Shown: positions 1-64,000 of the stretch, one piece after another
Layout: each line of letters begins with the position of its first letter
How positions within the stretch are numbered: position 1 is the stretch's first letter
Assembly (NCBI RefSeq): GCF_003721435.2
Contig: NZ_CP054585.1
Span: forward strand, 1,364,001-1,428,000
DNA: 64,000 bases
Origin: Halorubrum sp. CBA1229
Lineage (GTDB): Archaea; Halobacteriota; Halobacteria; Halobacteriales; Haloferacaceae
Direction: 5' to 3'
Notes under the pieces: model-generated
The model's database searches: none
What the model was told of the DNA's origin: nothing
What the model saw: the letters and a program-made list of their open reading frames with translations, nothing else
Program-made: the position numbers and the translations under genes

Positions 1-151
1 TTCGATCCGCCTCTTCCTCCGATGGAGCCGGGTCGAGGGTTCGGGCCGCCTTGAGCGCGGCCTGTCGGGGCATGTTTCCGGAGAACTCGCTCGGTTCCGA
101 TCCGTCTTCCTCTCGAAGGGCGAAGTTTCGCTTACCGTCTTCACGTACCAT
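1..151 (-). CDS. MC1-type chromosomal protein, N-terminal part
   Basis: Small DNA-bending architectural protein of the archaeal MC1 family (non-histone chromosomal protein). The ATG is at 151 and the frame runs off the window at base 1, so only about 50 residues are visible. They include the family hallmarks 'KRNFALREEDG' followed by a glycine turn and 'PRQAALKAA', which match the first half of MC1 (usual length about 90-100 residues). The AT-rich stretch at 185-197, read on the minus strand, is a good TATA box about 35-45 bases before the start. Family identity comes from recognised sequence; chromatin compaction is family knowledge. Confidence 0.9.
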   Translation of the reverse strand, partial: MVREDGKRNFALREEDGSEPSEFSGNMPRQAALKAARTLDPAPSEEEADR

Positions 152-476
152 GGTTTATGCTCCATGCGAACCCAGCACACAGTGTGTAATAAATATATCG
201 GGGAAATGAAAGCTGCTCGGCAAAACATTTATATATTGACTCCGTCCCGGCTAGCGGTTTTGTCTCCTCAGTACGGAGGGGCTGGGAGGAACGTGAAGCG
301 TCGAGGTGCGGAGTGGCCGGGTGACGCGTCGTGCGTGCACGGGGTAAAGAGAGAGAGAAAGCGGGTTGACCGCGGCGGGTCGAGCCCCCGAACCGCCCGG
401 TGGAACCGAGAGGCGCGGATGCGGGTAAACAACACTTATGTGTCTGCTATGGCGAAATGCGACCAGTACAACCGCG
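152..476. promoter_or_regulatory. Intergenic region with divergent promoters
   Basis: This 325-base gap separates the MC1 gene (minus) from the AbrB-like gene (plus). It holds two AT-rich islands (about 185-200 and 226-240, the latter containing TTTATATAT). These stand out in GC-rich surroundings and probably carry the MC1 promoter and a rightward promoter. A further TATA-like element, ACTTATG, lies at 434-440, about 37 bases before the next start codon. A 107-residue open frame across this gap (164-487) overlaps the promoters, has no recognisable family and is not called. Confidence 0.5.
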
Positions 477-680
477 ATGGTCCGTAAAAAGAAGCTCAGC
501 CCCAGTGGCGCCAAGGACGACGAGGGGGAGTACCACAACGTCCACGTGAACCTCCACGAGGACGAACTCGCCGTCGCCGGCATGGAGATCGGCGACGAGG
601 TGTTCGTGCGGGTCCGAGACGGGAAGATAATCATCCAGAAGGCGGATTCCAACCCCGAGCAGCTCGAGCACGACTTCTGA
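477..680 (+). CDS. AbrB/SpoVT-like swapped-hairpin protein
   Basis: A 67-residue acidic protein (MVRKKKLSPSGAKD...). The central part, 'NVHVNLHEDELAVAGMEIGDEVFVRVRDGKIIIQKAD', has the alternating strand pattern and the 'GDEVFVRVRDGKIIIQKA' hairpin typical of AbrB/SpoVT-domain DNA-binding or antitoxin-like proteins. The ATG at 477 is preferred to an upstream ATG at 438, whose extension is not family-like and overlaps the promoter element. No toxin gene is adjacent, so a toxin-antitoxin role is not supported; a small transcription regulator is the simplest reading. Confidence 0.7.
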   Translation: MVRKKKLSPSGAKDDEGEYHNVHVNLHEDELAVAGMEIGDEVFVRVRDGKIIIQKADSNPEQLEHDF

Positions 681-759
681 AGCGGATCTCCTTTTCCACC
701 TTCCGCCGGCTCACCGGTCGGTCGGCGGATTGATGCCCGCTCGTGACGAGTCCGAAACG

Positions 760-1815
760 ATGGGTGCGTACGATCTGTTGAAGCCGGCGCTGTTCGGGCT
801 GCCGGCGGAGACGGCACACGGGATGACACACCGCGTGTTACGAGCCGTACAGGGGACCGCGGTCACGAGCGCGCTACGCGATCGGTACGTCGTCGACGAC
901 CCGCGACTGCGGGTCGAGGCGTTCGGGAACGCGTTCCCGACGCCGGTCGGCGTGGCCGCCGGCTTCGACAAGAACGCGGAGGTGCCACGTGCGCTCGCGT
1001 CGCTCGGGTTCGGGCACGTCGAGGTCGGCGGCGTGACGGCCGAGCGACAGCCGGGGAACCCGCGACCGCGGCTGTTCCGGCTCCGCGAGGACGAGGCCCT
1101 GATCAACCGGATGGGATTCAACAACGAGGGCGCGGACGCCGTGGGCGCCCGGCTCGACCGCGAACCGATGCCCGACGTGCCCGTCGGAATCAACATCGGG
1201 AAGTCGAAGTCGACGCCGCTCGCCGACGCGCCGGACGACTACCTGTACACCTACGAGCGCGTCGCGGACGCGGGCGACTACTTCGTCGTCAACGTCTCGA
1301 GTCCGAACACGCCCGGACTCCGCGAGCTACAGAACCGCGAGGCGTTAGAGAAGATACTCGGCGGCCTCGCCGACGCAGGTGCGAGCCCCCTCCTCGTGAA
1401 GCTCTCGCCGGACCTTCCCGAGCCGGCGGTCGAGGACGCGCTCGGCGTCGTCGACGACCTCGGCCTCGACGGGGTCATCGCGACCAACACGACGACCTCT
1501 CGCCCGGAGTCGCTGGAGAGCCCGAACCGCGCCGAGCGCGGCGGCCTCTCGGGGACGCCCATCGAGGATCTCGCCACGAGCCGTGTCAGATTCGTCGCGG
1601 AACGCACCGACGTTCCCGTGATCGGCGTCGGCGGGATCTCGGACGCGGCGGGCGCCTACGAGAAGATACGCTCGGGGGCCTCGCTCGTCCAGCTGTACAC
1701 TGGGCTCGTGTACGAGGGCCCGAGCCTCGCGCGCGACATCAACGAAGGACTTCTCGAACTGCTCGAACGGGACGGGTTCGACTCCGTCACCGACGCGGTC
1801 GGCGCAGATCTGTAG
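760..1815 (+). CDS. pyrD: Dihydroorotate dehydrogenase, class 2 (quinone)
   Basis: Fourth step of de novo pyrimidine synthesis: oxidises dihydroorotate to orotate with FMN, passing electrons to membrane quinone. The protein is 351 residues from the ATG at 760. Visible class 2 features are the amphipathic N-terminus 'YDLLKPALFGLPAETAHG', the FMN segment 'GVAAGFDKNAEV' (about 64-75), 'INRMGFNNEGAD' (115-126), and 'NVSSPNTPGLREL' (about 178-190), which carries the catalytic serine region. 'VGGISDAAGAYEKIRSGAS' binds the FMN phosphate near the C-terminus. ATG and TTG codons at 730-735 would add an unlikely extension. It stands alone, tail-to-tail with valS. Confidence 0.95.
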   Translation: MGAYDLLKPALFGLPAETAHGMTHRVLRAVQGTAVTSALRDRYVVDDPRLRVEAFGNAFPTPVGVAAGFDKNAEVPRALASLGFGHVEVGGVTAERQPGNPRPRLFRLREDEALINRMGFNNEGADAVGARLDREPMPDVPVGINIGKSKSTPLADAPDDYLYTYERVADAGDYFVVNVSSPNTPGLRELQNREALEKILGGLADAGASPLLVKLSPDLPEPAVEDALGVVDDLGLDGVIATNTTTSRPESLESPNRAERGGLSGTPIEDLATSRVRFVAERTDVPVIGVGGISDAAGAYEKIRSGASLVQLYTGLVYEGPSLARDINEGLLELLERDGFDSVTDAVGADL

Positions 1816-1847
1816 TCGGAGAAGGTGGCGGACCGAGGACCGTCGGC

Positions 1848-4511
1848 CTACGTCTCGCTGACGATGACGACGACGTCGTCGGCCTCTAACAGCTCTCCGT
1901 CGCCCCGATACTGCCGCTCCTCCTCGATCGCGAACTCGTCGTCGACGAGCGTGACCCCGGCGACGTGGAGTTTCTCGCCGTCGATCTCGTACGCCTTCTG
2001 AGCGATGGCGGCCTCGATATCGCCGACCTGATCCCCGTACTTCGGGCCGATCGTCGCGTAGTCGAGGTCGATCCCGGTGATCACCGTCTCGACCGGCGCG
2101 TCGGCGTCGGGGTGGACGGTGAGGTCGTCGACGTGCATCACGCCCGTGATATCGTCCTCGAAGCCGCGGACGTCGGCGTACACCTCGACGGCGTCGAGTT
2201 CGGCGTTCAGCGGGAGCTGGTTCTCGCTCTTGTACTTCCGGAGGACGCCGACGACGGCGGTGGCGGCGGCGCCGGCCTCGTGGTCCGCCTCCAGCCCGAG
2301 CGGCTCGGGCCAGTCGGCGAGGTGGATCGAGTCGCGCGCGCCGTCGGCGACGGCGGCGTCGACCGCGTCGGGGTCGCTCGCCCCGTCCGCGTACATGTCG
2401 TGCCAGAGCTCCTCGGTCACGTGCGCGAGCAGCGGCGCGAACAGCTTGAGGAACCGGCGGTGCGCCGTCCGGAGCGTGTACGCCGCGGCGTCGTCATCGC
2501 GCTGCTTGGCGATCTCGAGGTAGTCGTCGCAGAACGTGTTCCAGAAGAAGCTCCGGAGCTCGTCGCGGGCCTTCGAGAACGCGCGGTCCTCGAACAGCTC
2601 GGTGAGCCGCTCGACTCGGTCGTCGAGCTCGGCGAGCAGCCAGCGGTCGAGCTCGCGGAGCTCCCCGTCGCCCGGCGCGTCCGGATACGGCTCCGGCGCC
2701 AGCGACTCGACGAGCTTGGAGGCGTTCCACAGCTTGCGGATCAGCTTCTCGCCCGCGCGGAGGTCCTTCTCCTTGAACGGGAAGTCGTCGCCGACGGCGG
2801 TGCCGGCGGCCCAATAGCGCGTGGCGTCGACCGGGAACTCCTCGAGCACCGCCTCGGGCTCGACGACGTTGCCGACGGACTTGGACATCTTCTCTCGGTT
2901 CTCGTCGAGGACGTGCCCGTTGATCATCGTCTCCTCGAACGGGACCTCGCCGGTGTGCTCGTAGCACTTCACGAGCGTGTGGAACAGCCAGAAGCTGATG
3001 ATGTCGTGGCCCTGCGGCCGGAGGTCGAATCGGTACAGCTCCGGGTGCTCCATCGTGAACGCCTCGGCCTCCTCGTCCCAGTCCCAGCCGGCGTTGATGA
3101 GCGGCGTCAGGCTGGACGTCGCCCACGTGTCGAGCACGTCGTCCTCGGGCTCGAACGCGTCGTGCCCGCACGCCGGGCAGGCGTCGACGGGCGGGTCGTC
3201 CGAGAGGGGGTCGACGGGCAGGTCGGCCTTCTCGGCGACGACGACCTCGCCGCAGTCCTCACAGTACCAGACCGGGAACGGGATGCCGGAGGAGCGCTGG
3301 CGGGAGATGAGCCAGTCCCACTGGAGCCCCTCGACCCAGTGCTCGTACCGGGTGAACATCTTCTCGGGGGACCACTCCATCTCCCGGCCGACCGCGAGGT
3401 ACTCGTCGGTCTTGTCGAGCATCTCGATGTACCACTGCTCGGTGACGAGGAACTCGACGCTCGTCCCGCAGCGCTCGTGGACGTTGACCGTGTGGGTGAT
3501 GTCGCGGCGGTCGAGCAGCGCACCCGCCTCGTCGAGGTCCTCGACGATGGCCTCGCCGGCCTCGTCGGCGTGGAGCCCCTCGTACGCCTCGGCGACGCCG
3601 GTCATGTGGCCGGACTCGTCGATGGCGACGCGGAGGTCCAGGTCGTGGACCTGGTACCACTCGATGTCGTTCTGGTCGCCGAACGTACAGCACATCACGA
3701 TTCCGGAGCCGGTCTCCATGTCGACGCGCTCGTCGGCGATGATCGGCACCTCGTGGCCGAACAGCGGGACCTCCGCCGATTCACCGACGAGGTCCTGGTT
3801 CTCGTCGTCGTCGGGGTGGACGAAGACGGCGACGCAGGCCGGGAGGAGTTCCGGACGCGTCGTGGAGATGACGAACTCCTCATCGTCGTCGCTGGAAGCG
3901 ACGGGGAAAGCAATATCGTTGAAGTGGCTGTCCTGCTCGTCGTCCTCGGTCTCGACCTGCGAGATGGCGGTCTCGCACTCGGGACACCAGATCGCGGGGG
4001 CCTTCTCGCGGTACTCCCGGCCCTGCTCGTACAGGTCAAGGAACGACAGCTGCGAGATACGCTGGACGCGCGGCTCGATCGTCTGGTAGGTGTGGTCCCA
4101 GTCGACGGAGACGCCGAGCGACTGGACGTTCTCGGTGAACTGCTCCTCGTACTGCGCGCAGACCTCGCGGCACTTCGCCTGGAACTCACGGCGCTCGAAC
4201 TCCTGGTGGCGGATGTCGAGCTCGTCCTCGGTGAGCCGCTCGGAGGCGATCCCGTTGTCGTCGTAGCCGAACGGGAAGAACGTCTCGCCGCCGTTCATCC
4301 GCTCGAAGCGGGCGACGAAGTCCTGGAGGGTGAACCCGTACAGGTGGCCCATGTGGAGGCTCCCAGATACCGTCGGCGGGGGCGTGTCGATGGAGAAGAC
4401 GGTGTTCGGGTCGACCGGGTCGTCGTCGGGATAGGCGTACGTCTCCTCGTCGACCCATCGCCGCTGCCACCGCGGCTCGACGGTGTCGGGGTCGTACTCA
4501 CCACTGGGCAT
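1848..4511 (-). CDS. valS: Valyl-tRNA synthetase
   Basis: Charges tRNA-Val with valine. An 887-residue class Ia synthetase starting at the ATG at 4511 (MPSGEYDPDTVEPRWQRRW). The adenylate-binding HIGH-type motif reads 'SLHMGHLYGF' (about 51-60) and the KMSKS loop is intact ('ENREKMSKSVGN', about residue 540). The CP1 editing domain lies between them ('STTRPELLPACVAVFVHP'), along with two CxxC zinc-knuckle pairs. The C-terminal helical anticodon-binding domain follows. The frame stays open upstream to 4688, but that extension is arginine-rich, non-family sequence and an artefact of GC-rich DNA. Confidence 0.96.
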   Translation of the reverse strand: MPSGEYDPDTVEPRWQRRWVDEETYAYPDDDPVDPNTVFSIDTPPPTVSGSLHMGHLYGFTLQDFVARFERMNGGETFFPFGYDDNGIASERLTEDELDIRHQEFERREFQAKCREVCAQYEEQFTENVQSLGVSVDWDHTYQTIEPRVQRISQLSFLDLYEQGREYREKAPAIWCPECETAISQVETEDDEQDSHFNDIAFPVASSDDDEEFVISTTRPELLPACVAVFVHPDDDENQDLVGESAEVPLFGHEVPIIADERVDMETGSGIVMCCTFGDQNDIEWYQVHDLDLRVAIDESGHMTGVAEAYEGLHADEAGEAIVEDLDEAGALLDRRDITHTVNVHERCGTSVEFLVTEQWYIEMLDKTDEYLAVGREMEWSPEKMFTRYEHWVEGLQWDWLISRQRSSGIPFPVWYCEDCGEVVVAEKADLPVDPLSDDPPVDACPACGHDAFEPEDDVLDTWATSSLTPLINAGWDWDEEAEAFTMEHPELYRFDLRPQGHDIISFWLFHTLVKCYEHTGEVPFEETMINGHVLDENREKMSKSVGNVVEPEAVLEEFPVDATRYWAAGTAVGDDFPFKEKDLRAGEKLIRKLWNASKLVESLAPEPYPDAPGDGELRELDRWLLAELDDRVERLTELFEDRAFSKARDELRSFFWNTFCDDYLEIAKQRDDDAAAYTLRTAHRRFLKLFAPLLAHVTEELWHDMYADGASDPDAVDAAVADGARDSIHLADWPEPLGLEADHEAGAAATAVVGVLRKYKSENQLPLNAELDAVEVYADVRGFEDDITGVMHVDDLTVHPDADAPVETVITGIDLDYATIGPKYGDQVGDIEAAIAQKAYEIDGEKLHVAGVTLVDDEFAIEEERQYRGDGELLEADDVVVIVSET

Positions 4512-4593
4512 TTCACGCTCACCTTCCGGCGGTTCCCCCTTAACGGCCTCGGTTGTGGGGGCGCGGGCTACGCCGCGTCGCCCGCCTCGGGAC

Positions 4594-4848
4594 TCACACC
4601 ACGTCGTCGAGGTCGTGCTCGGCGGCCATCTTCGACGCCTCCGCGGCGAACCGCTCCACCTCGTCGGCCGGCGTCTCGCCGAGCGCACTCTCGTCGACGT
4701 CGCGGCCGGCGGTGATCCCGTCGCCCGTGACGAGTCGCTGCTCGGCGAGTTCCTTCGTGTGCATCCGCTCGCCGTCCTCGGTGGCGTAGGTGAGCCGCAC
4801 GAGCCCCTTCGAGTCGAACTGCCGGTCGACGAGCCAGACCGTGGTCAT
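4594..4848 (-). CDS. Conserved small haloarchaeal protein
   Basis: An 84-residue acidic protein of unknown function (MTTVWLVDRQFDSKGLVRLTYATEDGERMHTKE...). It has a beta-rich first half and a helical, Glu/Ala-rich second half. No catalytic motif, membrane segment or metal site is visible. It lies upstream of valS on the same strand with an 82-base gap, so co-transcription with valS is possible. The ATG at 4848 sits just inside a short AT-richer stretch ('CTTAAAAAGG' at 4872-4881), which suits a leaderless promoter. Confidence 0.7.
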   Translation of the reverse strand: MTTVWLVDRQFDSKGLVRLTYATEDGERMHTKELAEQRLVTGDGITAGRDVDESALGETPADEVERFAAEASKMAAEHDLDDVV

Positions 4849-4929
4849 ACGCGGCGATGGGTGCCTGCGACGCTTAAAAAGGACGGTCGGGCTGCGGGGC
4901 GAGCGGTTAACCACGGAGCTCATTCTCGG

Positions 4930-5136
4930 ATGCCGATGCAGTCGGCGCGCGCCCGTGAGCGGCCGGTAGGCCGCGAACAGCGAGGGACCTTCGGTCCCTC
5001 TGGCAGCCGGCGGCTGTCGCCGCCGGCGACGAGGACCGCAGCGAGCCCATCGAGTCCTCGCTGCTGGGGCTTTGGAGGTGTGCCCTGTCGGTCCGTTGTC
5101 GACGAATTATAAGCGAGTGGCTGGGGCGTTGACCAT
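4930..5136. repeat. Hairpin/mini-ORF dispersed repeat, copy A
   Basis: One of four related intergenic elements in this window (others at 28.5, 34.5 and 40.3 kb). Perfect hairpins are at 4982-5000 (GAGGGACC-ttc-GGTCCCTC) and 5006-5027 (9-bp stem). Two 56-bp tandem units follow, with cores GCTGGGGCTTTGGAGG (5064-5079) and GCTGGGGCGTT (from 5120), separated by ATTATAAGCGAG (5106-5117). Read on the minus strand, the second unit is a mini frame MVNAPATRL-stop (5136-5107). The segment 4980-5012 is nearly identical to 28771-28803 in copy B. The outer GC-rich end seen in copies B-D is missing, so this copy looks truncated. Confidence 0.75.
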
Positions 5137-5260
5137 GACTGTCTCCAGAACAATTCCGTATCGGCGTCTGTTTCGATCCTCGACCGGTTCGTCACCCGAT
5201 GTAACCGATCCCGTGTATGGCGTCGCCAGCGCTTTGTACCGCCTCGCCGAACCGGGAGGC
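5137..5260. promoter_or_regulatory. Spacer upstream of ferredoxin gene
   Basis: This 124-base stretch lies between repeat copy A and the ferredoxin gene. 'GCTTTGTACC' (5231-5240) is a weak TATA-like sequence about 25 bases before the ATG at 5261 and would give a leaderless transcript. The frame stays open back to 5072 through the repeat, but that extension is not ferredoxin-like. Nothing else is recognisable. Confidence 0.4.
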
Positions 5261-5503
5261 ATGCGTGTGAAGTTCGACCGCGACACCTGCGTCGGGATGT
5301 ACCAGTGCGTCGCCGAATGGGACGCCTTCGAGAAGAACCTGAACGACGGGAAGGCCGACCTGCGGGGGAGCGAAGAGGAAGAAGCGGACGTGTTCGTGGT
5401 CGAGGTGCCCGACGGGGAGGAGTTCGACGCGAAGTTCGCGGCGCGGGTCTGCCCGGTCGACGCCATCGAGGTGTACGACGACGACGGCGAGCAGGTCGTC
5501 TGA
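5261..5503 (+). CDS. Small [3Fe-4S]-type ferredoxin
   Basis: An 80-residue electron carrier: 'MRVKFDRDTCVGMYQCVAEWDAF' at the start and 'ARVCPVDAIEVYDDDGE' at the end. Only three cysteines are cluster-spaced: C10, C16 (CxxxxxC) and the C-P cysteine near residue 67. The usual middle Cys of 4Fe-4S ferredoxins is replaced (G12 in CVGMYQC). That pattern fits the single-[3Fe-4S] ferredoxins that feed cytochromes P450. A cytochrome P450 gene lies 30 kb away (35137-36564), but a partnership is only a guess. Converges with hemB, leaving an 8-base gap. Confidence 0.85.
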   Translation: MRVKFDRDTCVGMYQCVAEWDAFEKNLNDGKADLRGSEEEEADVFVVEVPDGEEFDAKFAARVCPVDAIEVYDDDGEQVV

Positions 5504-5511
5504 GGTACTAT

Positions 5512-6492
<981 letters not shown>

Positions 6493-6602
6493 ACCGGAGC
6501 GTTGGCTCCGGGTCGTCTTTTATGATCCGTCCGCGGCGAGTCGGCGACGGGGACGACGAGAGCGCGGCGAAGACAGCGAAGACGCAGAGAGCCGGCCGGG
6601 GA

Positions 6603-6767
6603 TTATTCGGACGACTCGACGTCGATCCGGTCGCGGAGCGACGCGAGCTCGTCCGACTCCGCGAGCTCTTCGACCCGTTCTTTGAAGTGCTCCTCGCAGA
6701 GGCCGACGATCACCCCGCTCTGCTCGGCCTCGTACGTGGCCTCCCGCTCGCAGTAGTGACACCGCAT
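6603..6767 (-). CDS. 54-residue zinc-finger microprotein
   Basis: A short gene that is easily missed. It reads MRCHYCEREATYEAEQSG..., then 'GLCEEHFKERVEELAES', and ends '...DRIDVESSE'. Four candidate zinc ligands are arranged CxxC (C3, C6) and CxxH (C24, H27), so this is a compact treble-clef or ribbon-like fold with a helical acidic tail. Start ATG 6767, stop TAA 6603-6605. It begins 25 bases after the PHP-phosphoesterase gene ends and precedes hemB, so the three could be one transcript. Function unknown; similar haloarchaeal zinc microproteins are often regulators or interaction modules. Confidence 0.75.
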   Translation of the reverse strand: MRCHYCEREATYEAEQSGVIVGLCEEHFKERVEELAESDELASLRDRIDVESSE

Positions 6768-6792
6768 GAGTGCAACTCTATCGGCGTCGGGC

Positions 6793-7629
6793 TTAATCTT
6801 GTTCGTCGATCAGGGAGGATCCGGTCTCCCGCGTGGTCGGGTCGGGAAGCCGGTCGCGGACAGGCGCGAACGCCTCGGAGGTCAGCCCCGCTTCGGCGAG
6901 GATCCGCTCGTGGGCGTCGCTCCCGCCCGTCAGGAGGAGGTCGTTCTCGGCGGCGACCCGCTCGACGCGGGCGTCGTCGACCGGGCGGCCGTAGGGATAG
7001 AACCGCTCGACGGCGTCCAGCTCGCGGGCGACGTCGAGCGCGGCGTCGACGTCGTCGTACCGAAACGGGTGCGCGAGCCCGACGAAGGCGCACGCGTCTC
7101 GGAGAAGCTCGACCCCGCGCTCCAGCCCGGTCACGTCGCGCGAGACGTAGCAGGGACAATCGTTCCCGATCAGCTCGTCGAAGGCGCCGGCGTAGTCGTA
7201 CGGCGCCGCCGATTCCTCGATCGCGCGGGCGATGTGCGGGCGCCCGAGGCCCGGGCGGGGCTCGACGCCGAGGTCGACGCCGAGCCGCTCTTCCACCGCG
7301 TCGAGGATCGCGGTGCCGCGCCGCTGCCGGTCGGCCTGGAGCCGCTCGATCTCGCCGTCGAGCGGGGCGGTGTGCTCGACCGCGTAGCCGAGCAGGTCGA
7401 GGCGCTCGAACCCGGCGTCGACCCGGAGTTCGATCCCGCGGACGACCCGGACGCCCTCGCGCTCCACGACCGGGGCGTCGAGGTCCGGGTGGATCCGGTC
7501 GTGGTCGGTGACAGCGACCCAGTCGAGCCCCGCGTCGGCGGCGGTCGCGGCGAGCTCCGCGGCCGTCATGGTACCATCGGAGACGGTCGTGTGCGCGTGG
7601 AGGTCGGCGACGATCCGGTCCGTGTCCAT
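6793..7629 (-). CDS. PHP-domain phosphoesterase
   Basis: A 278-residue metal-dependent phosphoesterase of the PHP superfamily (TrpH/YciV-like). Metal-binding motifs are 'DLHAHTTVSDG' (9-19), 'VAVTDHDRIHPDL' (about 38-50), a glutamate in 'GIELRVDAG', a mid-domain 'FVGLAHPFRY', and the C-terminal 'LTGGSDAHERIL'. This is the complete PHP metal set. Bacterial relatives hydrolyse nucleoside 3',5'-bisphosphates or short RNA 5' ends; the substrate here cannot be read from sequence. Probably the first gene of a three-gene minus-strand unit ending in hemB. Confidence 0.88.
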   Translation of the reverse strand: MDTDRIVADLHAHTTVSDGTMTAAELAATAADAGLDWVAVTDHDRIHPDLDAPVVEREGVRVVRGIELRVDAGFERLDLLGYAVEHTAPLDGEIERLQADRQRRGTAILDAVEERLGVDLGVEPRPGLGRPHIARAIEESAAPYDYAGAFDELIGNDCPCYVSRDVTGLERGVELLRDACAFVGLAHPFRYDDVDAALDVARELDAVERFYPYGRPVDDARVERVAAENDLLLTGGSDAHERILAEAGLTSEAFAPVRDRLPDPTTRETGSSLIDEQD

Positions 7630-7772
7630 GGGTCCGGTTCGGCGACCGCGTACTAATTGCCGACGATCGGTGCATGTGAACGCACGCCAATATAAGGAGT
7701 TATAATCAGATGGTCCGGACTAAGGTTGTGCATGGACAATCATTAAGAACCATCGGTGGTTTGCATCTGGTG

Positions 7773-8057
7773 ATGCGCTTGAACGGCGTCGACGACCGAC
7801 TCGAACGGCACCAATATCCGACGACCTCGGAAGAACTGATCGCGGCCCACGGGAACGCGACCGTAGAGCTCGCGGAGGGATCCGAGCGTCTCGGCGACGT
7901 GCTGGAGCGGTTCGGAGACCAGACGTTCGACGACGCGGAGGACGTGTTCACCACCCTCCGCGCCGGCGTCTGTCACCGCGGAGTCGGTCGGCGGTTCTAC
8001 TCGGACCGCGACCCGACGACCAACGCCGAGGACGGGCCCTCGCCGGTCTCGTTCTGA
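7773..8057 (+). CDS. DUF5789-like haloarchaeal protein
   Basis: A 94-residue acidic protein: 'MRLNGVDDRLERHQYPTTSEELIAAHG', then 'LAEGSERLGDVLERFGDQTFDDAEDV' and a C-terminal 'GRRFYSDRDPTT'. This pattern matches my recollection of DUF5789, a haloarchaea-restricted family of unknown function. The start at 7773 fits a TATA-like box 'CATTAAGAAC' (7741-7750) about 27 bases upstream, giving a leaderless transcript. An upstream ATG at 7710 would read through that promoter. Confidence 0.75.
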   Translation: MRLNGVDDRLERHQYPTTSEELIAAHGNATVELAEGSERLGDVLERFGDQTFDDAEDVFTTLRAGVCHRGVGRRFYSDRDPTTNAEDGPSPVSF

Positions 8058-8077
8058 GCTGAATCGCGATTCGACCG

Positions 8078-8090
8078 CGTTTTTTGAGCG
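8078..8090 (+). terminator. T-run terminator
   Basis: A run of six T in GC-rich sequence (CCGCGTTTTTTGAGC) lies 20-25 bases after the DUF5789-like stop codon. This is the usual archaeal oligo-T termination signal. The converging gene on the other strand ends at 8222. Confidence 0.5.
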
Positions 8091-8221
8091 TCCCCTCGCG
8101 TCGCCAGCCGCGCCAGCGTCGCGAGCGGCAGGGGCACCGACCGTGCCAGCGTCGCGAGCCGCGGGAGCGCCGTGAGCCGTGTCGGCCGCGTGGGAGAGAG
8201 GGTGGCGACGACGTCCGGACG

Positions 8222-9268
8222 CTACACCCAGTCGATCGCCGGCGAGAGGTCGATCGGCACCGACCCCTTTCGATACCCCTCCACGTGCCCGTCCGGGCGA
8301 GCGCGGAGGACGACCGCCGGTCGGTGCCGGACATCCGGTTTAGCGTCGCGGACCGCGGCCCAGTCGTCCGCGGGGAAAGAAGTGCAGTCGACAAGCAGCG
8401 TGACGCCGCCGCCGTGCGCCTCCAGCTGACCGCTCGTCTTGGTCTCGGCGGTGTCCCGGACCGCTGCGACGGGGCCGCTGGCGGATCGATTCGAGGCGGG
8501 CTGCGGGCGCGTCACCTCGACGAGTGACGCGTTCCCGGTGTCCGGGTCGGTCGCTCGGAAGTCGAGCGAGTGGCCCGTCGTCACCTCGATCTCGGGAGTC
8601 ACGTCGTAGCCGGAGTCGGTGAGGATCCGGGCCGCGGTGAACTCCGCGATCGTCGCGCTCATCCGCACGAGGTCGAGCGACGACGACGTGCCGAGCTTGC
8701 CCGCCATCGTCGCCCGGTAGTCGTCGAGCGTCCCCGGTCGGAGCGTCTCCTCGACGAACGCCGTCCCCTCCTCGCGGGTCGCGTCCGGGAATCCGGCGGC
8801 GTGGTCGCGGAAGAACGCCCGGGTCGTCTCCGCGCCGTCCTTCGAGCAGAACACGGGCAGGAAGTACCAGGAGACGTGCGGATACGCCGCGAGCCACGGC
8901 TCGTCCTCGTGGAGGCCCGCGAGCAATTCCCGCTGAACCCAGCGGGAGACCGGGTACGCCACCTCGTCGAAGCCGTACTTGTCCGTGCGCCACAGCTCGC
9001 TCGGCGTCTCCGTGTTGCCGATCCAGTACCCGGCCGGGCCGCCGTCGGCGCCCGGCGGGGGATCGTCGTCGTCATCGGTCCAGCAGAACAGGGCGAACGA
9101 GCCGTCGTCCATGTCGAACCGCCGCGCGTCGTATCCCGGCGGAGCGCTGAACCACGGGTCGCTCGCGGTCGCCCCGAGGTTGTCGTCGAGCGGCCGTTCG
9201 AGCTGCGAGCGGACCCGGTCGGCGCTCCACCGGCCGGGAGCGCGCCTGAATCGGAGCGGTTGTGCCAC
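8222..9268 (-). CDS. DUF5784-like protein, possible nuclease fold
   Basis: A 348-residue haloarchaeal protein resembling DUF5784. The preferred start is GTG at 9268 ('VAQPLRFRRAPGRWSADRV'); the open frame back to 9367 is low-complexity and overlaps a promoter. The N-terminal half is Trp/Tyr-rich ('DPWFSAPPGYDARRFDMDDGSFALFCW', 'PWLAAYPHVSWYFLPVFCS'). The C-terminal third ('ARILTDSGYDVTPEIEV', 'HSLDFRATDPDTGNASLVEVTRP') looks like the helix-strand-D...ExT core of PD-(D/E)XK nucleases, with Thr in place of the usual Lys. That fold assignment is my inference. No signal peptide or membrane segment. Confidence 0.75.
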   Translation of the reverse strand: MAQPLRFRRAPGRWSADRVRSQLERPLDDNLGATASDPWFSAPPGYDARRFDMDDGSFALFCWTDDDDDPPPGADGGPAGYWIGNTETPSELWRTDKYGFDEVAYPVSRWVQRELLAGLHEDEPWLAAYPHVSWYFLPVFCSKDGAETTRAFFRDHAAGFPDATREEGTAFVEETLRPGTLDDYRATMAGKLGTSSSLDLVRMSATIAEFTAARILTDSGYDVTPEIEVTTGHSLDFRATDPDTGNASLVEVTRPQPASNRSASGPVAAVRDTAETKTSGQLEAHGGGVTLLVDCTSFPADDWAAVRDAKPDVRHRPAVVLRARPDGHVEGYRKGSVPIDLSPAIDWV

Positions 9269-9408
9269 GGCGGTGCTACCGGGCGCCGGGTCTAATCGGT
9301 TCCGGTGACACGGACGCGACGCGCCCCCACCGCGCGTCGAAGTCGTTTCGACAAACTGACATTTCACCGATACATATATGTCTGATTACTTCTAAGTCAA
9401 GCTGTGCC

Positions 9409-9582
9409 ATGTCAATAGGTGCCTATGACGAGGCCGAACACGAGCGTCGCGAGCGGAAGACCAGCGAAGTCGACGCCGACTTCGACGCCGAGCGGCCGGA
9501 GTACTCCGGGTCGCTCACGTACGACTCCGGCGACTCCGCGGAGGCACTCCTCGACAAGTTCCAAGAGCTACAGGACGAGTGA
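9409..9582 (+). CDS. DUF5786-like small acidic protein
   Basis: 57 residues: 'MSIGAYDEAEHERRERKTSEVDADF', then 'GSLTYDSGDSAEALLDKFQELQDE'. It matches the haloarchaeal DUF5786 pattern: M-S-x-G-x-Y-D-E at the start and a G-x-(L/V)-x-(Y/F)...LLDKxQE tail. TACATATATG at 9371-9380 is a strong TATA box about 30 bases before the ATG, giving a leaderless or near-leaderless promoter. Function unknown. Confidence 0.82.
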   Translation: MSIGAYDEAEHERRERKTSEVDADFDAERPEYSGSLTYDSGDSAEALLDKFQELQDE

Positions 9583-9645
9583 GACGGCGAGTCACCGCTT
9601 TTCTGCGGATCGATTCCGTTCCGAACGGGCGGCCGGCGAGTCCGG

Positions 9646-10314
9646 TCAGGTCAACGCGATGGCGATCGAACAGACGACCGCGACCGCGAGGACGTGGCCG
9701 ACGACGGCCCCCAGTAGGATCGGTTCCTCGAGGAGAAACGGGACGAGCACCAGCTGGAGCGCCGAGAAACCGATGTTCTCCGCGTCGAGCCGCCTCACCT
9801 GAGCCGTCTCGCTCGGACCGAGGTCGACGTTGACCGCCCGCCACAACGCGACGACCGCGCTCCACCACGACGTGCCGATCCGGTAGGTGAGGTCCCAGAG
9901 GATCAGCAGCGTGAGGTACACCACCGGGATCGGCGGGTCGGCGCCGAACAGGCGGTCGAGCAGGGTCCCGTCCCACGCGATCATGTACGTGAGCAGCGCG
10001 ATGAACGCGAGCACGCCGAGCACGATCTCGATGCTCGACCCGAACAGCAGCCGCTTATGCTCGGGCGGCGTCGAGAGTCGACGGTTCGCGGCGCCGAGCC
10101 GATGCATCTCGACGCTGCCGATCGCCGCGACGAGGACGGCGACCGTCCCGGCGACGACCGCGTCCCACAGGCCGTAGTACCAGCCGAGCGCGACCACGCC
10201 GACCTGGAACAGCAGGAACTGGATCGCGACCGCGAGCGCGCGGGAGATACCGAGACCCGGGATTCCCCCCACGAGACTTTCGTACACCCACGTCTCGCCG
10301 TAGTTCCGGCTCAC
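9646..10314 (-). CDS. Haloarchaeal polytopic membrane protein
   Basis: 222 residues with about five hydrophobic segments (for example 'ALAVAIQFLLFQVGVVALGW', 'DAVVAGTVAVLVAAIG', 'IEIVLGVLAFIALLTYMIAW' and the C-terminal 'ILLGAVVGHVLAVAVVCS'). It begins with the conserved-looking 'MSRNYGETWVYESLVGG'. The start is GTG at 10314, overlapping by 4 bases the stop of the upstream epimerase-like gene, so the two are translationally coupled. No transporter signature recognised; function unknown. Confidence 0.72.
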   Translation of the reverse strand: MSRNYGETWVYESLVGGIPGLGISRALAVAIQFLLFQVGVVALGWYYGLWDAVVAGTVAVLVAAIGSVEMHRLGAANRRLSTPPEHKRLLFGSSIEIVLGVLAFIALLTYMIAWDGTLLDRLFGADPPIPVVYLTLLILWDLTYRIGTSWWSAVVALWRAVNVDLGPSETAQVRRLDAENIGFSALQLVLVPFLLEEPILLGAVVGHVLAVAVVCSIAIALT

Positions 10315-11261
10315 AGATCGGCCTCTAAATCGGTCGCCGGAACCCCGTCAGTCGAGTCGTCCCGACGAGGCCGGTCGATCGCCCGCGCGACGGCGACCTC
10401 GAAGGGCGTCTGTTCGATCGGAACCAGGTCGCGGATGCGGTCGTCCTCGACGATCACGGTGTTCCGGAGCCCCTCGACGAGCGAGCGGGCGAGGTACGGG
10501 TTCACGTCGGTCACCAGCCGGAGCCACTTGGCCGACAGCTCCGGGCTCAACACCGGCACCCGGATGATCCACAGCTTGTGCCCGAGCTGTCGGCGGGTCC
10601 GGCGGAGGATCTCCGCGTACGTCAACACGTCCGGGCCGCCGATCTCGAAGGTGTCGTCGCGCGTCTCGGGGACCCCGAGGACGCCGGTGAGGTACCCGAC
10701 GACGTCGTCGATCGCGATCGGCTGACAGAGCGTGTCGACCCACTTCGGCGTCGTCATCACCGGGAGTCGGCTCGCGAGTCCGTGGATGACCTCGAAGCTC
10801 GCGCTCCCGGCGCCGATGATGATCGCCGCCCGGAGCGTGGTCAACGCCGGGCTACCCGTCGACAGGATCCGCTCGACTTCGCGGCGGGAGCGGAGGTGTT
10901 CGGAGAGCTCTTCGCGGTCCTCCCCGAGACCGCCGAGGTAGATCACGCGGTCGACGCCGGCGTCAGACGCGGCGTCGACGAAGTTGGTCGCGCAGTTGCG
11001 GTCGCGCTCCTCGTAGCCGGGACCGCCGTCCATGGAGTGAACGAGGTAGTAAGCGGCGTCGACCGGGTCGCCGTCGATCTCGAACGCCGGCGGGAGCGTG
11101 TCGGGCTCCAAGAGATCGCCCTCGACGACGTGGACCCCGGCGGGCGGGGCGTAGCCGTCGGCGTCGCGGACCAGGGCGACGACCTCGTGACCGCGGTCGA
11201 GGAGCGTCGAAACGAGCCGGCTCCCGACGAACCCCGTCGCGCCGGTGACGAGCACGCGCAT
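10311..11261 (-). CDS. NAD(P)-binding epimerase/NmrA-like protein
   Basis: 316-residue Rossmann-fold protein of the atypical SDR class. 'MRVLVTGATGFVGSRLVSTLL' carries the glycine-rich dinucleotide motif (7-13); 'VVEGDLLEPDTL' and 'RVIYLGGLGE' follow in the usual order. The catalytic YxxxK is not obvious, as in NmrA-like and 'complex I assembly/YbjT' groups that bind NAD(P) without classic epimerase chemistry. It is coupled to the membrane protein gene downstream (stop and GTG overlap), hinting at a membrane-linked redox or lipid role; this is inference. Confidence 0.82.
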   Translation of the reverse strand: MRVLVTGATGFVGSRLVSTLLDRGHEVVALVRDADGYAPPAGVHVVEGDLLEPDTLPPAFEIDGDPVDAAYYLVHSMDGGPGYEERDRNCATNFVDAASDAGVDRVIYLGGLGEDREELSEHLRSRREVERILSTGSPALTTLRAAIIIGAGSASFEVIHGLASRLPVMTTPKWVDTLCQPIAIDDVVGYLTGVLGVPETRDDTFEIGGPDVLTYAEILRRTRRQLGHKLWIIRVPVLSPELSAKWLRLVTDVNPYLARSLVEGLRNTVIVEDDRIRDLVPIEQTPFEVAVARAIDRPRRDDSTDGVPATDLEADL

Positions 11262-11384
11262 ACCGATCCCTCGTGTGGAACGACCATAAGCACACGCCAC
11301 GACTCGCGGGCGCGGTCGGAGACTGCGGACCCTCCCGTCGCCGGGACCGATCCCTAAAAGAGGCCGCGCGGTGCTCGTTGGGAC

Positions 11385-12305
11385 ATGCACGCAGGCGAGT
11401 ACGAGCCGGTCCGCGGGGTGTCGGACCTGTACGTCCACGACACCGGGATGTTCGACACCGACGAGTACGGGGCCGTGTACGTCTACGACGCCGAGCGCCC
11501 GGTCGTGATAGACACGGGGACCGGCGTGAACAGGGAGGCGCTGTTCGAGACGATCGACGAGATCGGGATCGGCCGGGAGGAGCTCGCGTGGATCCTGCCG
11601 ACCCACGCCCACCTCGACCACGCGGGCGGGGCGGGCCACCTCGCACGGCGCTACCCGAACGCGGAGGTCGTCGTCCCTGAAAAGGGGGTGCGACACCTCG
11701 TCGACCCGGGGGCGCTCGTCGCCGGGACGAAGTCCGCGGTGGAAGACCAGTGGGAGTACTACGACGAGCCCGAGCCGATCCCCGAAGACCGGATCTCGGG
11801 ACTCGCGGAGGGCGACCGGATCGACCTCGGCGATCGCGAGCTGATCGTCCACGAGGCGCCGGGGCACGCGCCCCACCACGCGATCTACCACGACCCCGAC
11901 GCCGACGTCGTCTTCTCGGCCGACGCGGCGGGGATCTACGTCCCGGCGGTCGACGGGATCGAGCCGACGACGCCGCCGCCGCAGTTCGACCTCGACCAGT
12001 GTCTCGCCGACGTCAGGACGATCGAGGAGATCGACCCCGACTACCTCTGTTTCGGCCATTTCGGCCCTCGCGAGTACGAACCGGAGCTGGCCGGCGAAAT
12101 CAAGCGCGCGTACGTGGAGTGGGTGGAGGCGATCCGGGAGAAGCGCGCGGAGCTCGGCGACGACGATGCGGTCGTCGAGCACTTCGAGGCGGCGAGCCGG
12201 GACGTGGAGTTCTGGAACCCCGAGCGCGCCCGCGCCAACGCGAGCCTGAACGTCCGGGGCGTCCTCGCGTACCTCGATTACGTCGCGGACGAGGACGGCG
12301 ACTGA
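11385..12305 (+). CDS. MBL-fold metallo-hydrolase
   Basis: 306 residues. The metallo-beta-lactamase metal motif is 'THAHLDHAGG' (about 73-82, HxHxDH), with a third-site His in 'EAPGHAPHHAIYH', a bridging Asp in 'VFSADAAGIYVP' and a final His in 'CFGHFGPREYEP'. The domain is complete and followed by a C-terminal helical extension. Relatives include glyoxalase II-like and general thioester or lactone hydrolases; the substrate is unknown. A TATA-like 'CCCTAAAAG' (11351-11359) sits about 28 bases before the ATG, so the gene is probably leaderless. Confidence 0.88.
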   Translation: MHAGEYEPVRGVSDLYVHDTGMFDTDEYGAVYVYDAERPVVIDTGTGVNREALFETIDEIGIGREELAWILPTHAHLDHAGGAGHLARRYPNAEVVVPEKGVRHLVDPGALVAGTKSAVEDQWEYYDEPEPIPEDRISGLAEGDRIDLGDRELIVHEAPGHAPHHAIYHDPDADVVFSADAAGIYVPAVDGIEPTTPPPQFDLDQCLADVRTIEEIDPDYLCFGHFGPREYEPELAGEIKRAYVEWVEAIREKRAELGDDDAVVEHFEAASRDVEFWNPERARANASLNVRGVLAYLDYVADEDGD

Positions 12306-12371
12306 CGCTCGTCGCCCGTCGCCGCCGACGGAAACCTCCTAAAGCCCGCGTCACCTACCGTCGAGTTATAA

Positions 12372-12977
12372 ATGGGCATCTTCGACACGATCCGCGCCGT
12401 GCTCGGGACGAGCGCCGAGACGGACGCGACCCGCGAGGCCGACCCCGAGGACCTCTTCGGGATGTCGACCGCGTACATGACGATGGAGGCCGACCTCGGC
12501 TACGACCACTGCGGGGAGGCCGCGCTCTGCTTCTCCGGGGTCGACAGCACCCGCTTCGACGACGCCGTCGAGACGGTCGAGGCCATCCTCGAAGCCGGCG
12601 AGATCGAGACCGGAACGGGGTTCCACCGCCACGAGGACGACCACGGCTACCAGTGGTTCGTCCTCGAGGACGACGACCCCGAGGACCTCGTGACCAGCGT
12701 CCACTTCGCGGCCGACCAGTTCATCGAGGAGGGGTTCGGATCGCGGCTGCTCGCGGCGGTTTTCGGCTTCGAACGCGGAGAGACGGACGCCTACTGGATC
12801 TACTCCTTCCGGCGCGGCGCGTACTACCCCTTCTCCCCGAAGGGGACGAGCGACCGGAACCAGCAGGTCGAGTTCAAGCTCCAGTCCGTCCTCGACGGGG
12901 AGCTCGGCCTCGAAGACGACGAGTCGTACTGGTACCCGCTGTGGCCGGACGCGTCCGGGAAGCGGCCGTGGGAATGA
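12372..12977 (+). CDS. PspA-associated protein PspAB
   Basis: 201 residues: 'MGIFDTIRAVLGTSAETDA', then 'EDLFGMSTAYMTME', 'CFSGVDSTRFDD' and the C-terminal 'YYPFSPKGTSDRNQQVEFKLQSVL', ending in 'YWYPLWPD'. This matches the PspAB family, which accompanies phage-shock-type PspA proteins in actinobacteria and archaea and is linked to envelope stress. No pspA is next to it here, so the functional link is by family only. 'GTTATAAAT' directly precedes and overlaps the start codon. The next gene follows after a 4-base gap. Confidence 0.85.
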   Translation: MGIFDTIRAVLGTSAETDATREADPEDLFGMSTAYMTMEADLGYDHCGEAALCFSGVDSTRFDDAVETVEAILEAGEIETGTGFHRHEDDHGYQWFVLEDDDPEDLVTSVHFAADQFIEEGFGSRLLAAVFGFERGETDAYWIYSFRRGAYYPFSPKGTSDRNQQVEFKLQSVLDGELGLEDDESYWYPLWPDASGKRPWE

Positions 12978-12981
12978 TCCG

Positions 12982-13551
12982 ATGAGCGGGTCGACAGCGG
13001 GGGAACCGAACGACGGCGCCGGTACCGACTCCTCGAGCAGGGAGTACCGCGACCGCGACGCCCTGAGAAAGCGAGTGTTCCGGGGTGTCGCCGTACAGAC
13101 CGCGGCGCTCAGCGCTGCCGTCCACCTGCTGTGGGCGTGGCCGCGGCTCGGCGACCCGGCCGATCCGCGACCGTACGTGTTCCTGCTGGGGGGCGCGTTC
13201 ACCGTCGCCGTCGCGGTCGCGACGCTGCGCGCGCCGGAGTACCGGCGCCTGTACGCGCTCGGTGCCGGCACCCTCGCGGCGTTCCTCCTCGGCTACGTCG
13301 GGTGGTACGGCGCCGCGACTCCGGCGGCGCTCGCGAGCGATCCGCTGGCGATCGTCGCGAAGGGCGCGGAGCTCGTCGGCGTCGGCGCGTTCCTCGTCCT
13401 CTACCGACTCGCCCCGCCGACGGGCGTCGTGCTCGAACGGCGGCAAGAATCGACCACCGAGGGCGACAATCCCCCCGGGGATGACGAACCTGCGGCGAGT
13501 AACGAACCTACAGCGAGTGACGAACCCGCCAACGGACGGTCCGACTCATGA
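12982..13551 (+). CDS. Small four-helix membrane protein
   Basis: 189 residues. A hydrophilic 30-residue N-terminus precedes four hydrophobic segments: 'VAVQTAALSAAVHLLWAW', 'VFLLGGAFTVAVAVATL', 'LYALGAGTLAAFLLGYVGWY' and 'ELVGVGAFLVLYRLAPP'. The cytosolic-looking tail is acidic and repetitive (ASNEPTASDEPA). Located 4 bases after pspAB and overlapping yigZ by 4 bases (ATGA), so the three form an operon. Function unknown; the pspAB linkage suggests an envelope role. Confidence 0.75.
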   Translation: MSGSTAGEPNDGAGTDSSSREYRDRDALRKRVFRGVAVQTAALSAAVHLLWAWPRLGDPADPRPYVFLLGGAFTVAVAVATLRAPEYRRLYALGAGTLAAFLLGYVGWYGAATPAALASDPLAIVAKGAELVGVGAFLVLYRLAPPTGVVLERRQESTTEGDNPPGDDEPAASNEPTASDEPANGRSDS

Positions 13552-14183
13552 CCGACGACGCCTATCTGACGGTCGCGGAGCCCGCGACCGCGACGTTCGA
13601 GGTCCGAGGATCGGAGTTCCTCGGGCACGTCGCCCCGGTCGACACGGTCGACGAGGCAGAGGCGTTCATCGAGCGCGTCGGCGACGAGTACGACGACGCG
13701 ACCCACAACGTGCCGGCGTACCGGGTGCCGGCCGGGGCGGCGTCGGAGCGGACGCCCGGGAGCGGTCCCATGCTCCGCGAGTACTCCTCCGACGACGGCG
13801 AACCCTCCGGGTCGGCCGGGAAGCCGGCGCTCAACGTCCTCCAGCAGCGCGAGATCCGCAACGTCGTCGCGGTGGTGACTCGCTACTACGGCGGGACGAA
13901 CCTCGGGGTGGGGGGGCTCGCCCGCGCCTACTCGCGGGCGGTGAAAGAGGGAGTCGACGAGGCCGGCGTCGTCGAGGAGCGGCCGCACCGGCGGCTGGTC
14001 GTCGAGACCGCCTACGACGACTCCGGGACCGTTCGGGGCGTGATCGAGTCGGCCGGCGTCGAGTTCGACGCCGACTACGACGAGCGCGTGCGGTTCGACC
14101 TGCGCGTCCCGACAGCCGAGGTCGACGACCTGGTCGAACGGCTCAACAGCGCGACGAGCGGACGGGTCGAGATCGATCGGTAG
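13548..14183 (+). CDS. IMPACT/YigZ family protein
   Basis: 211 residues with the UPF0029/IMPACT N-terminal domain: 'EVRGSEFLGHVAPVDTVDEAEAFIE', 'DATHNVPAYRVP', 'SDDGEPSGSAGKPALNVLQQ' and the signature 'VVAVVTRYYGGTNLGVGGLARAYSRAV'. A ferredoxin-like DUF1949-type C-terminus follows. Eukaryotic IMPACT regulates the kinase GCN2; bacterial YigZ relatives have been linked to ribosome and protein turnover. The role in archaea is unsettled. Coupled to the upstream membrane-protein gene. Confidence 0.9.
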   Translation: MTDDAYLTVAEPATATFEVRGSEFLGHVAPVDTVDEAEAFIERVGDEYDDATHNVPAYRVPAGAASERTPGSGPMLREYSSDDGEPSGSAGKPALNVLQQREIRNVVAVVTRYYGGTNLGVGGLARAYSRAVKEGVDEAGVVEERPHRRLVVETAYDDSGTVRGVIESAGVEFDADYDERVRFDLRVPTAEVDDLVERLNSATSGRVEIDR

Positions 14184-14373
14184 ACCGGGAAATGGACGGC
14201 GAGTAGGACTCGGACGGCGAACAGGCGACGGAGTCGAAACGGAGGGGTCCCACGGCGGTGCGTCGCGCTCCCGCCCAGTGCGCCGCGGGCAGCGCTCACG
14301 TCACGGGCGGAGTTGGAGGCGGTATCCGATTTGAACGTCGGGCCGATCGGACCGGATAAGCAGGCCGCGACCG

Positions 14374-16011
14374 TTACGCGAACTTCCGGACGGTCATCTC
14401 CAGCGTGTCGAGGTCGAGGATGGGCGCGTACCCCGCGTCGGGGTCGATGTTGACGGATTTTTGGAAGTCGGTCTGGGCCTGCCAGCAGCCGGAGTTGACC
14501 GCGAGCACGTTGTGGTACTTCCCCCACCCGAGCTTGTGAACGTGGCCGGTGTGGAACACGTCCGGGACGTCCTGGATGACGAGGTAGTCGCGCTCCTCCG
14601 GAGCGACGCGGGTGTGCCCGCCGAACTGCGGGGCGACATGCCGCTTTTTTAAGAGCTGGTACATCGCTTTATGAGGCTCGTCGTAGCTCGCTTTCTCCTC
14701 GGGGAGCTCCGCGATAACCTCGTCGAGAGAGACGCCGTGGTACATCAGCACGTCGACGCCCTCGACGCTGACGGTGGCGGGGTTCGAGACCACCTGCGCG
14801 TCGTGGACGTCGAGGATGTCGCGGATCTCGTCGTTGAACCCGGGCTGCGGCTCCGCGAGCCGGACCGCGTCGTGGTTGCCGGGGATCATCACGATCTCGG
14901 TGTCCGCCGGGACCTCCTTGAGGTGTTCCGAGAACGCCTCGTACTGGTCGTAGATGTCGACGATCTCCAGCTCCTCGTCCTGATCTGGGTAGACGCCGAC
15001 GCCCTCGACCATGTCGCCAGCGAGCAGGATGTACTCGACCGCCTCGGCCTCGGGCGTGTGGAGCCAGTCAGTGAAGCGGTGCCACGCCTCGGCCATGAAC
15101 TCGTCGCTGCCGACGTGGACGTCGGAGATCAGCGCGGCCTGGACGTGGCGGTCGGCCGCGCCGGTCCGGTGGGTTCGCGGGACATCCGGGAAGTGCAGCG
15201 AGTCGGCGAACAGGATTCCGGAGTCGTCGGCGAGGGTTCCCTCGACGGCGACGCACTCGTCCATCAGGATCTCGTCGACGACGTCGGCGAGCCCCTTGTC
15301 TTTCATCACCAGCGCCGGGAAGGTGCCGGTGGTGTCCTCGAGCTCGACGAGCCAGTGGCCGGACTTGGTCGAGCGAACGTCGTTGACGAGCCCGATCATC
15401 GCGGCGTCGCTGCCGCCGGGCATGTCCGCGATCGCCTCCGCCGGACGGTGGTTGACGCGGCCCCGAAGGATCTTCGAGAGGCGCTCGTAGCGGTCGCGGA
15501 ACGTCCGGACGAAGTCGGCGTACTCGCCGGTCCCGGTGCTCCGTCCGGTCATGTCGTTGCCGACCTCGAGCTCTCGGAGCTCCGGGTCGCGGTCGGGGCT
15601 CCGGGAGGGTCCGTCCTCGCGGCTCCGGTCGCGCTCGCCGCCGGGCTCCGCGGAGCCGCGATCGGAACGCTCGTCGGTCGATGCGACGCGGTCGGTTCCC
15701 CCGGACCCCTCCGTTTCGACTGGAGATCCTCCGGTTGGAGGGTCTGCGTCGGGGGTTGAGTCCGTCGAGGGTCCGGAGTCGACGCCGGAACGGGCCGGCG
15801 TCTCGGAGTCGGCGACGCCGTCCGAACCGACCGCCGCGCGGACCTGTTCGGCGGTGATGCGGAGGGCGTCGTCCGGCGCGCGGTCGACGGCGCGTTCGAG
15901 GGCCGTCGCGGAGTCAGGGGCGCTCGCCAGCAGGGTGACCGCCTCTCGCTCTGCGTTGTATCCCCGCCTGGCGAGCTCCTTGACGATTCGGGCGTTCGAC
16001 TCCAGCGGCAC
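14374..16011 (-). CDS. polB: DNA polymerase D (PolII) small subunit DP1
   Basis: 545-residue exonuclease subunit of the archaeal replicative polymerase D. The N-terminus 'VPLESNARIVKELARRGYNAEREAVTLL' is followed by a disordered Ser/Asp-rich linker, an OB fold ('GHWLVELEDTTGTFPALVMKDK') and a calcineurin-like phosphoesterase domain: 'LISDVHVGSDEF', 'LLAGDMVEGVGV', 'VMIPGNHDAVR', 'MYHGVSLDE', 'FHTGHVHKLG'. All metal ligands are visible. I chose GTG at 16011 because the family starts with this sequence and a TATA-like TTTTGA lies about 27 bases upstream; a TTG at 16038 is the only longer option. Sits with orc1 in the classical origin neighbourhood. Confidence 0.94.
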   Translation of the reverse strand: MPLESNARIVKELARRGYNAEREAVTLLASAPDSATALERAVDRAPDDALRITAEQVRAAVGSDGVADSETPARSGVDSGPSTDSTPDADPPTGGSPVETEGSGGTDRVASTDERSDRGSAEPGGERDRSREDGPSRSPDRDPELRELEVGNDMTGRSTGTGEYADFVRTFRDRYERLSKILRGRVNHRPAEAIADMPGGSDAAMIGLVNDVRSTKSGHWLVELEDTTGTFPALVMKDKGLADVVDEILMDECVAVEGTLADDSGILFADSLHFPDVPRTHRTGAADRHVQAALISDVHVGSDEFMAEAWHRFTDWLHTPEAEAVEYILLAGDMVEGVGVYPDQDEELEIVDIYDQYEAFSEHLKEVPADTEIVMIPGNHDAVRLAEPQPGFNDEIRDILDVHDAQVVSNPATVSVEGVDVLMYHGVSLDEVIAELPEEKASYDEPHKAMYQLLKKRHVAPQFGGHTRVAPEERDYLVIQDVPDVFHTGHVHKLGWGKYHNVLAVNSGCWQAQTDFQKSVNIDPDAGYAPILDLDTLEMTVRKFA

Positions 16012-16128
16012 GACAGTCGAGAGGAGTGTGCGGCTCAAAACGGTTCCGGAGGACAGGTCCGCCGTCCGCCGGGCGGACGGGAGCTGTGACCCGGAAGCTT
16101 ATCACCGAAACCCGTCAACCCGAACGTA

Positions 16129-17217
16129 ATGGACGAAGGGGATCGGCCGGAGACAGACGGTGATCCGGCCGAGCGAAGCGGGGCGTCGGGCGCGAGCGGA
16201 GACGACCGCGACGAGACGGACTCAGTCGCCGCGTCCGAATCGGCCGACGCGTCCAAATCGACCGACGATCCCGAACCAGTCGACGATCCCGAGAGGACTG
16301 ATGGGACCGAACAGTCGAATAGATCCGGACAGATAGACGAGCCCGACCCGATTGATACCCCCGAGACGGTCGAACCGTCCGAGGGAGGAGGAGTTTCGGG
16401 AGACGACGACCGCGGGAGTGGATTCGCGGAGCGAACTCGCGAGGGGCCGGCTCCAACCGAAACGAAGGGGCTCGCCTATCGGTTCCGTCACGACAAGGAA
16501 GGCGCGTTGATGTGGATCCGGGAAATGCTCTCCAGCGTCGCAATCGTGCTGGTGATCGGGCTGATCCTGTTCGGAATTAGCGGGGTGTGGCCGCCGATGG
16601 TCGCGGTCGAGTCCGGGAGCATGGAGCCGAACATGGAGGTCGGCGACCTCGTCTTCGTGACGGAGCCCGGGCGGCTCGCGCCCGACGCGGCGAACAACGA
16701 CGTCGGCGTGGTAACGTACGAGGACGGGCGGGCCGCCGATTACCGGACGTTCGGATCATACGGGTCAGTGGTGATATACCGGCCGCCGGGACGGACGGCC
16801 TCACCGATCATTCACCGGGCCATGTTCCACGTCGAGGAAGGTGAAAACTGGTACGACCGGGCCGACGACGAGTACCACGGCGCGGCGGGGTGCGCCGACC
16901 TAAGGCACTGTCCGGCCCCCCACGACGGGTTCATCACGCTCGGCGACAACAACGGCGCGTACGACCAAGCCAACGGGCTCGCGCCTCCGGTCAAGGCCGA
17001 GTGGGTGACCGGCGTCGCCCGGGTTCGCGTCCCGTATCTCGGATACGTGCGGCTGATCGCGAGTGGGCAGGCGGAGCTGAGCGACGTGCTCGCGACGACC
17101 GTCGCGGCGGAGGCGGTCGATAGGGTGGGTGAAACCGAGGACTCCGCGGCCGCGAGCGATGAGTTCTCGAAGCCCACAGTTTCGGGTGGAGGTTCGATCG
17201 CGAGCGCGTCCGCGTGA
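16129..17217 (+). CDS. Type I signal peptidase (Sec11-like)
   Basis: Removes signal peptides from Sec-exported proteins at the membrane. 362 residues. A 110-residue disordered acidic N-terminus is followed by one membrane segment ('MLSSVAIVLVIGLILFGISGVW', about 130-155). Next come box B 'VESGSMEPNMEVGDLVFV' (catalytic Ser near 162), box D 'SPIIHRAMFHV' (catalytic His near 227, which replaces bacterial Lys in archaea) and box E 'FITLGDNNGAYDQ'. An ORB-like sequence lies inside the coding region (16451-16472). Divergent from DP1. Confidence 0.92.
   Translation: MDEGDRPETDGDPAERSGASGASGDDRDETDSVAASESADASKSTDDPEPVDDPERTDGTEQSNRSGQIDEPDPIDTPETVEPSEGGGVSGDDDRGSGFAERTREGPAPTETKGLAYRFRHDKEGALMWIREMLSSVAIVLVIGLILFGISGVWPPMVAVESGSMEPNMEVGDLVFVTEPGRLAPDAANNDVGVVTYEDGRAADYRTFGSYGSVVIYRPPGRTASPIIHRAMFHVEEGENWYDRADDEYHGAAGCADLRHCPAPHDGFITLGDNNGAYDQANGLAPPVKAEWVTGVARVRVPYLGYVRLIASGQAELSDVLATTVAAEAVDRVGETEDSAAASDEFSKPTVSGGGSIASASA
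16451..16472 (+). other. ORB-like sequence inside signal peptidase gene
   Basis: CTCCAACCGAAACGAAGGGG followed by CT resembles the origin recognition box seen in the origin itself (CTCCAGTTGAAACGAAGGGG at 19909-19928): 17 of 20 positions are identical, including the whole GAAACGAAGGGG half. It encodes 'APTETKGL' in a low-constraint part of the protein. Whether Orc1 binds here is unknown. Confidence 0.5.
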
Positions 17218-17335
17218 AATCAGCCGTTCGACGAGAACAGTCAGTTTGACGAGAGTCGTTTGACGAGAACAGCCGGCCAAAGGAGCCGATACTCAAAGAG
17301 ACTGATCGAGCGACGTCGCCGGTGGGGAAAACGCG

Positions 17336-19060
17336 TCAGTTGTCAAATCGGGCCTGAACGAACGGCTGGGCGTTCTCGATGTCGCCGAGACGGGAATCGG
17401 ACAGCAGCACCGCTTCGGTCTCCTCGACCGGGACCGAGAGGCCCATCTCCTTCGTGCGGCCGTACCGGCCCTTCGAGACGACGACCGCGTTGACGATTCC
17501 GAGCATGTCGAGCTCGCTGATGAGGTCGGTGACGCGGCGCTGCGTAAGTACGTCCGCGTCGATCTCCTCGCACAGCCGCTTGTAGATGTTGAACACCTCG
17601 CCGGTGTTGATGTTGTGGACGCCGTTCTTCTCGAGGAGGATGACAGCGAAGAGGACGATCTTGCTCTGGGTCGGGAGCGTTCTGACGACTTCCACGACGC
17701 GGTCGAGCTCGATCTTGTCCTGCGCTTGTCGGACGTGTTTCTCCGCGACGATCTCGGCCTGAGAGCGCTCGGCGAGCTCGCCGGCCGTCCGGAGGAGGTC
17801 GAGCGCGCGCCGAGCGTCCCCGTGCTCCTGGGCTGCGAACGCCGCGCAGAGCGGGATCACGTCGTCGGTGAGCGCCTCCTCTTTGAACGCGATGTCAGCG
17901 CGGTGCTGGAGGATGTCCCGGAGCTGGTTCGCGTCGTACGGCGGGAAGACGATCTCCTCCTCGCCGAGGCTGGATTTGACGCGGGGATCGAGGAAGTCGG
18001 TGAATTTCAGGTCGTTGGAGATCCCCATGATTGAGATCCGGGACCGGTCGAGCTCGGAGTTCATCCGCGAGAGGTTGTACAGGGTGTCGTCGCCGCTCTT
18101 CTCGACGAGCTTGTCGATCTCGTCGAGCATGATCACGACCACGCGCTCGTGGTAGTCGACCGCCTCGAAGAACGTCGAATAGACCCGGTCGGTCGGCCAC
18201 CCGGTCATCGGGACCTCCTCCATCTCCTCCGCGTCGGTCTCGAGCTCGTCGATCCGCGCGTCGAGATCGTCGAGCGTCGCGAACTCGGTGGTCGCGAGCG
18301 CTCCGGGGTCGTCGGTCGCCTCGGACCTGAGCTCTCGGCAGCGGTCGAGGCGGTCGGCGATGACCTGCTGGTTCTTCTCGATGAAGGTGTTGGCGAGCTG
18401 CGCGAGGACGCGGTACTGCGTGTCGGTCACCTCGCAGTTGATGTACTCGACCTCACAGGGAACGTCGTACTTCTGTGAAGTCGATTCGAGCTCCTGTGAA
18501 ACGAACTTCGCCGACGCCGTCTTCCCGGTGCCCGTCTTGCCGTAGATGAGGATGTTGGAGGGCGTCTCACCGCGGAGCGCCGAGACGAGGATCGTCGCCA
18601 TTCGGTTGATCTGGTCGTTTCGGTGCGGGAGTTCGTGCGGAGTGTAAGACGGCCGGAGCACCTCCTTGTTCTCGAAGATCGGTTCGCCGGAGAGGAGGTC
18701 GTCGAACAGGCCCTGATTGTCGTCCTCGTCGTCGAGAACGACGCCGTCAAAGTCGACGTCCGGGGTAGAACGGTCGCGTCCGCCGCTGCCGACGTCGACG
18801 TCGGTGTCGGTAGTTACCTCAGTGTCGACATCTCCTTCAGTCCCGGCGTCGGTGTCGGGATCCGGTCCGGTACCGGCGTCAGTGCCGACGGTACTGTCCG
18901 ACCCGGTGCTGTCGATGTTCTCGCGGTCTAGGCCTGTTTCGTGGGCCGTCGAACTCGAAGGCGGATCGTCGAGCTCCTCATCGGTCGTGAACGGGTCATC
19001 GGTTTCCCCGCCGCTATCCCCCGATTCGCCCGCCTGCGATGTGTGCTCTCCTTCGTCCAT
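17336..19060 (-). CDS. orc1: Orc1/Cdc6 replication initiator
   Basis: 574-residue origin-binding AAA+ ATPase. A 140-residue acidic, disordered N-terminus precedes 'LRPSYTPHELPHRNDQI', Walker A 'LIYGKTGTGKTASAKFV' (about 170-177), Walker B 'VVIMLDEIDKLV' (about 312), sensor-1 'ISIMGISNDLKFTDFLD' and a C-terminal winged helix ('RRVTDLISELDMLGIVNAVVVSKGRYGRTKEMGL'). Its adjacency to the ORB-containing region marks this as the main-origin initiator (Orc1-1/Cdc6-1 type). An ORB ends 6 bases before the start codon, suggesting autoregulation. Confidence 0.96.
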   Translation of the reverse strand: MDEGEHTSQAGESGDSGGETDDPFTTDEELDDPPSSSTAHETGLDRENIDSTGSDSTVGTDAGTGPDPDTDAGTEGDVDTEVTTDTDVDVGSGGRDRSTPDVDFDGVVLDDEDDNQGLFDDLLSGEPIFENKEVLRPSYTPHELPHRNDQINRMATILVSALRGETPSNILIYGKTGTGKTASAKFVSQELESTSQKYDVPCEVEYINCEVTDTQYRVLAQLANTFIEKNQQVIADRLDRCRELRSEATDDPGALATTEFATLDDLDARIDELETDAEEMEEVPMTGWPTDRVYSTFFEAVDYHERVVVIMLDEIDKLVEKSGDDTLYNLSRMNSELDRSRISIMGISNDLKFTDFLDPRVKSSLGEEEIVFPPYDANQLRDILQHRADIAFKEEALTDDVIPLCAAFAAQEHGDARRALDLLRTAGELAERSQAEIVAEKHVRQAQDKIELDRVVEVVRTLPTQSKIVLFAVILLEKNGVHNINTGEVFNIYKRLCEEIDADVLTQRRVTDLISELDMLGIVNAVVVSKGRYGRTKEMGLSVPVEETEAVLLSDSRLGDIENAQPFVQARFDN

Positions 19061-19065
19061 ATGAA

Positions 19066-19089
19066 CCCCCCTGTTTCAGGTGGAAATTC
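19066..19089 (-). other. ORB at the orc1 start codon
   Basis: Read on the minus strand this is GAATTTCCACCTGAAACAGG, followed by four more G. It has the TTTCCA-n-GAAAC dyad followed by a G-string, as in the two origin ORBs. It lies between the orc1 ATG (19058-19060) and the upstream region, where Orc1 binding could repress its own promoter or form part of the origin. Confidence 0.7.
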
Positions 19090-19600
19090 GCCACGAGAGG
19101 GCGAGGTGCGCCGCGTTCCGTCCTGAAACGTTGACATCCGGCACTATTCGTGTCCAGTGATGTCCAGTTGATGCAGTCGAACCAGATGAAGAGGCGGTAC
19201 AAAAGTGTTGCTCTCCGGACTCGAAACGCACCGTCAGTTGACGGGATCGTCGACGGCCCTCCGGCCGCGTCGGCACGGTCGAACTGGCTCGTCGGCAGAT
19301 GGCGCAGTCAGTTGATACTGCAGCCGGCAGACGTGCAGCTGGCAGACGTGCAGCCGACAGATGAGTCGAAGCAGCTGATCCGATTCGTCAAAACGAAATT
19401 CTCACGGTGAATCGAGCGCGGTACGGATATCAGACGGTGCAAAACGACGGACACGTCGAATCGGTTCGATGCACCGGAACCGAAGGTTGGATGCGGGAAT
19501 GCTGAGGAACGACTCGGACTATAGAGCGTGATTTTGGCAGTTCAGTCGCTCGTTAGACGTCGATGAGCCTGTTGATTATCGGTATCTCAGACTGGGACGG
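19090..19600. other. Gene-free left flank of the origin
   Basis: Between the orc1-proximal ORB and the tandem repeats, no reading frame has family-like sequence. It contains two CAGTTGATRC-type segments (GTCCAGTTGATGCAG at 19161-19175 and GCAGTCAGTTGATACTGCAG at 19303-19322) and a short repeat (GCAGACGTGCAGCTG / GCAGACGTGCAGCCG, 19328-19357). Role unknown; such repeats may be part of origin architecture. Confidence 0.4.
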
Positions 19601-19620
19601 TTCGGCGTTTGGTCCGGTCC

Positions 19621-19685
19621 ACGGAAGTTGGATCCCCGAACCCCCCCACCCCCACGGAAGTTGGATCCCCGAACCCCCCCACCCC
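19621..19685. repeat. Tandem 33-bp repeat in the origin
   Basis: Two near-perfect copies of ACGGAAGTTGGATCCCCGAA followed by a run of C and A (19621-19653 and 19654-19685). A third, partial copy of the GATCCCCGAACC part is at 19864-19875, on the other side of the AT-rich tract. C/G-runs next to ORBs are typical of haloarchaeal origins. Confidence 0.85.
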
Positions 19686-19703
19686 TTTGTTTCGTGTGGA
19701 ACG
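19682..19703 (-). other. Origin recognition box, left
   Basis: On the minus strand: GTTCCACACGAAACAAAGGG (plus one more G). Dyad GTTCC/GAAAC-like core followed by AAAGGGG and a long G-string. It is oriented toward orc1 and forms an inverted pair with the right ORB. Confidence 0.82.
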
Positions 19704-19734
19704 CGAATTTGGTGGGTAGGGGTGGTCCAGGGGA

Positions 19735-19856
19735 TGAATATGAAACAGAAGAATTTATATTGTAGACTGTACAACAGTACCCTCGACAATCCATCCCAGA
19801 TTATTGTTGTTGTTTTGTGGTTATTTTAGTGTCTCCAGGCACTAATAAAATATAGA
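19735..19856. other. AT-rich putative unwinding element
   Basis: About 120 bases with long A/T runs (for example GAATTTATATTG, TTATTGTTGTTGTTTTGTGG, CACTAATAAAATATAG) between the inverted ORBs. This is the most AT-rich block in the window and the expected site of duplex opening. Confidence 0.75.
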
Positions 19857-19904
19857 TCGGCCTGATCCCCGAACCATCACCACCACCCCACCCACATCAT
19901 CACC

Positions 19905-19936
19905 CGTCTCCAGTTGAAACGAAGGGGTGGGGGAGG
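19905..19936 (+). other. Origin recognition box, right
   Basis: CGTCTCCAGTTGAAACGAAG followed by GGGTGGGGGAGG. Canonical haloarchaeal ORB: TCCA-n-GAAACGAAGGGG with an extended G-string pointing away from the AT-rich tract. Confidence 0.85.
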
Positions 19937-19940
19937 AAGC

Positions 19941-20418
19941 AAACCGAGCGAGCTCAGGCGGGGGCCGTCTGCGATACCGGTCACCCACAGCTCCCCTTAG
20001 AGAGATGGACTGTTGTCGGACGAGGTTGTCTCGCCGAACCCGGCTCCCGTCGGTGGTGATACATCGAAATACGAGGCTTTACCCTTATACCGCCGTCACA
20101 GACGGCCTCCCAAGACCTGTGTCTGTAATGTGTCAACACCTCATATGTGGACCACCCTTCCGGCATACCTCGACCGCTTCGTCTCGCGTCGCCCCCTTCG
20201 GCTCCGACAATACGTTTCCGGGATTCGAAATGAATGCCATTTCGAGCGGCTCAAAACTGTACGCGCTCAATATCGGCCGATCTGAACGTCTGACGCAGTT
20301 CTTAAGTGAGAGGGGCGTGGATTCTATCGTAATTCCCCGAACGAACGCCGGGTGCGGCCGGATCGGGCGGTAGCACGCGACACGGCTCGTTCGGGAGAAA
20401 CCAGGATTGGAGGTCAGG
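19941..20418. promoter_or_regulatory. Right flank of origin and oapA promoter
   Basis: No convincing gene is present; the open frames here (for example 19927-20373) show no family pattern. TATA-like sequences are 'CCCTTATACC' (20087-20096) and 'GTTCTTAAGTG' (20297-20307). The second would start an oapA transcript with a leader of roughly 90 bases. 'GGAGG' at 20409-20413, 6 bases before the oapA ATG, is a good ribosome-binding site, so oapA is probably not leaderless. Confidence 0.45.
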
Positions 20419-21060
20419 ATGGGACTGCTCACGAATCTCAAAGACAGCATATCACGGGTCACAGACGGGCTGTTCGCGGCCGACGAGCCCAAGCGGATCG
20501 GGATCTACGGACCGCCGAACGCCGGAAAGACGACCCTCGCAAACCGGATCGCACGCGACTGGACGGGTGACGCCGTCGGGCCTGAGAGCCACATCCCGCA
20601 CGAGACTCGACGCGCTCGGCGCAAGGAGAACGTCGAGATCGAGCGGAACGGACGGAAGGTCACGATCGACATCGTCGACACGCCGGGGGTGACGACGAAG
20701 GTCGACTACAAGGAGTTCCTCGACCACGACATGGAGAAGGACGACGCGGTGCGTCGCTCCCGCGAGGCGACCGAAGGGGTCGCGGAGGCGATGCACTGGC
20801 TCCGTGAGGACGTCGACGGCGTCATCTACGTGCTCGACTCGACCAACGACCCGTTCACGCAGGTGAACACGATGCTCATCGGGATCATCGAGTCGCAGGA
20901 CCTCCCGGCGCTTATCCTCGCGAACAAGACGGACCTTCCCGGATCGGACGTCCAACAGATCGCCAACGCCTTTCCGCAACACGAGACGATCCCGCTCTCG
21001 GCGCTCGAAGGTGAGAACATGGACGAAGTGTACACGAAAATCGCGGAGTACTTCGGCTGA
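20419..21060 (+). CDS. arvA: OapA/ArvA origin-associated small GTPase
   Basis: 213-residue Era-like GTPase: G1 'YGPPNAGKTTLANRIA' (P-loop about 32-40), G3 'DIVDTPGVTTKVDY', G4 'LILANKTDLPG', G5 'IPLSALEGE'. The family was named for its place beside haloarchaeal oriC1, and the GTPase was later reported to drive extracellular vesicle formation (ArvA). It is first of a three-gene unit with 1-base and 0-base spacings (TGATG; TAAATG). No lipidation or membrane segment is seen. Start ATG 20419 follows a clear GGAGG. Vesicle function is family knowledge. Confidence 0.92.
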   Translation: MGLLTNLKDSISRVTDGLFAADEPKRIGIYGPPNAGKTTLANRIARDWTGDAVGPESHIPHETRRARRKENVEIERNGRKVTIDIVDTPGVTTKVDYKEFLDHDMEKDDAVRRSREATEGVAEAMHWLREDVDGVIYVLDSTNDPFTQVNTMLIGIIESQDLPALILANKTDLPGSDVQQIANAFPQHETIPLSALEGENMDEVYTKIAEYFG

Positions 21061-21473
21061 TGCCCGGACCGACTCCCGACGTCGACGGCGACGCGTCTTC
21101 CGACGACCCCGGCGACGGCGTCCGGATCGACATGATCAGCGGCGCCCGGATGGAAGGGCTCACCGGTATGGAGAAGATCCGGCTCATCCTCGACGGCGTC
21201 CGCGACGGCAACATCGTCATCTTAGAGGAGGGGCTCTCTCCCGACGAGGAGTCGAAGCTGATCGAGGTGACGATGACCGAGATCAGCCCGGACGACTTCA
21301 CGGGGATCGAGATCGAGACGTACCCGAAAGCGGAGACGGGCGACCAGAGCTTCCTCGATAAGCTGATGGGTCGAAAGTCCGCCCAGAAGCTCACCGTCAT
21401 CGGGCCGGCCAACCGGATCGAGACGCTGCACAAAGACGAGAACCTCATCAGCACCCTCGTCTCCCGCAAATAA
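21060..21473 (+). CDS. arvB: OapB/ArvB (DUF2073) protein
   Basis: 137 residues: after a short acidic leader, 'VRIDMISGARMEGLTGMEKIRLILDGVRDGNIVILEEGLSPDEESKLIE' and 'GIEIETYPKAETGDQSFLDKLMGRKSAQKLTVIGPANRIETLHKDENLISTLVSRK'. This is the conserved DUF2073 fold. Start ATG 21060 shares its A with the oapA stop (TGATG), so translation is coupled. It is thought to work with the GTPase; biochemical role unknown. Confidence 0.9.
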   Translation: MPGPTPDVDGDASSDDPGDGVRIDMISGARMEGLTGMEKIRLILDGVRDGNIVILEEGLSPDEESKLIEVTMTEISPDDFTGIEIETYPKAETGDQSFLDKLMGRKSAQKLTVIGPANRIETLHKDENLISTLVSRK

Positions 21474-22253
21474 ATGCCCCACCAGTGTACCACCTGCGGC
21501 CGGACGTTCCCCGACGGGTCGAAGGAGATGCTCTCGGGCTGTCCGGACTGCGGTGGGAACAAGTTCCAATTTAAACCCGCGGGCGCGACAACGGACGAAC
21601 CGTCGACACCGTCCGAGCAGTCAGCCCCGTCCGAGCAGTCAACCCCGTCCGAGCAGTCAACCCCATCCGAGCAGTCAACCCCATCCGAGCAGTCAACCCC
21701 GTCCGAGCAGTCAACCCCATCCGACCACTCGAACTCGAATGCGACGGAGCGGTCGTCCCCAGCGTCGGCCGATTCAACCGAGGCCGCCAACGCGAGCGAG
21801 CCGACCGCCACCGATCCGACTTCGACCTCCGATACCGAGCCGTCTTCCGCCGCTGCAGACCCGACGCCTTCCGACGCGGAACCGTCCGAACCGACCGACT
21901 CGACGACTGGGACCGAACACGTCCGCGAACGCGACGAGGAGGACGTCGCGCAGGCGAGCGCTCGATCCGACGTCGTCTCGCCGGACGAACTCGACCGGGC
22001 GAGCCGCCCCGTCGACTCCGACTCCGACGCGGACGCTCGGGGCTCCGCCGATCCGGACGGCCCCCGTCCCGATATCGGCGAACTCCGCGACGAGCTCAAC
22101 GAGCAGTTCGAGAGCATTCGGATCGTGAGTCCGGGGAAGTACGAACTCAACCTGATGGAGCTGTACGACCGTCAGGAGTACATCATCTCGCTGCAGGAAG
22201 ACGGGCGCTACGTCATCGAAATGCCCGACGCGTGGGGCATTCAAGACGAGTGA
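21474..22253 (+). CDS. arvC: OapC/ArvC zinc-ribbon protein
   Basis: 259 residues in three parts. The N-terminal zinc ribbon 'CTTCGRTF...GCPDCGGNKF' has CxxC plus CxxC. A long Ser/Thr/Glu/Pro linker follows and contains seven PSEQS(A/T) units encoded by an 18-bp tandem repeat (21612-21729). The conserved C-terminal domain is 'IGELRDELNEQFESIRIVSPGKYELNLMELYDRQEYIISLQEDGRYVIEMPDAW'. It directly follows oapB (TAAATG). Domain order fits OapC/ArvC. The repetitive linker could vary in length between strains. Confidence 0.9.
   Translation: MPHQCTTCGRTFPDGSKEMLSGCPDCGGNKFQFKPAGATTDEPSTPSEQSAPSEQSTPSEQSTPSEQSTPSEQSTPSEQSTPSDHSNSNATERSSPASADSTEAANASEPTATDPTSTSDTEPSSAAADPTPSDAEPSEPTDSTTGTEHVRERDEEDVAQASARSDVVSPDELDRASRPVDSDSDADARGSADPDGPRPDIGELRDELNEQFESIRIVSPGKYELNLMELYDRQEYIISLQEDGRYVIEMPDAWGIQDE
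21612..21729. repeat. 18-bp tandem repeat in oapC linker
   Basis: TCCGAGCAGTCAACCCC(A/G) recurs every 18 bases at 21612, 21630, 21648, 21666, 21684 and 21702, with a diverged seventh unit at 21720. It is in frame and encodes SEQSTP. Near-identity of the copies suggests recent expansion. Confidence 0.95.
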
Positions 22254-22260
22254 CGCCAAC

Positions 22261-22310
22261 GGCAGTTTCGACGAACGCCCCCGCCGGCAGTTTCGACGAA
22301 CGCCCCCGCC
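22261..22310. repeat. 25-bp direct repeat after oapC
   Basis: Two identical adjacent copies of GGCAGTTTCGACGAACGCCC plus CCGCC (22261-22285, 22286-22310), starting just after the oapC stop. Possibly a terminator-associated or regulatory duplication; nothing else is known. Confidence 0.9.
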
Positions 22311-22409
22311 GGCCGGAACTCCCGAGCCGTGGTTCTCGCCGAACTGTACATTCGGGCGACCATTGTCGAAGTGAACACAGTTATGCGGCTTCCTCCGCTA
22401 CGGCCGCCT

Positions 22410-22517
22410 ATGTCCGCTGATCACGCTTTCACTTCGCGATCTCGAGCCGTCTCTCGTTCGATCCGACGCGACGAACCCGACCCGAACGCTCGCGACGAGG
22501 TGGACGTATGCGCGTAG
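22410..22517 (+). CDS. Possible leader peptide of lysC (35 residues)
   Basis: A short frame MSADHAFTSRSRAVSRSIRR... ends at TAG 22515-22517, overlapping the lysC start by 10 bases. Its ATG lies about 27 bases after a TATA-like ACAGTTATG (22376-22384), the correct spacing for a leaderless transcript. lysC itself then has a ribosome-binding GAGGTGG (22497-22503). If real, translation of the leader could control lysC by coupling. The peptide is rich in Ser/Arg and lacks Lys, so simple lysine-codon attenuation is not supported. Only context supports it. Confidence 0.35.
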   Translation: MSADHAFTSRSRAVSRSIRRDEPDPNARDEVDVCA

Positions 22518-23689
22518 TCGCCAAGTTCGGCGGGACGAGCCTCGGGAGCGGCGACCGCATCGAGCGGGCGGCCGACTCCGTCGCGAACGCGGTCGAGGCC
22601 GGCCACGAGATCGCCGTCGTCGCGAGCGCGATGGGATCGACCACGGACGACCTCCTCGACGACATCACCTTCGAGACGGACGACGCCGACCGCGCCGAGA
22701 TCGTCTCGATGGGCGAGCGCACTAGCGTCAGGATGCTCAAGGCGGCCCTCTCGGTCCGCGATATCGATGCCGTCTTCCTCGAACCCGGACACCCCGACTG
22801 GCCGGTGATCACGAACGAGCTCGGCGAGGTCGACGTCGAGGAGACGAAGAAGCGCGCGCACGCCATCGCGGAGCGGCTCGACGGCGTCGTCCCGATCATC
22901 ACCGGCTTCCTGGCGGAGGACCACGACGGCAACGTGACGACGCTCGGCCGGGGCGGCTCCGACACGACCGCGGTGATGCTCGGCAACTACATGGACGCCG
23001 ACGAGGTCGTGATCGTCACCGACGTCGAGGGCGTCATGACCGGCGACCCACGCGTCGTCGAGGGGGCGCGGAACGTCGGTCGGATCACCGTCGACGAGCT
23101 GCGGAACCTCTCCTTCCGCGGCGCCGAGGTCGTCGCGCCGTCGGCGCTCTCGTACAAGGACGAGGACCTCTCGGTCCGGGTCGTCCACTACCAACACGGC
23201 GACCTGCTCAGAGGGGGGACTCGCATCGAGGGGCAGTTCGAGAACCTGATCGACATGCGCGAGGAGCCGCTCGCGTGTCTCACCATCGCCGGGCGCGCGA
23301 TCCGGAACCGACCCGGGATCCTCTCGCAGCTCGCGAGCGCCCTCCGCGAGGAGGAGATCAACATCGACGCGGTCGCCTCCGGCATGGACTCGGTCACGTT
23401 CTACGTCGACGTCGACGTCGCGGAAACCGCCGAGGCGCTGCTCCACGAGGCCGTCGTGGACGACGAGACGCTCTCGTCGGTGACCGTCGCCGACCCGATC
23501 GCGGTCATCCGGGTGACCGGCGGCGAGCTCCCCAACCAGCCGGGCGTCATCCAGGACATCATCGCCCCGCTGGCCGAGGACGGGATCAACATCATCGACC
23601 TCATCACGAGCGCGACGTCGGTCGCGGTGTTCGTCGACTGGGACGACCGTGAGGACGCGCTCGAGATCGTTCAACAGCGGTTCGACTGA
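22508..23689 (+). CDS. lysC: Aspartate kinase
   Basis: Phosphorylates aspartate, the first step to Thr, Met and Lys. 393 residues: kinase motif 'VVAKFGGTSLGSGDR' (3-17), 'SMGERTSVRML', 'LGRGGSDTTAVMLG' and 'DVEGVMTGDPRVV'. Two C-terminal ACT domains follow ('CLTIAGRAIRNRPGILSQLASALREEEINIDAV'; 'VIRVTGGELPNQPGVIQDIIAPLAEDGINIIDL'). These make feedback inhibition likely. The partner pathway gene thrC is at 46791. Start ATG 22508 is supported by a ribosome-binding site 5 bases upstream. Confidence 0.95.
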   Translation: MRVVAKFGGTSLGSGDRIERAADSVANAVEAGHEIAVVASAMGSTTDDLLDDITFETDDADRAEIVSMGERTSVRMLKAALSVRDIDAVFLEPGHPDWPVITNELGEVDVEETKKRAHAIAERLDGVVPIITGFLAEDHDGNVTTLGRGGSDTTAVMLGNYMDADEVVIVTDVEGVMTGDPRVVEGARNVGRITVDELRNLSFRGAEVVAPSALSYKDEDLSVRVVHYQHGDLLRGGTRIEGQFENLIDMREEPLACLTIAGRAIRNRPGILSQLASALREEEINIDAVASGMDSVTFYVDVDVAETAEALLHEAVVDDETLSSVTVADPIAVIRVTGGELPNQPGVIQDIIAPLAEDGINIIDLITSATSVAVFVDWDDREDALEIVQQRFD

Positions 23690-23738
23690 CGACTCACTCG
23701 TCTCACGCATCTCGCTCGACTCACCTGTCCAACTCGTC

Positions 23739-24188
23739 TCACTCGTTCTTTCGACCGTCCAACTCCCCGAACTCGATCCGGTACCGAGTGGTCCGTCGCC
23801 CCTCGAACCGCGGGCCCCTCCCCGCGGATTCGAACCCCGAGGCCTCGATCACCTCGCCGGTCGCCTCGTCGTTCGGGACGACGACCTCGACACCCATCTC
23901 CTCCCGGCGCGCGAACCGTCGCGGCTCTTCGAACAGCCGTTCGATCGTCGACCCGTTCCCGTCGAAGTCGGTCACGTGAACGGTGTCGCCGCGGACATCG
24001 AAGGCGACGAAGCCGCACACCACCTCCTCTGTATCGTCGCTGTCGCCGGCCGTGTCGCTGTCGCCGGCCGCTTCCACCGCGACTCGAACCGACCGGTCGT
24101 GGATCATGTTTCTCACGACGTCTTCCGGCCGACTGGTCACCGATGCCAGCGCCTCGGCGTCCGATTCGAGTGCGTCACGAATCCGCAT
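23739..24188 (-). CDS. GNAT-like N-acetyltransferase
   Basis: 149 residues beginning 'MRIRDALESDAEALASVTSRPEDVVRNMIHDRSVRVAVE', a typical GNAT N-terminal helix-strand pattern. 'CGFVAFDVRGDTVHVTDFDGNG' matches the central sheet and 'EVVVPNDEATGEVIEASGFES' the C-terminal strand-helix. The acetyl-CoA loop (R/Q-x-x-G-x-G/A) is not clear, so activity is uncertain. A short tandem duplication encodes AGDSDTAGDSD. Start ATG 24188. Converges with lysC. Confidence 0.65.
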   Translation of the reverse strand: MRIRDALESDAEALASVTSRPEDVVRNMIHDRSVRVAVEAAGDSDTAGDSDDTEEVVCGFVAFDVRGDTVHVTDFDGNGSTIERLFEEPRRFARREEMGVEVVVPNDEATGEVIEASGFESAGRGPRFEGRRTTRYRIEFGELDGRKNE

Positions 24189-24333
24189 ACCACGGTTACC
24201 GGACGAATCCGTATAAACCCGCTGGCATTCGGGTCCCGCGCTTCGTCGGGAGTCGCCCACTTTCCGCTCGAAGCGTCCCGCCTTCCGCCCGAAGTAATAT
24301 AGTTTTAAACGACCGGCGGCCTCAGGGTTCGAC

Positions 24334-24423
24334 ATGAGCAAATCCACCACGATCGTGCTCGGAACGATCGGCGTGTCGGCGGCCCTGTCGGTACTCATCA
24401 TCCTCTCGTACGTGCTCGGCTGA
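24334..24423 (+). CDS. 29-residue membrane micropeptide
   Basis: MSKSTTIVLGTIGVSAALSV, then LIILSYVLG-stop: one hydrophobic helix with a Ser/Thr/Lys head. The stop overlaps the next start (TGATG at 24421-24425), so translation is coupled. The strong TATA-like 'ATATAGTTTTAAAC' (24297-24310) lies 24-37 bases upstream, giving a leaderless transcript whose first codon is this ATG. Promoter position and coupling make it a likely real gene despite its length. Function unknown. Confidence 0.6.
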   Translation: MSKSTTIVLGTIGVSAALSVLIILSYVLG

Positions 24424-25292
24424 TGTTCTCGTCCCGGCCGCTCGACGCCGACCTCGATGCAGTCCGCGAGGAGCACGCGCCCGGGTCACCCGTCATCGAC
24501 GTCGACGCGGACTTCGAGACGCTCCCGCCGGCCGCGGCCGAGGACCTCGGCCTGTTCGTCGACGGGCTCTCGCCCGCGTCGTTCCCCGGGGAGTGGCTCC
24601 CCGACGAGGTGCCGGAGCTCCTCCGGAAGTACGCCGGTCCCGCATTCACGGTCGGGCTCCCCGGCGACGGCACCGTCGTCCGGTCGACCCAGACCGACCC
24701 CCAAGCGGTGCTCGTCAAGAAGCGGGCGGAGGGGACGCCGGACGACTTCCTCGCGTTCCTGGTCGCCGACCGGTTGGTCCAGATCGGCGTCTCACCGGCT
24801 CCCGGATCGCTTCCGGACGACGCTCCCCCTGACTGGCTCCCCGAGAGCTTCCTCCCGTTCTTCGGCGAGCGCTATCGCGACCTCGACGCCGCGATCCGCC
24901 GCCCGGACCCCGACACCGGCGCCTCGACCACGGGATACGGCCCGACGGACGTCTTCCAGGTCGCGGCCGCGCTGTTCGACGCGTGGGTCGGGCTGTACAC
25001 CCGCGACGCCTTCGCGTCGTGGGAGGGCCGCCACCCGCGGCTGTTCGACGCGTGGGTCGACGCCGGCGACCGCTTGGAGGGACGGCTCGGCGACCTCTCG
25101 GGCGAGGTCGCTCGCGGCGAGACCGACTTCGCGAGCGCGACGGAGTACGCCTGCTCGGCCGTCCGCCACGGGCTCGACCTCCCCGCGCCGTTCGCCGCGC
25201 TCGACACCGCCGCCTACCGCGACCGCGGCGCTCCCTACGCGGTGAAGTGGGCGGAGAAGACGTTCGAATCGATGGTCGACGCCGACGGCTGA
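24423..25292 (+). CDS. Conserved haloarchaeal soluble protein
   Basis: 289 residues, acidic and Trp/Phe-rich ('SFPGEWLPDEVPELLRKYAGPAFTVGLPGDGTVVRSTQTDPQAVLVKKR', 'DWLPESFLPFFGERYRDLD', 'WVGLYTRDAFASWEGRHPRLFDAWVDAGDRL'). No catalytic motif or membrane segment is recognised. Translationally coupled to the 29-residue membrane peptide, so the two probably act together at the membrane (inference). A T-run (25304-25308) follows. Confidence 0.7.
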   Translation: MFSSRPLDADLDAVREEHAPGSPVIDVDADFETLPPAAAEDLGLFVDGLSPASFPGEWLPDEVPELLRKYAGPAFTVGLPGDGTVVRSTQTDPQAVLVKKRAEGTPDDFLAFLVADRLVQIGVSPAPGSLPDDAPPDWLPESFLPFFGERYRDLDAAIRRPDPDTGASTTGYGPTDVFQVAAALFDAWVGLYTRDAFASWEGRHPRLFDAWVDAGDRLEGRLGDLSGEVARGETDFASATEYACSAVRHGLDLPAPFAALDTAAYRDRGAPYAVKWAEKTFESMVDADG

Positions 25293-25305
25293 CCGGCTCT
25301 CGTTT

Positions 25306-25884
25306 TTAAATATCGAAGCTGACGTTGCCCTCGCCGTCGAGCTCGATGACGCCCTCGAACAGGTCGCGGAACCGGTCGAGCGTCGCGACCTCGTGGACCT
25401 CCTCGGAGAGGTGGAAGATCCCGACCGCGTCGTGCTCGTCGAGGAGGTCGAGGATCTCAGCGGCCGCCTCGTACACCGCGTCGTCGTCGGCGTAGTACGC
25501 CATCTCGGTGAGCGAGTCGACCGAGACCCGCCGCTTCCCCTCGTTCTCGGTGAGGAAGCGCTCGACCCGGTCCACGACGCCGTCGAGGTCGTCGGGGGCG
25601 GAGACGTAGAACACGTCGTCGCTGGAGCGCCGCGAGTAGCCGCGCTCGACGGAGAGCGTGTCGAGGATGGTCGCCTTCGTCTCGTCGACGTCGTAGTACT
25701 CCAGCTTCTGTTCGACCTCTCGCGCGGTCGTGCGCGTGGAGACGACGAGGAACGCGTCGGTGTCGGTCTTCAGGAAGTCGGTGTCGATCCGGTCCGTCTC
25801 GCCGATGCTCGGGTGGACGAGCAGCAGCCCGGTGCCGCCCGGGATCGTTTCCGGCCCGTTCTCGATGGCGAGCGAGTAGTCCAT
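25306..25884 (-). CDS. Degenerate RecA/KaiC-like protein
   Basis: 192 residues. The layout resembles KaiC-type RecA folds: a phosphate-loop region 'GGTGLLLVHPSIGETDR', 'DAFLVVSTRTTAREVEQKLEYYDVDETKATILDTLS' and a second strand-helix block 'RVSVDSLTEMAYYADDDAVYEAAAEILDLLDEHDAVGIFHL'. The Walker A lysine is missing (no GK[ST]), so ATP binding is doubtful and a structural or signalling role is more likely. Stop codon lies 14 bases from the convergent gene's stop. Family membership is inferred from pattern. Confidence 0.6.
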   Translation of the reverse strand: MDYSLAIENGPETIPGGTGLLLVHPSIGETDRIDTDFLKTDTDAFLVVSTRTTAREVEQKLEYYDVDETKATILDTLSVERGYSRRSSDDVFYVSAPDDLDGVVDRVERFLTENEGKRRVSVDSLTEMAYYADDDAVYEAAAEILDLLDEHDAVGIFHLSEEVHEVATLDRFRDLFEGVIELDGEGNVSFDI

Positions 25885-25989
25885 GGGATCGGAAACCCCC
25901 CGACCGACTTAACGGTGCGGGCCGCGTCGGTCGGTCGCCGCCGACGGCGCCGGCCGGTTTTTTGACTCCCCCTCGCGTTCGCACACACG

Positions 25990-26562
25990 ATGCCCGGCCA
26001 CGACACCGCGCGCGACGTCTACCGACAGGCGCTGCCGGTGATCCTCGTCAGCCTCGTCGCCGGGCTCTTCGCCGGGACCATCCTCGGCTCCGAGACGATG
26101 CGCGCCGGCATCTCGGAGGTCCCCGGCCTCCTCCTCCTGCTCCCCGCGTTCCTCGCGACCCGCGGCGGCGTGTACGGCTCGCTCGGGGCCCGCCTCTCGA
26201 CCGGGCTCCACCAGGGGCTCATCGAGCCCCGATTCCGCCTCGACCGCCGCCTCAGGAATGCGATCCTCGCCTCGTTCATCAACGGAATGACCGTCTCCGT
26301 GTTCATCGCCGTGGTCACCTACCTCTGGCTGACGCTGTTGGGGACGGAGGGGAACCTCCTCCAGCTGGTCGGGATCATGGTCGTCGCGGGATTCCTCTCG
26401 GCGGTGCTCATGATCTCGGTGCTGATCGCCGTCATCTTCGTCGGCTACCGCCGGGGGCTCGACCCCGACAACGTGATCGGGCCGGTCGTGACGACGCTCG
26501 GCGACGTGTTCGGAGTCCTCTTCCTCCTCGTTGGGATCTACATCGTGGGGGTCGTGCTGTGA
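25990..26562 (+). CDS. MgtE-type divalent cation transporter, part 1
   Basis: 190 residues forming the membrane core of an MgtE/SLC41 Mg2+ channel: 'VYRQALPVILVSLVAGLFAGTIL', 'PGLLLLLPAFLATRGGVYGSLGARLSTGLHQG', then long hydrophobic helices and 'DPDNVIGPVVTTLGDVFGVLFLLV'. The P-A-x-x-x-x-x-G-G and P-x-x-T-x-x-x-D signatures are intact. No cytoplasmic N or CBS domain is fused, unlike bacterial MgtE. Overlaps the next gene by 4 bases; the two halves probably form a heterodimer equal to one channel. Confidence 0.87.
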   Translation: MPGHDTARDVYRQALPVILVSLVAGLFAGTILGSETMRAGISEVPGLLLLLPAFLATRGGVYGSLGARLSTGLHQGLIEPRFRLDRRLRNAILASFINGMTVSVFIAVVTYLWLTLLGTEGNLLQLVGIMVVAGFLSAVLMISVLIAVIFVGYRRGLDPDNVIGPVVTTLGDVFGVLFLLVGIYIVGVVL

Positions 26563-27194
26563 GCGGTTCCGCCAGCGCGGGAGGCGACGGGAGCGCTTCC
26601 GACCTCGGGGGCCGCTCGGCGTCCGCCTCGGAGACGACGATGACCGACGAGTGGTCGATCCGCCGGATCGTCCGGACGATGATCCCGCTCCTCGCCGCGC
26701 TGTCGGTGCTCCAGCTCGTCTCGGGGACCGTCCTCGAGACGTACGAGGCGGTGCTCGTCAGCAACCCGGCGCTGCTCGTGTTGGTGCCGGTCCAGATCGG
26801 CACGGCCGGGAACCTCGCCTCGATCACCTGTTCCCGGCTCACCACCCAGCTCTACCTCGGGACCTACGAGCTGGACCCGTCGAACCCCGACCTCAGGGCG
26901 AACGCCGGCGCCGTGTTCGCGCTGGCGGGGACCGTCTTCGGCGTCGTCGGCGTCGCCGCGTGGGCCATCGGCGTCGCGCTCGGCGGCACGCTCGGACTCG
27001 GGCGGGTGCTCCTCGTCTCGCTGGTCTCCGGGATGCTCCTCGCCGTCCTCGTCGTCGTCACCAGCGTCGCCGCCGTGGAGATCTCCTACCGGATGGGGTT
27101 CAACCCCGACGACACCACAATCCCCGTCGTCACCAACGTCTGCGACATCGCCGGCGTCCTGATCCTCTTCGCGGTCGTCTCCGTGGTCGTGTGA
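26559..27194 (+). CDS. MgtE-type divalent cation transporter, part 2
   Basis: 211 residues from GTG 26559 (GTGA overlap with part 1). ATG 26640 is an alternative that drops a Ser/Ala-rich leader. Same domain as part 1: 'MIPLLAALSVLQLVSGTVLETYE', 'PALLVLVPVQIGTAGNLASITCSRLTTQLYLGTYELD' and 'NPDDTTIPVVTNVCDIAGVLILFAVV'. The paired half-channels suggest an archaeal two-subunit form of SLC41/MgtE. Substrate is assumed to be Mg2+ from the family. Confidence 0.87.
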   Translation: MSGSASAGGDGSASDLGGRSASASETTMTDEWSIRRIVRTMIPLLAALSVLQLVSGTVLETYEAVLVSNPALLVLVPVQIGTAGNLASITCSRLTTQLYLGTYELDPSNPDLRANAGAVFALAGTVFGVVGVAAWAIGVALGGTLGLGRVLLVSLVSGMLLAVLVVVTSVAAVEISYRMGFNPDDTTIPVVTNVCDIAGVLILFAVVSVVV

Positions 27195-27222
27195 GCTCGG
27201 AAGGCGCTGTCATCGTGGGAGT

Positions 27223-27666
27223 TCAGAACACGCTGTCGGCGGTCGCGGCGCCGACGACGCTGAACACCGCGCTGACGGAGACGGCCTTGGCCGTGGTCAC
27301 CAACAATTCGGTCCCCGTCACGCCCTGCTGGATGAGGAAGGTGTCCGGCGCGTCGAACAGCACCGCGAGGACGGTCACGGAGCCGAACGCGACGATCATC
27401 AGCGAGACGAACCGGGCTGGGATCCCGGCGATCTCCTTTTCTACCTCGGGGTCGCGGCCGGTGTCGGCCCGGTAGAGCGCGGCGTACCCGATCAGCGCGA
27501 CGAGCCCGGCGGTCAACGCCCCTTGGATCGCGTTCATCCCCGCGGCCAGGTCCCACACCTCTCCGGTGACGACGAACGGGCCCGCGAGGAGGAAGCCGCC
27601 GACCGCCTGCTGCGCGGAGTCCGCGATCCGGAACTTCGGCCGACGGAGGCTCTGCGGGCGTTTCAT
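27223..27666 (-). CDS. DUF2391-like integral membrane protein
   Basis: 147 residues from ATG 27666. Four hydrophobic segments: 'QAVGGFLLAGPFVVTGEVWDLA', 'IQGALTAGLVALIGYAALYRA', 'FVSLMIVAFGSVTVLAVLFDA' and 'VTTAKAVSVSAVFSVVGAATADS'. It begins 'MKRPQSLRRPKFRIADSAQQ'. The layout matches the DUF2391 membrane family. It converges with the MgtE pair. Function unknown. Confidence 0.72.
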   Translation of the reverse strand: MKRPQSLRRPKFRIADSAQQAVGGFLLAGPFVVTGEVWDLAAGMNAIQGALTAGLVALIGYAALYRADTGRDPEVEKEIAGIPARFVSLMIVAFGSVTVLAVLFDAPDTFLIQQGVTGTELLVTTAKAVSVSAVFSVVGAATADSVF

Positions 27667-27781
27667 ACACTCCAAAGGGACGGCGGCCGATAAAACGGCG
27701 ACGCTTTGCCGCCGCGCGTCGCGGCGACCGGGAGCCGTTCCCCTCCGAACCGGTTTTCACCCGTCCGCCCGTCGTCCCGCC

Positions 27782-28459
27782 ATGAGCGTTCGCGAGGAGT
27801 TCGACCAGTGGGCGACGTCGGGGAAGGACCGCGGGATGGAGGACCGGCACTGGCACACCGCGAAACACGTGCTCGCCCGGATGCCGGTCGAGGCGGGCGA
27901 CGCCGTCCTCGATTTAGGCACCGGGTCCGGCTACGCGCTCCGCGCGCTTCGCGAGCGGGGCATCGGCCGCGGGTACGGGCTCGACGGCGCGCCGGAGATG
28001 GCCCGCAACGCCCGGAGCTACACGGACGACGACGCCGTCGGCTTCCTCGTCGGCGACTTCGACGCGCTCCCCTTCGCCGACGACTCGCTCGACCACGTCT
28101 TCTCGATGGAGGCGTTCTACTACGCGGCCGACCCGCGGAACACGCTCCGGGAGATCCGGCGCGTGCTGAAGCCCGGCGGCACCTTCTACTGCGCCGTCAA
28201 CTACTTCGCGGAGAGCGAATCGACCCACGCGTGGCAGGAGAACATCGCCGTGGAGATGACTCTCTGGAGCCGCGAGGAGTACCGCGAAGCGTTCCGGGAC
28301 GCCGGGCTGTACGTCGCCGGTCAGGACAACGTCCCCGACCGCGAGATCGAGATCCCGGACGCGGACGCGTTCCCCACCGACGACTGGGACTCCCGCGAGG
28401 CGATGGTCGACCGCTACCGGACGTGGGGGACGCTGTTGACGGTCGGCGTCGCACCTTGA
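27782..28459 (+). CDS. Class I SAM-dependent methyltransferase
   Basis: 225 residues. Motif I 'VLDLGTGSGYALRALRERG' (SAM binding), motif II 'GYGLDGAPEMARNARSY', 'VGDFDALPFADDSLDHVFSMEAFYYAADPRNTLREIRRVLKPGGTFYCAVNYF'. UbiE/biotin-methyltransferase-like class. The substrate cannot be assigned. Start ATG 27782. A dispersed repeat (copy B) begins about 10 bases after its stop codon. Confidence 0.88.
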   Translation: MSVREEFDQWATSGKDRGMEDRHWHTAKHVLARMPVEAGDAVLDLGTGSGYALRALRERGIGRGYGLDGAPEMARNARSYTDDDAVGFLVGDFDALPFADDSLDHVFSMEAFYYAADPRNTLREIRRVLKPGGTFYCAVNYFAESESTHAWQENIAVEMTLWSREEYREAFRDAGLYVAGQDNVPDREIEIPDADAFPTDDWDSREAMVDRYRTWGTLLTVGVAP

Positions 28460-28469
28460 TCTCGCAGAT

Positions 28470-28893
28470 CGGTTATAAATCACTGCCGTCGACAACTCTG
28501 CGATGAACACCGCCAAAGCCCCAGCCGGGAGGCGGGCGCACGCTCGCTGCGGTCCTCGGTCACTCGCTTCGCTCGTTCCCTGTGGTCCTTACGTCGTCAT
28601 CAGAACGCTCCGCGTTCTGATTGGCTCACGAGAGCTTTGCTCTCGTGAACGCCTGCGCCCGCCTCTCGACTGCCCCTTTGAGTCCCACCCGACCGCACAG
28701 CACCGCACCTCACGCCTCCCCAGCCTCGTCGCTGGCACCCTCCGCTTCGCTTCGGGAGCCAGCGACTCCAGCGAGGGACCTTCGGTCCCTCTGGCAGCCG
28801 GCGCGTAGCGCCGGCGACCTCGCACGCGCTCCTCGCGCCCGGTGGGCGCTCGGAGGCGCGCGCCACCGCACCACCGTCTATTTATAAGTAAAG
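28470..28893. repeat. Hairpin/mini-ORF dispersed repeat, copy B
   Basis: Single unit plus full hairpin block, plus orientation. TTATAAAT (28473-28480) is followed about 23 bases later by an ATG (28503) and the core CCAAAGCCCCAGCCGG (28513-28528), read as M-N-T-A-K-A-P-A. Perfect hairpins: 28601-28619, 28627-28647, 28773-28791 and 28797-28815. GTCGCTGGC and GCCAGCGAC bracket another. The outer end GCGCGCCACCGC (28858-28869) and TTTATAAG (28881-28888) match copies C and D. The ATG opens a 101-codon frame (to 28808), but conservation with other copies is at nucleotide level and changes frame, so I do not call it a protein gene. Confidence 0.8.
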
Positions 28894-28919
28894 ACTCGTG
28901 ATCCGCCGATACCTTTTAA

Positions 28920-28940
28920 TCATGCGAACCGTTCGCACAG
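28920..28940. promoter_or_regulatory. Palindromic operator-like site, YkgJ gene
   Basis: TGCGAACCGTTCGCA (28923-28937) is a perfect dyad, extended on the right to CACAG. It sits just after a TATA-like 'CCTTTTAATC' (28912-28921) and 11 bases before the YkgJ start, where a bound repressor would block transcription. A 21-bp version of the same palindrome is at 49917-49937. Confidence 0.6.
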
Positions 28941-28950
28941 TTGATACCAT

Positions 28951-29838
28951 ATGGAACTCCGCTGCGAGGGCTGCGCCGGCTGCTGCGTCGACTGGCGGCC
29001 GCTCGACCCGGACGCCGCCGGCTCCGACCGCGCCGGCGACCGCCCGCCGCTCGACGACACCTACGACCTCGCCCCGCTCACCCGCGACGAGGTCGCCGGC
29101 TTCCTCGACGACGGGCTCGGCGACGCGCTCGTCCCGCGGCTGTTCGAGCCCGCCGAGTCCGACGCGTGCGTCTCCGTCGACGGCGTCGACGTCGCCGCCG
29201 CCGGCGACCGCCCCGTGTTCATGATCGGCCTCCGGAAACCGCCCAAGCCGGTCGCGCCGATCGGCACCGAGGGGCCTCGCTGGCTCGACGCCTGCGTCTT
29301 CCTCGACCCGACGACGCTCCAGTGCCGGATCCACGGGGCGGAGCGGTACCCCCGGACCTGCGCGACGTACCCGGGACACAACCTCGAACTCGACGCCGAG
29401 ACCGAGTGCGAGCGCGTCGAGGCCGCGGGCGGGGGCGACCGCCTCCTCGACGACGAGCCGCCTGACGACCTCCCCGCGCCCGCGTTCGGCCCGCAGGCGC
29501 TCGGGACGACGATCTTCGCCTACCCCGATCCGGACGACCTCGACGGCGTCCTCGACCGGATCGTGAACGACTCGCTCACCGCCGACGACCGCGCCCGGTT
29601 CGCGGGCGCCGCGGTCGGCTCGCGGCCGGGGTCGCTGTCGGTCGATCGCGACCGCATGGCCGAGGCCCGGGCCCGCGCCCGCGAGGCCGACTCGTGGGCG
29701 GGGCGCGCCGTTCGCGAGTGGACCGACCGCGCGGGCGGCGACGGGGAGGCCGTCGACCGCGACGCGGCCGCCGTCGATCGACTAGTCAGCGATCTGGAGG
29801 ACGACGCCGGCGCCCCCGGGACGCCGGGGTGGGACTGA
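28951..29838 (+). CDS. YkgJ-type cysteine-cluster protein
   Basis: 295 residues. The YkgJ zinc/iron-chelating motif is at the N-terminus 'MELRCEGCAGCCVDW' (CxxCxxCC) with downstream ligands in 'DACVFLDPTTLQCRIHGAERYPRTCATYPG' (Cys near 114, 123 and 134). This is the full cysteine set of the family. A helical, acidic C-terminal half has no known domain. Possible metal carrier or Fe-S protein; function in archaea unknown. A palindrome in the promoter suggests dedicated regulation. Confidence 0.87.
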   Translation: MELRCEGCAGCCVDWRPLDPDAAGSDRAGDRPPLDDTYDLAPLTRDEVAGFLDDGLGDALVPRLFEPAESDACVSVDGVDVAAAGDRPVFMIGLRKPPKPVAPIGTEGPRWLDACVFLDPTTLQCRIHGAERYPRTCATYPGHNLELDAETECERVEAAGGGDRLLDDEPPDDLPAPAFGPQALGTTIFAYPDPDDLDGVLDRIVNDSLTADDRARFAGAAVGSRPGSLSVDRDRMAEARARAREADSWAGRAVREWTDRAGGDGEAVDRDAAAVDRLVSDLEDDAGAPGTPGWD

Positions 29839-29892
29839 CCGGGCGAACGGATCCGGTGCCGTCCCGGCGGTCGCGCTCCCTCTCGCCCGCGC

Positions 29893-30177
29893 TCACCCGC
29901 CTCGCTTGCGATACCACGCGCGCTCGCCGACCGGCGACTCGCCGTCCTCGACGGGGAGCCGCCCCACGAACAGGTCTCTGACGGCGAGCGTGATCACGAG
30001 TTCGACGGGGGCGTCGCCGTCGTCTCCGGCTCCACCCCCCTCCTCGCCCTCCGACGCGACCGGGCGGACCGTCACGACGGCGTGCCCGTCGCGTTCGTCG
30101 ATCGACTCGATCACTCCGACCGACCACCGGTCGACGTGGTGCGACGGCTCCCGGGCGTGGACGCGGTCGTGGTTCAC
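29893..30177 (-). CDS. Small haloarchaeal beta-rich protein
   Basis: 94 residues from GTG 30177: 'VNHDRVHAREPSHHVDRWSVGVIESIDERDGHAVVTVRPV', an acidic spacer, then 'PVELVITLAVRDLFVGRL' and 'GERAWYRKRGG'. Alternating hydrophobic strands suggest a small beta-barrel. It overlaps the upstream acetyltransferase stop by 3 bases (GTGA), so it is its operon partner. No family recognised. Confidence 0.65.
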   Translation of the reverse strand: MNHDRVHAREPSHHVDRWSVGVIESIDERDGHAVVTVRPVASEGEEGGGAGDDGDAPVELVITLAVRDLFVGRLPVEDGESPVGERAWYRKRGG

Positions 30178-30830
30178 TGCGCTCCCTCCTCGACGCGGCG
30201 CACCGCGAGCGCCGCCTCGCAGGTGCACTCGACCTCGCACTTCGGGCACTCCGCGGCGGGTCGGTCGATCGGCTCGCGGTGGACCGTCTCGTAGCCGTGG
30301 CGGTCGAACAGCTTCTCCGGGGAGTCGGCGCCGCGGTGATACCACGAGTCCGCGACGAGCACGTCGACCCCGCGTTCGGCGCCGATCCCGTGCAGGCGTC
30401 CGAGGAGCCGGCTCCCGATCCCGCGCCCCGTGGCTCCGTCCCGGACGTACCCCATCTCGAGGTGACCGTACCGGTCGGCGGCGGGGATCAGGTCGGAGTC
30501 GTCGAAGAAGTACATCTCGTCGGCGACGGCGCCCGAGTCCGCGAACTCGCGGAGCGCCATCACCCCGAGGATCGAGTCGTCGACATCTCCGCCCGCGTCC
30601 GGTCCTGCGCCGCCCGCGTCCGGTCCTGCGCCGCCCGCGTCCGGCCCTGCGCCGCCCACGTCCGGTTCCGCCCCGCCCTCGCCCTCCACCGCAACCAGCA
30701 CGTGGTACGTCGGGTCGCCGATCCCGAGGTCGACGCCGTAGGAGCTCCCTTCGCTGAAGTGCTCGGTGATGAGCGCCTCCAGTTCGTCGGCGTCGCCCGG
30801 CCGCGGGTCTCGGATCGCGATCTCGTCCAT
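30174..30830 (-). CDS. GNAT N-acetyltransferase with Cys-rich tail
   Basis: 218 residues. GNAT elements: 'IAIRDPRPGDADELEALITEHF' and the acetyl-CoA loop 'GYVRDGATGRGIGSRLLGRLHGIG' (about 136-159), then 'LFDRHGYETV'. Two oddities: an insert of AGPDAGG repeats encoded by 21-bp tandem units (30591-30670), and a C-terminal 'CPKCEVECTCEA' that could bind zinc. Substrate unknown. Co-transcribed with the 94-residue protein. Confidence 0.83.
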   Translation of the reverse strand: MDEIAIRDPRPGDADELEALITEHFSEGSSYGVDLGIGDPTYHVLVAVEGEGGAEPDVGGAGPDAGGAGPDAGGAGPDAGGDVDDSILGVMALREFADSGAVADEMYFFDDSDLIPAADRYGHLEMGYVRDGATGRGIGSRLLGRLHGIGAERGVDVLVADSWYHRGADSPEKLFDRHGYETVHREPIDRPAAECPKCEVECTCEAALAVRRVEEGAQ

Positions 30831-30902
30831 CCTCCGAAGGTACGCTCTCGGCCGACAAGAGCGGCGCGGTGGGTCGGCGTCTCCGAGGCCAACCGCCGCG
30901 GC

Positions 30903-31994
30903 CTATCCGGCCGCTCCCGGCCGCCAGACGCCCTGTTTCCGGTCGAGCCACGCGACAACGACCACGTGGGGAAGCGTCATGGCCGCGATGGCGACGAGCG
31001 ACACGCCGAGCAGGTCGCCGGGGGCGGCGACGCCGGCGGGGACCGAGAGCCCGACCGCGCCGACGATGAGGAACCCCCCGAGGGTGAGCGGCGCGGCGTC
31101 GCGCGCGAACTGCCGGAGGGCGCCGGGCACGTCGCCGTCGCGGATCGCGGTCGCCGCCCGCTCGTCGACGAGCACGAGCCGGCCGACGTGCCGGAGCGCG
31201 TGCCAGAGCGCGAAGTACACGCCCACCGCGAACACGGGCGCGGCGAGCAGGAACCACGCCCACAGCGCCGCGACCTCGCCGACGTCGCGGAGCCACCCGC
31301 GTTGCGAGGCCCCGGATCGGACCCGCCAGTACCCCAGCCCGACCGACAGCGCCGTCGCGGCGACCATGAACGCGCCGACGGCCAGCCGGGTTTCCGGGAC
31401 GAACACGGGGTCGACCGCGGCGGCCGAGTCGACGACGAACAGGCCGACGATCCACTCGGCGACCAGCCGGTACTCGTCCGGGTGCGCGAGCAGCGGGACC
31501 CCCATCGGGAGCCCCCCGCGGACGACGAGGCTCAGCCAGCGCTCGGCCGAGGTCGGGAGGTGGTCGACGCCGGCCACGACGAGCGCCGCCACGTCGCCCT
31601 GGCCCCAGTGGAGCCACGTGAGCGCGATGAACCCGACGAACGCGGCCACGGGCGCGAGGAAGAACGCCGCGACGACCGCCCCGCCGAGGACCGCGTAGGC
31701 GACGGAGACGACCGCGATCGACCGCCGGAGCGACACGTCGGTCGCCGCTCGGAGGGGGACGAGGTGGTCGACCGCGCCGTGGGCCATGCCGACGACGAGG
31801 GTCCCGAGCGCGAACGTCGCGACGCCGACCTCGACCGGAAACAGGGGGGTCACGGCGCCGACCGGCAGCAGCGCCGCGAGCGCCAGTGCGGGGTACAGCG
31901 CGAACCACCGGTCGACCCCCGACCGGGCGCGGTCGCCGCGGTCGATCGCTCCGGTCTCGCGTCTCGCCGCCGAGCGCGTCGCGGCCTCAGTCAT
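30903..31994 (-). CDS. blh: Brp/Blh beta-carotene 15,15'-dioxygenase
   Basis: Membrane enzyme that cleaves beta-carotene to two retinal molecules for rhodopsins. 363 residues with about eight hydrophobic helices. The iron-binding His motifs of the family are visible: 'GMAHGAVDHLVP', 'FIALTWLHWGQGDVA', and 'VYFALWHALRHVGRL'. The N-terminus is hydrophilic. Overlaps the lycopene cyclase gene by 8 bases on the same strand, forming a retinal-synthesis pair. No opsin gene is in this window. Confidence 0.92.
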   Translation of the reverse strand: MTEAATRSAARRETGAIDRGDRARSGVDRWFALYPALALAALLPVGAVTPLFPVEVGVATFALGTLVVGMAHGAVDHLVPLRAATDVSLRRSIAVVSVAYAVLGGAVVAAFFLAPVAAFVGFIALTWLHWGQGDVAALVVAGVDHLPTSAERWLSLVVRGGLPMGVPLLAHPDEYRLVAEWIVGLFVVDSAAAVDPVFVPETRLAVGAFMVAATALSVGLGYWRVRSGASQRGWLRDVGEVAALWAWFLLAAPVFAVGVYFALWHALRHVGRLVLVDERAATAIRDGDVPGALRQFARDAAPLTLGGFLIVGAVGLSVPAGVAAPGDLLGVSLVAIAAMTLPHVVVVAWLDRKQGVWRPGAAG

Positions 31995-32817
31995 CGACGG
32001 GGTCCAGCGACTCCGGCTCCGGTTCGGGCGAGTCGGGCTCCGGCTCCCGTCCGAACGCCCCGGTCGACGACTCGGTCGGCCGCCCGCGGCGGTCGTTCCA
32101 GTCGAGCACCCACTCGAACAGGACGAGCCCGTTCACGGTCATCACGCCGGCCGAGGCGAAGAAGAGCATCTCCTCGATCGGGAGCCCGAGGACGGCGATC
32201 CCGCTCGTGAGCTCGGGGGAAAGCCGCCACGTCCCCATCGCGATCGCGATCCGGTCGGCCACCCAGAAGTACGCGGCCGGGATCAGCGTCGCGGCGAGCC
32301 ACATCCGCGGCGTCCGGATCAGGTAGCCGCCCCCGACCGCCCACTGGAGCGCGAAGACGGGGCCGACCCACGCGATCAGCCCGCCGAGGTAGAGGTACGA
32401 GGGGTCGAGCGTCACGAGCCAGAGCCCGCCGACAACCATCGCGACGCCGGCGACGACGCCGGCGACCCGGGGCGCTCGGTCGAAGTCGCCCTCGCGGAAC
32501 GTCGGGTCGAACCCGATCAGGTGGAGCGCGAACCCGGTGACGACGGTCTGAATGGCGAAGAAGAGGTACTCGCCGAGCGGGATCGACAGCGCCCGGACGA
32601 GCACCGCGCCGTCGGCGTACGACCACGCCCCCCGCCGGATCATGTAGCTGATCCACGGCGTCGTGTACACGTACGCGATGGCGACGAGGATCGCGATCCC
32701 GACCGTCGCGCGTCGCCGGCGGACGGCGCCGTACCGCGGCGCGAGGTACCACAGCGCCGCGACCACGGGGAGGCTGAAGACGAGGTGGAACTGGAGATAC
32801 GTCAGCGTCGGTAGCAT
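31987..32817 (-). CDS. crtY: Lycopene beta-cyclase (CrtY, fused type)
   Basis: 276 residues, about seven membrane helices. The two homologous halves typical of archaeal fused CrtYc-CrtYd cyclases each carry the signature: 'ALSIPLGEYLFFAIQT' in the first half and 'VLGLPIEEMLFFASAG' in the second. Converts lycopene to beta-carotene, the substrate of Blh encoded immediately downstream (8-base overlap). The C-terminal tail is Pro/Glu-rich. Confidence 0.92.
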   Translation of the reverse strand: MLPTLTYLQFHLVFSLPVVAALWYLAPRYGAVRRRRATVGIAILVAIAYVYTTPWISYMIRRGAWSYADGAVLVRALSIPLGEYLFFAIQTVVTGFALHLIGFDPTFREGDFDRAPRVAGVVAGVAMVVGGLWLVTLDPSYLYLGGLIAWVGPVFALQWAVGGGYLIRTPRMWLAATLIPAAYFWVADRIAIAMGTWRLSPELTSGIAVLGLPIEEMLFFASAGVMTVNGLVLFEWVLDWNDRRGRPTESSTGAFGREPEPDSPEPEPESLDPVDD

Positions 32818-32944
32818 CCGATCACCCCACCGGCGGCGTTCATGGGTTCATGTTCGCTCTCTCGCTTATTAAGGGCCAGTCCAAACAGTGTGGTCGTCCC
32901 CGAGGGTCGGCGGGATCGCATCCGGGGATCGGCGGCCGACGAGT

Positions 32945-33592
32945 CTACTCCTCGCGCGACAGCACGCCGTGACCCTCCAGCACCTTCCCGAGCCGGAACA
33001 TGGAGGCGACGACGGCGTCGCAGACCGGGCGGACCGCGTCCTTCGGCACGAATCCGACCGCGAGCCCGGCGACCTCCAGCATCGGGAGGTCGTTCGCGCC
33101 GTCGCCGACCGCGACCGTCTCGGCCATCGGGTAGCCGAGGTCGTCGGCCAGATCGGCCAGCGCGTCGTCTTTGGTCCCCTCGATGAGCGGCCCCTCGGCG
33201 TCGCCGGTGAGCTTCCCCCCCGCCATCGGGAGGCGGTTGGCGACGATCGTGTCGGCCTCGACGCCTTGCTTCGCGAGCGCGCGCTCGACGCCGCGCTCGA
33301 ACCCGCCCGTGAGCACCGCGACGTGGTGGCCGTCGGCCTGCAGGCGCTCGATCAGTTCGCCGGCGCCCGGCCGGAGCGCCACCTCGTCGAACGCGGCCGC
33401 GACGTCGTCCTCGCCGAGCCCGCCGAGCAGCTCCGCCCGCCGGTAGAGGCTCTCGGCGTAGCTGAGCTCGTCGTTCATCGCCCGCTCCGTGATCGCAGCC
33501 ACCTCGTCGGCGACGCCCGCCCGCTCGGCGAGCAGGACCGTCATCTCGGAGTCGGAGAGCGTGCCGTCGAAGTCGAACGCGATGAGGCTCAT
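32945..33592 (-). CDS. serB: Phosphoserine phosphatase
   Basis: Last step of serine synthesis. 215-residue HAD phosphatase from ATG 33592: motif I 'MSLIAFDFDGTLSDSEMTVLL', motif II 'VAVLTGGFERGVERAL', motif III lysine in 'LADDLGYPMAETVAVGDGANDLPMLEVAGLAVGF' with the GDGAND acid pair. Cap-domain substrate residues look normal. serA, first enzyme of the same pathway, is at 45137. Assignment to serine rather than another small phosphate ester is by similarity. Confidence 0.87.
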   Translation of the reverse strand: MSLIAFDFDGTLSDSEMTVLLAERAGVADEVAAITERAMNDELSYAESLYRRAELLGGLGEDDVAAAFDEVALRPGAGELIERLQADGHHVAVLTGGFERGVERALAKQGVEADTIVANRLPMAGGKLTGDAEGPLIEGTKDDALADLADDLGYPMAETVAVGDGANDLPMLEVAGLAVGFVPKDAVRPVCDAVVASMFRLGKVLEGHGVLSREE

Positions 33593-33689
33593 GGACTCCG
33601 TTCGGCCCGGAGCCGTTTTTAAACACCCGATCGCGCAACGATGACGCGCCCCCGGTGGTCTTTTTGCCCGTCGCGGTCGTCGTCTCCGC

Positions 33690-33893
33690 ATGGACAGACC
33701 CGACGCGGACCGCGCCGACGTCGACGTCGACGACCTCCTGAAGCTGATCTTGGGACTCGCTGTCGTGTGGCTTCTCGTGGAGATCCTCGGCGCGGTGCTG
33801 GACCTCACGTTCGCGATCGTAGACGCGATTTCCCCGCTGATCGTCATCGTGATCGTCGTCCTGATCGCCTTACGGCTCACCGACCGGATCTGA
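33690..33893 (+). CDS. Small two-helix membrane protein
   Basis: 67 residues: acidic 'MDRPDADRADVDVDDLLK', then two hydrophobic helices 'LILGLAVVWLLVEILGAVLDLTFAIV' and 'ISPLIVIVIVVLIALRL', ending 'TDRI'. A common haloarchaeal small membrane-protein layout, function unknown. The next gene starts (GTG) 4 bases after its stop, so the two are co-transcribed. Confidence 0.75.
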   Translation: MDRPDADRADVDVDDLLKLILGLAVVWLLVEILGAVLDLTFAIVDAISPLIVIVIVVLIALRLTDRI

Positions 33894-33896
33894 GAC

Positions 33897-34481
33897 GTGT
33901 TCAGCCTGAACGTCCCGCTCCCGCCCGCGGTCGGCGATCTTGCGGCCGATCTCCACCCGAAACTCTCGGGGTTCGACCGCGTGCGCGACCGACACACCCT
34001 CGTCTGTAAGCGCCTCGGGGTCGAGGACGTCCCGGACCGCGTCGCTGGCGGCGCTCGCTCCGGCCGCGCGGACCCCGATCCCGGCGGTGAACCGACGCCG
34101 CCCAAGCCCGAGGCGCTCGCGGCGCTGCGCGAGGACCTCCGCCCCCTCCTTTCGGGGACCGACCCGTTCGACGTCGCCGTGACCGGGATCGACGTCTTCG
34201 ACTCGCCCGCCTCCGGCTCGCGGCCGGTGGTGTACCTCGCCGTCGAGAGCGACGTTCTCGTGCGGCTCCATCAGCGCTTGTGTGCGGCCTACGGCGCGAT
34301 CGAGGGGATCGAGGGCGAGGAGTTCGTTCCGCACGTCACCCTGGCTCGCGGCGGCAATCCGTCGCCGGGCGTCGTCGCCGACCTCGTGGGTGCGGAGATC
34401 GACCCGATACGGTGGCGCGTCCACGCGCTCGACCTCTACGACCCCGAGTTCCGCGAGGTCGCCGCGACTATCGATCTATAA
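33897..34481 (+). CDS. 2'-5' RNA ligase superfamily (LigT-like) protein
   Basis: 194 residues from GTG 33897. The second catalytic motif is clear, 'EEFVPHVTLARGGN' (HxTL). The first, where HxT is expected, reads 'RDRHTLVCKRLG' (H-T-L), a deviation. Two-lobed pattern and length fit cyclic phosphodiesterases of the 2H family. Its hydrolase activity is uncertain because of the altered first motif. A canonical relative (thpR) is at 40612. Follows the small membrane protein gene; repeat copy C begins at its stop codon. Confidence 0.78.
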   Translation: MFSLNVPLPPAVGDLAADLHPKLSGFDRVRDRHTLVCKRLGVEDVPDRVAGGARSGRADPDPGGEPTPPKPEALAALREDLRPLLSGTDPFDVAVTGIDVFDSPASGSRPVVYLAVESDVLVRLHQRLCAAYGAIEGIEGEEFVPHVTLARGGNPSPGVVADLVGAEIDPIRWRVHALDLYDPEFREVAATIDL

Positions 34482-34905
34482 CTGTCTGTCGGCGGATCGG
34501 CGGTGAACGCTTCCAAAGCCTCAGCTGCTCGCTTATAAATAATTGATTGCGGATCGTCGGCGAACAGCTTCAAAGCCCCAGCCGGGAGGCGATACGCGAA
34601 TGTCTCCGATTAAACGGTGAACACATCCAAAGCCCCAGCCGGCGAGGCGGGCGCACACTCGCTGCGCGCTTCGGTCGTTCGCTTCGCTCACTCCCTCCAG
34701 TGCTTGCGTCGTCTGCGCCCGCCTCGCCGGCTGCCCCTTTGAGTCCCGCCCCGCACAGCAACCGCACCTCACGCCTCCCCAGCCTCGTCGCTGGCACCCT
34801 CCGCTTCGCTTCGGGCGCCAGCGACTCCCTCGCACGGGCTCCTCGCGGCCGCCGAGGGCGGCCGCTCGGAGGCGTGCGCCACCGCTGATCTACTTATAAA
34901 TAGCA
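34476..34905. repeat. Hairpin/mini-ORF dispersed repeat, copy C
   Basis: Three units with exact 57-bp spacing (CAAAGCC(C/T)CAGC at 34514, 34571, 34628) plus the hairpin block, plus orientation. Unit 1 is a complete mini frame V-N-A-S-K-A-S-A-A-R-L-stop (34503-34538) whose TTA-TAA end doubles as the TATA box of unit 2. A perfect 20-bp inverted repeat (34636-34655 with 34714-34733) encloses the sequence after unit 3; a further hairpin is at 34847-34863. The end GTGCGCCACCGC (34874-34885) and TTATAAATA (34894-34902) match the other copies. It lies between converging genes. Confidence 0.82.
34617..34742 (+). CDS. Candidate 41-residue repeat-encoded peptide
   Basis: GTG 34617 opens 'VNTSKAPAGEAGAHSLRASV' and ends '...LRPPRRLPL' at TGA 34740-34742, inside repeat copy C. 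It is basic, unlike normal haloarchaeal proteins, and lies wholly within a strong inverted repeat, so it may be an accident of RNA structure. It is listed because the same start position and N-T-S-K-A-P-A beginning recur in several units. Confidence 0.25.
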   Translation: MNTSKAPAGEAGAHSLRASVVRFAHSLQCLRRLRPPRRLPL

Positions 34906-34920
34906 CGTCGCCGTCGGCGG

Positions 34921-35133
34921 TCACTCCCGCTCGCTGCCGCCATCGCTACCGCCAGTCTCGTTGCTCTCGCTCGGTTCGTCGACCGCGTGGTGCGGCCCGA
35001 CGGGGCCGTGCGTCGGACAGACGCCGGCGATGGGGGTCGCGTTGAGACAGCAGGCGCGCTGTTGGCTGGCGATGACGCCCCGCGAGAGGGGTTCGCCGCA
35101 GCGGCGACAGTACGACCGCTCGTCGGTCGCCAT
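34921..35133 (-). CDS. 70-residue zinc-ribbon protein
   Basis: 'MATDERSYCRRCGEPLSRGVIASQQRACCLNATPIAGVCPTHG' gives candidate ligands CxxC at 9/12 and later Cys/Cys-His (C28, C29, C39, H42). The acidic tail 'ESNETGGSDGGSERE' is probably disordered. Starts 3 bases after the cytochrome P450 stop codon on the same strand, so it is co-transcribed with it. Unknown function; electron-transfer or regulatory partner are both guesses. Confidence 0.7.
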   Translation of the reverse strand: MATDERSYCRRCGEPLSRGVIASQQRACCLNATPIAGVCPTHGPVGPHHAVDEPSESNETGGSDGGSERE

Positions 35134-35136
35134 CCC

Positions 35137-36564
35137 TCACCGCTCGCGGATCCGCATCGGCACCGGGTGGTTCGGGTGCATCGTCAGCGACCCGCGCAGC
35201 GAGAGCTCGGGCCCCTCGTAGTCGAGCTCGTACTGCGAGCAGACCTTCGCGAGGATCAGCTTGGCTTCGAGCAGCGAGAACGCCTTCCCGATGCAGTGGC
35301 GCGGGCCGCCCCCGAACGGGAAGTACGCGAACCGGGGGCGTTGGCTCCGGCGCTCCGGTTTCCACCGGCTCGGGTCGAACGTCTCCGGGTCGTCGTACCA
35401 GCGCGGGGATCGGTGGACTACCCACTGCGAGAGCATGAGGGCGGAGCCCTCCGGGATCCGGTACCCCCCCAGTTTCACGTCGAGCTTCGGCTCGCGAAAC
35501 AGGGTGTAGACGGGGGGATAGAGGCGCATCGACTCGTTGAGCACGCGCTCGGTGAAGTCCATGTCGCGCACGTCGGCCGCGGTCGGGGCGCCGTCGGCGG
35601 CGGTCGCGTCGGCCGCTGCGCGACCACCACCGGTCGCGGCTTCCGCCTCCGCCTCAACGCGCCCCCGCGCCTCGGGGTGGTTCGAGAGCAGGTAGAAGGT
35701 GTACGTCAGCGCGAGCGCGGTCGTGTCGTGGCCCGCGAGCAGCATCGTCACCAGCTCGTCGCGGAGGTTCTCGTCGGTCTGCTCGCCGCGGTCGCGGGCG
35801 CGGAGCAGGACGGAGAGCAGGTCCATCGGCAGATCGCCGTCGCCGTCCCCGGCGGGGCCGCGCACGGCGACGCCCTCGGGGCCGGCCGGGTCGACGCTCG
35901 GGTCGCGCTCGGTCCCCCGCCGGCGCTCGACGATCCCGTCGATCACCGATTCGAGGGTGTCGACGGCGGCGTCGAACTCGCGGTTCTCGCGGGTCGGCAC
36001 CCAGTTCGGGATCAGGAAGCGGCGGGGGTCGGGCTCGAACCGGGCGCCGAGCGGCTCCAGCTTCTCCTGGACCGTCTTCACCTCCTCGTCGGTGATGTCG
36101 GCGCCGAACATCGCCGAGACGATGATCTTGACGGTGAGACGCGCGACCTCCAGCTGGATGTCGACGACGTCGCCGTCGCTCCAGTCGGCGAGCTGCGACT
36201 CGGTGTGGTCGACCATCGTCCCCGCAAGCGCCCCGATCCGCCGGTTGTGGAACGAGGGGTTCGCCAGCCTGCGCTGGCGCTGCCACGTCTCCCCCTCGCT
36301 CATGAGGAGGCCGTTCCCCAGCAGGGTGTCCATGGCGTCGTCGCCGAACTGCGGCTTCCGGTAGCGGTCGGCGTCGGAGACGAGGACGCGCTCGATGTCG
36401 GCGGGGTTCGTCAGGAGGTAGGTCTCGCGCGGGCCGAGGTCGAAGCGAACGACGTCGCCGTAGCTGTCGGCGCAGGCGCGCATGAACGAGAACGGGTCGT
36501 CGGCGTACTGGCGACCGTTGCCGAAGACGGGGTCGCCGATGGGTCCGGGCGGCGTGACGGACAT
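35137..36564 (-). CDS. Cytochrome P450
   Basis: 475-residue haem monooxygenase. The haem-ligand loop is 'FPFGGGPRHCIGKAFSLLEAKL' (Cys near 423), the I-helix oxygen-activation motif 'LLAGHDTTALALTY' (about 277) and the K-helix ExxR 'LNESMRLYPPVYTLFREP' (about 341). There is no membrane anchor, so it is soluble. An unusual disordered insert (Asp/Gly and Ala/Thr-rich, two patches) lies in the surface loops. It needs an electron donor; the 3Fe-4S ferredoxin at 5261 is one candidate. Natural substrate unknown. In an operon with the 70-residue zinc-ribbon gene. Confidence 0.93.
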   Translation of the reverse strand: MSVTPPGPIGDPVFGNGRQYADDPFSFMRACADSYGDVVRFDLGPRETYLLTNPADIERVLVSDADRYRKPQFGDDAMDTLLGNGLLMSEGETWQRQRRLANPSFHNRRIGALAGTMVDHTESQLADWSDGDVVDIQLEVARLTVKIIVSAMFGADITDEEVKTVQEKLEPLGARFEPDPRRFLIPNWVPTRENREFDAAVDTLESVIDGIVERRRGTERDPSVDPAGPEGVAVRGPAGDGDGDLPMDLLSVLLRARDRGEQTDENLRDELVTMLLAGHDTTALALTYTFYLLSNHPEARGRVEAEAEAATGGGRAAADATAADGAPTAADVRDMDFTERVLNESMRLYPPVYTLFREPKLDVKLGGYRIPEGSALMLSQWVVHRSPRWYDDPETFDPSRWKPERRSQRPRFAYFPFGGGPRHCIGKAFSLLEAKLILAKVCSQYELDYEGPELSLRGSLTMHPNHPVPMRIRER

Positions 36565-36660
36565 ACGAGAAACAGGGTCTCGGCGAGGTTAAACGTTCGG
36601 CAGCGGGGAGAACGCGCGCCTCGGTTGGCGCCTTGCGGCCACCTACTGCGTCGCGGCCAC

Positions 36661-38280
36661 CTACTGTCTCGCGTCCAGCCGCTTGACGCGCGCGATCAGC
36701 TCGTCGACGGCGACCTCCTGGTCGTCGGTCGCCTCGACGATGCGGTCGGTCGCCTCCTCGGTGCGGTCGGAGCGCTCCCGGACCGCTTCCAGCGACGACG
36801 TGAGCTCCTCGACGGTCGCGGCCTGGTCGTCCGTCGTCCGGGCGACCTCGGCGACCCCCGCCGCCGCCTCGTCGACCGCGTCGGCGATCTCCGCTAAGGA
36901 GTCCAGCACCGTCTCGATCTCGGCCCCGGCGTCCTCGATGCGGTCGTGCGAGCGCTCGACGGCGGTGCTCGTCTCGTCCGACTGCGCCTGGAGCTCGGCC
37001 AGGCTCTGCGTGATCTCCTCGGTGTAGCCGCGGGTCTCGTCGGCGAGCTTCTTCACCTCCTCGGCGACGACGGCGAACCCGTCTCCGCCCTCGCCGGCGC
37101 GGGCGGCCTCGATGTTGGCGTTCAGCGCGAGCAGGTTCGTCTGCTCGGCGACGTCGGAGATCACCTCGATCACCTCCTCGATGTCGTCCATGCGCTCCGA
37201 GAGCGCGCCGACGCTCTCGACGAGCTCGTCGCCGATCTCGACGACGTCCTCGGTCGCCTCGCGGGCGTCCTCGCTGGCGTCGAGCCCCTGATCGGCCGCC
37301 TCGCTGGCCGCGACCGCCGCGGAGTCGACCTGATCGGCCGTGGCGGCGACCTCCTCCATGCCGGCCGAGAAGGACTGCATCTCGGAGACGCTCTCCTCTA
37401 ACAGCTCGTTTTGCTCGTCGACGTTCTCGGCGATGTCGGCGGCGGCCCCGCTCGCCTCCTGGACCGTCTCGTCGATCTGCCGCGCCTGCTCGTGGACGCT
37501 CTCCGAGAGGTCCTGGAGGTTCTCGGCCATTCCGTTGACGACGTCGATGGCGGCCAGCAGCTCCTCGTCTAAGATCTCGCACTCCTCGTGGCGGACGGCG
37601 CGGGCGTCGAGGTTCCCCTCGCCGATCTCCTCGGCCGTGCCGCGGATCTCCGCGACCAGCTCCCGCGTCGCGTCGCGCTCGTTGACGTTCTCCGTGCGGT
37701 CGACGACGACCTCGGTGACGCCGATGACCTCGTCGCCGTCGTACAGCGGCGTCGCCGTGAACTCGATGTGCTTCTCGTCGCCGTGCCGGTCGACCATCGT
37801 GCTGGTGTCGCGGTAGCGGTTCCGGGCCGAGCCGCAGCGCTCGACGCCGTACACCTCGTCGGCGTCCTCGGGCGCGTCGAGCACCTTGTCGGCGAGGGTG
37901 TCCGCCCGGCGGCCGTCGGGGTAGAACAGCTCCGAGACGTGGTCGTGGCCGATCGCGTCCTCGCGCTCGCTCCCGGTGAGCGCGACGATCGACTCGTTCC
38001 ACTCGGCGACGTTACCGTCCGCGTCGAGGATGAACGTCGGAACGCTCGTCGCGTCGAACGCCTGTCGGAACCCCGCCGCGGCCAGCGTCTCGGCGCGGGC
38101 GACGCCGTCCTCGTCGGTCACCTTGTGCGCTTCGCCCTCCGCTCCGACCGCCGGCCCCGGCGCGCCGGCCGCGCCCGAACCGGCGTCTGATTCGTCGACG
38201 ACGACGCCCCCGTCAGGGACCGACCGCGAGTTCCGATCCCGTCCGAGCACGCCCCGGAGCAGCCCTCGAAGTCCCGTCAT
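36661..38280 (-). CDS. Soluble PAS-containing chemotaxis transducer
   Basis: 539-residue methyl-accepting transducer (Htr type) without membrane helices. The N-terminus is variable; a PAS domain follows ('[33 protein letters not shown]', then '[25 protein letters not shown]'). A HAMP-like helix pair leads to a long coiled coil with the signalling tip '[52 protein letters not shown]'. Glu/Gln-rich methylation regions flank the tip. It probably senses a cytoplasmic ligand or redox state through PAS. Start ATG 38280. Confidence 0.93.
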
Positions 38281-38427
38281 GTCTACGTCGCTCTCTCCAA
38301 AGCACCCGAATAAACTGTTCCCTCTGTTATTCAACTATGATAATCAACGGGTTCGACGACTGACAGGACCGGCTCCGCGATCCCCGGCCCGCAGCGTTCA
38401 AACGCGTTCGGCGGCTACCTCGATCCG

Positions 38428-40203
38428 ATGGACGCCGACGCCGTGCGCGAGCGGGCCGCGGACCTCCCGACCGAGCCCGGCGTCTACCAGTTCCGGGCGG
38501 GGGAGACCACGCTGTACGTCGGCAAGGCGGTCGACCTCCGGGACCGGGTCCGGTCGTACGCCGACCCGCGCTCGGGGCGTATCCGGGGGATGGTCGCGCG
38601 CGCCGACCGGATCGAGTTCGCGGTCACCGACACCGAGACGCAGGCTTTGCTCTTGGAGGCGAACCTGATCAAGCGGCTCCAGCCCAGATTCAACGTGCGG
38701 CTGAAGGACGACAAGTCGTACCCGCTGATCGCCTTGACCGACCACCCGATCCCGCGGATCGAGGTGACCCGCGACCCGGAGGAGGGCGCGGTGGCGTACG
38801 GCCCGTTCACCGACAAGGGCCGCGTCGAGACGGTGGTGAAGGCGATCCGCGACGAGTACCGGCTCCGCGGCTGCTCGGACCACAAGTACGCGAACCGCGA
38901 CCGGCCCTGCCTCGACTACGAGATGGGGATCTGCTCGGCCCCTTGCACCGGCGAGATCGACCCGGAGAGTTACGCCGAGGACGTGGCCTCTGTCCACCGG
39001 TTCCTGGAGGGCGAGACGGGCGTCCTCGCCGACCCGCTGCGCCGCCGAATGGAGGCCGCCGCCGAGGCCGCGGAGTTCGAGCGCGCCGCCAACCTCCGGG
39101 ACCGGCTCGAAGCGGTCGAGGCGTTCCACGGCGAGGGCGGCGAGGCCGTCAGCGACCGCTCGGACGACCGCACCGTCGACGTGCTCGCGGCCGCCGTCGA
39201 GGGCGACGTCGCCCGCGTCGCCCGGCTCCACAGCGAGCGCGGCCAGCTTGTCGATCGGAGCCGTCACCGGCTGGACGCGGCGGCGGTAGGCGATGAATCG
39301 TCTGACGGCGACGAGGGTACCGACCCCGACGCCAACACCCCCGCCGCGGTGCTGTCGGCGTTCCTCACGCAGTACTACGCCGAGCGCGAGTTCCCGGACG
39401 CGGTCCTCCTGGCCGAGCGCCCCGCCGACCCAGACGTAGTCGACTGGCTGGAGGCCGAAGGCGTCGCGGTGCGGGTGCCCGGCGCGGGCCGCGAGGCGAA
39501 GCTCGTCGAGCTCGCGCTGAAGAACGCCCGCAAGCGCGGCGGCCGCGACGACCCCGTCGGCGCGCTCGGCGAGCGGCTCGGGATCGACCGTCCCGCCCGC
39601 ATCGAGGGGTTCGACGTGAGCCACGCGCAGGGGACCGCGGTGGTCGGCTCCGACGTCTGCTTCGTCGACGGGAGCGCGGAGACGGCCGACTACCGCCGGA
39701 AGAAGCTCACCGACCGCAACGACGACTACGCCAACATGCGGGAGCTGATCCGGTGGCGCGCCGAGCGCGCGGTCGCGGGCCGGGACGACCGCCCCGACCC
39801 CGACCTCCTGCTCATCGACGGGGGCGAGGGCCAGCTCGGTGCCGCCCGCGACGCGCTCGCCGAGACCGGGTGGGACGTGCCCGTCGTCGCCCTGGCGAAG
39901 GCCGAGGAGCTGGTCGTCACCCCGACCGGAACTCGCCGGTGGGACGACGACGCCCCCGAGCTCCACCTGCTCCAGCGCGTGCGCGACGAGGCGCACCGCT
40001 TCGCCGTCTCCTACCACCAGACCGTCCGCGACGAGGTCGCGACGGTCCTCGACGACGTGCCCGGGGTCGGCCCCGAGACCCGGCGCCGCCTCCTGCGCCG
40101 CTTCGGGTCGGTCGAGAACGTCCGGGACGCCTCCCGCGAGGATCTCACTGACGTCGACGGCGTCGGCGACGCGACCGCCGAGACGCTCCGCGAGCGTTTA
40201 TAA
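38428..40203 (+). CDS. uvrC: UvrABC excinuclease subunit C
   Basis: Makes both nicks in nucleotide excision repair. 591 residues: GIY-YIG nuclease '[32 protein letters not shown]' (about 10-42), a Cys-rich segment '[27 protein letters not shown]', UVR (UvrB-binding) helix '[29 protein letters not shown]', RNase H-like C-terminal nuclease '[25 protein letters not shown]' and '[18 protein letters not shown]', then a helix-hairpin-helix '[22 protein letters not shown]...[16 protein letters not shown]'. Complete. Its stop codon lies in the TTTATAAATA that begins repeat copy D. Confidence 0.95.
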
Positions 40204-40590
40204 ATAGCCTGGATAGCCAAGTGATTAGTTATATACAACTGGTGCGGTGGCGCGCTGCCAGAGGCGCTTCGCGCCTCGCTGCCGCGAGGGCGAAGCACGC
40301 TGCAGCAAGCACCACAGGGAGCGAACGAAGTGAGCGACCGAGGAGCGTGGTTCGAGAGAGCTTCGCTCTCTCGTCATCACGAGACGCCGAAGGCGTCTCG
40401 AACGACAGCAAAGCGCGCGAGTCCTCGCGGCTGGGGCTTTGGAGGTTACCACTGTCGATCCAGCAGCAACCATTTATAAGCGAGCGGCTGGGGCTTTGGA
40501 GGTCTCTATCGATCCTGCGTCAACCCTTCATAAACGAGCGACTGGCACTTCGCGGATACCCTTCACATCATCAACGATTTATAAGCGCTC
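40204..40590. repeat. Hairpin/mini-ORF dispersed repeat, copy D
   Basis: Opposite orientation to B and C (same as A). The outer end GGTGCGGTGGCGCGC (40241-40255) is followed by hairpins 40261-40277, 40354-40372 and 40380-40400. A 9-bp long-range stem (40281-40289 with 40423-40431) abuts the first core. Units: GGCTGGGGCTTTGGAGG at 40429 and 40486, and a decayed third (GCGACTGGCACTTCGCGG, 40538-40555), spaced 57 and 54 bp by TTTATAAGCGAGCG. The last TTTATAAGCG (40578-40587) is 25-34 bases before thpR and may have become its promoter. Confidence 0.82.
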
Positions 40591-40611
40591 TCCACCAAAT
40601 TCCCCTTCGTC

Positions 40612-41187
40612 ATGCGAGCGTTCTTCGCCGTCGACCTCCCGGACGATCTCGCGAACCCGATCGCGGACGCTCAGGCCGCGTTCGAGGGCGCCGAGGGCCT
40701 CCGCTTCGTCGATCCCGAGCAGGCGCACGTGACGCTGAAGTTCCTCGGCGAGGTCGACGAATCGGACACCGACGACTCCGCGCCCTCCCTCGACGACGTG
40801 ATCGCGGCCGGCGAGCTCGCGGTCGCGGACGCCGACGTCGACCCCTTCGAGTGCGCGATCGCGGGGTTCGGCGTCTTTCCGAGCCTCGACTACGTCTCGG
40901 TCGTCTGGGCCGGAATCGACGAGGGGAGCGCCGGACTCACCGCGCTCCACGAAGCCATCGAGACCGAGACGACCGCGCTCGGCGTCGACCCGGAGGAGCA
41001 CGCGTTCACCCCGCACGTCACGCTCGCCCGGATGAACGACGCCCGCGGGAAGGGATTGGTGCGGGACGTCGTCCAAAACCGCGATCCCGAGATCGGCCGG
41101 TTCGAGGCCGAGGAGGTCCGCCTCGTCTCGTCGACGCTGACGGACGACGGCCCGGTGTACGAGACCGTCGCGTCGATCGAGCTCTGA
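40612..41187 (+). CDS. thpR: RNA 2',3'-cyclic phosphodiesterase
   Basis: 191 residues. Both 2H motifs are intact: 'EQAHVTLKFLGEV' (about 38-50) and 'FTPHVTLARMND'. It starts with the family pattern 'MRAFFAVDLPDDLANPIADAQAAF'. Hydrolyses 2',3'-cyclic phosphates (historically '2'-5' RNA ligase', LigT). Length is normal. A TATA-like box at the right edge of repeat copy D lies at leaderless spacing from ATG 40612. Confidence 0.92.
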   Translation: MRAFFAVDLPDDLANPIADAQAAFEGAEGLRFVDPEQAHVTLKFLGEVDESDTDDSAPSLDDVIAAGELAVADADVDPFECAIAGFGVFPSLDYVSVVWAGIDEGSAGLTALHEAIETETTALGVDPEEHAFTPHVTLARMNDARGKGLVRDVVQNRDPEIGRFEAEEVRLVSSTLTDDGPVYETVASIEL

Positions 41188-41349
41188 GAAACCGGTGGGC
41201 GTAGGAGACGCTCGATCGCGGTGGAGGGCGAGACGAGCTCCGGTGCCGATATCGACGAGTCGAGGGACCGGAACGCTGTCTCGCCGATATTCTCGTCGCT
41301 GATACTTACGGGAGTACGTTTAATCGCGGCGCCGACAAGTCGGGGACAG

Positions 41350-42654
41350 ATGGAGCACGACTCGCGTTCGAACCGGGCCGACGATACGCGTCCCCGGGCG
41401 TTCGCGCTACTCGACGAGGGCAACGACGCGGCGACCCGCCTGGAGGGCGTCGAGGCGCTCGGGACCCCGTCGAGTTCGATGGTCGCTGACGAGCGTCAGA
41501 TCGCCGACCGGCTGTTGCGGGTCGTACTCACCGACGAGGACGCCGCCGTTCGTGCGGAAGCCATCGACGCGCTGTACTTCCACGGCGACCGATACGTCGA
41601 CGAGCTCGTCTCTCGGGTCGCGGCCGCGGTCCGACGGCGCGACGCCGCCGCCGGTCCAGAGACCGTGTTCGCCCGATGGCTGACGAGCGACCACGCCGCC
41701 TATCGGATGGTCGGGGCGACCGGGCTGGGCGCGACGGGCTCGCCGGACGCGACGGATCGGCTCCGCGAAGCGTTCGGCGACGGCGACGCCCGGGTGCGGG
41801 CCCGGTCGGTACGTGCGTACGCCGAGCTCGGCGGTGACGCGGTCGCTCCGATCAGATCGCTGCTGGGAACGCGGAACGCGCTCGTGTGTCGCGCCGCGGT
41901 CGACGCGCTGGTGACGATCGGCACGTCGGAGGCGGTGACGCTCCTCTCGACCGCCGCGGACGCGGGGAGCGAACGGCTCCGCCGGACCGTCGTCACGCGG
42001 CTGTACGGGCTGGACCGCCCCGAGTCGGCAGCGGTGCTCCTCCGGGCGACGGCCGACGCGTCTCCCGAAGTCCGGTACGCGGCGACCGTGTCGCTGGTCA
42101 GGCTCCTCGCGGAGGGGGAGTCGGTCCGGGGACGCGACGTCCGCGAGCGGGTCGTCTCCGACCGGCCGTCAGGGGACGAAAGGGAGGAGACGACCGGAGC
42201 CGACGGGACGCGCGGCCCGCACGACGGGACCGGCGGCGCGGACGACCCCGAGGACCGACCGATCGGTCGACTGCTCCACAGAGTCGTCTCCGGCGACCGC
42301 GGGGGCCACGCCACCGACGAGGCGCGGTGTCACGCGGCGTGGCTGCTCGGCGAGCTCGGGACGGCGACCGGCGACCCGGCCGTCATCGAGTGGCTGCTGG
42401 ACGCGCTCGGTCACGCCGACGACCTCGTCGCCGACCTCGCCGCCGCGTATCTCCGGCGCGTCGAGTCCCCGGATCTCGAACGGCAGCTGAGGGCGCTGGC
42501 GGAGGACCCGGGAACGGGCGAGGACGCGAGCGAGCGAGCGCGGCGGGTGCTCCGCCGTCGTAAGCGCCGGACGGCCGACCGCGTGACCGACCGGGCTCTG
42601 GAGTACGTCTACGTCAGGTGGCCGGCGGACTACACGGAGAAACACCGGGAGTGA
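41350..42654 (+). CDS. HEAT-repeat protein
   Basis: 434-residue alpha-solenoid. Repeats are recognisable as 'D-x-x-x-x-V-R-x-x-A-x-x-A-L' blocks: 'LTDEDAAVRAEAIDALYFHG', 'FGDGDARVRARSVRAYAELGGDAVAPI', 'LGTRNALVCRAAVDALVTIGTSEAVTLL', 'ATADASPEVRYAATVSLVRLL' and 'DEARCHAAWLLGELGT'. An acidic loop interrupts the repeats. The tail is basic ('ARRVLRRRKRRTADRV'). HEAT proteins are scaffolds; haloarchaeal relatives are tied to chemotaxis or bilin lyases, but neither is shown here. Leaderless start supported by GTTTAATCG (41318-41326). Confidence 0.82.
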   Translation: MEHDSRSNRADDTRPRAFALLDEGNDAATRLEGVEALGTPSSSMVADERQIADRLLRVVLTDEDAAVRAEAIDALYFHGDRYVDELVSRVAAAVRRRDAAAGPETVFARWLTSDHAAYRMVGATGLGATGSPDATDRLREAFGDGDARVRARSVRAYAELGGDAVAPIRSLLGTRNALVCRAAVDALVTIGTSEAVTLLSTAADAGSERLRRTVVTRLYGLDRPESAAVLLRATADASPEVRYAATVSLVRLLAEGESVRGRDVRERVVSDRPSGDEREETTGADGTRGPHDGTGGADDPEDRPIGRLLHRVVSGDRGGHATDEARCHAAWLLGELGTATGDPAVIEWLLDALGHADDLVADLAAAYLRRVESPDLERQLRALAEDPGTGEDASERARRVLRRRKRRTADRVTDRALEYVYVRWPADYTEKHRE

Positions 42655-42699
42655 CTCGGTACGACGGGACGCGGACTCCCGGACGAACGAGACGCCGGG

Positions 42700-43530
42700 C
42701 TACGTCGTCCGGACGAACCGCTCGTCTTCGGCCGCCAGACGCAGGTCCATCTCGTCGTCGAGGAAGTTCAGCACGGTCGAGACGTTCGCGTCCGCGTCGG
42801 CGTCGGAGTACAGCTGGAGGGCGCCGCCGGTGTCGTCCAATCGGGCGGAGAGCATCCTGATGAACGAGCAGGCCGTCTGCACGTCGAACGACCGAACGAT
42901 CTCACGGAACACGCTCACCTCGACCGAGAGCGTGTCGCCGGCGGCGTGGTTGGCGTCGATGATGCGCGACACCGTCTCACCGAGCTCCTCCGCGCCGAGT
43001 CGAGGATCGATCTCGACGATCTCGACGGACCCGTCGTCGGGACCGTCGGGCGCGTCGGTCTCGAACGAGTACGGTTCGCTGCTGACGACGACGGTCCGAC
43101 CGGGCCAAGCGCCGAGTTCCGCGTCGAGCAGGCGAACGAATCGGTCCGGGTCGGCGGTGACCGCGATCACCAAGTCCGCGTGGTCGTGGAAATGCACTCG
43201 GAGCGCGTCGGCGCCCGGACCGTCGACCGGCGCGGCGACGTGGACGGTGCCGTCCCACGAGAAGCGGTCCGCGACGTGGACGCCGTCGACGACCCCGTCC
43301 GCGGCGTGCTCGTAGAGGTGGGTCTTGAACCCCTCCACGACGCTGTCACCGTCGTAGCCCGTCTTCTCGGTCGAGCAGTACGGACAGTCCCAGCTCGTCC
43401 GGAAGTCCGACCGGGAGACGGCGTCCGGCGCGTGCGCGAGGAGGTGCGAACCGACGACGTCGCGCATCTCGGAGCGGTCCGCGGTCCACGCGACGAACCC
43501 GCACCGACCGCACCCCCATCGAGTCATCAT
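42700..43530 (-). CDS. Zinc-finger protein with KaiC-like region
   Basis: 276 residues. Two N-terminal fingers: 'WGCGRCGFVAWTADRSEMRDVVGSHLLAHA' and 'WDCPYCSTEKTGYDGDSVVEGFKTHLYEHA', each CxxC...HxxxH. A RecA/KaiC-like region without a P-loop follows ('DLVIAVTADPDRFVRLLDAELGAWPGRTVVVSSEPYSFE', 'ETVSRIIDANHAAGDTLSVEVSVFREIVRSFDVQTACSFIRML'), resembling haloarchaeal DUF7504-type proteins. ATG 43530 or 43527 are equally likely. The promoter 'ACATACATATCC' (minus strand, about 43562-43573) is 35-40 bases upstream. Converges with the HEAT-repeat gene. Confidence 0.7.
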   Translation of the reverse strand: MMTRWGCGRCGFVAWTADRSEMRDVVGSHLLAHAPDAVSRSDFRTSWDCPYCSTEKTGYDGDSVVEGFKTHLYEHAADGVVDGVHVADRFSWDGTVHVAAPVDGPGADALRVHFHDHADLVIAVTADPDRFVRLLDAELGAWPGRTVVVSSEPYSFETDAPDGPDDGSVEIVEIDPRLGAEELGETVSRIIDANHAAGDTLSVEVSVFREIVRSFDVQTACSFIRMLSARLDDTGGALQLYSDADADANVSTVLNFLDDEMDLRLAAEDERFVRTT

Positions 43531-43579
43531 TATCGGAAGCGTGTGTATCACCTGCCTATCGGGGGATATGTATGTTGTG

Positions 43580-44863
43580 TTACAGGCGACCGTCGCTGTC
43601 AGTCGACCCGTCGTCGGGACCGGGATGCTCGACCCGGACCCGCGTCACCCGCGTCGGGGTCGCGCCCGTGACGGTGAGCGTCACCTCGCCGATCTCGACT
43701 CGGTCGCCCTCGGCCGCGATCCGCCCGACGCGCCGGGTGATCAGCCCCGCCACCGTCTCGACGCCCCCGTCGATCGGGAGCTCCAGCCCGAGCGTCTCGT
43801 TGAGGTGCGCGACGGTGGTCCACCCGCGGACGACCGCGGCGTCGGGCGCCACCACGTCGACGTGGTCGGTCTCCCACCGCCCCACCAGCTCGCCGACGAC
43901 CTCCTCGACGACGTCCTCCAGCGTGACGATCCCGACGACCGCGCCGAACTCGTCGACGACGACCGACAGTCGTTGCCCGCTCGACCGCAGCTCGTCGAAC
44001 AGCTCGTCGACGGGCTGGGTCTCCGGCACGAACGTCGGCTCGTGGAGGGCGCTCGCCAGGGGCTCGCCCCGCTCGTGGGCGCCGATGGCGTCGCGCACGT
44101 CGACGGTCCCGATGATATCGTCGCGGTTCTCGCCGTAGACGGGCATCCGCGTGACGCCCTCGCGCCCGGCGGTCGAGAGGACGTCGGCCGGGGTCGCGGT
44201 GTCTGGGACCGCCACCATGTCGGTCCGGGGAACCATCACCGCGGAGACGCGGGTCGACCCGAAGTCGAGCACGCCGCGGATCATCGCCCCCTCGTCGGCG
44301 TCGATCGCGCCCGCGGCCTCTCCCGAGAGCACGAGCGTCGCGATCTCCTCGCGGGTGAGGTACGACTCGATGGCGGACTCGCCGCCCGTGAAGCGGTTGA
44401 CGACGCCGGAGAGCGCCTCGAAGACGTACAGCACCGGGCGGATGACGCGCTGGATCCCGACGACCGGCCGCGAGACGCGGAGCGCGTGCCTCTCGGCGTT
44501 CGCAACCGCGTACGACTTCGGCGCGATCTCGCCGAAGACGATGACGAAGACCGAGGTGACGATCGTCGACCCGGTCGCGGCCTGGCCCCCGGAGAAGCCG
44601 AACCGGACGAACACCGCGGTCGCGACCGAGGCGGCCGCGATGTTGGCGACGTTGTTGCTCACGAGCGCCGTGACGAGGAAGCGGTGCGAGTCCTCTCGAA
44701 GCGCCGAGAGCGCCCGCGCGCCGGGGACGTCGGCCGCGAGCAGCGAGTCGATCCGGTGCGTCGGGACCGAGAAGACCGCCAGCTCCGAGCTGGAAAAGAA
44801 GGCGCTGATCCCCGTCAACACGAGGATGGCGGCCACGCCGACGAACGCGATCGTGATGTCCAT
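43580..44863 (-). CDS. CNNM/CorC (HlyC) family transporter
   Basis: 427 residues. DUF21 membrane domain: 'MDITIAFVGVAAILVLTGISAFFSSSELAVFSVP', 'LVTALVSNNVANIAAASVATAVFVRF', 'SVFVIVFGEIAPKSYAVANAE'. Two CBS domains follow ('VMVPRTDMVAVPDTATPADVL'; 'LSVVVDEFGAVVGIVTLEDVVEEVVGELVGRWETD') and a CorC_HlyC transport-associated C-terminus. Family members export Mg2+ or other divalent metals, gated by ATP at CBS. With the MgtE pair at 26 kb it suggests Mg2+ homeostasis. Divergent from serA. Start ATG 44863. Confidence 0.9.
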   Translation of the reverse strand: MDITIAFVGVAAILVLTGISAFFSSSELAVFSVPTHRIDSLLAADVPGARALSALREDSHRFLVTALVSNNVANIAAASVATAVFVRFGFSGGQAATGSTIVTSVFVIVFGEIAPKSYAVANAERHALRVSRPVVGIQRVIRPVLYVFEALSGVVNRFTGGESAIESYLTREEIATLVLSGEAAGAIDADEGAMIRGVLDFGSTRVSAVMVPRTDMVAVPDTATPADVLSTAGREGVTRMPVYGENRDDIIGTVDVRDAIGAHERGEPLASALHEPTFVPETQPVDELFDELRSSGQRLSVVVDEFGAVVGIVTLEDVVEEVVGELVGRWETDHVDVVAPDAAVVRGWTTVAHLNETLGLELPIDGGVETVAGLITRRVGRIAAEGDRVEIGEVTLTVTGATPTRVTRVRVEHPGPDDGSTDSDGRL

Positions 44864-45136
44864 GTGGGCACGTGCGCCCCGATATAAAAGGCAGTACCGC
44901 CGCGGGCCGAGCGCGCTCGGGGCCGCTGGACGAGCACTCTCGGCGCCCGGACGACCAGCGGCCGGCGCCCCGAGGCGAGCGGAGGGGGGCGCTCCGCGAC
45001 CGCGATCCGGGTAGACACGAACGAGGTGTTTCCACCGGAAACGAAGGGGGTGCATACGCACGATCAAGGATCATATCGCCCGGCAAAACGGCGCGATTCG
45101 GAAAGCGTTAACCTCGCCCCGCCGGAGGATACGGGT
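44864..45136. promoter_or_regulatory. Divergent promoter region with ORB-like box
   Basis: 273 bases between the transporter gene and serA. It contains an ORB-like palindrome (45028-45052, listed separately), a TATA-like AGCGTTAACC (45102-45111) and a ribosome-binding CCGGAGGA (45122-45129) 7 bases before the serA ATG. 'GATATAAAAGG' (44881-44891, minus strand) is the likely transporter promoter, about 18-28 bases before its start. The rest is GC-rich and featureless. Confidence 0.55.
45028..45052 (+). other. Orphan ORB-like sequence
   Basis: GTTTCCACCGGAAACGAAGG followed by GGGTG. It has a perfect GTTTCC-acc-GGAAAC dyad and the GAAACGAAGGGG half found in the right origin ORB. It lies about 25 kb from the origin with no initiator gene nearby. 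Confidence 0.65.
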
Positions 45137-46741
45137 ATGAAGGTACTCGTGACCGACCCCATCGCGGACGCGGGGTTGGACCGACTCCGAGACGCCGGCC
45201 ACGAGGTCGAAACGGACTACGACGTCGAGGGGGAGGCCCTCCTCGACGCCGTGAGCGACGCCAACGCGCTCATCGTCCGCTCCGGGACGGAGGTCACCGA
45301 GGCCGTCTTCGAGGCCGCCCCCGAGCTCGTCATCGTCGGTCGCGCCGGTATCGGCGTCGACAACATCGACATCGAGGCCGCGACTGACAACGGGGTCATC
45401 GTCGCCAACGCGCCCGAGGGGAACGTCCGGGCCGCCGCCGAGCACACGGTCGCGATGACGTTCGCCGTCGCCCGCTCGATCCCGCAGGCGCACGGCCGCC
45501 TCATCGGCGGCGAGTGGGCCAAAGGCGAGTTCCTCGGCACCGAGGTGAACAACAAGACGCTCACCATCGTCGGGCTCGGCCGCGTCGGGCAGGAGGTCGC
45601 CAAGCGGCTCGACTCGCTCGGGATGGACCTGGTCGTCTACGACCCGTACATCTCCGAGGAGCGCGCCGACCGGCTCGGCGCCGAACTCGTGGAGGACCTC
45701 CACGAGGCGCTCGCGCGCGGCGACTTCGCGACGGTCCACACCCCGCTCCTCCCCGAGACCGAGGGGATGATCGGCGAGGACGAGCTGGCCCAGCTGGAGG
45801 GAGGCTACCTCATCAACTGCGCCCGCGGCGGCATCGTCGACGAGGCCGCGCTCGCCGAGGCGGTCGACGACGGCGTCCTCGCGGGCGCCGCGCTCGACTC
45901 CTTCGCCGAGGAGCCGCTCCCCGAGGACTCGCCGCTGCTCGACGTCGAGGAGATCGTCTTAACGCCGCACCTCGGCGCCTCGACCGAGGCGGCACAGGAG
46001 AACGTCGCGGTCGACACCGCGGAGGCCGTGCTCTCGGCGTTCGACGACGAGCCCGTTCTGACGGCGCTCAACGCGCCCTCGGTCGACGAGACCGCGTTCC
46101 CGCGGATCAAGCCGTACATCGCCGTCGCGGAGACCGCCGGGAAGGTCGCCGCGCAGCTGCTCGACGGGCGGATCACGAGCGTGGAGACGGCCTACGAGGG
46201 CGACATCGCCGACGAGGACGTCGAGCTCGTCACCGCGAGCGCGCTGAAGGGCGTCTTCGAGCCGCTCGAGTGGCAGGTGAACGCGGTGAACGCGCCGCGG
46301 CTCGCCGAGGAGCGCGGCATCGACGTGACCGAGTCGAAGACCCGCCAGACGGAGGACTTCCAGAGCCTCGTGCGCGTCACCGTCCATAACGGCGAGGACT
46401 CCATCGCCGTCGAGGGGACCCTGTTCGCCGGCGAGGACCCGCGCATCGTCCGGATCGACGGCTTCCGCGTCGACGCGGTCCCGTACGGCAACATGCTGGT
46501 CGCGCGCAACACGGACGAACCCGGCGTCATCGGGCTCATCGGCACCGTGCTCGGCGACCACGACGTCAACATCGCCGGGATGTACAACGCCCGCGAGACG
46601 CAGGGCGGCGAGGCGCTCACCGTCTACAACCTCGACCACGACGTCCCCGACGCCGCGATCGAGGCGCTGCTCGACGACGACCGGATCGTCGAGGTCACCG
46701 AGATCACGCTCGACGAGGCCGACGAGCGACAGGCGGAGTAG
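45137..46741 (+). CDS. serA: D-3-phosphoglycerate dehydrogenase
   Basis: First committed step of serine synthesis. 534 residues (long SerA type). Substrate domain 'MKVLVTDPIADAGLDRL', 'RAGIGVDNIDIEAATDNGVIVANAPEGN'. NAD-binding 'LTIVGLGRVGQEVAKRLDSLGMDLVVYDPY'. Catalytic 'FATVHTPLLPETEGMIGEDEL', 'LINCARGGIVDEAALAEAV' and 'TPHLGASTEAAQENVA' with the His. An intervening ASB domain and a C-terminal ACT domain ('MLVARNTDEPGVIGLIGTVLGDHDVNIAGMYNARET') follow. ACT suggests serine feedback. A clear ribosome-binding site supports ATG 45137. Confidence 0.95.
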   Translation: MKVLVTDPIADAGLDRLRDAGHEVETDYDVEGEALLDAVSDANALIVRSGTEVTEAVFEAAPELVIVGRAGIGVDNIDIEAATDNGVIVANAPEGNVRAAAEHTVAMTFAVARSIPQAHGRLIGGEWAKGEFLGTEVNNKTLTIVGLGRVGQEVAKRLDSLGMDLVVYDPYISEERADRLGAELVEDLHEALARGDFATVHTPLLPETEGMIGEDELAQLEGGYLINCARGGIVDEAALAEAVDDGVLAGAALDSFAEEPLPEDSPLLDVEEIVLTPHLGASTEAAQENVAVDTAEAVLSAFDDEPVLTALNAPSVDETAFPRIKPYIAVAETAGKVAAQLLDGRITSVETAYEGDIADEDVELVTASALKGVFEPLEWQVNAVNAPRLAEERGIDVTESKTRQTEDFQSLVRVTVHNGEDSIAVEGTLFAGEDPRIVRIDGFRVDAVPYGNMLVARNTDEPGVIGLIGTVLGDHDVNIAGMYNARETQGGEALTVYNLDHDVPDAAIEALLDDDRIVEVTEITLDEADERQAE

Positions 46742-46751
46742 CGGCTCGGTT

Positions 46752-46777
46752 CGACTTCTTTTCAAACCCAAAAATCG
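46752..46777. terminator. Bidirectional T-rich terminator
   Basis: Between converging serA and thrC, CTTCTTTTC serves the plus strand (46753-46761). AAAAATC (46771-46777), read as GATTTTT, serves the minus strand. Oligo-T signals are the usual archaeal terminators. Confidence 0.5.
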
Positions 46778-46790
46778 GTTTCGCGGCGTT

Positions 46791-48074
46791 CTACCCGTGC
46801 AGGTGGTCGAGCACCGCGTCCACGTCGTTCGGCACGGGCTCGGGGTCGCCGCCGGCCTCGTAAGCGGCCTCGGGGTCCTTCAGGAGGTGCCCCGTCGTCA
46901 GACAGACCACGCGCTCGTCGTCGTCGACGACGCCGGAGCGCCGGAGCTTCTTGAGCCCCGCGAGGCTCGCCGCGGAGGCGGGCTCGACGCCGACGCCCTC
47001 GGCGGCGAGGTGGCGCTGCGCGGCGGTGATCTCGTCGTCGCTGACGGCGACGGCAGTGCCGCCGGTGTTGCGGATCCCGGGGATCGCCTTCGGCGCGTTG
47101 ACCGGGTTGCCGATGCGGATCGCGGTCGCGCGCGTCTCGACCTCCTCCCACCGCCGGATCTCGTCGTTCCCCGCCTCGATCGCCTCGACCATCGGCGCGG
47201 CGCCATCGGCCTGCACGCCGGTCAGCTTGGGGACCTCGTCGACGTCGAGCGCGCCCGCCTGGACGAGCTCGCGGAACGCCTTATAAAGCGCGGAGGTGTT
47301 GCCGGCGTTGCCGACGGGGAGGACGATCCGGTCCGGGAAGACCCCGTAGTCGGCGTAGAACTCCTCTAAGATCTCGAAGCCGATCGTCTTCTGGCCCTCC
47401 AGGCGGAACGGGTTCAGCGAGTTGAGCAGGTACGCCTCGCCGCGGGCGGCCAGCTCCTGGACGATGTCGAGACAGGCGTCGAAGTTGCCGTCGACCTCCA
47501 GGATGCGGGCGCCGTGGAGGCTCGCCTGCGCGACCTTCCCCGCCGCGACCTTCCCCGCGGGGAGGAGCACGAGCGTCTGCATGTCGCCGCGCCCGCCGTA
47601 GGCGGCGAGCGCGGCCGAGGTGTTCCCGGTGGAGGCGCACGCGAGCGCGCCGACGCCAAGCTCCTTGGCGACCCGGACGCCGACGGTCATCCCGCGGTCC
47701 TTGAACGAGCCGGTGGGGTTCATCCCCTCGTGTTTGACTCGGAGCGTGTCGACGCCGACCGCCTCCTCGATCCGCGGGACGCGGTGGAGCGGAGTGTCGC
47801 CCTCGGGGAGCGTGACGCCCAGATCGAAGGGGAGCGCCTCGCGGTAGCGCCAGACGCCGCGGTCGGGGCCGTCGGAGGACGCGCCCGAGCCGAACTCGTC
47901 GAACGTCGGCGGGTCGGCGTAGCGCACCTCCAGTAGGCCGTCGCACTCGTCGCAGGTGTACCGGACGTCCTCGAAGGGGGCGAACGTCTCGTCGCACTCG
48001 ATGCAGGCGAGCCACGTCCCGTCGTCGGCGCAGTCGGGCGCCGCCGGGGCCGGGGCGTCGATGGCGAGATCCAT
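46791..48074 (-). CDS. thrC: Threonine synthase
   Basis: PLP enzyme converting O-phosphohomoserine to threonine. 427 residues. N-terminal zinc ribbon 'CIECDETFAPFEDVRYTCDECDG' (C24, C27, C41, C44), PLP lysine motif 'GMNPTGSFKDRGMTVGV' (Lys near 123), 'ACASTGNTSAALAAYGGR' and 'IVLPVGNAGNTSALYKAF'. The zinc ribbon is common in archaeal ThrC. Works downstream of lysC (22508) in the aspartate family. Confidence 0.93.
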   Translation of the reverse strand: MDLAIDAPAPAAPDCADDGTWLACIECDETFAPFEDVRYTCDECDGLLEVRYADPPTFDEFGSGASSDGPDRGVWRYREALPFDLGVTLPEGDTPLHRVPRIEEAVGVDTLRVKHEGMNPTGSFKDRGMTVGVRVAKELGVGALACASTGNTSAALAAYGGRGDMQTLVLLPAGKVAAGKVAQASLHGARILEVDGNFDACLDIVQELAARGEAYLLNSLNPFRLEGQKTIGFEILEEFYADYGVFPDRIVLPVGNAGNTSALYKAFRELVQAGALDVDEVPKLTGVQADGAAPMVEAIEAGNDEIRRWEEVETRATAIRIGNPVNAPKAIPGIRNTGGTAVAVSDDEITAAQRHLAAEGVGVEPASAASLAGLKKLRRSGVVDDDERVVCLTTGHLLKDPEAAYEAGGDPEPVPNDVDAVLDHLHG

Positions 48075-48213
48075 TACGTCGTCGTCCGTTCCGCCGCGGC
48101 TTAAGACGGGCGGTCCGGACGGACGTTGCCGTTTGCCCGCTCCGGGGCGAACCGGTTCGGGGCGGGGACGGCGTCGGGATGAAGTGTGATAGGACCGACC
48201 GACTCGGGCGCTC

Positions 48214-48429
48214 TTAGTCGACGATGATCTCGGAGCTCCCGTCGGACTCGTCGGGGCCGGAGCCGAGCCGGTTCTGATAGCGCTCGATCCAGTCGGCGAA
48301 GCAGTCGGGACAGAGCCGCTGGGTGTCGATGTTCGCCCGATCGACGCTCAGCCGGACGGTCCGTGCGAGCGCGTCCGTCGTCGGCTCGCCGCAGGCGTCG
48401 CAGGGATCGGTCGTCGGCGCGTCGCTCAT
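48214..48429 (-). CDS. 71-residue zinc-ribbon protein
   Basis: 'MSDAPTTDPCDACGEPTTDALARTVRLSVDR' then 'QRLCPDCFADWIERYQNRLG'. The two CxxC knuckles (C10/C13 and C40/C43) define a small zinc ribbon, followed by a helix and an acidic tail 'ESDGSSEIIVD'. Unknown function; common haloarchaeal microprotein type. It lies between thrC and upp on the same strand as both. Confidence 0.78.
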   Translation of the reverse strand: MSDAPTTDPCDACGEPTTDALARTVRLSVDRANIDTQRLCPDCFADWIERYQNRLGSGPDESDGSSEIIVD

Positions 48430-48530
48430 ACCGATCGGTCGCGGGGACGGCTCTTAAAAGTACGTCGGCGGACTGGCGCGCTCGACGAGACGGGCGGGTC
48501 CGGACCGGCGGCGGCGACGCGCTAACGGCC

Positions 48531-49205
48531 TCAGACCGTCCGGAACGCGCGGTCGCCGGCGTCGCCGAGCCCGGGGACGATGAACCCGTCGTCGTCGAGC
48601 CGGTCGTCGATGGCGACCGTCAGCAGGTCCGCCTCGGGCACCTGCTCGCTCACGCGGACGAGCCCGTCGGGCGCGGAGACCGCCGAGAGGACGAACAGGT
48701 CCTCGAAGTCGCCGGCCTCGTCGAGGACGTGGTCGAGCACCGCGCACATCGTCGAGCCGGTCGCGAGCATCGGGTCGGCGACGATGACGGTGTCGTCGGG
48801 GCCGATCTCGGGGAGCTTCACGTAGTCGATGGTGATCGGGAACTCCCCGTCGGTCATCCCGGCCTCCTCGTCGCGGCCGGCGGAGATGACGCCCTGCTTC
48901 GCGCGCGGGAACGCCTTCAGGAGCCCCTCGACGAACGGCGTCGCGGCCCGGAGGACGTTGATGATCACCACGTCGTCGAGCCCCTTCACGCGCTCGCCGG
49001 TGGTCTCCTGTAACGGGGTCTCGACCGGGACGTACTCCGTCTCCATCGCCCCGTCGATGATCTCGTAGCCGCAGATGCGGCCGAGCTTCACCAGCCCCTT
49101 CCGGAAGGCGACCTGCTCGGTCTCGACGTCCCGGAGCCGCGAGAGGGTGTCCTTCGCCAGCGCGTGCGTGATGAGGTGCGCGTCGTCGCGGTCTTCGATC
49201 GTCAT
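48531..49205 (-). CDS. upp: Uracil phosphoribosyltransferase
   Basis: Salvages uracil with PRPP to UMP. 224 residues from ATG 49205: '[34 protein letters not shown]', '[29 protein letters not shown]', the PRPP loop '[23 protein letters not shown]', and the uracil-binding C-terminal '[13 protein letters not shown]'. Complete. Works beside de novo PyrD in pyrimidine supply. Probably monocistronic. Confidence 0.95.
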
Positions 49206-49282
49206 TATCGAGAGAGTGGCCGCGCCCGGCCTAAATTGTGGCGAACCCCGACGGCTCGCCCCCGGGTCGTCGCTCCCCGGAC

Positions 49283-49498
49283 TCACCGCAGCACCGCGAC
49301 GTACGTCACCCCGAAGATGATCAGCGCGAGCGCCCCGACGTTCACCGCGTTCAGCGCCGTCACGCCGAGCCGGTCGAGCCCCCAGACGACGGTCCATCCG
49401 AACCACGCGGACAGGACCGCGTTCAACAGGAGGATCAGCCGCGGGTCGCCCTTCGACTCCTCGACCCCCTCGCGGATCCCCTTCGGCTCCTCGCTCAT
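49283..49498 (-). CDS. Small two-helix membrane protein
   Basis: 71 residues: '[45 protein letters not shown]' and '[23 protein letters not shown]'. Two transmembrane helices after a charged head. Start ATG 49498. Unknown function. Upstream of upp on the same strand (77-base gap) and divergent from the next membrane protein gene. Confidence 0.7.
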
Positions 49499-49556
49499 AC
49501 GAAACCCCGCGGGAGACCGGCACTTAGCTCTTGTCCGTGCGGCTCGTACGGCCGGC

Positions 49557-49883
49557 ATGCGCATCGAGGTCCCCGTTCACAACCGCCACGGTGATCGGGT
49601 GGACCCGGTTCCCTTCCTCGTCACCGTCGGGATCGCGTTCACGTTCGCGCTCTCGTTCGGACCGATCTACGGCCTCTCGTACGGGCTCGCGCTCTCCACG
49701 TCGCTGGCGGTCTCGACGCTGGCGTTCGCGGTCGCGGCCGCGATCGCCTATCAGCAGCTCGTCCGCTGCGCCCCGCCGCTCGACGCCGGCCCGCTCCCGC
49801 CGGGGCCGCGGGTCGAACGCCTGCTGTACGCCGGGATGGCGCTCGGCGTCCTGATCGTCGCGCTGACCGTTCCGCTGCTGTGA
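49557..49883 (+). CDS. Small three-helix membrane protein
   Basis: 108 residues: 'MRIEVPVHNRHGDRVDPVPFLVTVGIAFTFALSFGPIYGL', 'LALSTSLAVSTLAFAVAAAIAYQQLV' and the C-terminal 'LLYAGMALGVLIVALTVPLL'. Three to four hydrophobic helices. Unknown function. Start ATG 49557 with TTAGCTCTTG (49524-49533) as a weak TATA-like sequence. Confidence 0.68.
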   Translation: MRIEVPVHNRHGDRVDPVPFLVTVGIAFTFALSFGPIYGLSYGLALSTSLAVSTLAFAVAAAIAYQQLVRCAPPLDAGPLPPGPRVERLLYAGMALGVLIVALTVPLL

Positions 49884-49916
49884 CCCGGCTCTCTCCGACA
49901 CTTACCGCCACTTCGA

Positions 49917-49937
49917 CTGTGCGTACGGTTCGCACAG
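49917..49937. promoter_or_regulatory. 21-bp palindromic operator-like site
   Basis: CTGTGCGTAC-g-GTTCGCACAG: 9 of 10 positions are symmetric. It lies 39 bases before the zinc-ribbon gene at 49977 and just after a TATA-like ACACTTACC (49898-49906), i.e. over the expected transcription start. The inner part matches the palindrome before the YkgJ gene (28923-28937). Confidence 0.6.
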
Positions 49938-49976
49938 CACCGGGAGACTAAGATGACGGAACTCGCATGATCGTTC

Positions 49977-50216
49977 ATGGGGATTTTTGACACGGTAACG
50001 GACGTGATGGAGGGGTCGACACAGCGCGCGCCCGGCAACGCCGGCGACGACGGCTCTGAGGGCTCGTACTGGTGCGACGACTGCGGGGTGCGGGTCCGGG
50101 ACGTCGACGTCGACGCGGAGGGGCTCGACCGCGACGCCGACGGGACGCCCGAATGCCCGGACTGCGGCGAGTCGATGCGGTTCGAGCGCGCGAGCGGGAC
50201 CGGCTGCGCCTGCTGA
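49977..50216 (+). CDS. 79-residue Cys-rich zinc-ribbon protein
   Basis: 'MGIFDTVTDVMEGSTQRAPG' then 'YWCDDCGVRVRDVDVDAEG' and 'PECPDCGESMRFERASGTGCAC'. Two CxxC knuckles form a zinc ribbon and the protein ends in an exposed C-A-C. Function unknown. The promoter palindrome shared with a YkgJ cysteine-cluster gene suggests a common metal- or redox-linked regulator (inference). Confidence 0.78.
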   Translation: MGIFDTVTDVMEGSTQRAPGNAGDDGSEGSYWCDDCGVRVRDVDVDAEGLDRDADGTPECPDCGESMRFERASGTGCAC

Positions 50217-50253
50217 GGTCGCCGCCCGCAGTTCGCCGGGTCGACGCTCCTTT

Positions 50254-51504
50254 TTAAGGCTCGCGGAGCGCCAGCTCCTCGCCCTGCTCGGTCGGGAAGG
50301 GGAGCTCCCCGTCGATCTCGCTTTCGTCCTCTCCGACCGCCGCCCACTCCTCGTCGGTGACGAGGGCGTCGTCCAGGCGCTCCCGGATCGCCGACTCGTC
50401 GACAGCCGTGCCGATGACGACGTACTCCGTCAGCCGGTCGCCGTGTTCGTCGTCCCAGTCGAGCTCCGGCCGGTTCGAGCGCAGCATGTCGCGCTCGACC
50501 GACGGGAGGCTCGCGATCCAGGGCCCCAGGGCCGTGACCCGGACCGACGCGCCGGCCTGCCCGACCTGCTGGCGCTGGTCCGTGCCCGCGACCCACAGCG
50601 TCCCCTTCGAGCGGACGACCTCGGGAGGCAGATCGCGGAGGACGGCGGCGATCCGGTCCGGATGGAACGGCCGCCGGCGGCGGTAGGTGAAGGAGGTGAT
50701 CCCGTACACCTCGTCCGGGTGGCGATGCGCGTGGTCGCCGTGGGCGTGGCCCTCACCGTCGTGATCGGCGTGGTCTTCGGCGGCCTCCGCCAGCGCCCGC
50801 TTCCATCCCGGCAGGTCGCCGAGTTCGCCCGCGTCGAACAGCCCGACGTCGAGGATCCGGTCGGGGTCGACCGCGGAGAACTCCGCGACGATCGTCTCCG
50901 CGTCGGGCTGGAGGGCGCCCACGAGGTCGATCGCCTCGTCCATCTCCGCGTCGGTGCAGAGGTCAGCCTTGTTACACACGACGAGGTTCGACACCTCGAC
51001 CTGCTCGACGAGGAGGTCGGAGAGCGGGCGGGCCTCCTCCTCGTCGTCCGCGGCGACGCGGCGCTCGGGGGTCTCCTCGCCGCCGAAGGCGTCGAGGAAC
51101 CGCCGCGTGTCGATCACGGTCACCAGCGCGTCGACCCGGTAGCGGGCCGCCGCGCGCGACTCGGTCGTGAACAGCCGCGCGACCGGCGCCGGCTCGGAGA
51201 TGCCGGACGATTCGACGACCAGGTTGTCGAAGGAGCGCTCGTTCGCGAGCCGCACCACGGCGGTCTCCAAGTCGTCCTGGAGCTCGCAGCAGATACAGCC
51301 GTTCGACAGCTCCGTGACGCCCTCGACGTCGACCTCGGACTCCTCGGCGATCAGCTCGGCGTCCACGTTGACGTCGCCCATGTCGTTGACCAGCACCGCG
51401 ATGTCGCGCTCGCCGGCGTTTCGCAGGAGGTGGTTCAGCAGCGTCGTCTTGCCCGCCCCGAGGCTCCCCGAGAGCACGGTCACCGGAATCCGATCGTCGT
51501 CCAT
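50254..51504 (-). CDS. COG0523/CobW-family metallochaperone GTPase
   Basis: 416 residues: P-loop 'VTVLSGSLGAGKTTLLNHLL' (about 8-27), metal-binding CxCC 'LSNGCICCELQDD', G3 'VVESSGISEP', G4 'LVVCNKADL', a His/Asp-rich loop 'DHADHDGEGHAHGDHAHRHPDE', and the CobW_C domain. Such GTPases insert Zn, Co or Fe into target proteins, often under Zn limitation. The metal here cannot be assigned, though the His-rich loop favours Zn. Divergent from a small membrane protein across a 24-bp repeat array. Confidence 0.9.
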   Translation of the reverse strand: MDDDRIPVTVLSGSLGAGKTTLLNHLLRNAGERDIAVLVNDMGDVNVDAELIAEESEVDVEGVTELSNGCICCELQDDLETAVVRLANERSFDNLVVESSGISEPAPVARLFTTESRAAARYRVDALVTVIDTRRFLDAFGGEETPERRVAADDEEEARPLSDLLVEQVEVSNLVVCNKADLCTDAEMDEAIDLVGALQPDAETIVAEFSAVDPDRILDVGLFDAGELGDLPGWKRALAEAAEDHADHDGEGHAHGDHAHRHPDEVYGITSFTYRRRRPFHPDRIAAVLRDLPPEVVRSKGTLWVAGTDQRQQVGQAGASVRVTALGPWIASLPSVERDMLRSNRPELDWDDEHGDRLTEYVVIGTAVDESAIRERLDDALVTDEEWAAVGEDESEIDGELPFPTEQGEELALREP

Positions 51505-51585
51505 GACGATCGGTCGGTGTGCGGGCCCCTTCAACGTCGCGACGGCGGAACGGAGGGGACTCGCCGCCGGTCCCCCGTACCCTCT

Positions 51586-51753
51586 CGCCGGACGCCGGTA
51601 CGTTGCTTCCGCCGGACGCCGATACGTTGCTTCCGCCGGACGCCGATACGTTGCTTCCGCCGGACGCCGATACGTTGCTTCCGCCGGACGCCGATACGTT
51701 GCTTTCACCGGAAGCCGATACGTTGCTTTCACCGGAAGCCGATACGTTGATAC
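51586..51753. repeat. Seven 24-bp tandem repeats
   Basis: CGCCGGACGCCGATACGTTG plus CTTC repeated every 24 bases (TACGTTG at 51599, 51623, 51647, 51671, 51695, 51719, 51743). The last units read ACCGGAAGCCGATACG. The array lies in the promoter region between the COG0523 GTPase gene and a small membrane protein gene. It is open in frame on both strands but shows no conserved protein. Iteron-like. Confidence 0.92.
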
Positions 51754-51776
51754 GTCGCGCCCGCGCACCGCAGACC

Positions 51777-51992
51777 ATGTTCCAGTACGTATCGGCGGTA
51801 GGGATCGTGGCGATCGCGATGACCATCCTGATGGTCGCCTCGATGCTGTACCTCGTCTGGGGCGCGCTCGACGGGGACGCACACACGCCGTCTCCCGACC
51901 AGAGCGACCAGCCGGAGCTCGACGAGGGCGAGGAGTCGGGCGACTCGGACGCGCCGCAGGCCGAGCTGACCGCCGACGGCAACTCCGCCTGA
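51777..51992 (+). CDS. Small single-helix membrane protein
   Basis: 71 residues: 'MFQYVSAVGIVAIAMTILMVASMLYLVWGALDG', one clear membrane helix, followed by an acidic cytosolic or external tail ('SDQPELDEGEESGDSDAPQAEL'). Start ATG 51777 is preferred over extending the frame through the upstream 24-bp repeats, which would add low-complexity LPPDADTL units. Function unknown. Confidence 0.68.
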   Translation: MFQYVSAVGIVAIAMTILMVASMLYLVWGALDGDAHTPSPDQSDQPELDEGEESGDSDAPQAELTADGNSA

Positions 51993-52090
51993 GCGGCTCG
52001 GTTCCTCCGAGCGACCGACGCGAACCGCCGACGAGCGCCGGACGCCCGACCGCGACAGCTTTTAACACGCCCCGACCGTCACGACCGATA

Positions 52091-52387
52091 ATGACAGTTG
52101 AAGACCGGATCGAGGCGTTCCGAGCCGCGCTCGAGGAGTGGCTCCGCGGCCTGTACCACGGGATGTTCACCCACCCGGCCTACGAGAAGATCGAGAAGGA
52201 GGCCGAGGACGTGGAAGACGAGTTCATGCTCGCGTGCTTCCCCGACGCTTTCGGCATCCCCTCGCCGGTCTCGTACTACACCGCCGAGCTGCTCCCCTAC
52301 CTCGAAGACGAGTTCGAGGCGTGGGAGCGGCGGCTGTGGGACCGCGAGAGCCTCATGGAACGGAAGGGCCAGCAGTACCACTTCTGA
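52091..52387 (+). CDS. 98-residue partner of ArsA/Get3-like ATPase
   Basis: 'MTVEDRIEAFRAALEEWLRGLYHGMFTHPAYEKIEKEAEDVEDEFMLACFPDAFGIPSPVSYYTAELLPYLEDEFEAWERRLWDRESLMERKG': highly helical, Trp/Tyr-rich, no membrane segment. Its stop shares a base with the start of the ArsA-family gene (TGATG at 52385-52389), so translation is coupled. It is likely a dedicated partner of that ATPase; the role is inferred from coupling only. Leaderless start: CTTTTAACACG (52059-52069) is about 25-30 bases upstream. Confidence 0.75.
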   Translation: MTVEDRIEAFRAALEEWLRGLYHGMFTHPAYEKIEKEAEDVEDEFMLACFPDAFGIPSPVSYYTAELLPYLEDEFEAWERRLWDRESLMERKGQQYHF

Positions 52388-53364
52388 TGGAGCAGTTCGT
52401 CTTCTTCGGCGGAAAAGGTGGCGTCGGTAAGACGACCGTCTCGTGCGCCTACGCGCACCGCTGCGCGGACGCGGGGCTGCGGACGCTCGTCGTCTCGACC
52501 GACCCGGCGCACTCGGTGTCCGACGTGTTCGATCAGGGGTTCGGCGACGACCCCGAGCCGGTCGACGGGGTCGACGGGCTCGACGCGATGGAGATCGACC
52601 CCGAAGACGAGATGCAGCGACACCTCCAGGAGATCCGCGAGGCGCTCTCCGAGCAGGTGTCGGCGGCGATGGTCTCGGAGATCAACCGCCAGCTGGAGAT
52701 GTCGCACGGGACGCCGGGCGCGTACGAGTCCGCCCTCTTCGACGCGTTCGTGGACGTGATGCGCGAGGAGAGCGAACCGTACGACCGCGTCGTCTTCGAC
52801 ACCGCGCCGACCGGGTCGACGCTGCGGCTGCTCGGCCTCCCGGAGTTCCTCGGCGACTGGATCGACCGCCTGCTGTACAAGCGCAAGCAGTCGATCGACC
52901 TGTTCGAGAAGGCCGCGATCGGCGACATGGAGCCGCGGCGGCTGATGGACGGCGACCCCGTCTTAGAGCGGCTCCAGCGCCGCAAGGAGTTCTTCGAGTT
53001 CGCGGGCGACACGATGCGGAACGACGCCGCCTTCTTCCTCGTGTTGAACCCCGACCAGCTGTCGGTCAACGAGACGGGTCGGGCGATCGAGGGGTTCACC
53101 GAGCGCGACCTCCGGGTCCGCGGGCTCGTGGCGAACAAGCTCACCCCGTCGCCGGACGACGACGAGGAGGGGCGCGGGGCCAGTTACCTCCGGGACAAGG
53201 TCGCGACCGAGCGCGAGCGGCTCGATCAGGTCCGCGAGGAGTTCGACCCGCCGCTGGTCGCCGAGATCGAGTCGCGGACCAGCGAGGTCCGCGGGGACGT
53301 GCTCGCGGAGGTCGCGGCCGCGCTCGACGTCGAAACAGGACACCCCGTGGGCGCGCGCGAGTAG
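52387..53364 (+). CDS. ArsA/Get3-family ATPase
   Basis: 325-residue deviant Walker A ATPase: 'FVFFGGKGGVGKTTVSCAYAHRCADAG' (P-loop 8-17), switch I 'STDPAHSVSDVF', switch II 'VVFDTAPTGSTLRLLGLPEFL', 'LVLNPDQLSVNETGRAIEGF' and 'GLVANKLTPSP'. Helical region 'KRKQSIDLFEKAAIGDMEPRRLMDGDPVLERLQRRKEFFEFAGDTM' matches the client-binding subdomain. I see no dimer-zinc CxxC. Likely a homologue of Get3, which targets tail-anchored membrane proteins; a true arsenite pump subunit is less likely without arsB. Confidence 0.87.
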   Translation: MEQFVFFGGKGGVGKTTVSCAYAHRCADAGLRTLVVSTDPAHSVSDVFDQGFGDDPEPVDGVDGLDAMEIDPEDEMQRHLQEIREALSEQVSAAMVSEINRQLEMSHGTPGAYESALFDAFVDVMREESEPYDRVVFDTAPTGSTLRLLGLPEFLGDWIDRLLYKRKQSIDLFEKAAIGDMEPRRLMDGDPVLERLQRRKEFFEFAGDTMRNDAAFFLVLNPDQLSVNETGRAIEGFTERDLRVRGLVANKLTPSPDDDEEGRGASYLRDKVATERERLDQVREEFDPPLVAEIESRTSEVRGDVLAEVAAALDVETGHPVGARE

Positions 53365-53548
53365 TTCTCTGAGCGCGCGCGAGTAAGAACCGACGTTCGA
53401 GTCGCGAAATCAAAGTTCATTTCGGAGAAACGAATCGCCGTACGGCTTCGAGTCGGGGGATCCGCTCGGGTCTCCCGCGTAACTATCACGGTCGAAGCCA
53501 ATATTTAATACGCTCTTTCCGAACCGATTTCGTGAGGCAGGGGAACTC

Positions 53549-55402
53549 ATGACAAACGTAATATGGATAATGGTCGCGGTCCTCGGAACGTTCACTGTCG
53601 GATACATGGGGTATTCGCGGTACCTCTCGCGGTTCGTCGAACTCGACGACGAGCGGGAGACGCCGGCACACAAGTACGAGGACGGCCAAGAGTACGTACC
53701 GTCGAAGAAGCCGGTACTACTGGGGCATCACTTCTCGAGCATCGCGGGCGGCGCGCCGATCGTCGGCCCGATCACGGCGGGGGCCATCTGGGGATGGGTC
53801 CCCGCGATGCTGTGGATCGCGATCGGCAACCCGCTGATGGGCGCGGTCCACGACTTCATCTCGCTGTCGAGTTCGATCCGTCACGAGGGGCGCTCGATCG
53901 GGTACATCGTGGGCCAGTACGTCGGGGAACGGGGGAAGAACCTGCTGCTGTGGTTCGCGTTCCTCACTATCATCCTCGTCGTCGCCGTGTTCGCGCTGGT
54001 CGTGGGGATTGTGTTCAACGCGTTCCCGCAGGTAACGACCGCGAGCTTCGTGTACGTGGCGCTCGCGCTCGCGTTCGGCGTCTACCTCTACCAGCTCAAC
54101 GGACCGTTCGTCCCGGGGACGATCCTGTTCGTCGCCGGCGTCTTCGCCGGCGTCTGGGTCGGCATCCAGTACCCGTTCGCGCTGTTCGCGCTCGCCGAGG
54201 GGAGCCACCCCGCGGGGACGTTCGTCCTGTTCAGCGGGAGCACGGGCAGCTGGGTCCCGGGCGCGGCGGCGCTCGGCGGCAACACCGCCGCCTGGATCCC
54301 GGTCGTGATGGTGTACGCCGGCATCGCGAGCGCCCTCCCCGTCTGGGTGCTCCTGCAGCCGCGTGACTACCTCTCGTCGTTCCTGCTGTACGCGGGGGTC
54401 GGCGGGGGCGTGCTGGCGATCATCGTCGGCACGATCTTCGGCACGTCGAGCCAGGCGCTCACGATCGACTCCTCGATCGGCGTCTTCGAGGGCTTCTGGG
54501 GGATCGAGGCGGCCGGCCTGTTCCCGCTGTTCCCGTTGCTTTTCATCACCATCGCCTGCGGGACGATCAGCGGGTTCCACTCGCTCGTCTCCTCGGGGAC
54601 AACCTCGAAGCAGCTCAACAAGGAGAGCGACGCCCGCCTGATCGGCTACGGCGGGATGCTCGGCGAGGGGCTGCTCGGCGCCCTCGCGCTGTCGACGCTC
54701 GCGGTCGCCGGCTTCGCCGGTGACGCGGCCGCCGGCGGCATCGGCGGCGCGCTGCCGAACTTCGCGACCGGCGGCGGGATCATCCTCACCAGCTTCGGGA
54801 TCCCGCAGGCGATCGGGAGCGTGTTCATGGCGCTCGTCCTGGTGAGCTTCCTGCTCACCTCCACCGACACCGCCGTGCGCCTGGGTCGGTACATGATGGA
54901 GGAGATCGTCGGCATGGACGACGGCATGACCGTCTCCGGGCTCTCCGGCGGTATCGGAGCGGCCGCTCGCGGTCGATACACGAATCCGGTCATCCAGATC
55001 GGCATCGCGTACGTGCTCGTCATCTCGGGCCAGTGGCAGACGCTCTGGGGACTGTTCGGCGGCGCGAACCAGCTGCTGGCGGCGCTCGCGCTGCTGACGG
55101 CGACCGTGTGGCTCGCCAACTGGGATGAGTCCAAGCAGCTCGTCTCCACCGGCGTCCCGATGGCGGTGATGGTGACGATCACCGTCCTCGGGCTGACGTG
55201 GGTCGCGCTGTACAACAACCTCTACGTCAACCTCATTCAGGGCGGCGCCGGGACGCTCGGCGCGCAGCTGTCGTCCGCGGCGCAGATGATCCTCGGGATC
55301 GTGTTGATCTACATCGCGCTGTCCCTCGTCCGGATCGGGGTCGGTAATCTCCGGTCCGTGCGCGGCAGCGACGCGCCCGCGGCCGAGCCGAGCGACGACT
55401 GA
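53549..55402 (+). CDS. cstA: CstA family peptide/pyruvate transporter
   Basis: 617-residue polytopic membrane protein (about 16 helices). CstA marks: 'FVELDDERETPAHKYEDGQEYVPSKKPVLLGHHFSSIAGGAPIVGPITAGAIWGWVPAMLWI', 'IGNPLMGAVHDF', 'TIACGTISGFHSLVSSGTTSKQLNKESDARLIGYGGMLGEGLLG' and 'SFLLTSTDTAVRLGRYMMEEI'. In bacteria CstA imports peptides or pyruvate during carbon starvation. TATA 'ATATTTAATAC' (53498-53508) and purine-rich GAGGCAGGGGAA before the ATG indicate a leadered mRNA. T-run terminator at 55430-55434. Confidence 0.92.
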   Translation: MTNVIWIMVAVLGTFTVGYMGYSRYLSRFVELDDERETPAHKYEDGQEYVPSKKPVLLGHHFSSIAGGAPIVGPITAGAIWGWVPAMLWIAIGNPLMGAVHDFISLSSSIRHEGRSIGYIVGQYVGERGKNLLLWFAFLTIILVVAVFALVVGIVFNAFPQVTTASFVYVALALAFGVYLYQLNGPFVPGTILFVAGVFAGVWVGIQYPFALFALAEGSHPAGTFVLFSGSTGSWVPGAAALGGNTAAWIPVVMVYAGIASALPVWVLLQPRDYLSSFLLYAGVGGGVLAIIVGTIFGTSSQALTIDSSIGVFEGFWGIEAAGLFPLFPLLFITIACGTISGFHSLVSSGTTSKQLNKESDARLIGYGGMLGEGLLGALALSTLAVAGFAGDAAAGGIGGALPNFATGGGIILTSFGIPQAIGSVFMALVLVSFLLTSTDTAVRLGRYMMEEIVGMDDGMTVSGLSGGIGAAARGRYTNPVIQIGIAYVLVISGQWQTLWGLFGGANQLLAALALLTATVWLANWDESKQLVSTGVPMAVMVTITVLGLTWVALYNNLYVNLIQGGAGTLGAQLSSAAQMILGIVLIYIALSLVRIGVGNLRSVRGSDAPAAEPSDD

Positions 55403-55426
55403 CGGCGACGCCGCTCCGCGGTGCTG

Positions 55427-55440
55427 TTTCTTTTTAAAAG
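55427..55440. terminator. T-rich terminator after cstA
   Basis: GTTTCTTTTTAAAA lies about 25 bases after the cstA stop and before the stop of the converging gene (55459). The T-run serves the plus strand and the A-run the minus strand. Confidence 0.5.
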
Positions 55441-55458
55441 TGCACTTTCGCGCCCCAG

Positions 55459-56088
55459 CTATCGCCAGAACCGCTTGGCGAACCGCGAGAAGATCCCGTC
55501 GTCCGGCTTCTCGACCGGCTCCCACAGCCGGAGCGCCTCGGCGCTGCTCGCGGCCTCGCTGGCGACGAGCCGCTCCTCGTCGGGCGCGACGACGACGAGG
55601 TTCACCTCGTAGTGGCCGTAGTAGCCCAGCTTCAGCAGCGTCCGGTCCCGGAACCCGTCGACGAACTCGGCGACGTCCTCAGGGATCCGGTCTGCGACGA
55701 GCACGACCGTGATATCGGTCCCGTAGTGCTGCTCGTTCCCGTCGACGCGCTCGTCGGCGACGCCGTGGGCGAACTCGACGAGCCGCTCCAGTTCCCCGAC
55801 CGTCGGGGCGGCGACGCGCCGGGCGAACAGGTGCTCCATCACGTCGTGGTCCGCGTAGCTCAGGGCGGGGTGGAGGAACTGCTTCTGGTTGCGCATCCGC
55901 ATCTCGGCGGTCAGCTCGAAGCGCTCGCCGTCGACGACGACGTCGGCGTCGAGGTCGTAGCTGTACATCAGCCGGTCGGAGACGCGATCGAGGTACTCGT
56001 CGTCGTAGTCGGGGACCGCCTCCCGGATCTCGGCCGGCAGCTCCTCGGGCGCGCGCCGGTCGCCGTCCCCGCCGGCCGCGTCACTCAT
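55459..56088 (-). CDS. Haloarchaeal protein of unknown function
   Basis: 209 residues: 'LPAEIREAVPDYDDEYLDRVSDRLMYSYDLDADVVVDGERFELTAEMRMRNQKQFLHPALSYADHDVMEHLFARR', 'DITVVLVADRIPEDVAEFVDGFRDRTLLKLGYYGHYEVNLVVVAPDEERLVAS'. An alpha/beta protein with no recognised catalytic set; the 'DITVVLVAD...LLKLGYYGHYEVNLVVVAP' part has the feel of a nuclease-like core, but no metal motif is clear. Overlaps the cupin gene by 8 bases, so co-expressed. Confidence 0.68.
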   Translation of the reverse strand: MSDAAGGDGDRRAPEELPAEIREAVPDYDDEYLDRVSDRLMYSYDLDADVVVDGERFELTAEMRMRNQKQFLHPALSYADHDVMEHLFARRVAAPTVGELERLVEFAHGVADERVDGNEQHYGTDITVVLVADRIPEDVAEFVDGFRDRTLLKLGYYGHYEVNLVVVAPDEERLVASEAASSAEALRLWEPVEKPDDGIFSRFAKRFWR

Positions 56089-56461
56089 CGTCCGGATCGT
56101 AGGCGACCGCGTCGTCCGCGGCGGGCGGCGCGCCGATCGCCAGCACGGTCACGGGGCCGTCGGCGTCGGCCGGGTTGTACGCGCGCTGCGGGCTCTCGGG
56201 GTCGACGACGAACAGGTCGTCCGCGGGCACCTCGTAGATCCCCTCCGGCGTCTCCACCGAGAGCGTCCCGTCGAGGACGTAGAACGCCTCCTGTTGGGTC
56301 TCGTGGTAGTGGTACGCAAGCGGGAGCTGCTCGCCCGGATCGGCGCGGAACCGGTTGATCGCCGCGGAGTCGAACCCCCCCGGCCCGGCGAGCTTCCGGC
56401 ACTCACAGGGGCGGTCGGGCTTCGGCTCCACCGAGTCCGTGTCGACGACGCGGTATCCCAT
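56081..56461 (-). CDS. Cupin-domain protein
   Basis: 126 residues. Cupin motif 1 'AYHYHETQQEAFYVLDGTLSVETPEG' (metal ligands His, His, Glu) and motif 2 'ADDLFVVDPESPQRAYN', where the usual final His is replaced by Gln/Arg. So metal binding is possible but not certain. A Cys pair near the N-terminus (C19 and C21 in 'PCECRKL') is unusual. First gene of a two-gene unit with the 209-residue protein. Substrate unknown. Confidence 0.83.
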   Translation of the reverse strand: MGYRVVDTDSVEPKPDRPCECRKLAGPGGFDSAAINRFRADPGEQLPLAYHYHETQQEAFYVLDGTLSVETPEGIYEVPADDLFVVDPESPQRAYNPADADGPVTVLAIGAPPAADDAVAYDPDDE

Positions 56462-56641
56462 GTGAACTCATTCCACGGAGCGATTGAAAAGGTCGTCGGG
56501 CCGGCGTCGGGTCGACAGCGGACCGGCATCGGGCCGGCGTCGGTCGGTTCCGAGGTCGACGGTGACGACAGAGAACGTCCCGTAGCGGGGCCGACGAGGG
56601 GATTTAAGGCCGTCGAACACGATCGTTCGGTAGAGATACAC

Positions 56642-56875
56642 ATGTCCGACGACGAGATCCAAGCGGAGGCGTGCGGACGGTGCTCCATGTCGACCGTCGT
56701 GGGCGCGGTGAACGGGGACAAAGACCCGGACGAACGCACCGAGCACGACCCGTTCGCCGGCGAGCGCATCGAGGTCGACGAGTCCTCGATCCGGCGCGTG
56801 TCGCCCGCCGGGTTCCTCAGCGACCTCAAGGACCGGGTCGACGAACTCGGGCGTCGGCTCTCGTACGGGAAGTAG
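56642..56875 (+). CDS. Conserved 77-residue haloarchaeal protein
   Basis: 'MSDDEIQAEACGRCSMSTVVGAVNGDKDPDERTEHDPFAGERIEVDESSIRRVSPAGFLSDLKDRVDELGRRLSYGK'-type sequence with one CxxC near residue 11, an acidic middle and an amphipathic C-terminal helix. Possible single-knuckle zinc site. Leaderless start is supported by GATTTAAGG (56600-56608), 34-42 bases upstream. Unknown function. Confidence 0.7.
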   Translation: MSDDEIQAEACGRCSMSTVVGAVNGDKDPDERTEHDPFAGERIEVDESSIRRVSPAGFLSDLKDRVDELGRRLSYGK

Positions 56876-56965
56876 GCGGTCGCGCTCATCGACCGGGGTA
56901 CCGGCGCACGCTCGCGCCGCGTCGGAGAGACTTATACGCGTTCGTTTCCTACGGGGGCCCACGCG

Positions 56966-57652
56966 ATGGAAGAGAGCATCTCCGGCTTCAAGGTGCGCGG
57001 GGACTGGGGCGACGTCGTCGAGCACGGCGAGCGGATCGCCTTAGCGCTCCGCGAGACGGGTGCCGACGGCGACGCCTTCTACGAGTTCGACGACTGGCGC
57101 CCGAAGTCCCACGAGCGCATCGACGAGGACGTGTCGGCGAAGACCGCCGAGCAGGCGTCCGTCGGCGAGGGCGAGGGCGAACAGGCCGGCAAGACGCCGG
57201 GCGACGACCTCCAGACGGCCGGCGAGAAGCTCACCGAGTCCTACGAGAAGGTGGAGGAGAACGACACCGAGAGCGCCATGGAGCGGTGGGGCGAGTCGAT
57301 CGGCCACGTCGCCCGCGCGGCCGACTCGGCGAGCCGCAAGGCGCTCCGGAAGGTGGAAGACACCGTCTACCAAAATGTGATGACCCAGATGGCGCCGTAC
57401 TACTTCGACAACGAGCTCGTCAGCGCCAACATCCAGGAGGTCGGGCGCGGCGAGGACGGCGAGACGTTCGAGTTCGAGGTGAACGTCAACGACGACGAGC
57501 TGAAAGCGGAGGTGAGCGACATCCTCGCCGAGTACGAGTCCGAGATCGACCGCTGGCACGTCGAGACCGAGAAGCGCACCGACGACGTCGCCGCCGCCGA
57601 GGGCGTCGAACCGCCCGAGGAGGAGGGCGGCCCGGACTCGACGATGACGTAG
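56966..57652 (+). CDS. DUF5828-like haloarchaeal protein
   Basis: 228 residues: 'MEESISGFKVRGDWGDVVEHGERIALALRETG', 'FYEFDDWRPKSHERIDEDVSAKTAEQAS', a helical segment 'SAMERWGESIGHVARAADSASRKALRKVEDTVYQNVMTQMAPYYFDNELVSANI' and a beta 'TFEFEVNVNDDELKAEVSDIL'. It fits the haloarchaeal DUF5828 pattern as I recall it. No membrane or catalytic motif. TATA 'ACTTATACGCG' (56931-56941) is 25-35 bases upstream. Confidence 0.75.
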   Translation: MEESISGFKVRGDWGDVVEHGERIALALRETGADGDAFYEFDDWRPKSHERIDEDVSAKTAEQASVGEGEGEQAGKTPGDDLQTAGEKLTESYEKVEENDTESAMERWGESIGHVARAADSASRKALRKVEDTVYQNVMTQMAPYYFDNELVSANIQEVGRGEDGETFEFEVNVNDDELKAEVSDILAEYESEIDRWHVETEKRTDDVAAAEGVEPPEEEGGPDSTMT

Positions 57653-57702
57653 CCCCGTCGACACACGCACGGTTTTAATCCGACGACCCGCGAAGGGGAC
57701 CT

Positions 57703-57945
57703 ATGACCGAGGTACTCCGGATCGAGGCCGGCGAGCTGTCGTCCGACGAGATCATCGACGCGCTCAACGACGGGAGCCGGGTCCTCGTCGACGTCGAGGT
57801 CGCCGGCGGGCGCCACGAGGTCGTGCTCCGCTACGACGGGGAAACGTACCACTGTGACACGCCGACGAACCTCCACCGCCACGCGGACGAAGCGGAGATG
57901 CGCGGCTGTATCGACCGCATGGGGTACGCCGCCTCCGAGCAGTAG
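57703..57945 (+). CDS. Conserved 80-residue haloarchaeal protein
   Basis: 'MTEVLRIEAGELSSDEIIDALNDGSRVLVDVEVAGGRHEVVLRYDGETYHCDTPTNLHRHADEAEMRGCIDRMGYA'. Compact alpha/beta protein; the 'YHCDTPTNLHRH...GCI' part has Cys/His residues that could bind a metal. The leaderless promoter GGTTTTAATC (57671-57680) is 23-32 bases upstream. Unknown function. Confidence 0.73.
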   Translation: MTEVLRIEAGELSSDEIIDALNDGSRVLVDVEVAGGRHEVVLRYDGETYHCDTPTNLHRHADEAEMRGCIDRMGYAASEQ

Positions 57946-58016
57946 CCGCTCGTCCGCGGACGCCGACCCCCGTCGGCGATGACGGCTTTTAACCCGGCCG
58001 CAGTCGAACGACCCCC

Positions 58017-58400
58017 ATGAGCGACCCCGAGATCGAGGACCTCGTCGGCGACGTCTCCCCCTCGTTCGAACACGTGCTTTCCTGCGTGTTCGGGATTCGG
58101 GACCACGAGAGCCGCACGTACCTGACGCTACTCGATCACCCGGGGAGCACCGTCGCCGAGCTCGCCGAGACCCTCGACCGAGACCGGTCGAACGTGAACC
58201 GCTCGCTGTCGACGCTGCGGGACAAGGGACTCGTCGAGCGCCGCCGCCGCCTGCTCGACTCGGGCGGCTACGTCTACCAGTACACCGCGATCCCGGTCCC
58301 GGAGGCGAAAGAGCGCCTCCACGACGCGCTCGACGAGTGGGTCGAGGGCGTCCACGCGGCGATCGAGGGCTTCGACCCGGACGACCAAGAGAGCGGTTAG
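58017..58400 (+). CDS. TrmB/MarR-like winged-helix regulator
   Basis: 127 residues. 'HVLSCVFGIRDHESRTYLTLLDHPGSTVAELAETLDRDRSNVNRSLSTLRDKGLVERRRRLLDSGGYVYQYTAIP' is a complete winged helix-turn-helix; 'DRDRSNVNRSLSTLRDKGLV' is the recognition helix and wing entry. A short C-terminal helix probably dimerises. No ligand domain as in full TrmB. The leaderless promoter GCTTTTAACC (57985-57994) is 23-32 bases upstream. It overlaps the converging peptidase gene by 4 bases. Targets unknown. Confidence 0.88.
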   Translation: MSDPEIEDLVGDVSPSFEHVLSCVFGIRDHESRTYLTLLDHPGSTVAELAETLDRDRSNVNRSLSTLRDKGLVERRRRLLDSGGYVYQYTAIPVPEAKERLHDALDEWVEGVHAAIEGFDPDDQESG

Positions 58401-60529
58401 CTCTCGTCCGCCTCGCCCTCCTCGTCTCCGTCTTCCGCGGCGCTCAGTCCCTCCTCGTCGGGGCGGTCGAGCGCCCGCGGCGCGTCGTGGTGCTCGGAGT
58501 AGCCGTCGAACCAGCGGACGATCCGCTCGATGCGGTCGACGACGTGCCCGGGCTCGCCCGAGCGGGAGAGCTCGTGGCCCTCGCGCGGGTAGCGCACGAA
58601 CCGCGTGTCGACGCCGTTCTTCCGGAGGATCCGGTGGTACAGCTCCGCCGTGCAGATCGGCGTCCGGGTGTCGTCCTCGCTGTGGACCAGCAGCGTCGGC
58701 GTCTCGACCTCGTCGGCGTGGCCGGTCGGGGACTGCTCCCAGAGCCACCCGGGCTCCTCGGAGGGGACGGTGTCGAAGTCGCCCTCCAGCAGCTTGTACG
58801 CCCCGTCGGTCGACCCGTAGAAGCCGGTCAGGTCGTAGACGCCGCGCTGGGAGACGGCCGCGCGGAAGTAGTCGGTCTGGCCCACCGCCCACGCGGTCAT
58901 GAACCCGCCGAAGGAGCCGCCGGTGACGAAGGCGTTCGTCTCGTCGACGTACGGGCGCTCCGCGACCGCCTCCACGCCGGCCATCACGTCCGAGAGGGTC
59001 ACGTCGCCCCAGTCGCGCTCGATCGCCTGCATGAACGCCTCGCCGTAGCCGGTCGAGCCGCGTGGGTTCGACCAGAAGACGACGTAGCCGCGGGCCGCGA
59101 GCGTCTGGAACTCGTGCCACATCGTCCCCGCGGTCGACCACATCGCGTGGGGGCCGCCGTGGATCTCGACTGCGAGGGGGAACTCCTCGCCTTCCTCGTC
59201 CTCCTCGCCCCCCTCGCCGTCCGGGTCGAACTCCGGCGGCGTCAGCACCCACCCCTGGATCTCCGTCCCGTCCGACTCGAACCGGATCTCCTCGGGCTTC
59301 GGAATCTCGCGCTCGGCGAGGTAGTCGGCGTTCAGCTCCGTGAGACGGGTCGTCTCGCCGCTCCACGCGTCGTGCGCGAAGACGTCGCCCGGGTGGTCCG
59401 GCTCGCTGGCGGCGAACGCGACGGTCACCTCGCCCGGCCCGGCGCCGTCGTCGCCGCCGACGGTCGCGCCGGAGACGGTCCCCGGCCGGAGGAAGCGCTC
59501 GGGCGCCGCGCCCCCGTCGGCCGGAACGCGCCACAGCGCCGTCTTCCCCTCGTCGGGGGTCGCGAAGTACAGCGTCGCGTCGTCCGGGCCCCACTGCGGC
59601 GCGGCCTCGTAGCCGAGCCCGCGGTCGATCTCGCCCGTGAGGTCGGTCACCGCGCCCGTCTCGCGGTCGACGACGCGGAGGTCGACCGGCTGCATCGACA
59701 CCTGCTCCGGCTCGGCGTGGGTGAACGCGACCCGCCCGTCGGCGGTCGCCGCGATCGCGGCGCCCCAGCCGGTCGTCGTGTGGACGTGCTCGGTCTCGCC
59801 CGACTCGACGTCGTGCGCGCGGATCGCGATCTCCGCGGAGTCGTCGGGGTCGTCGCCGACCTCCTCGGCGAAATAGAGCGTGTCGGCGTCCCCCCAGTCC
59901 GGCGCGGCGAAGTCGGCGTCGCGGTCGGTCACCCGTTCGACGCCCTCGGCGGGGTCCGTCGCGGTCGCGCCGCCGACCGCCGCGTCCGCGTCGACGACGT
60001 ACACGCCCGACCGCCGGCCGTCGAAGAACTGCTGGTCGGAGCGGTAGACGGTGCGGTCGATCACGCGCGGGTCGGGGTGCTCGTCGGGCTCGTACTCCGC
60101 CGGCACCGACAGATCGCGGTCTTCCTCGCGGTCCTCGGCGGTCACCGACTGGACGAAGGCGATCCGCTCCCCGTCGGGCGACCACGCGATCTCCGAGACG
60201 CCGCCGACGACGTCGGTGACCCGCCGGGCCTCGCCGCCGTCGACCGGGAGCACCCACAGCTGCTGGCGGTCGTCGTCGGCACCCCGCGTCGACGTGAACG
60301 CGATCCGGTCGCCGGACGGGCTCCAGCGCGGCTCCGCGTCGGAGCCCTCGGCCAGAGTGAGCCGGCGGGGGTCGCCGCCCGCGACGTCGGCGAGGTACAC
60401 CGTCGCCTCGTACTCCTCGTCGTCGGTCGGCTGGCGTCGCAGGAAGGCGACCCGGTCCCCGTCGGGCGAGATCCGCGGGTCGGCGGGCGTCGCGATGTCT
60501 TGGTAGTCGGCCGCGGTGACGCGCTCCAT
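58397..60529 (-). CDS. S9-family prolyl oligopeptidase-like peptidase
   Basis: 710 residues. The N-terminal beta-propeller of WD40/PD40-like blades contains many 'W-S-P-D-G-x-x-I-A-F' motifs ('PRWSPSGDRIAFTSTRG', 'IAWSPDGERIAFVQS'). The C-terminal alpha/beta hydrolase has 'AFVTGGSFGGFMTAWAV' (nucleophile Ser near 539), 'TLLVHSEDDTRTP' (Asp near 618) and 'RYPREGHELSRSGEP' (His near 651). This is an acylaminoacyl-peptidase type. No signal peptide is seen, so probably cytosolic peptide degradation. Confidence 0.93.
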   Translation of the reverse strand: MERVTAADYQDIATPADPRISPDGDRVAFLRRQPTDDEEYEATVYLADVAGGDPRRLTLAEGSDAEPRWSPSGDRIAFTSTRGADDDRQQLWVLPVDGGEARRVTDVVGGVSEIAWSPDGERIAFVQSVTAEDREEDRDLSVPAEYEPDEHPDPRVIDRTVYRSDQQFFDGRRSGVYVVDADAAVGGATATDPAEGVERVTDRDADFAAPDWGDADTLYFAEEVGDDPDDSAEIAIRAHDVESGETEHVHTTTGWGAAIAATADGRVAFTHAEPEQVSMQPVDLRVVDRETGAVTDLTGEIDRGLGYEAAPQWGPDDATLYFATPDEGKTALWRVPADGGAAPERFLRPGTVSGATVGGDDGAGPGEVTVAFAASEPDHPGDVFAHDAWSGETTRLTELNADYLAEREIPKPEEIRFESDGTEIQGWVLTPPEFDPDGEGGEEDEEGEEFPLAVEIHGGPHAMWSTAGTMWHEFQTLAARGYVVFWSNPRGSTGYGEAFMQAIERDWGDVTLSDVMAGVEAVAERPYVDETNAFVTGGSFGGFMTAWAVGQTDYFRAAVSQRGVYDLTGFYGSTDGAYKLLEGDFDTVPSEEPGWLWEQSPTGHADEVETPTLLVHSEDDTRTPICTAELYHRILRKNGVDTRFVRYPREGHELSRSGEPGHVVDRIERIVRWFDGYSEHHDAPRALDRPDEEGLSAAEDGDEEGEADES

Positions 60530-60620
60530 GGAGTCGGGTCGACCGCCGCGGGCAAAAGGCGTCGGGAGCCGGAAAAGGGGTCGGTCGGGACGTCGCGGAC
60601 GCCCCCGCCTCGGGCGCCCG

Positions 60621-61229
60621 CTACGCGTCGCCGTTCTCGAACGCGAGCGTCACGCCGTCGTCGTCGACGGTCGCGCCCGCGGCGCACACCGGGTGCTCGA
60701 AGTCGGCGCCGAGGACCTCGCTCGCGGCCGCACTCGCGTCCTGACGCTCGCCGTCCGCCGCCGCGAGGGCGTACGGCTCCGGGCTGTCGGTCTCGTAGGT
60801 GGCGACGATCGTCGGCTCGTCGACGGCCTCGACGAGCAGCGCGTCGCGGCGGACGACGCCGACCGTCGCCGTCTCGCTCCCGACGACGCCGGCGATCCGC
60901 GGCGTGTCGTAGTCGTCCTTCTCGAAGTCGAGCGCGAGCAGCGGCGTCGCCAGCGCGTCGCGCGCCGGGTACCCCAGCTCGAGCTTCTCCGCGATCGGGT
61001 CGACGTGCGAGCCGTTGCCGACGACCGCCAGCGGCTCGTCCGCCGGCGTCCGGACCCGCCGCGCGCAGTTGTACGAGACGTACGGGTTGTCCGTCTCGGG
61101 CGCGTCCGGCGTCGGTCCGACCGTGAGGGTCCCGTCGCGGTCGAGCACGCGTCGGTTCGGGAACGAGCGGGAGGAGACGCGGTAGGCGCCGATTCCAGGG
61201 GCGACGACGACGAATCGTCCGACGTACAT
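60621..61229 (-). CDS. purO: IMP cyclohydrolase (archaeal PurO)
   Basis: Last step of archaeal purine synthesis: closes FAICAR to IMP. 202 residues: '[28 protein letters not shown]', '[13 protein letters not shown]', '[50 protein letters not shown]'. These are PurO hallmarks, replacing bacterial PurH. Start ATG 61229. The gene is alone; a 200-base GC-rich gap precedes the tRNA. Confidence 0.92.
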
Positions 61230-61441
61230 ACAGCTTCGTGGTTATTCGGGCGAGTAAAACGCATCGATATACGCACGTTCGTCGATCAGACTCGGTGCCG
61301 GTCGAGCCCTGTGTTCGCAGCGGCGGCGGGGCCCGCGACTCCGCCTCGCCGTCCCGATCCGCCGCTCTCTGTGAACGCGTGACAGAGGGCCGGCGACGCG
61401 CAACGCTTACAAACACGCACTGGCTATCGATGGTTGCGCAC

Positions 61442-61513
61442 AGTCCATTGGGGTAGTGGCCAATCCTGTTGCCTTCTGGGGGCAACGACCCTGGTTCGAA
61501 TCCAGGATGGACT
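61442..61513 (+). tRNA. tRNA-Gln (anticodon CTG)
   Basis: 72 bases. Acceptor AGTCCAT pairs with ATGGACT; the D-arm contains GGGTAGTGGCC; anticodon stem TTGCC/GGCAA with loop TTCTGGG gives anticodon CTG; the T-arm has CCTGG-TTCGAAT-CCAGG. No intron. CCA is not encoded. Preceded by a weak AT-poor promoter region. Canonical. Confidence 0.95.
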
Positions 61514-61701
61514 ATTCTCGCGGTTCGCCTGTCTCCGACCCCGAACTGGCGCCCCGCTTCGGTTCATCTGCGGGGGTTCGTTTCGCGTGGATCGCCTCGT
61601 TCGCCTCGACGTCTTCTTTCACTTGGAATCAAAAACCGCTCACGTACTGCGGTTTCCAGTAGAAACCAAGGGGTATGGGAACCGTTCGCCCGCCATCCCG
61701 C
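61514..61701. other. Spacer after tRNA-Gln with hairpin
   Basis: 188 bases between the tRNA and the cgi121 stop codon. AAACCGC (61633-61639) pairs with GCGGTTT (61649-61655) in a 7-bp hairpin that runs into an ORB-like box (61651-61679). The rest has no gene-like sequence and no integrase or attachment duplication of the tRNA 3' end. Confidence 0.45.
61651..61679 (+). other. Orphan ORB-like sequence near tRNA-Gln
   Basis: GGTTTCCAGTAGAAACCAAG followed by GGGTATGGG. The dyad GGTTTC/GAAACC is followed by AAGGGGT, as in origin ORBs. It overlaps the second arm of a hairpin and lies about 42 kb from the origin. Confidence 0.55.
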
Positions 61702-62298
61702 TCACTTCTCGACGTCGAGCAGCGCGACCCGCTCGCGGACGACGTCGGTCAGGTCGCCGGCCGTCGCCGCGAGCTCGCGGTCGGAGACGCCGTAGAACTC
61801 CCTGACGCGCTCGGCGTCGAAGTCGCCGTCGCCCGCGCCGTCCGCCTCGGTCGTCAGCTCTTCGACCGCCGCGGCGGCCGCGTCGAGGTCCGCGGCGGGG
61901 CGGTCCGCGCCGGGGACGCCGCCGAAGTCGGCGACGAGCACGGCCGCGCGCTGTTCGCCCTCGGAGACGCCCAGCGCCAGCGCGCGGTCGATCTGCCGTC
62001 GGCCGGCCGCGTACAGCATGATCTCGACGCCCGGGTCGCGCGCGACGGCCTCGCCGCGGGCGACCGCCCGCGCGGCGAGGCGGGTCGCCTCGCGGAGGTG
62101 CGCGTCGGAGACGACGAGGTCGGCGTCGAACGCCTGCACGACCGCGCCGGTCTCGGCGCCGATCTCGTCGAGCCGGGAGAGGAAGCCGTCGAGGTCGTCG
62201 ATCGCGACCGTTCCGCGCACGAGTCGGTGGGGCGGGGTCGGGGGGTCTGGGAGGGCGTCGTCGCTTCCGCCGGTGCCGAGAGCGTCCTCGCCGCTCAC
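61702..62298 (-). CDS. cgi121: KEOPS complex subunit Cgi121
   Basis: 198 residues from GTG 62298. The KEOPS complex makes the t6A modification of tRNA position 37; Cgi121 binds the Bud32 kinase and the tRNA CCA end. Visible family pattern: '[54 protein letters not shown]', '[35 protein letters not shown]'. The start overlaps the hel308 stop (GTGA), a coupling seen in other haloarchaea. Confidence 0.9.
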
Positions 62299-64000
62299 TC
62301 GAAATCACCCAGGCTCGCCTGCCCGTCGCCGCTCTCGTCGCTCGCGGAGCCGGCGGTCGCCGCGGCCGACGCCGACTTGTCCGGCCGCACGTCGTCCATC
62401 GACGGGTCCTCGCGGCCGGCGTGCTCGAGGATGCGCTCGGCGGTGCGCTCCCGGCCGCGGAGCGCGCCGAGCACGACTGCCTTGTCGGCCTCGCGGAGGT
62501 CCGCGCGGGTCTCGACGCCGGCCTCGTACAGCCGGCGGGCGCGCTTCCGACCGACGTTGCGGACGCCGGCCAGGTCGAGCAGCTCCTCGCGGACGCCGTA
62601 CTCGATCCGCTTGCGGGCCTCGCGGACCGCGACGACGACGTCGCCGTCGACGCCCTCCACGTCGCGTGCGAGGGTCTCGGCCGCGCGCAGCAGCCACTCC
62701 GCCGTGTCGACTTTCCCGCGGATGTCGCCGGGGCCGACGCCGTACCGCTCCGTGATGCGGTCCTCGTCGACCTCGTTCGCCCAGTCCTCCAGGAGGCGCG
62801 CCGTCTTCAGCGACGCGAGCCAGTCCTCGAAGCGCACGTCCTCGTACTCGGAGGGCACGTCGCCGAGGAACTCGCCCTCGCGCTCGTAGCAGAGCTCGGT
62901 GTACTCCTCGCGGTCCCCGGACTTCAGGTAGAGCTCGTACATGTCGGGGGTGCGGCTGACGAGGTGGTAGAGGCCGAGCGGGGTGACCTCGGGAGCGGCG
63001 GCGTCTCCGCCGCCGTCGGAATCGCTCGCGGCGTCGGCGTCGCCCTCGGAGTTTGGACCCTCGCTCTCCTCGCCGTCCTCGCCGGCCCGCGTGTACGTCC
63101 CGAACCCTGGCTCGTCGCCGTCGTCGTCGGCGGTCATGACGAATTCGCCGGTGTCGGCCCCGCCCGTCGCCGCGTCGGCGTCCCCGACGGCGCCGCCCCC
63201 GACCGACCGGAGCCCGTCGATCATCTCCGCGGCGCTCATCGGGTCGAGGTAGAGCCGCGAGACGGTGTGGCCGATACCGGTCGCGGTCAGGCTCTCGCTC
63301 CCGCCGTCGCGGTCGCGGTCGACGAAGTCGTTGACGGCGAGGTAGTCGAGGACCGTGTCGGTGACGGCTGCGAGCCGCCCCTCGTCGTCCGTCTGGGTCG
63401 CGTAGAGGGTGTTGTCGAGGAAGGAGAGGAGGCCGTCGCGGGTGGAGGCGAAGCCGGAGGCGACGGTGGCGAGCACGTGGGTCCGGAGCGCGGGCTCGGC
63501 GGCGAGCTTCGAGCGGACCGGCTCGGGGTCGGCCCAGAGGTACCGCTCGAACAGCTCCTCCTTCGTGTCCGCGTCGTTCGCGAGCAGGACCGCCTCGCCG
63601 TAGGGGTCGAGCCCGGGCCGCCCGGCGCGCCCGCACATCTGGTGGACCTCCAGCACGTCGAGGGGTTTCATGCCGCCGAACTCCCCGTCGTAGCGGCGCC
63701 AGTCGCGGACGATCACCCGACGCGCGGGGGTGTTGACGCCGGCGGCGAGGGTTGGTGTCGCCGAGATGCACTTGATGAGGCGGTCGCGGAACGCGTCCTC
63801 GACGAGCGACCGGTGCTCGCTCGCGAGCCCCGCGTGGTGGAACGCCGACCCCTGCGCGACCGCGTCGGCGAGGTCCTCCGAGGTGTCCGTGTCGGAGACG
63901 CCGCGGATCTCCTCGGCGAGCTCGCGGAGGCGGTCGCGCTCGTCGTCGGTGAGCCGCGGGCCGGTGACGTCCGTGAGCTTCCGGGCCGACGACTCGGCGT
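62295..64000 (-). CDS. hel308: Hel308/Hjm DNA helicase, C-terminal part
   Basis: ATP-dependent 3'-5' helicase that processes stalled forks. The frame runs past the window end, leaving about 568 residues. Visible: '[28 protein letters not shown]' (motifs IVa-V), motif VI '[16 protein letters not shown]', the winged-helix domain, the ratchet helices and a terminal helix-hairpin-helix '[21 protein letters not shown]'. An unusually long acidic insert (Gly/Asp/Ser-rich, around 63000-63180) interrupts the domain. Coupled to cgi121. Confidence 0.92.

Follow-up and report, generated by a model that had tools for sequence, protein, structure and literature searches.

A single ORB of the type found at the haloarchaeal origin oriC1 lies upstream of serA in a Halorubrum chromosome, and we consider it probable that this box serves the serA promoter as a regulatory element on its upstream side, with an Orc1/Cdc6 initiator as its reader. 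The initial annotation of this DNA had left a transcription site as one of several options; it is the option favored here because the box keeps its orientation and spacing relative to serA and is retained both when the gene is relocated and when its neighbor changes, with the binding and the effect on transcription standing as predictions. If true, this would give a replication initiator a part in the control of a metabolic gene.

Results

An ORB upstream of serA

The window, that is, the whole stretch of 64,000 nucleotides that was analyzed, is part of a Halorubrum chromosome (G000:C1:1364001-1428000). Its features around the box are:

43580-44863, minus strand: gene of a CNNM-family transporter, the divergent neighbor, of which the box is independent (Pfam; synteny)
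45012-45025, plus strand: conserved left flank of the box, consensus TACCCACGAACGNG (ORB-anchored column conservation)
45028-45052, plus strand: serA-upstream ORB, with its palindrome at 45028-45042 and its G-run at 45046-45050, conserved in 35/39 Halorubrum genomes
45058-45073, plus strand: conserved right dyad, consensus CCACGATCGNGGATCG, degenerate in this genome (ORB-anchored column conservation)
45100-45113, plus strand: putative core promoter of serA resembling a BRE/TATA, GGAAAGCGTTAACC, about 26-37 bp upstream of the ATG
45137-46741, plus strand: serA, phosphoglycerate dehydrogenase (Pfam; TIGR01327 equivalog above cut-off)

The perfect palindrome GTTTCC-ACC-GGAAAC and the following GAAGGGGGTG at 45043-45052 are read directly from the sequence, exactly as initially described. 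The placement given at that time also holds, as oriC and orc1 lie about 25-26 kb to the left, the region is divergent (the ATG of serA is 84 bp beyond the box and the start of the CNNM gene 164 bp off), and there is no second initiator gene beside the box, the nearest other Cdc6_C gene being about 80-81 kb away. The pattern TTCCN3GGAAACN3GGGGG has a single mismatch-free match in the 3.58-Mb genome, which is this box, and the core TTCCA-N3-GAAAC and the G-run of an oriC1-type ORB are both present. A matrix built from 50 ORBs, taken from origins and orc1 starts, scores it at 28.0 versus 36.0, 35.4, and 32.9 for the three oriC-region ORBs. Model R1, trained on origin and orc1-start ORBs with zero serA ORBs, gives 21.0 bits versus 23.1, 23.0, and 21.6, in a comparison that leans toward the ORB-like pattern by which the loci of the training ORBs were found. 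The base after GGGG is G in the serA box and T in the three oriC-region ORBs. The claim that the box is at least as close to canonical as the origin ORBs is only partly right, given its lower score, the G in place of T, and the missing long G-string of the oriC pair.

A shorter pattern with one mismatch allowed finds matches in 50/59 relatives, and its reversed control in 0/59. The initial annotation had raised the possibility that the matrix matches random sequence equally often, which is not borne out: 6.4 Mb of simulated sequence with the same dinucleotide make-up contains 0 matches of at least 14 to the oriC-trained matrix. Chance occurrence is rejected on the unique exact match together with these two zeros, and 45028-45052 is, by sequence, a genuine ORB, presumably bound by Orc1. 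One palindrome arm is imperfect in most relatives' serA boxes, so the perfect palindrome seen here is incidental.

Features of a replication origin

The origin in the same window provides the reference for what an origin-type ORB is accompanied by:

17336-19060, minus strand: orc1/cdc6 initiator gene beside oriC (Pfam Cdc6_C, Cdc6_lid)
19065-19086, minus strand: ORB on the orc1 start, with a short G-run like that of the serA box (matrix)
19681-19702, minus strand: oriC ORB, left member of the inverted pair, with an extended G-string (matrix)
19907-19928, plus strand: oriC ORB, right member of the inverted pair (matrix)

The matrix scan of the serA-CNNM intergenic region found one box only and no inverted partner. 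There is no AT-rich unwinding element in this region, where the best 60 bases are 48% AT versus 72% in oriC, a value that 17% of 465 control stretches reach, and no orc1/cdc6 adjoins the box. The box is single, with no cluster of many initiator boxes of the kind that makes up an oriC2D- or datA-like locus. The halophile-specific extended G-string is likewise absent from the serA box, with 2 G in the next ten bases. Across loci, the mean number of G in the ten bases past GGGGT is 7.4 in the origin pair (n=26), 2.1 at serA (n=35), and 2.0 at the orc1 start (n=13), and in its short G-run the serA box resembles the orc1-start ORB rather than the origin pair. According to a review (PMC4010727), replication from oriC1 in H. 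hispanica requires the G-string elements.

The orc1-start ORB at 19065-19086 ends 5 bp upstream of the start codon and is conserved in Halorubrum (13 loci); by its position it could serve in autoregulation of the initiator. The genome has nine Cdc6_C loci, four of them on a second contig of 364 kb.

Conservation across haloarchaea

SerA is present in all 39 Halorubrum genomes searched, and the box lies upstream in 35 of them; it is degenerate in one (G003), and three (G001, G024, and G027) have no scoring box. Among 80 named loci picked by SerA protein similarity alone, 34 carry the box, namely 28/33 in the Halorubrum clade, three in Halobaculum, one in Candidatus Halobonum, and two in Halarchaeum, a genus of another family; it is missing at the other 46. 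Before serA, the box was found in none of 20 genomes from other genera and families (best score 11.3). The box is dispensable, because most haloarchaea are without it and several Halorubrum have lost it. On the SerA tree, its presence needs at least eight changes of label, and the Halarchaeum box may derive from independent gain or from common descent. One record in this tree, titled Halobellus captivus strain ZY8, places its SerA inside Halorubrum and apart from that of ZY21, and may be mislabelled.

The orientation of the box is identical in all 34 positive SerA loci. Its distance to the ATG in 50 distinct promoters is 105/106 in 39, 115 in one, 127/128 in eight, and 164 in two; these 50 are out of 59 distinct promoters, including six outgroup loci that were added for being ORB-positive, and the count is 44/53 otherwise. 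The box is conserved in position and orientation relative to the serA core promoter, as a transcription-factor site would be. The classes 105/106, 115, and 127/128 are about zero, one, and two helical turns apart, a suggestive pattern and no more. The most conserved columns of the serA box are those that are invariant in the training ORBs (TCCA, GAAA, GGGG, T). A coding origin of the motif, in a long ORF from 45026, is rejected because the distances to the ATG (105, 106, 115, 127, 128, and 164) span several frames.

The element at 45100-45113, which we take to be BRE/TATA from its placement, is conserved among serA promoters, even those without an ORB. The left flank TACCCACGAACGNG and the right dyad CCACGATCGNGGATCG were not seen beside the origin ORBs of the loci compared, and such conserved flanks suggest a further or partner protein at the serA box. 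The right dyad as a window-wide motif is rejected, its pattern having 6 matches in the whole window versus 17.4 expected, with no enrichment.

The box and its neighbors

The serA gene and its box lie 184 kb from oriC in Halobaculum litoreum and 281 kb from it in genome G018, and in Hrr. cibi this distance is about 297 kb and the box is weaker (23.3; R1 at E 0.1 does not list it). In both Halarchaeum genomes the serA box is the best-scoring ORB of the genome, with the oriC pair on a separate contig. The CNNM gene adjoins serA in most Halorubrum and in Halopenitus. A link of the box to CNNM is rejected, as the box is seen without CNNM in Halobaculum, Halobonum, Halarchaeum, Hrr. amylolyticum, and Hrr. 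alkaliphilum, and is missing with CNNM as neighbor in both Halopenitus. The divergent position is taken by serB, encoding phosphoserine phosphatase (TIGR00338 above cut-off in 3/3 proteins tested), in Halobaculum, Halobonum, and Halarchaeum, and the box there lies between two genes of the serine pathway. The serB of the Halorubrum genome itself is elsewhere:

32954-33679: serB, about 11-12 kb from serA

The matrix scan found no ORB of at least 14 near this serB start. Since the box is kept at 184, 281, and about 297 kb from the origin and whichever the divergent gene, CNNM or serB, it follows serA rather than oriC or CNNM.

Other ORBs outside the origin

The box was initially called an orphan, a label that its conservation before serA contradicts, as do further extra-origin ORBs in the window:

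15705-15726, minus strand: extra ORB inside the PolD small-subunit gene (14374-16038, minus strand) (matrix)
16450-16471, plus strand: weaker ORB-like site (23.8) in a signal-peptidase-like gene between polD and orc1
61653-61674, plus strand: extra ORB between the 3' end of cgi121 (61702-62298, minus strand) and tRNA-Gln (61442-61514, plus strand)

Extra-origin ORBs are common in haloarchaea. A clustering of matrix sites near oriC, proposed in the initial annotation as a point to check, is indeed found, with 48/63 sites of at least 20 bits lying within 60 kb of oriC on 27 chromosomes of related, not independent, genomes. The count covers 28 of the 52 R1-searched genomes, those with a main chromosome contig of given length, less one (G107) without a recognizable pair; R1 matches are listed down to 14.5 bits, which leaves the count at 20 bits and above unaffected.

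The ORB of the PolD small subunit is in-frame and sits in a variable linker (L186-L194, L201, and L205). Several families have two ORBs in this gene about 56 nt apart, encoding PSVSTG...PVETKGS. In 12/12 sequences, all picked for ORB hits so that the codon counts are biased accordingly, the PVET part is written with CCA and GAA, the rarer codons, plus Gly GGG; in genes overall, these codons make up 11% (CCA), 26% (GAA), and 28% (GGG). This choice of codons hints at selection on the DNA. The PolD boxes are also kept far from oriC, as in genome G128, at about 1.5 Mb. The ORB at the cgi121 3' end, downstream of hel308 and between convergent genes in this genome, has its place occupied in several families (L197-L200, L215, and L220), the gap being larger in L197 and L198. 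Neither the PolD-gene ORBs nor those at cgi121 are in promoters, which argues that some extra ORBs may have a nontranscriptional role, for example in titration.

Discussion

In the mechanism that we propose, Orc1, encoded 26 kb away at oriC, would bind the serA box with its winged helix on the TTCCA/GAAAC arms and the initiator-specific motif of its AAA+ domain on the G-run, as judged by analogy from solved structures of archaeal Orc1 on origin DNA. From a position about 50 bp before the serA BRE/TATA, it would activate or modulate transcription of serA, possibly together with another protein on the conserved flanks, and the supply of serine and one-carbon units would track either the level of the initiator or its nucleotide state. 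The place of the box upstream of the core promoter suggests activation rather than repression, with serA as the presumed controlled gene.

The reading that competes most directly with a promoter element is one in which the box binds spare Orc1 and damps re-initiation, its place before serA being historical. In E. coli, datA is an initiator titration site. Several observations are consistent with such buffering, including the concentration of extra-origin ORBs around oriC, the recurrence of ORBs inside the PolD small-subunit gene and after cgi121, where promoter regulation is unlikely, and oriC2D with its 11 ORBs, which is reported to restrain oriC2, likely via titration of Cdc6E (PMC3936714). 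We find titration attractive for the other extra-origin ORBs, which are for the most part close to oriC and within coding or 3' regions. At serA, however, one box adds little to the three at oriC, and buffering does not require a fixed orientation and spacing, conserved flanks, or persistence 184-297 kb from oriC, nor does it account for the box staying with the serA promoter, so that we think it rather unlikely here. A somewhat different possibility is that the site at serA is read by another protein, either an Orc/Cdc6 paralog or an unrelated regulator with an ORB-like site. The nine Cdc6_C matches in the genome, the conserved flanks with their hint of a further protein, and the role of the noninitiator paralog Orc1-2 as a transcription regulator in Saccharolobus islandicus (accessible text of PMC9738581) all point in this direction. 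Against this, the serA box retains the columns of oriC1 ORBs, including the G-run, and Orc1-2 uses a different hexanucleotide motif according to the same text, which leaves another reader doubtful in our estimate.

The same clustering of extra ORBs near oriC could reflect a mark for chromosome organization or segregation that stands before serA by happenstance, but the box stays with serA when distant from oriC, and we regard such a mark as very unlikely. A remnant or dormant second replication origin, also suggested in the initial annotation, has in its favor only that the box is an ORB. It is hardly credible, because the region has no AT-rich element, no inverted partner, and no extended G-string, the last of these being essential for oriC1 replication in H. 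hispanica in the accessible text of PMC4010727. There is also no other cdc6 within about 80 kb, and the box is conserved in genera that are far apart, unlike a decaying remnant; an origin remnant is rejected on these features.

Beyond the regulatory element favored for serA, we tentatively extend the argument to a broader scheme, which we hold as possible rather than probable. Here, Orc1 would also be a transcription factor of serA (of the serB-serA pair in several genera), tying initiation capacity to the supply of serine and one-carbon units, and ORBs would be of two kinds by their G-string, long at origins and short for regulation at serA and orc1. Serine feeds glycine and one-carbon units for purines and thymidylate, and a link of the initiator to serA would, speculatively, be sensible for this reason. 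In the literature found, there is no precedent for a link of an initiator to serine, and control of genes by an archaeal initiator via the origin motif is unreported. An ORB at serA or within the PolD gene is also unmentioned in that literature, subscription papers and supplements aside, as far as the accessible texts of PMC3528665, PMC12141716, PMC3936714, PMC9738581, PMC4595724, and PMC4010727 go. As the box is kept across genera before one biosynthetic gene at 184-297 kb from the origin, the question is directly testable. If titration turned out to be true instead, the conserved extra-origin ORBs in the PolD small-subunit gene, at the cgi121 3' end, and at serA would offer a natural system for initiator buffering.

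Four known systems help to place the serA box. The haloarchaeal oriC1 ORBs, reviewed in PMC4010727, share with it the core TCCA-N3-GAAA and GGGG(T), whereas the serA box is single and promoter-borne, without an AT-rich element, extended G-string, or adjacent cdc6. The oriC2D of Haloarcula hispanica (accessible text of PMC3936714) is similar in having ORBs outside the origin proper, but consists of 11 ORBs directly downstream of cdc6E, compared with one box at serA, 25 kb away (far more in relatives) and before a metabolic gene. An Orc1 relative acting at promoters is known from Saccharolobus islandicus in Orc1-2, with the DDRE motif; according to the portion of PMC9738581 that is accessible, this protein is a noninitiator with the hexanucleotide ANTTTC, whereas at serA the origin motif itself lies in a promoter and regulation is predicted. 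Finally, bacterial DnaA boxes, for example in the dnaA promoter (PMC8203912), resemble the serA and orc1 sites in that initiator boxes occur both at the gene of the initiator itself and in further promoters, but they are an unrelated motif from another domain of life for which regulation has been shown, in place of the regulation proposed for the serA box. In bacteria, DnaA performs both initiation and transcription jobs, as described in the same text, and an initiator that is also a transcription factor raises the same question for the archaeal relative of eukaryotic Orc1/Cdc6.
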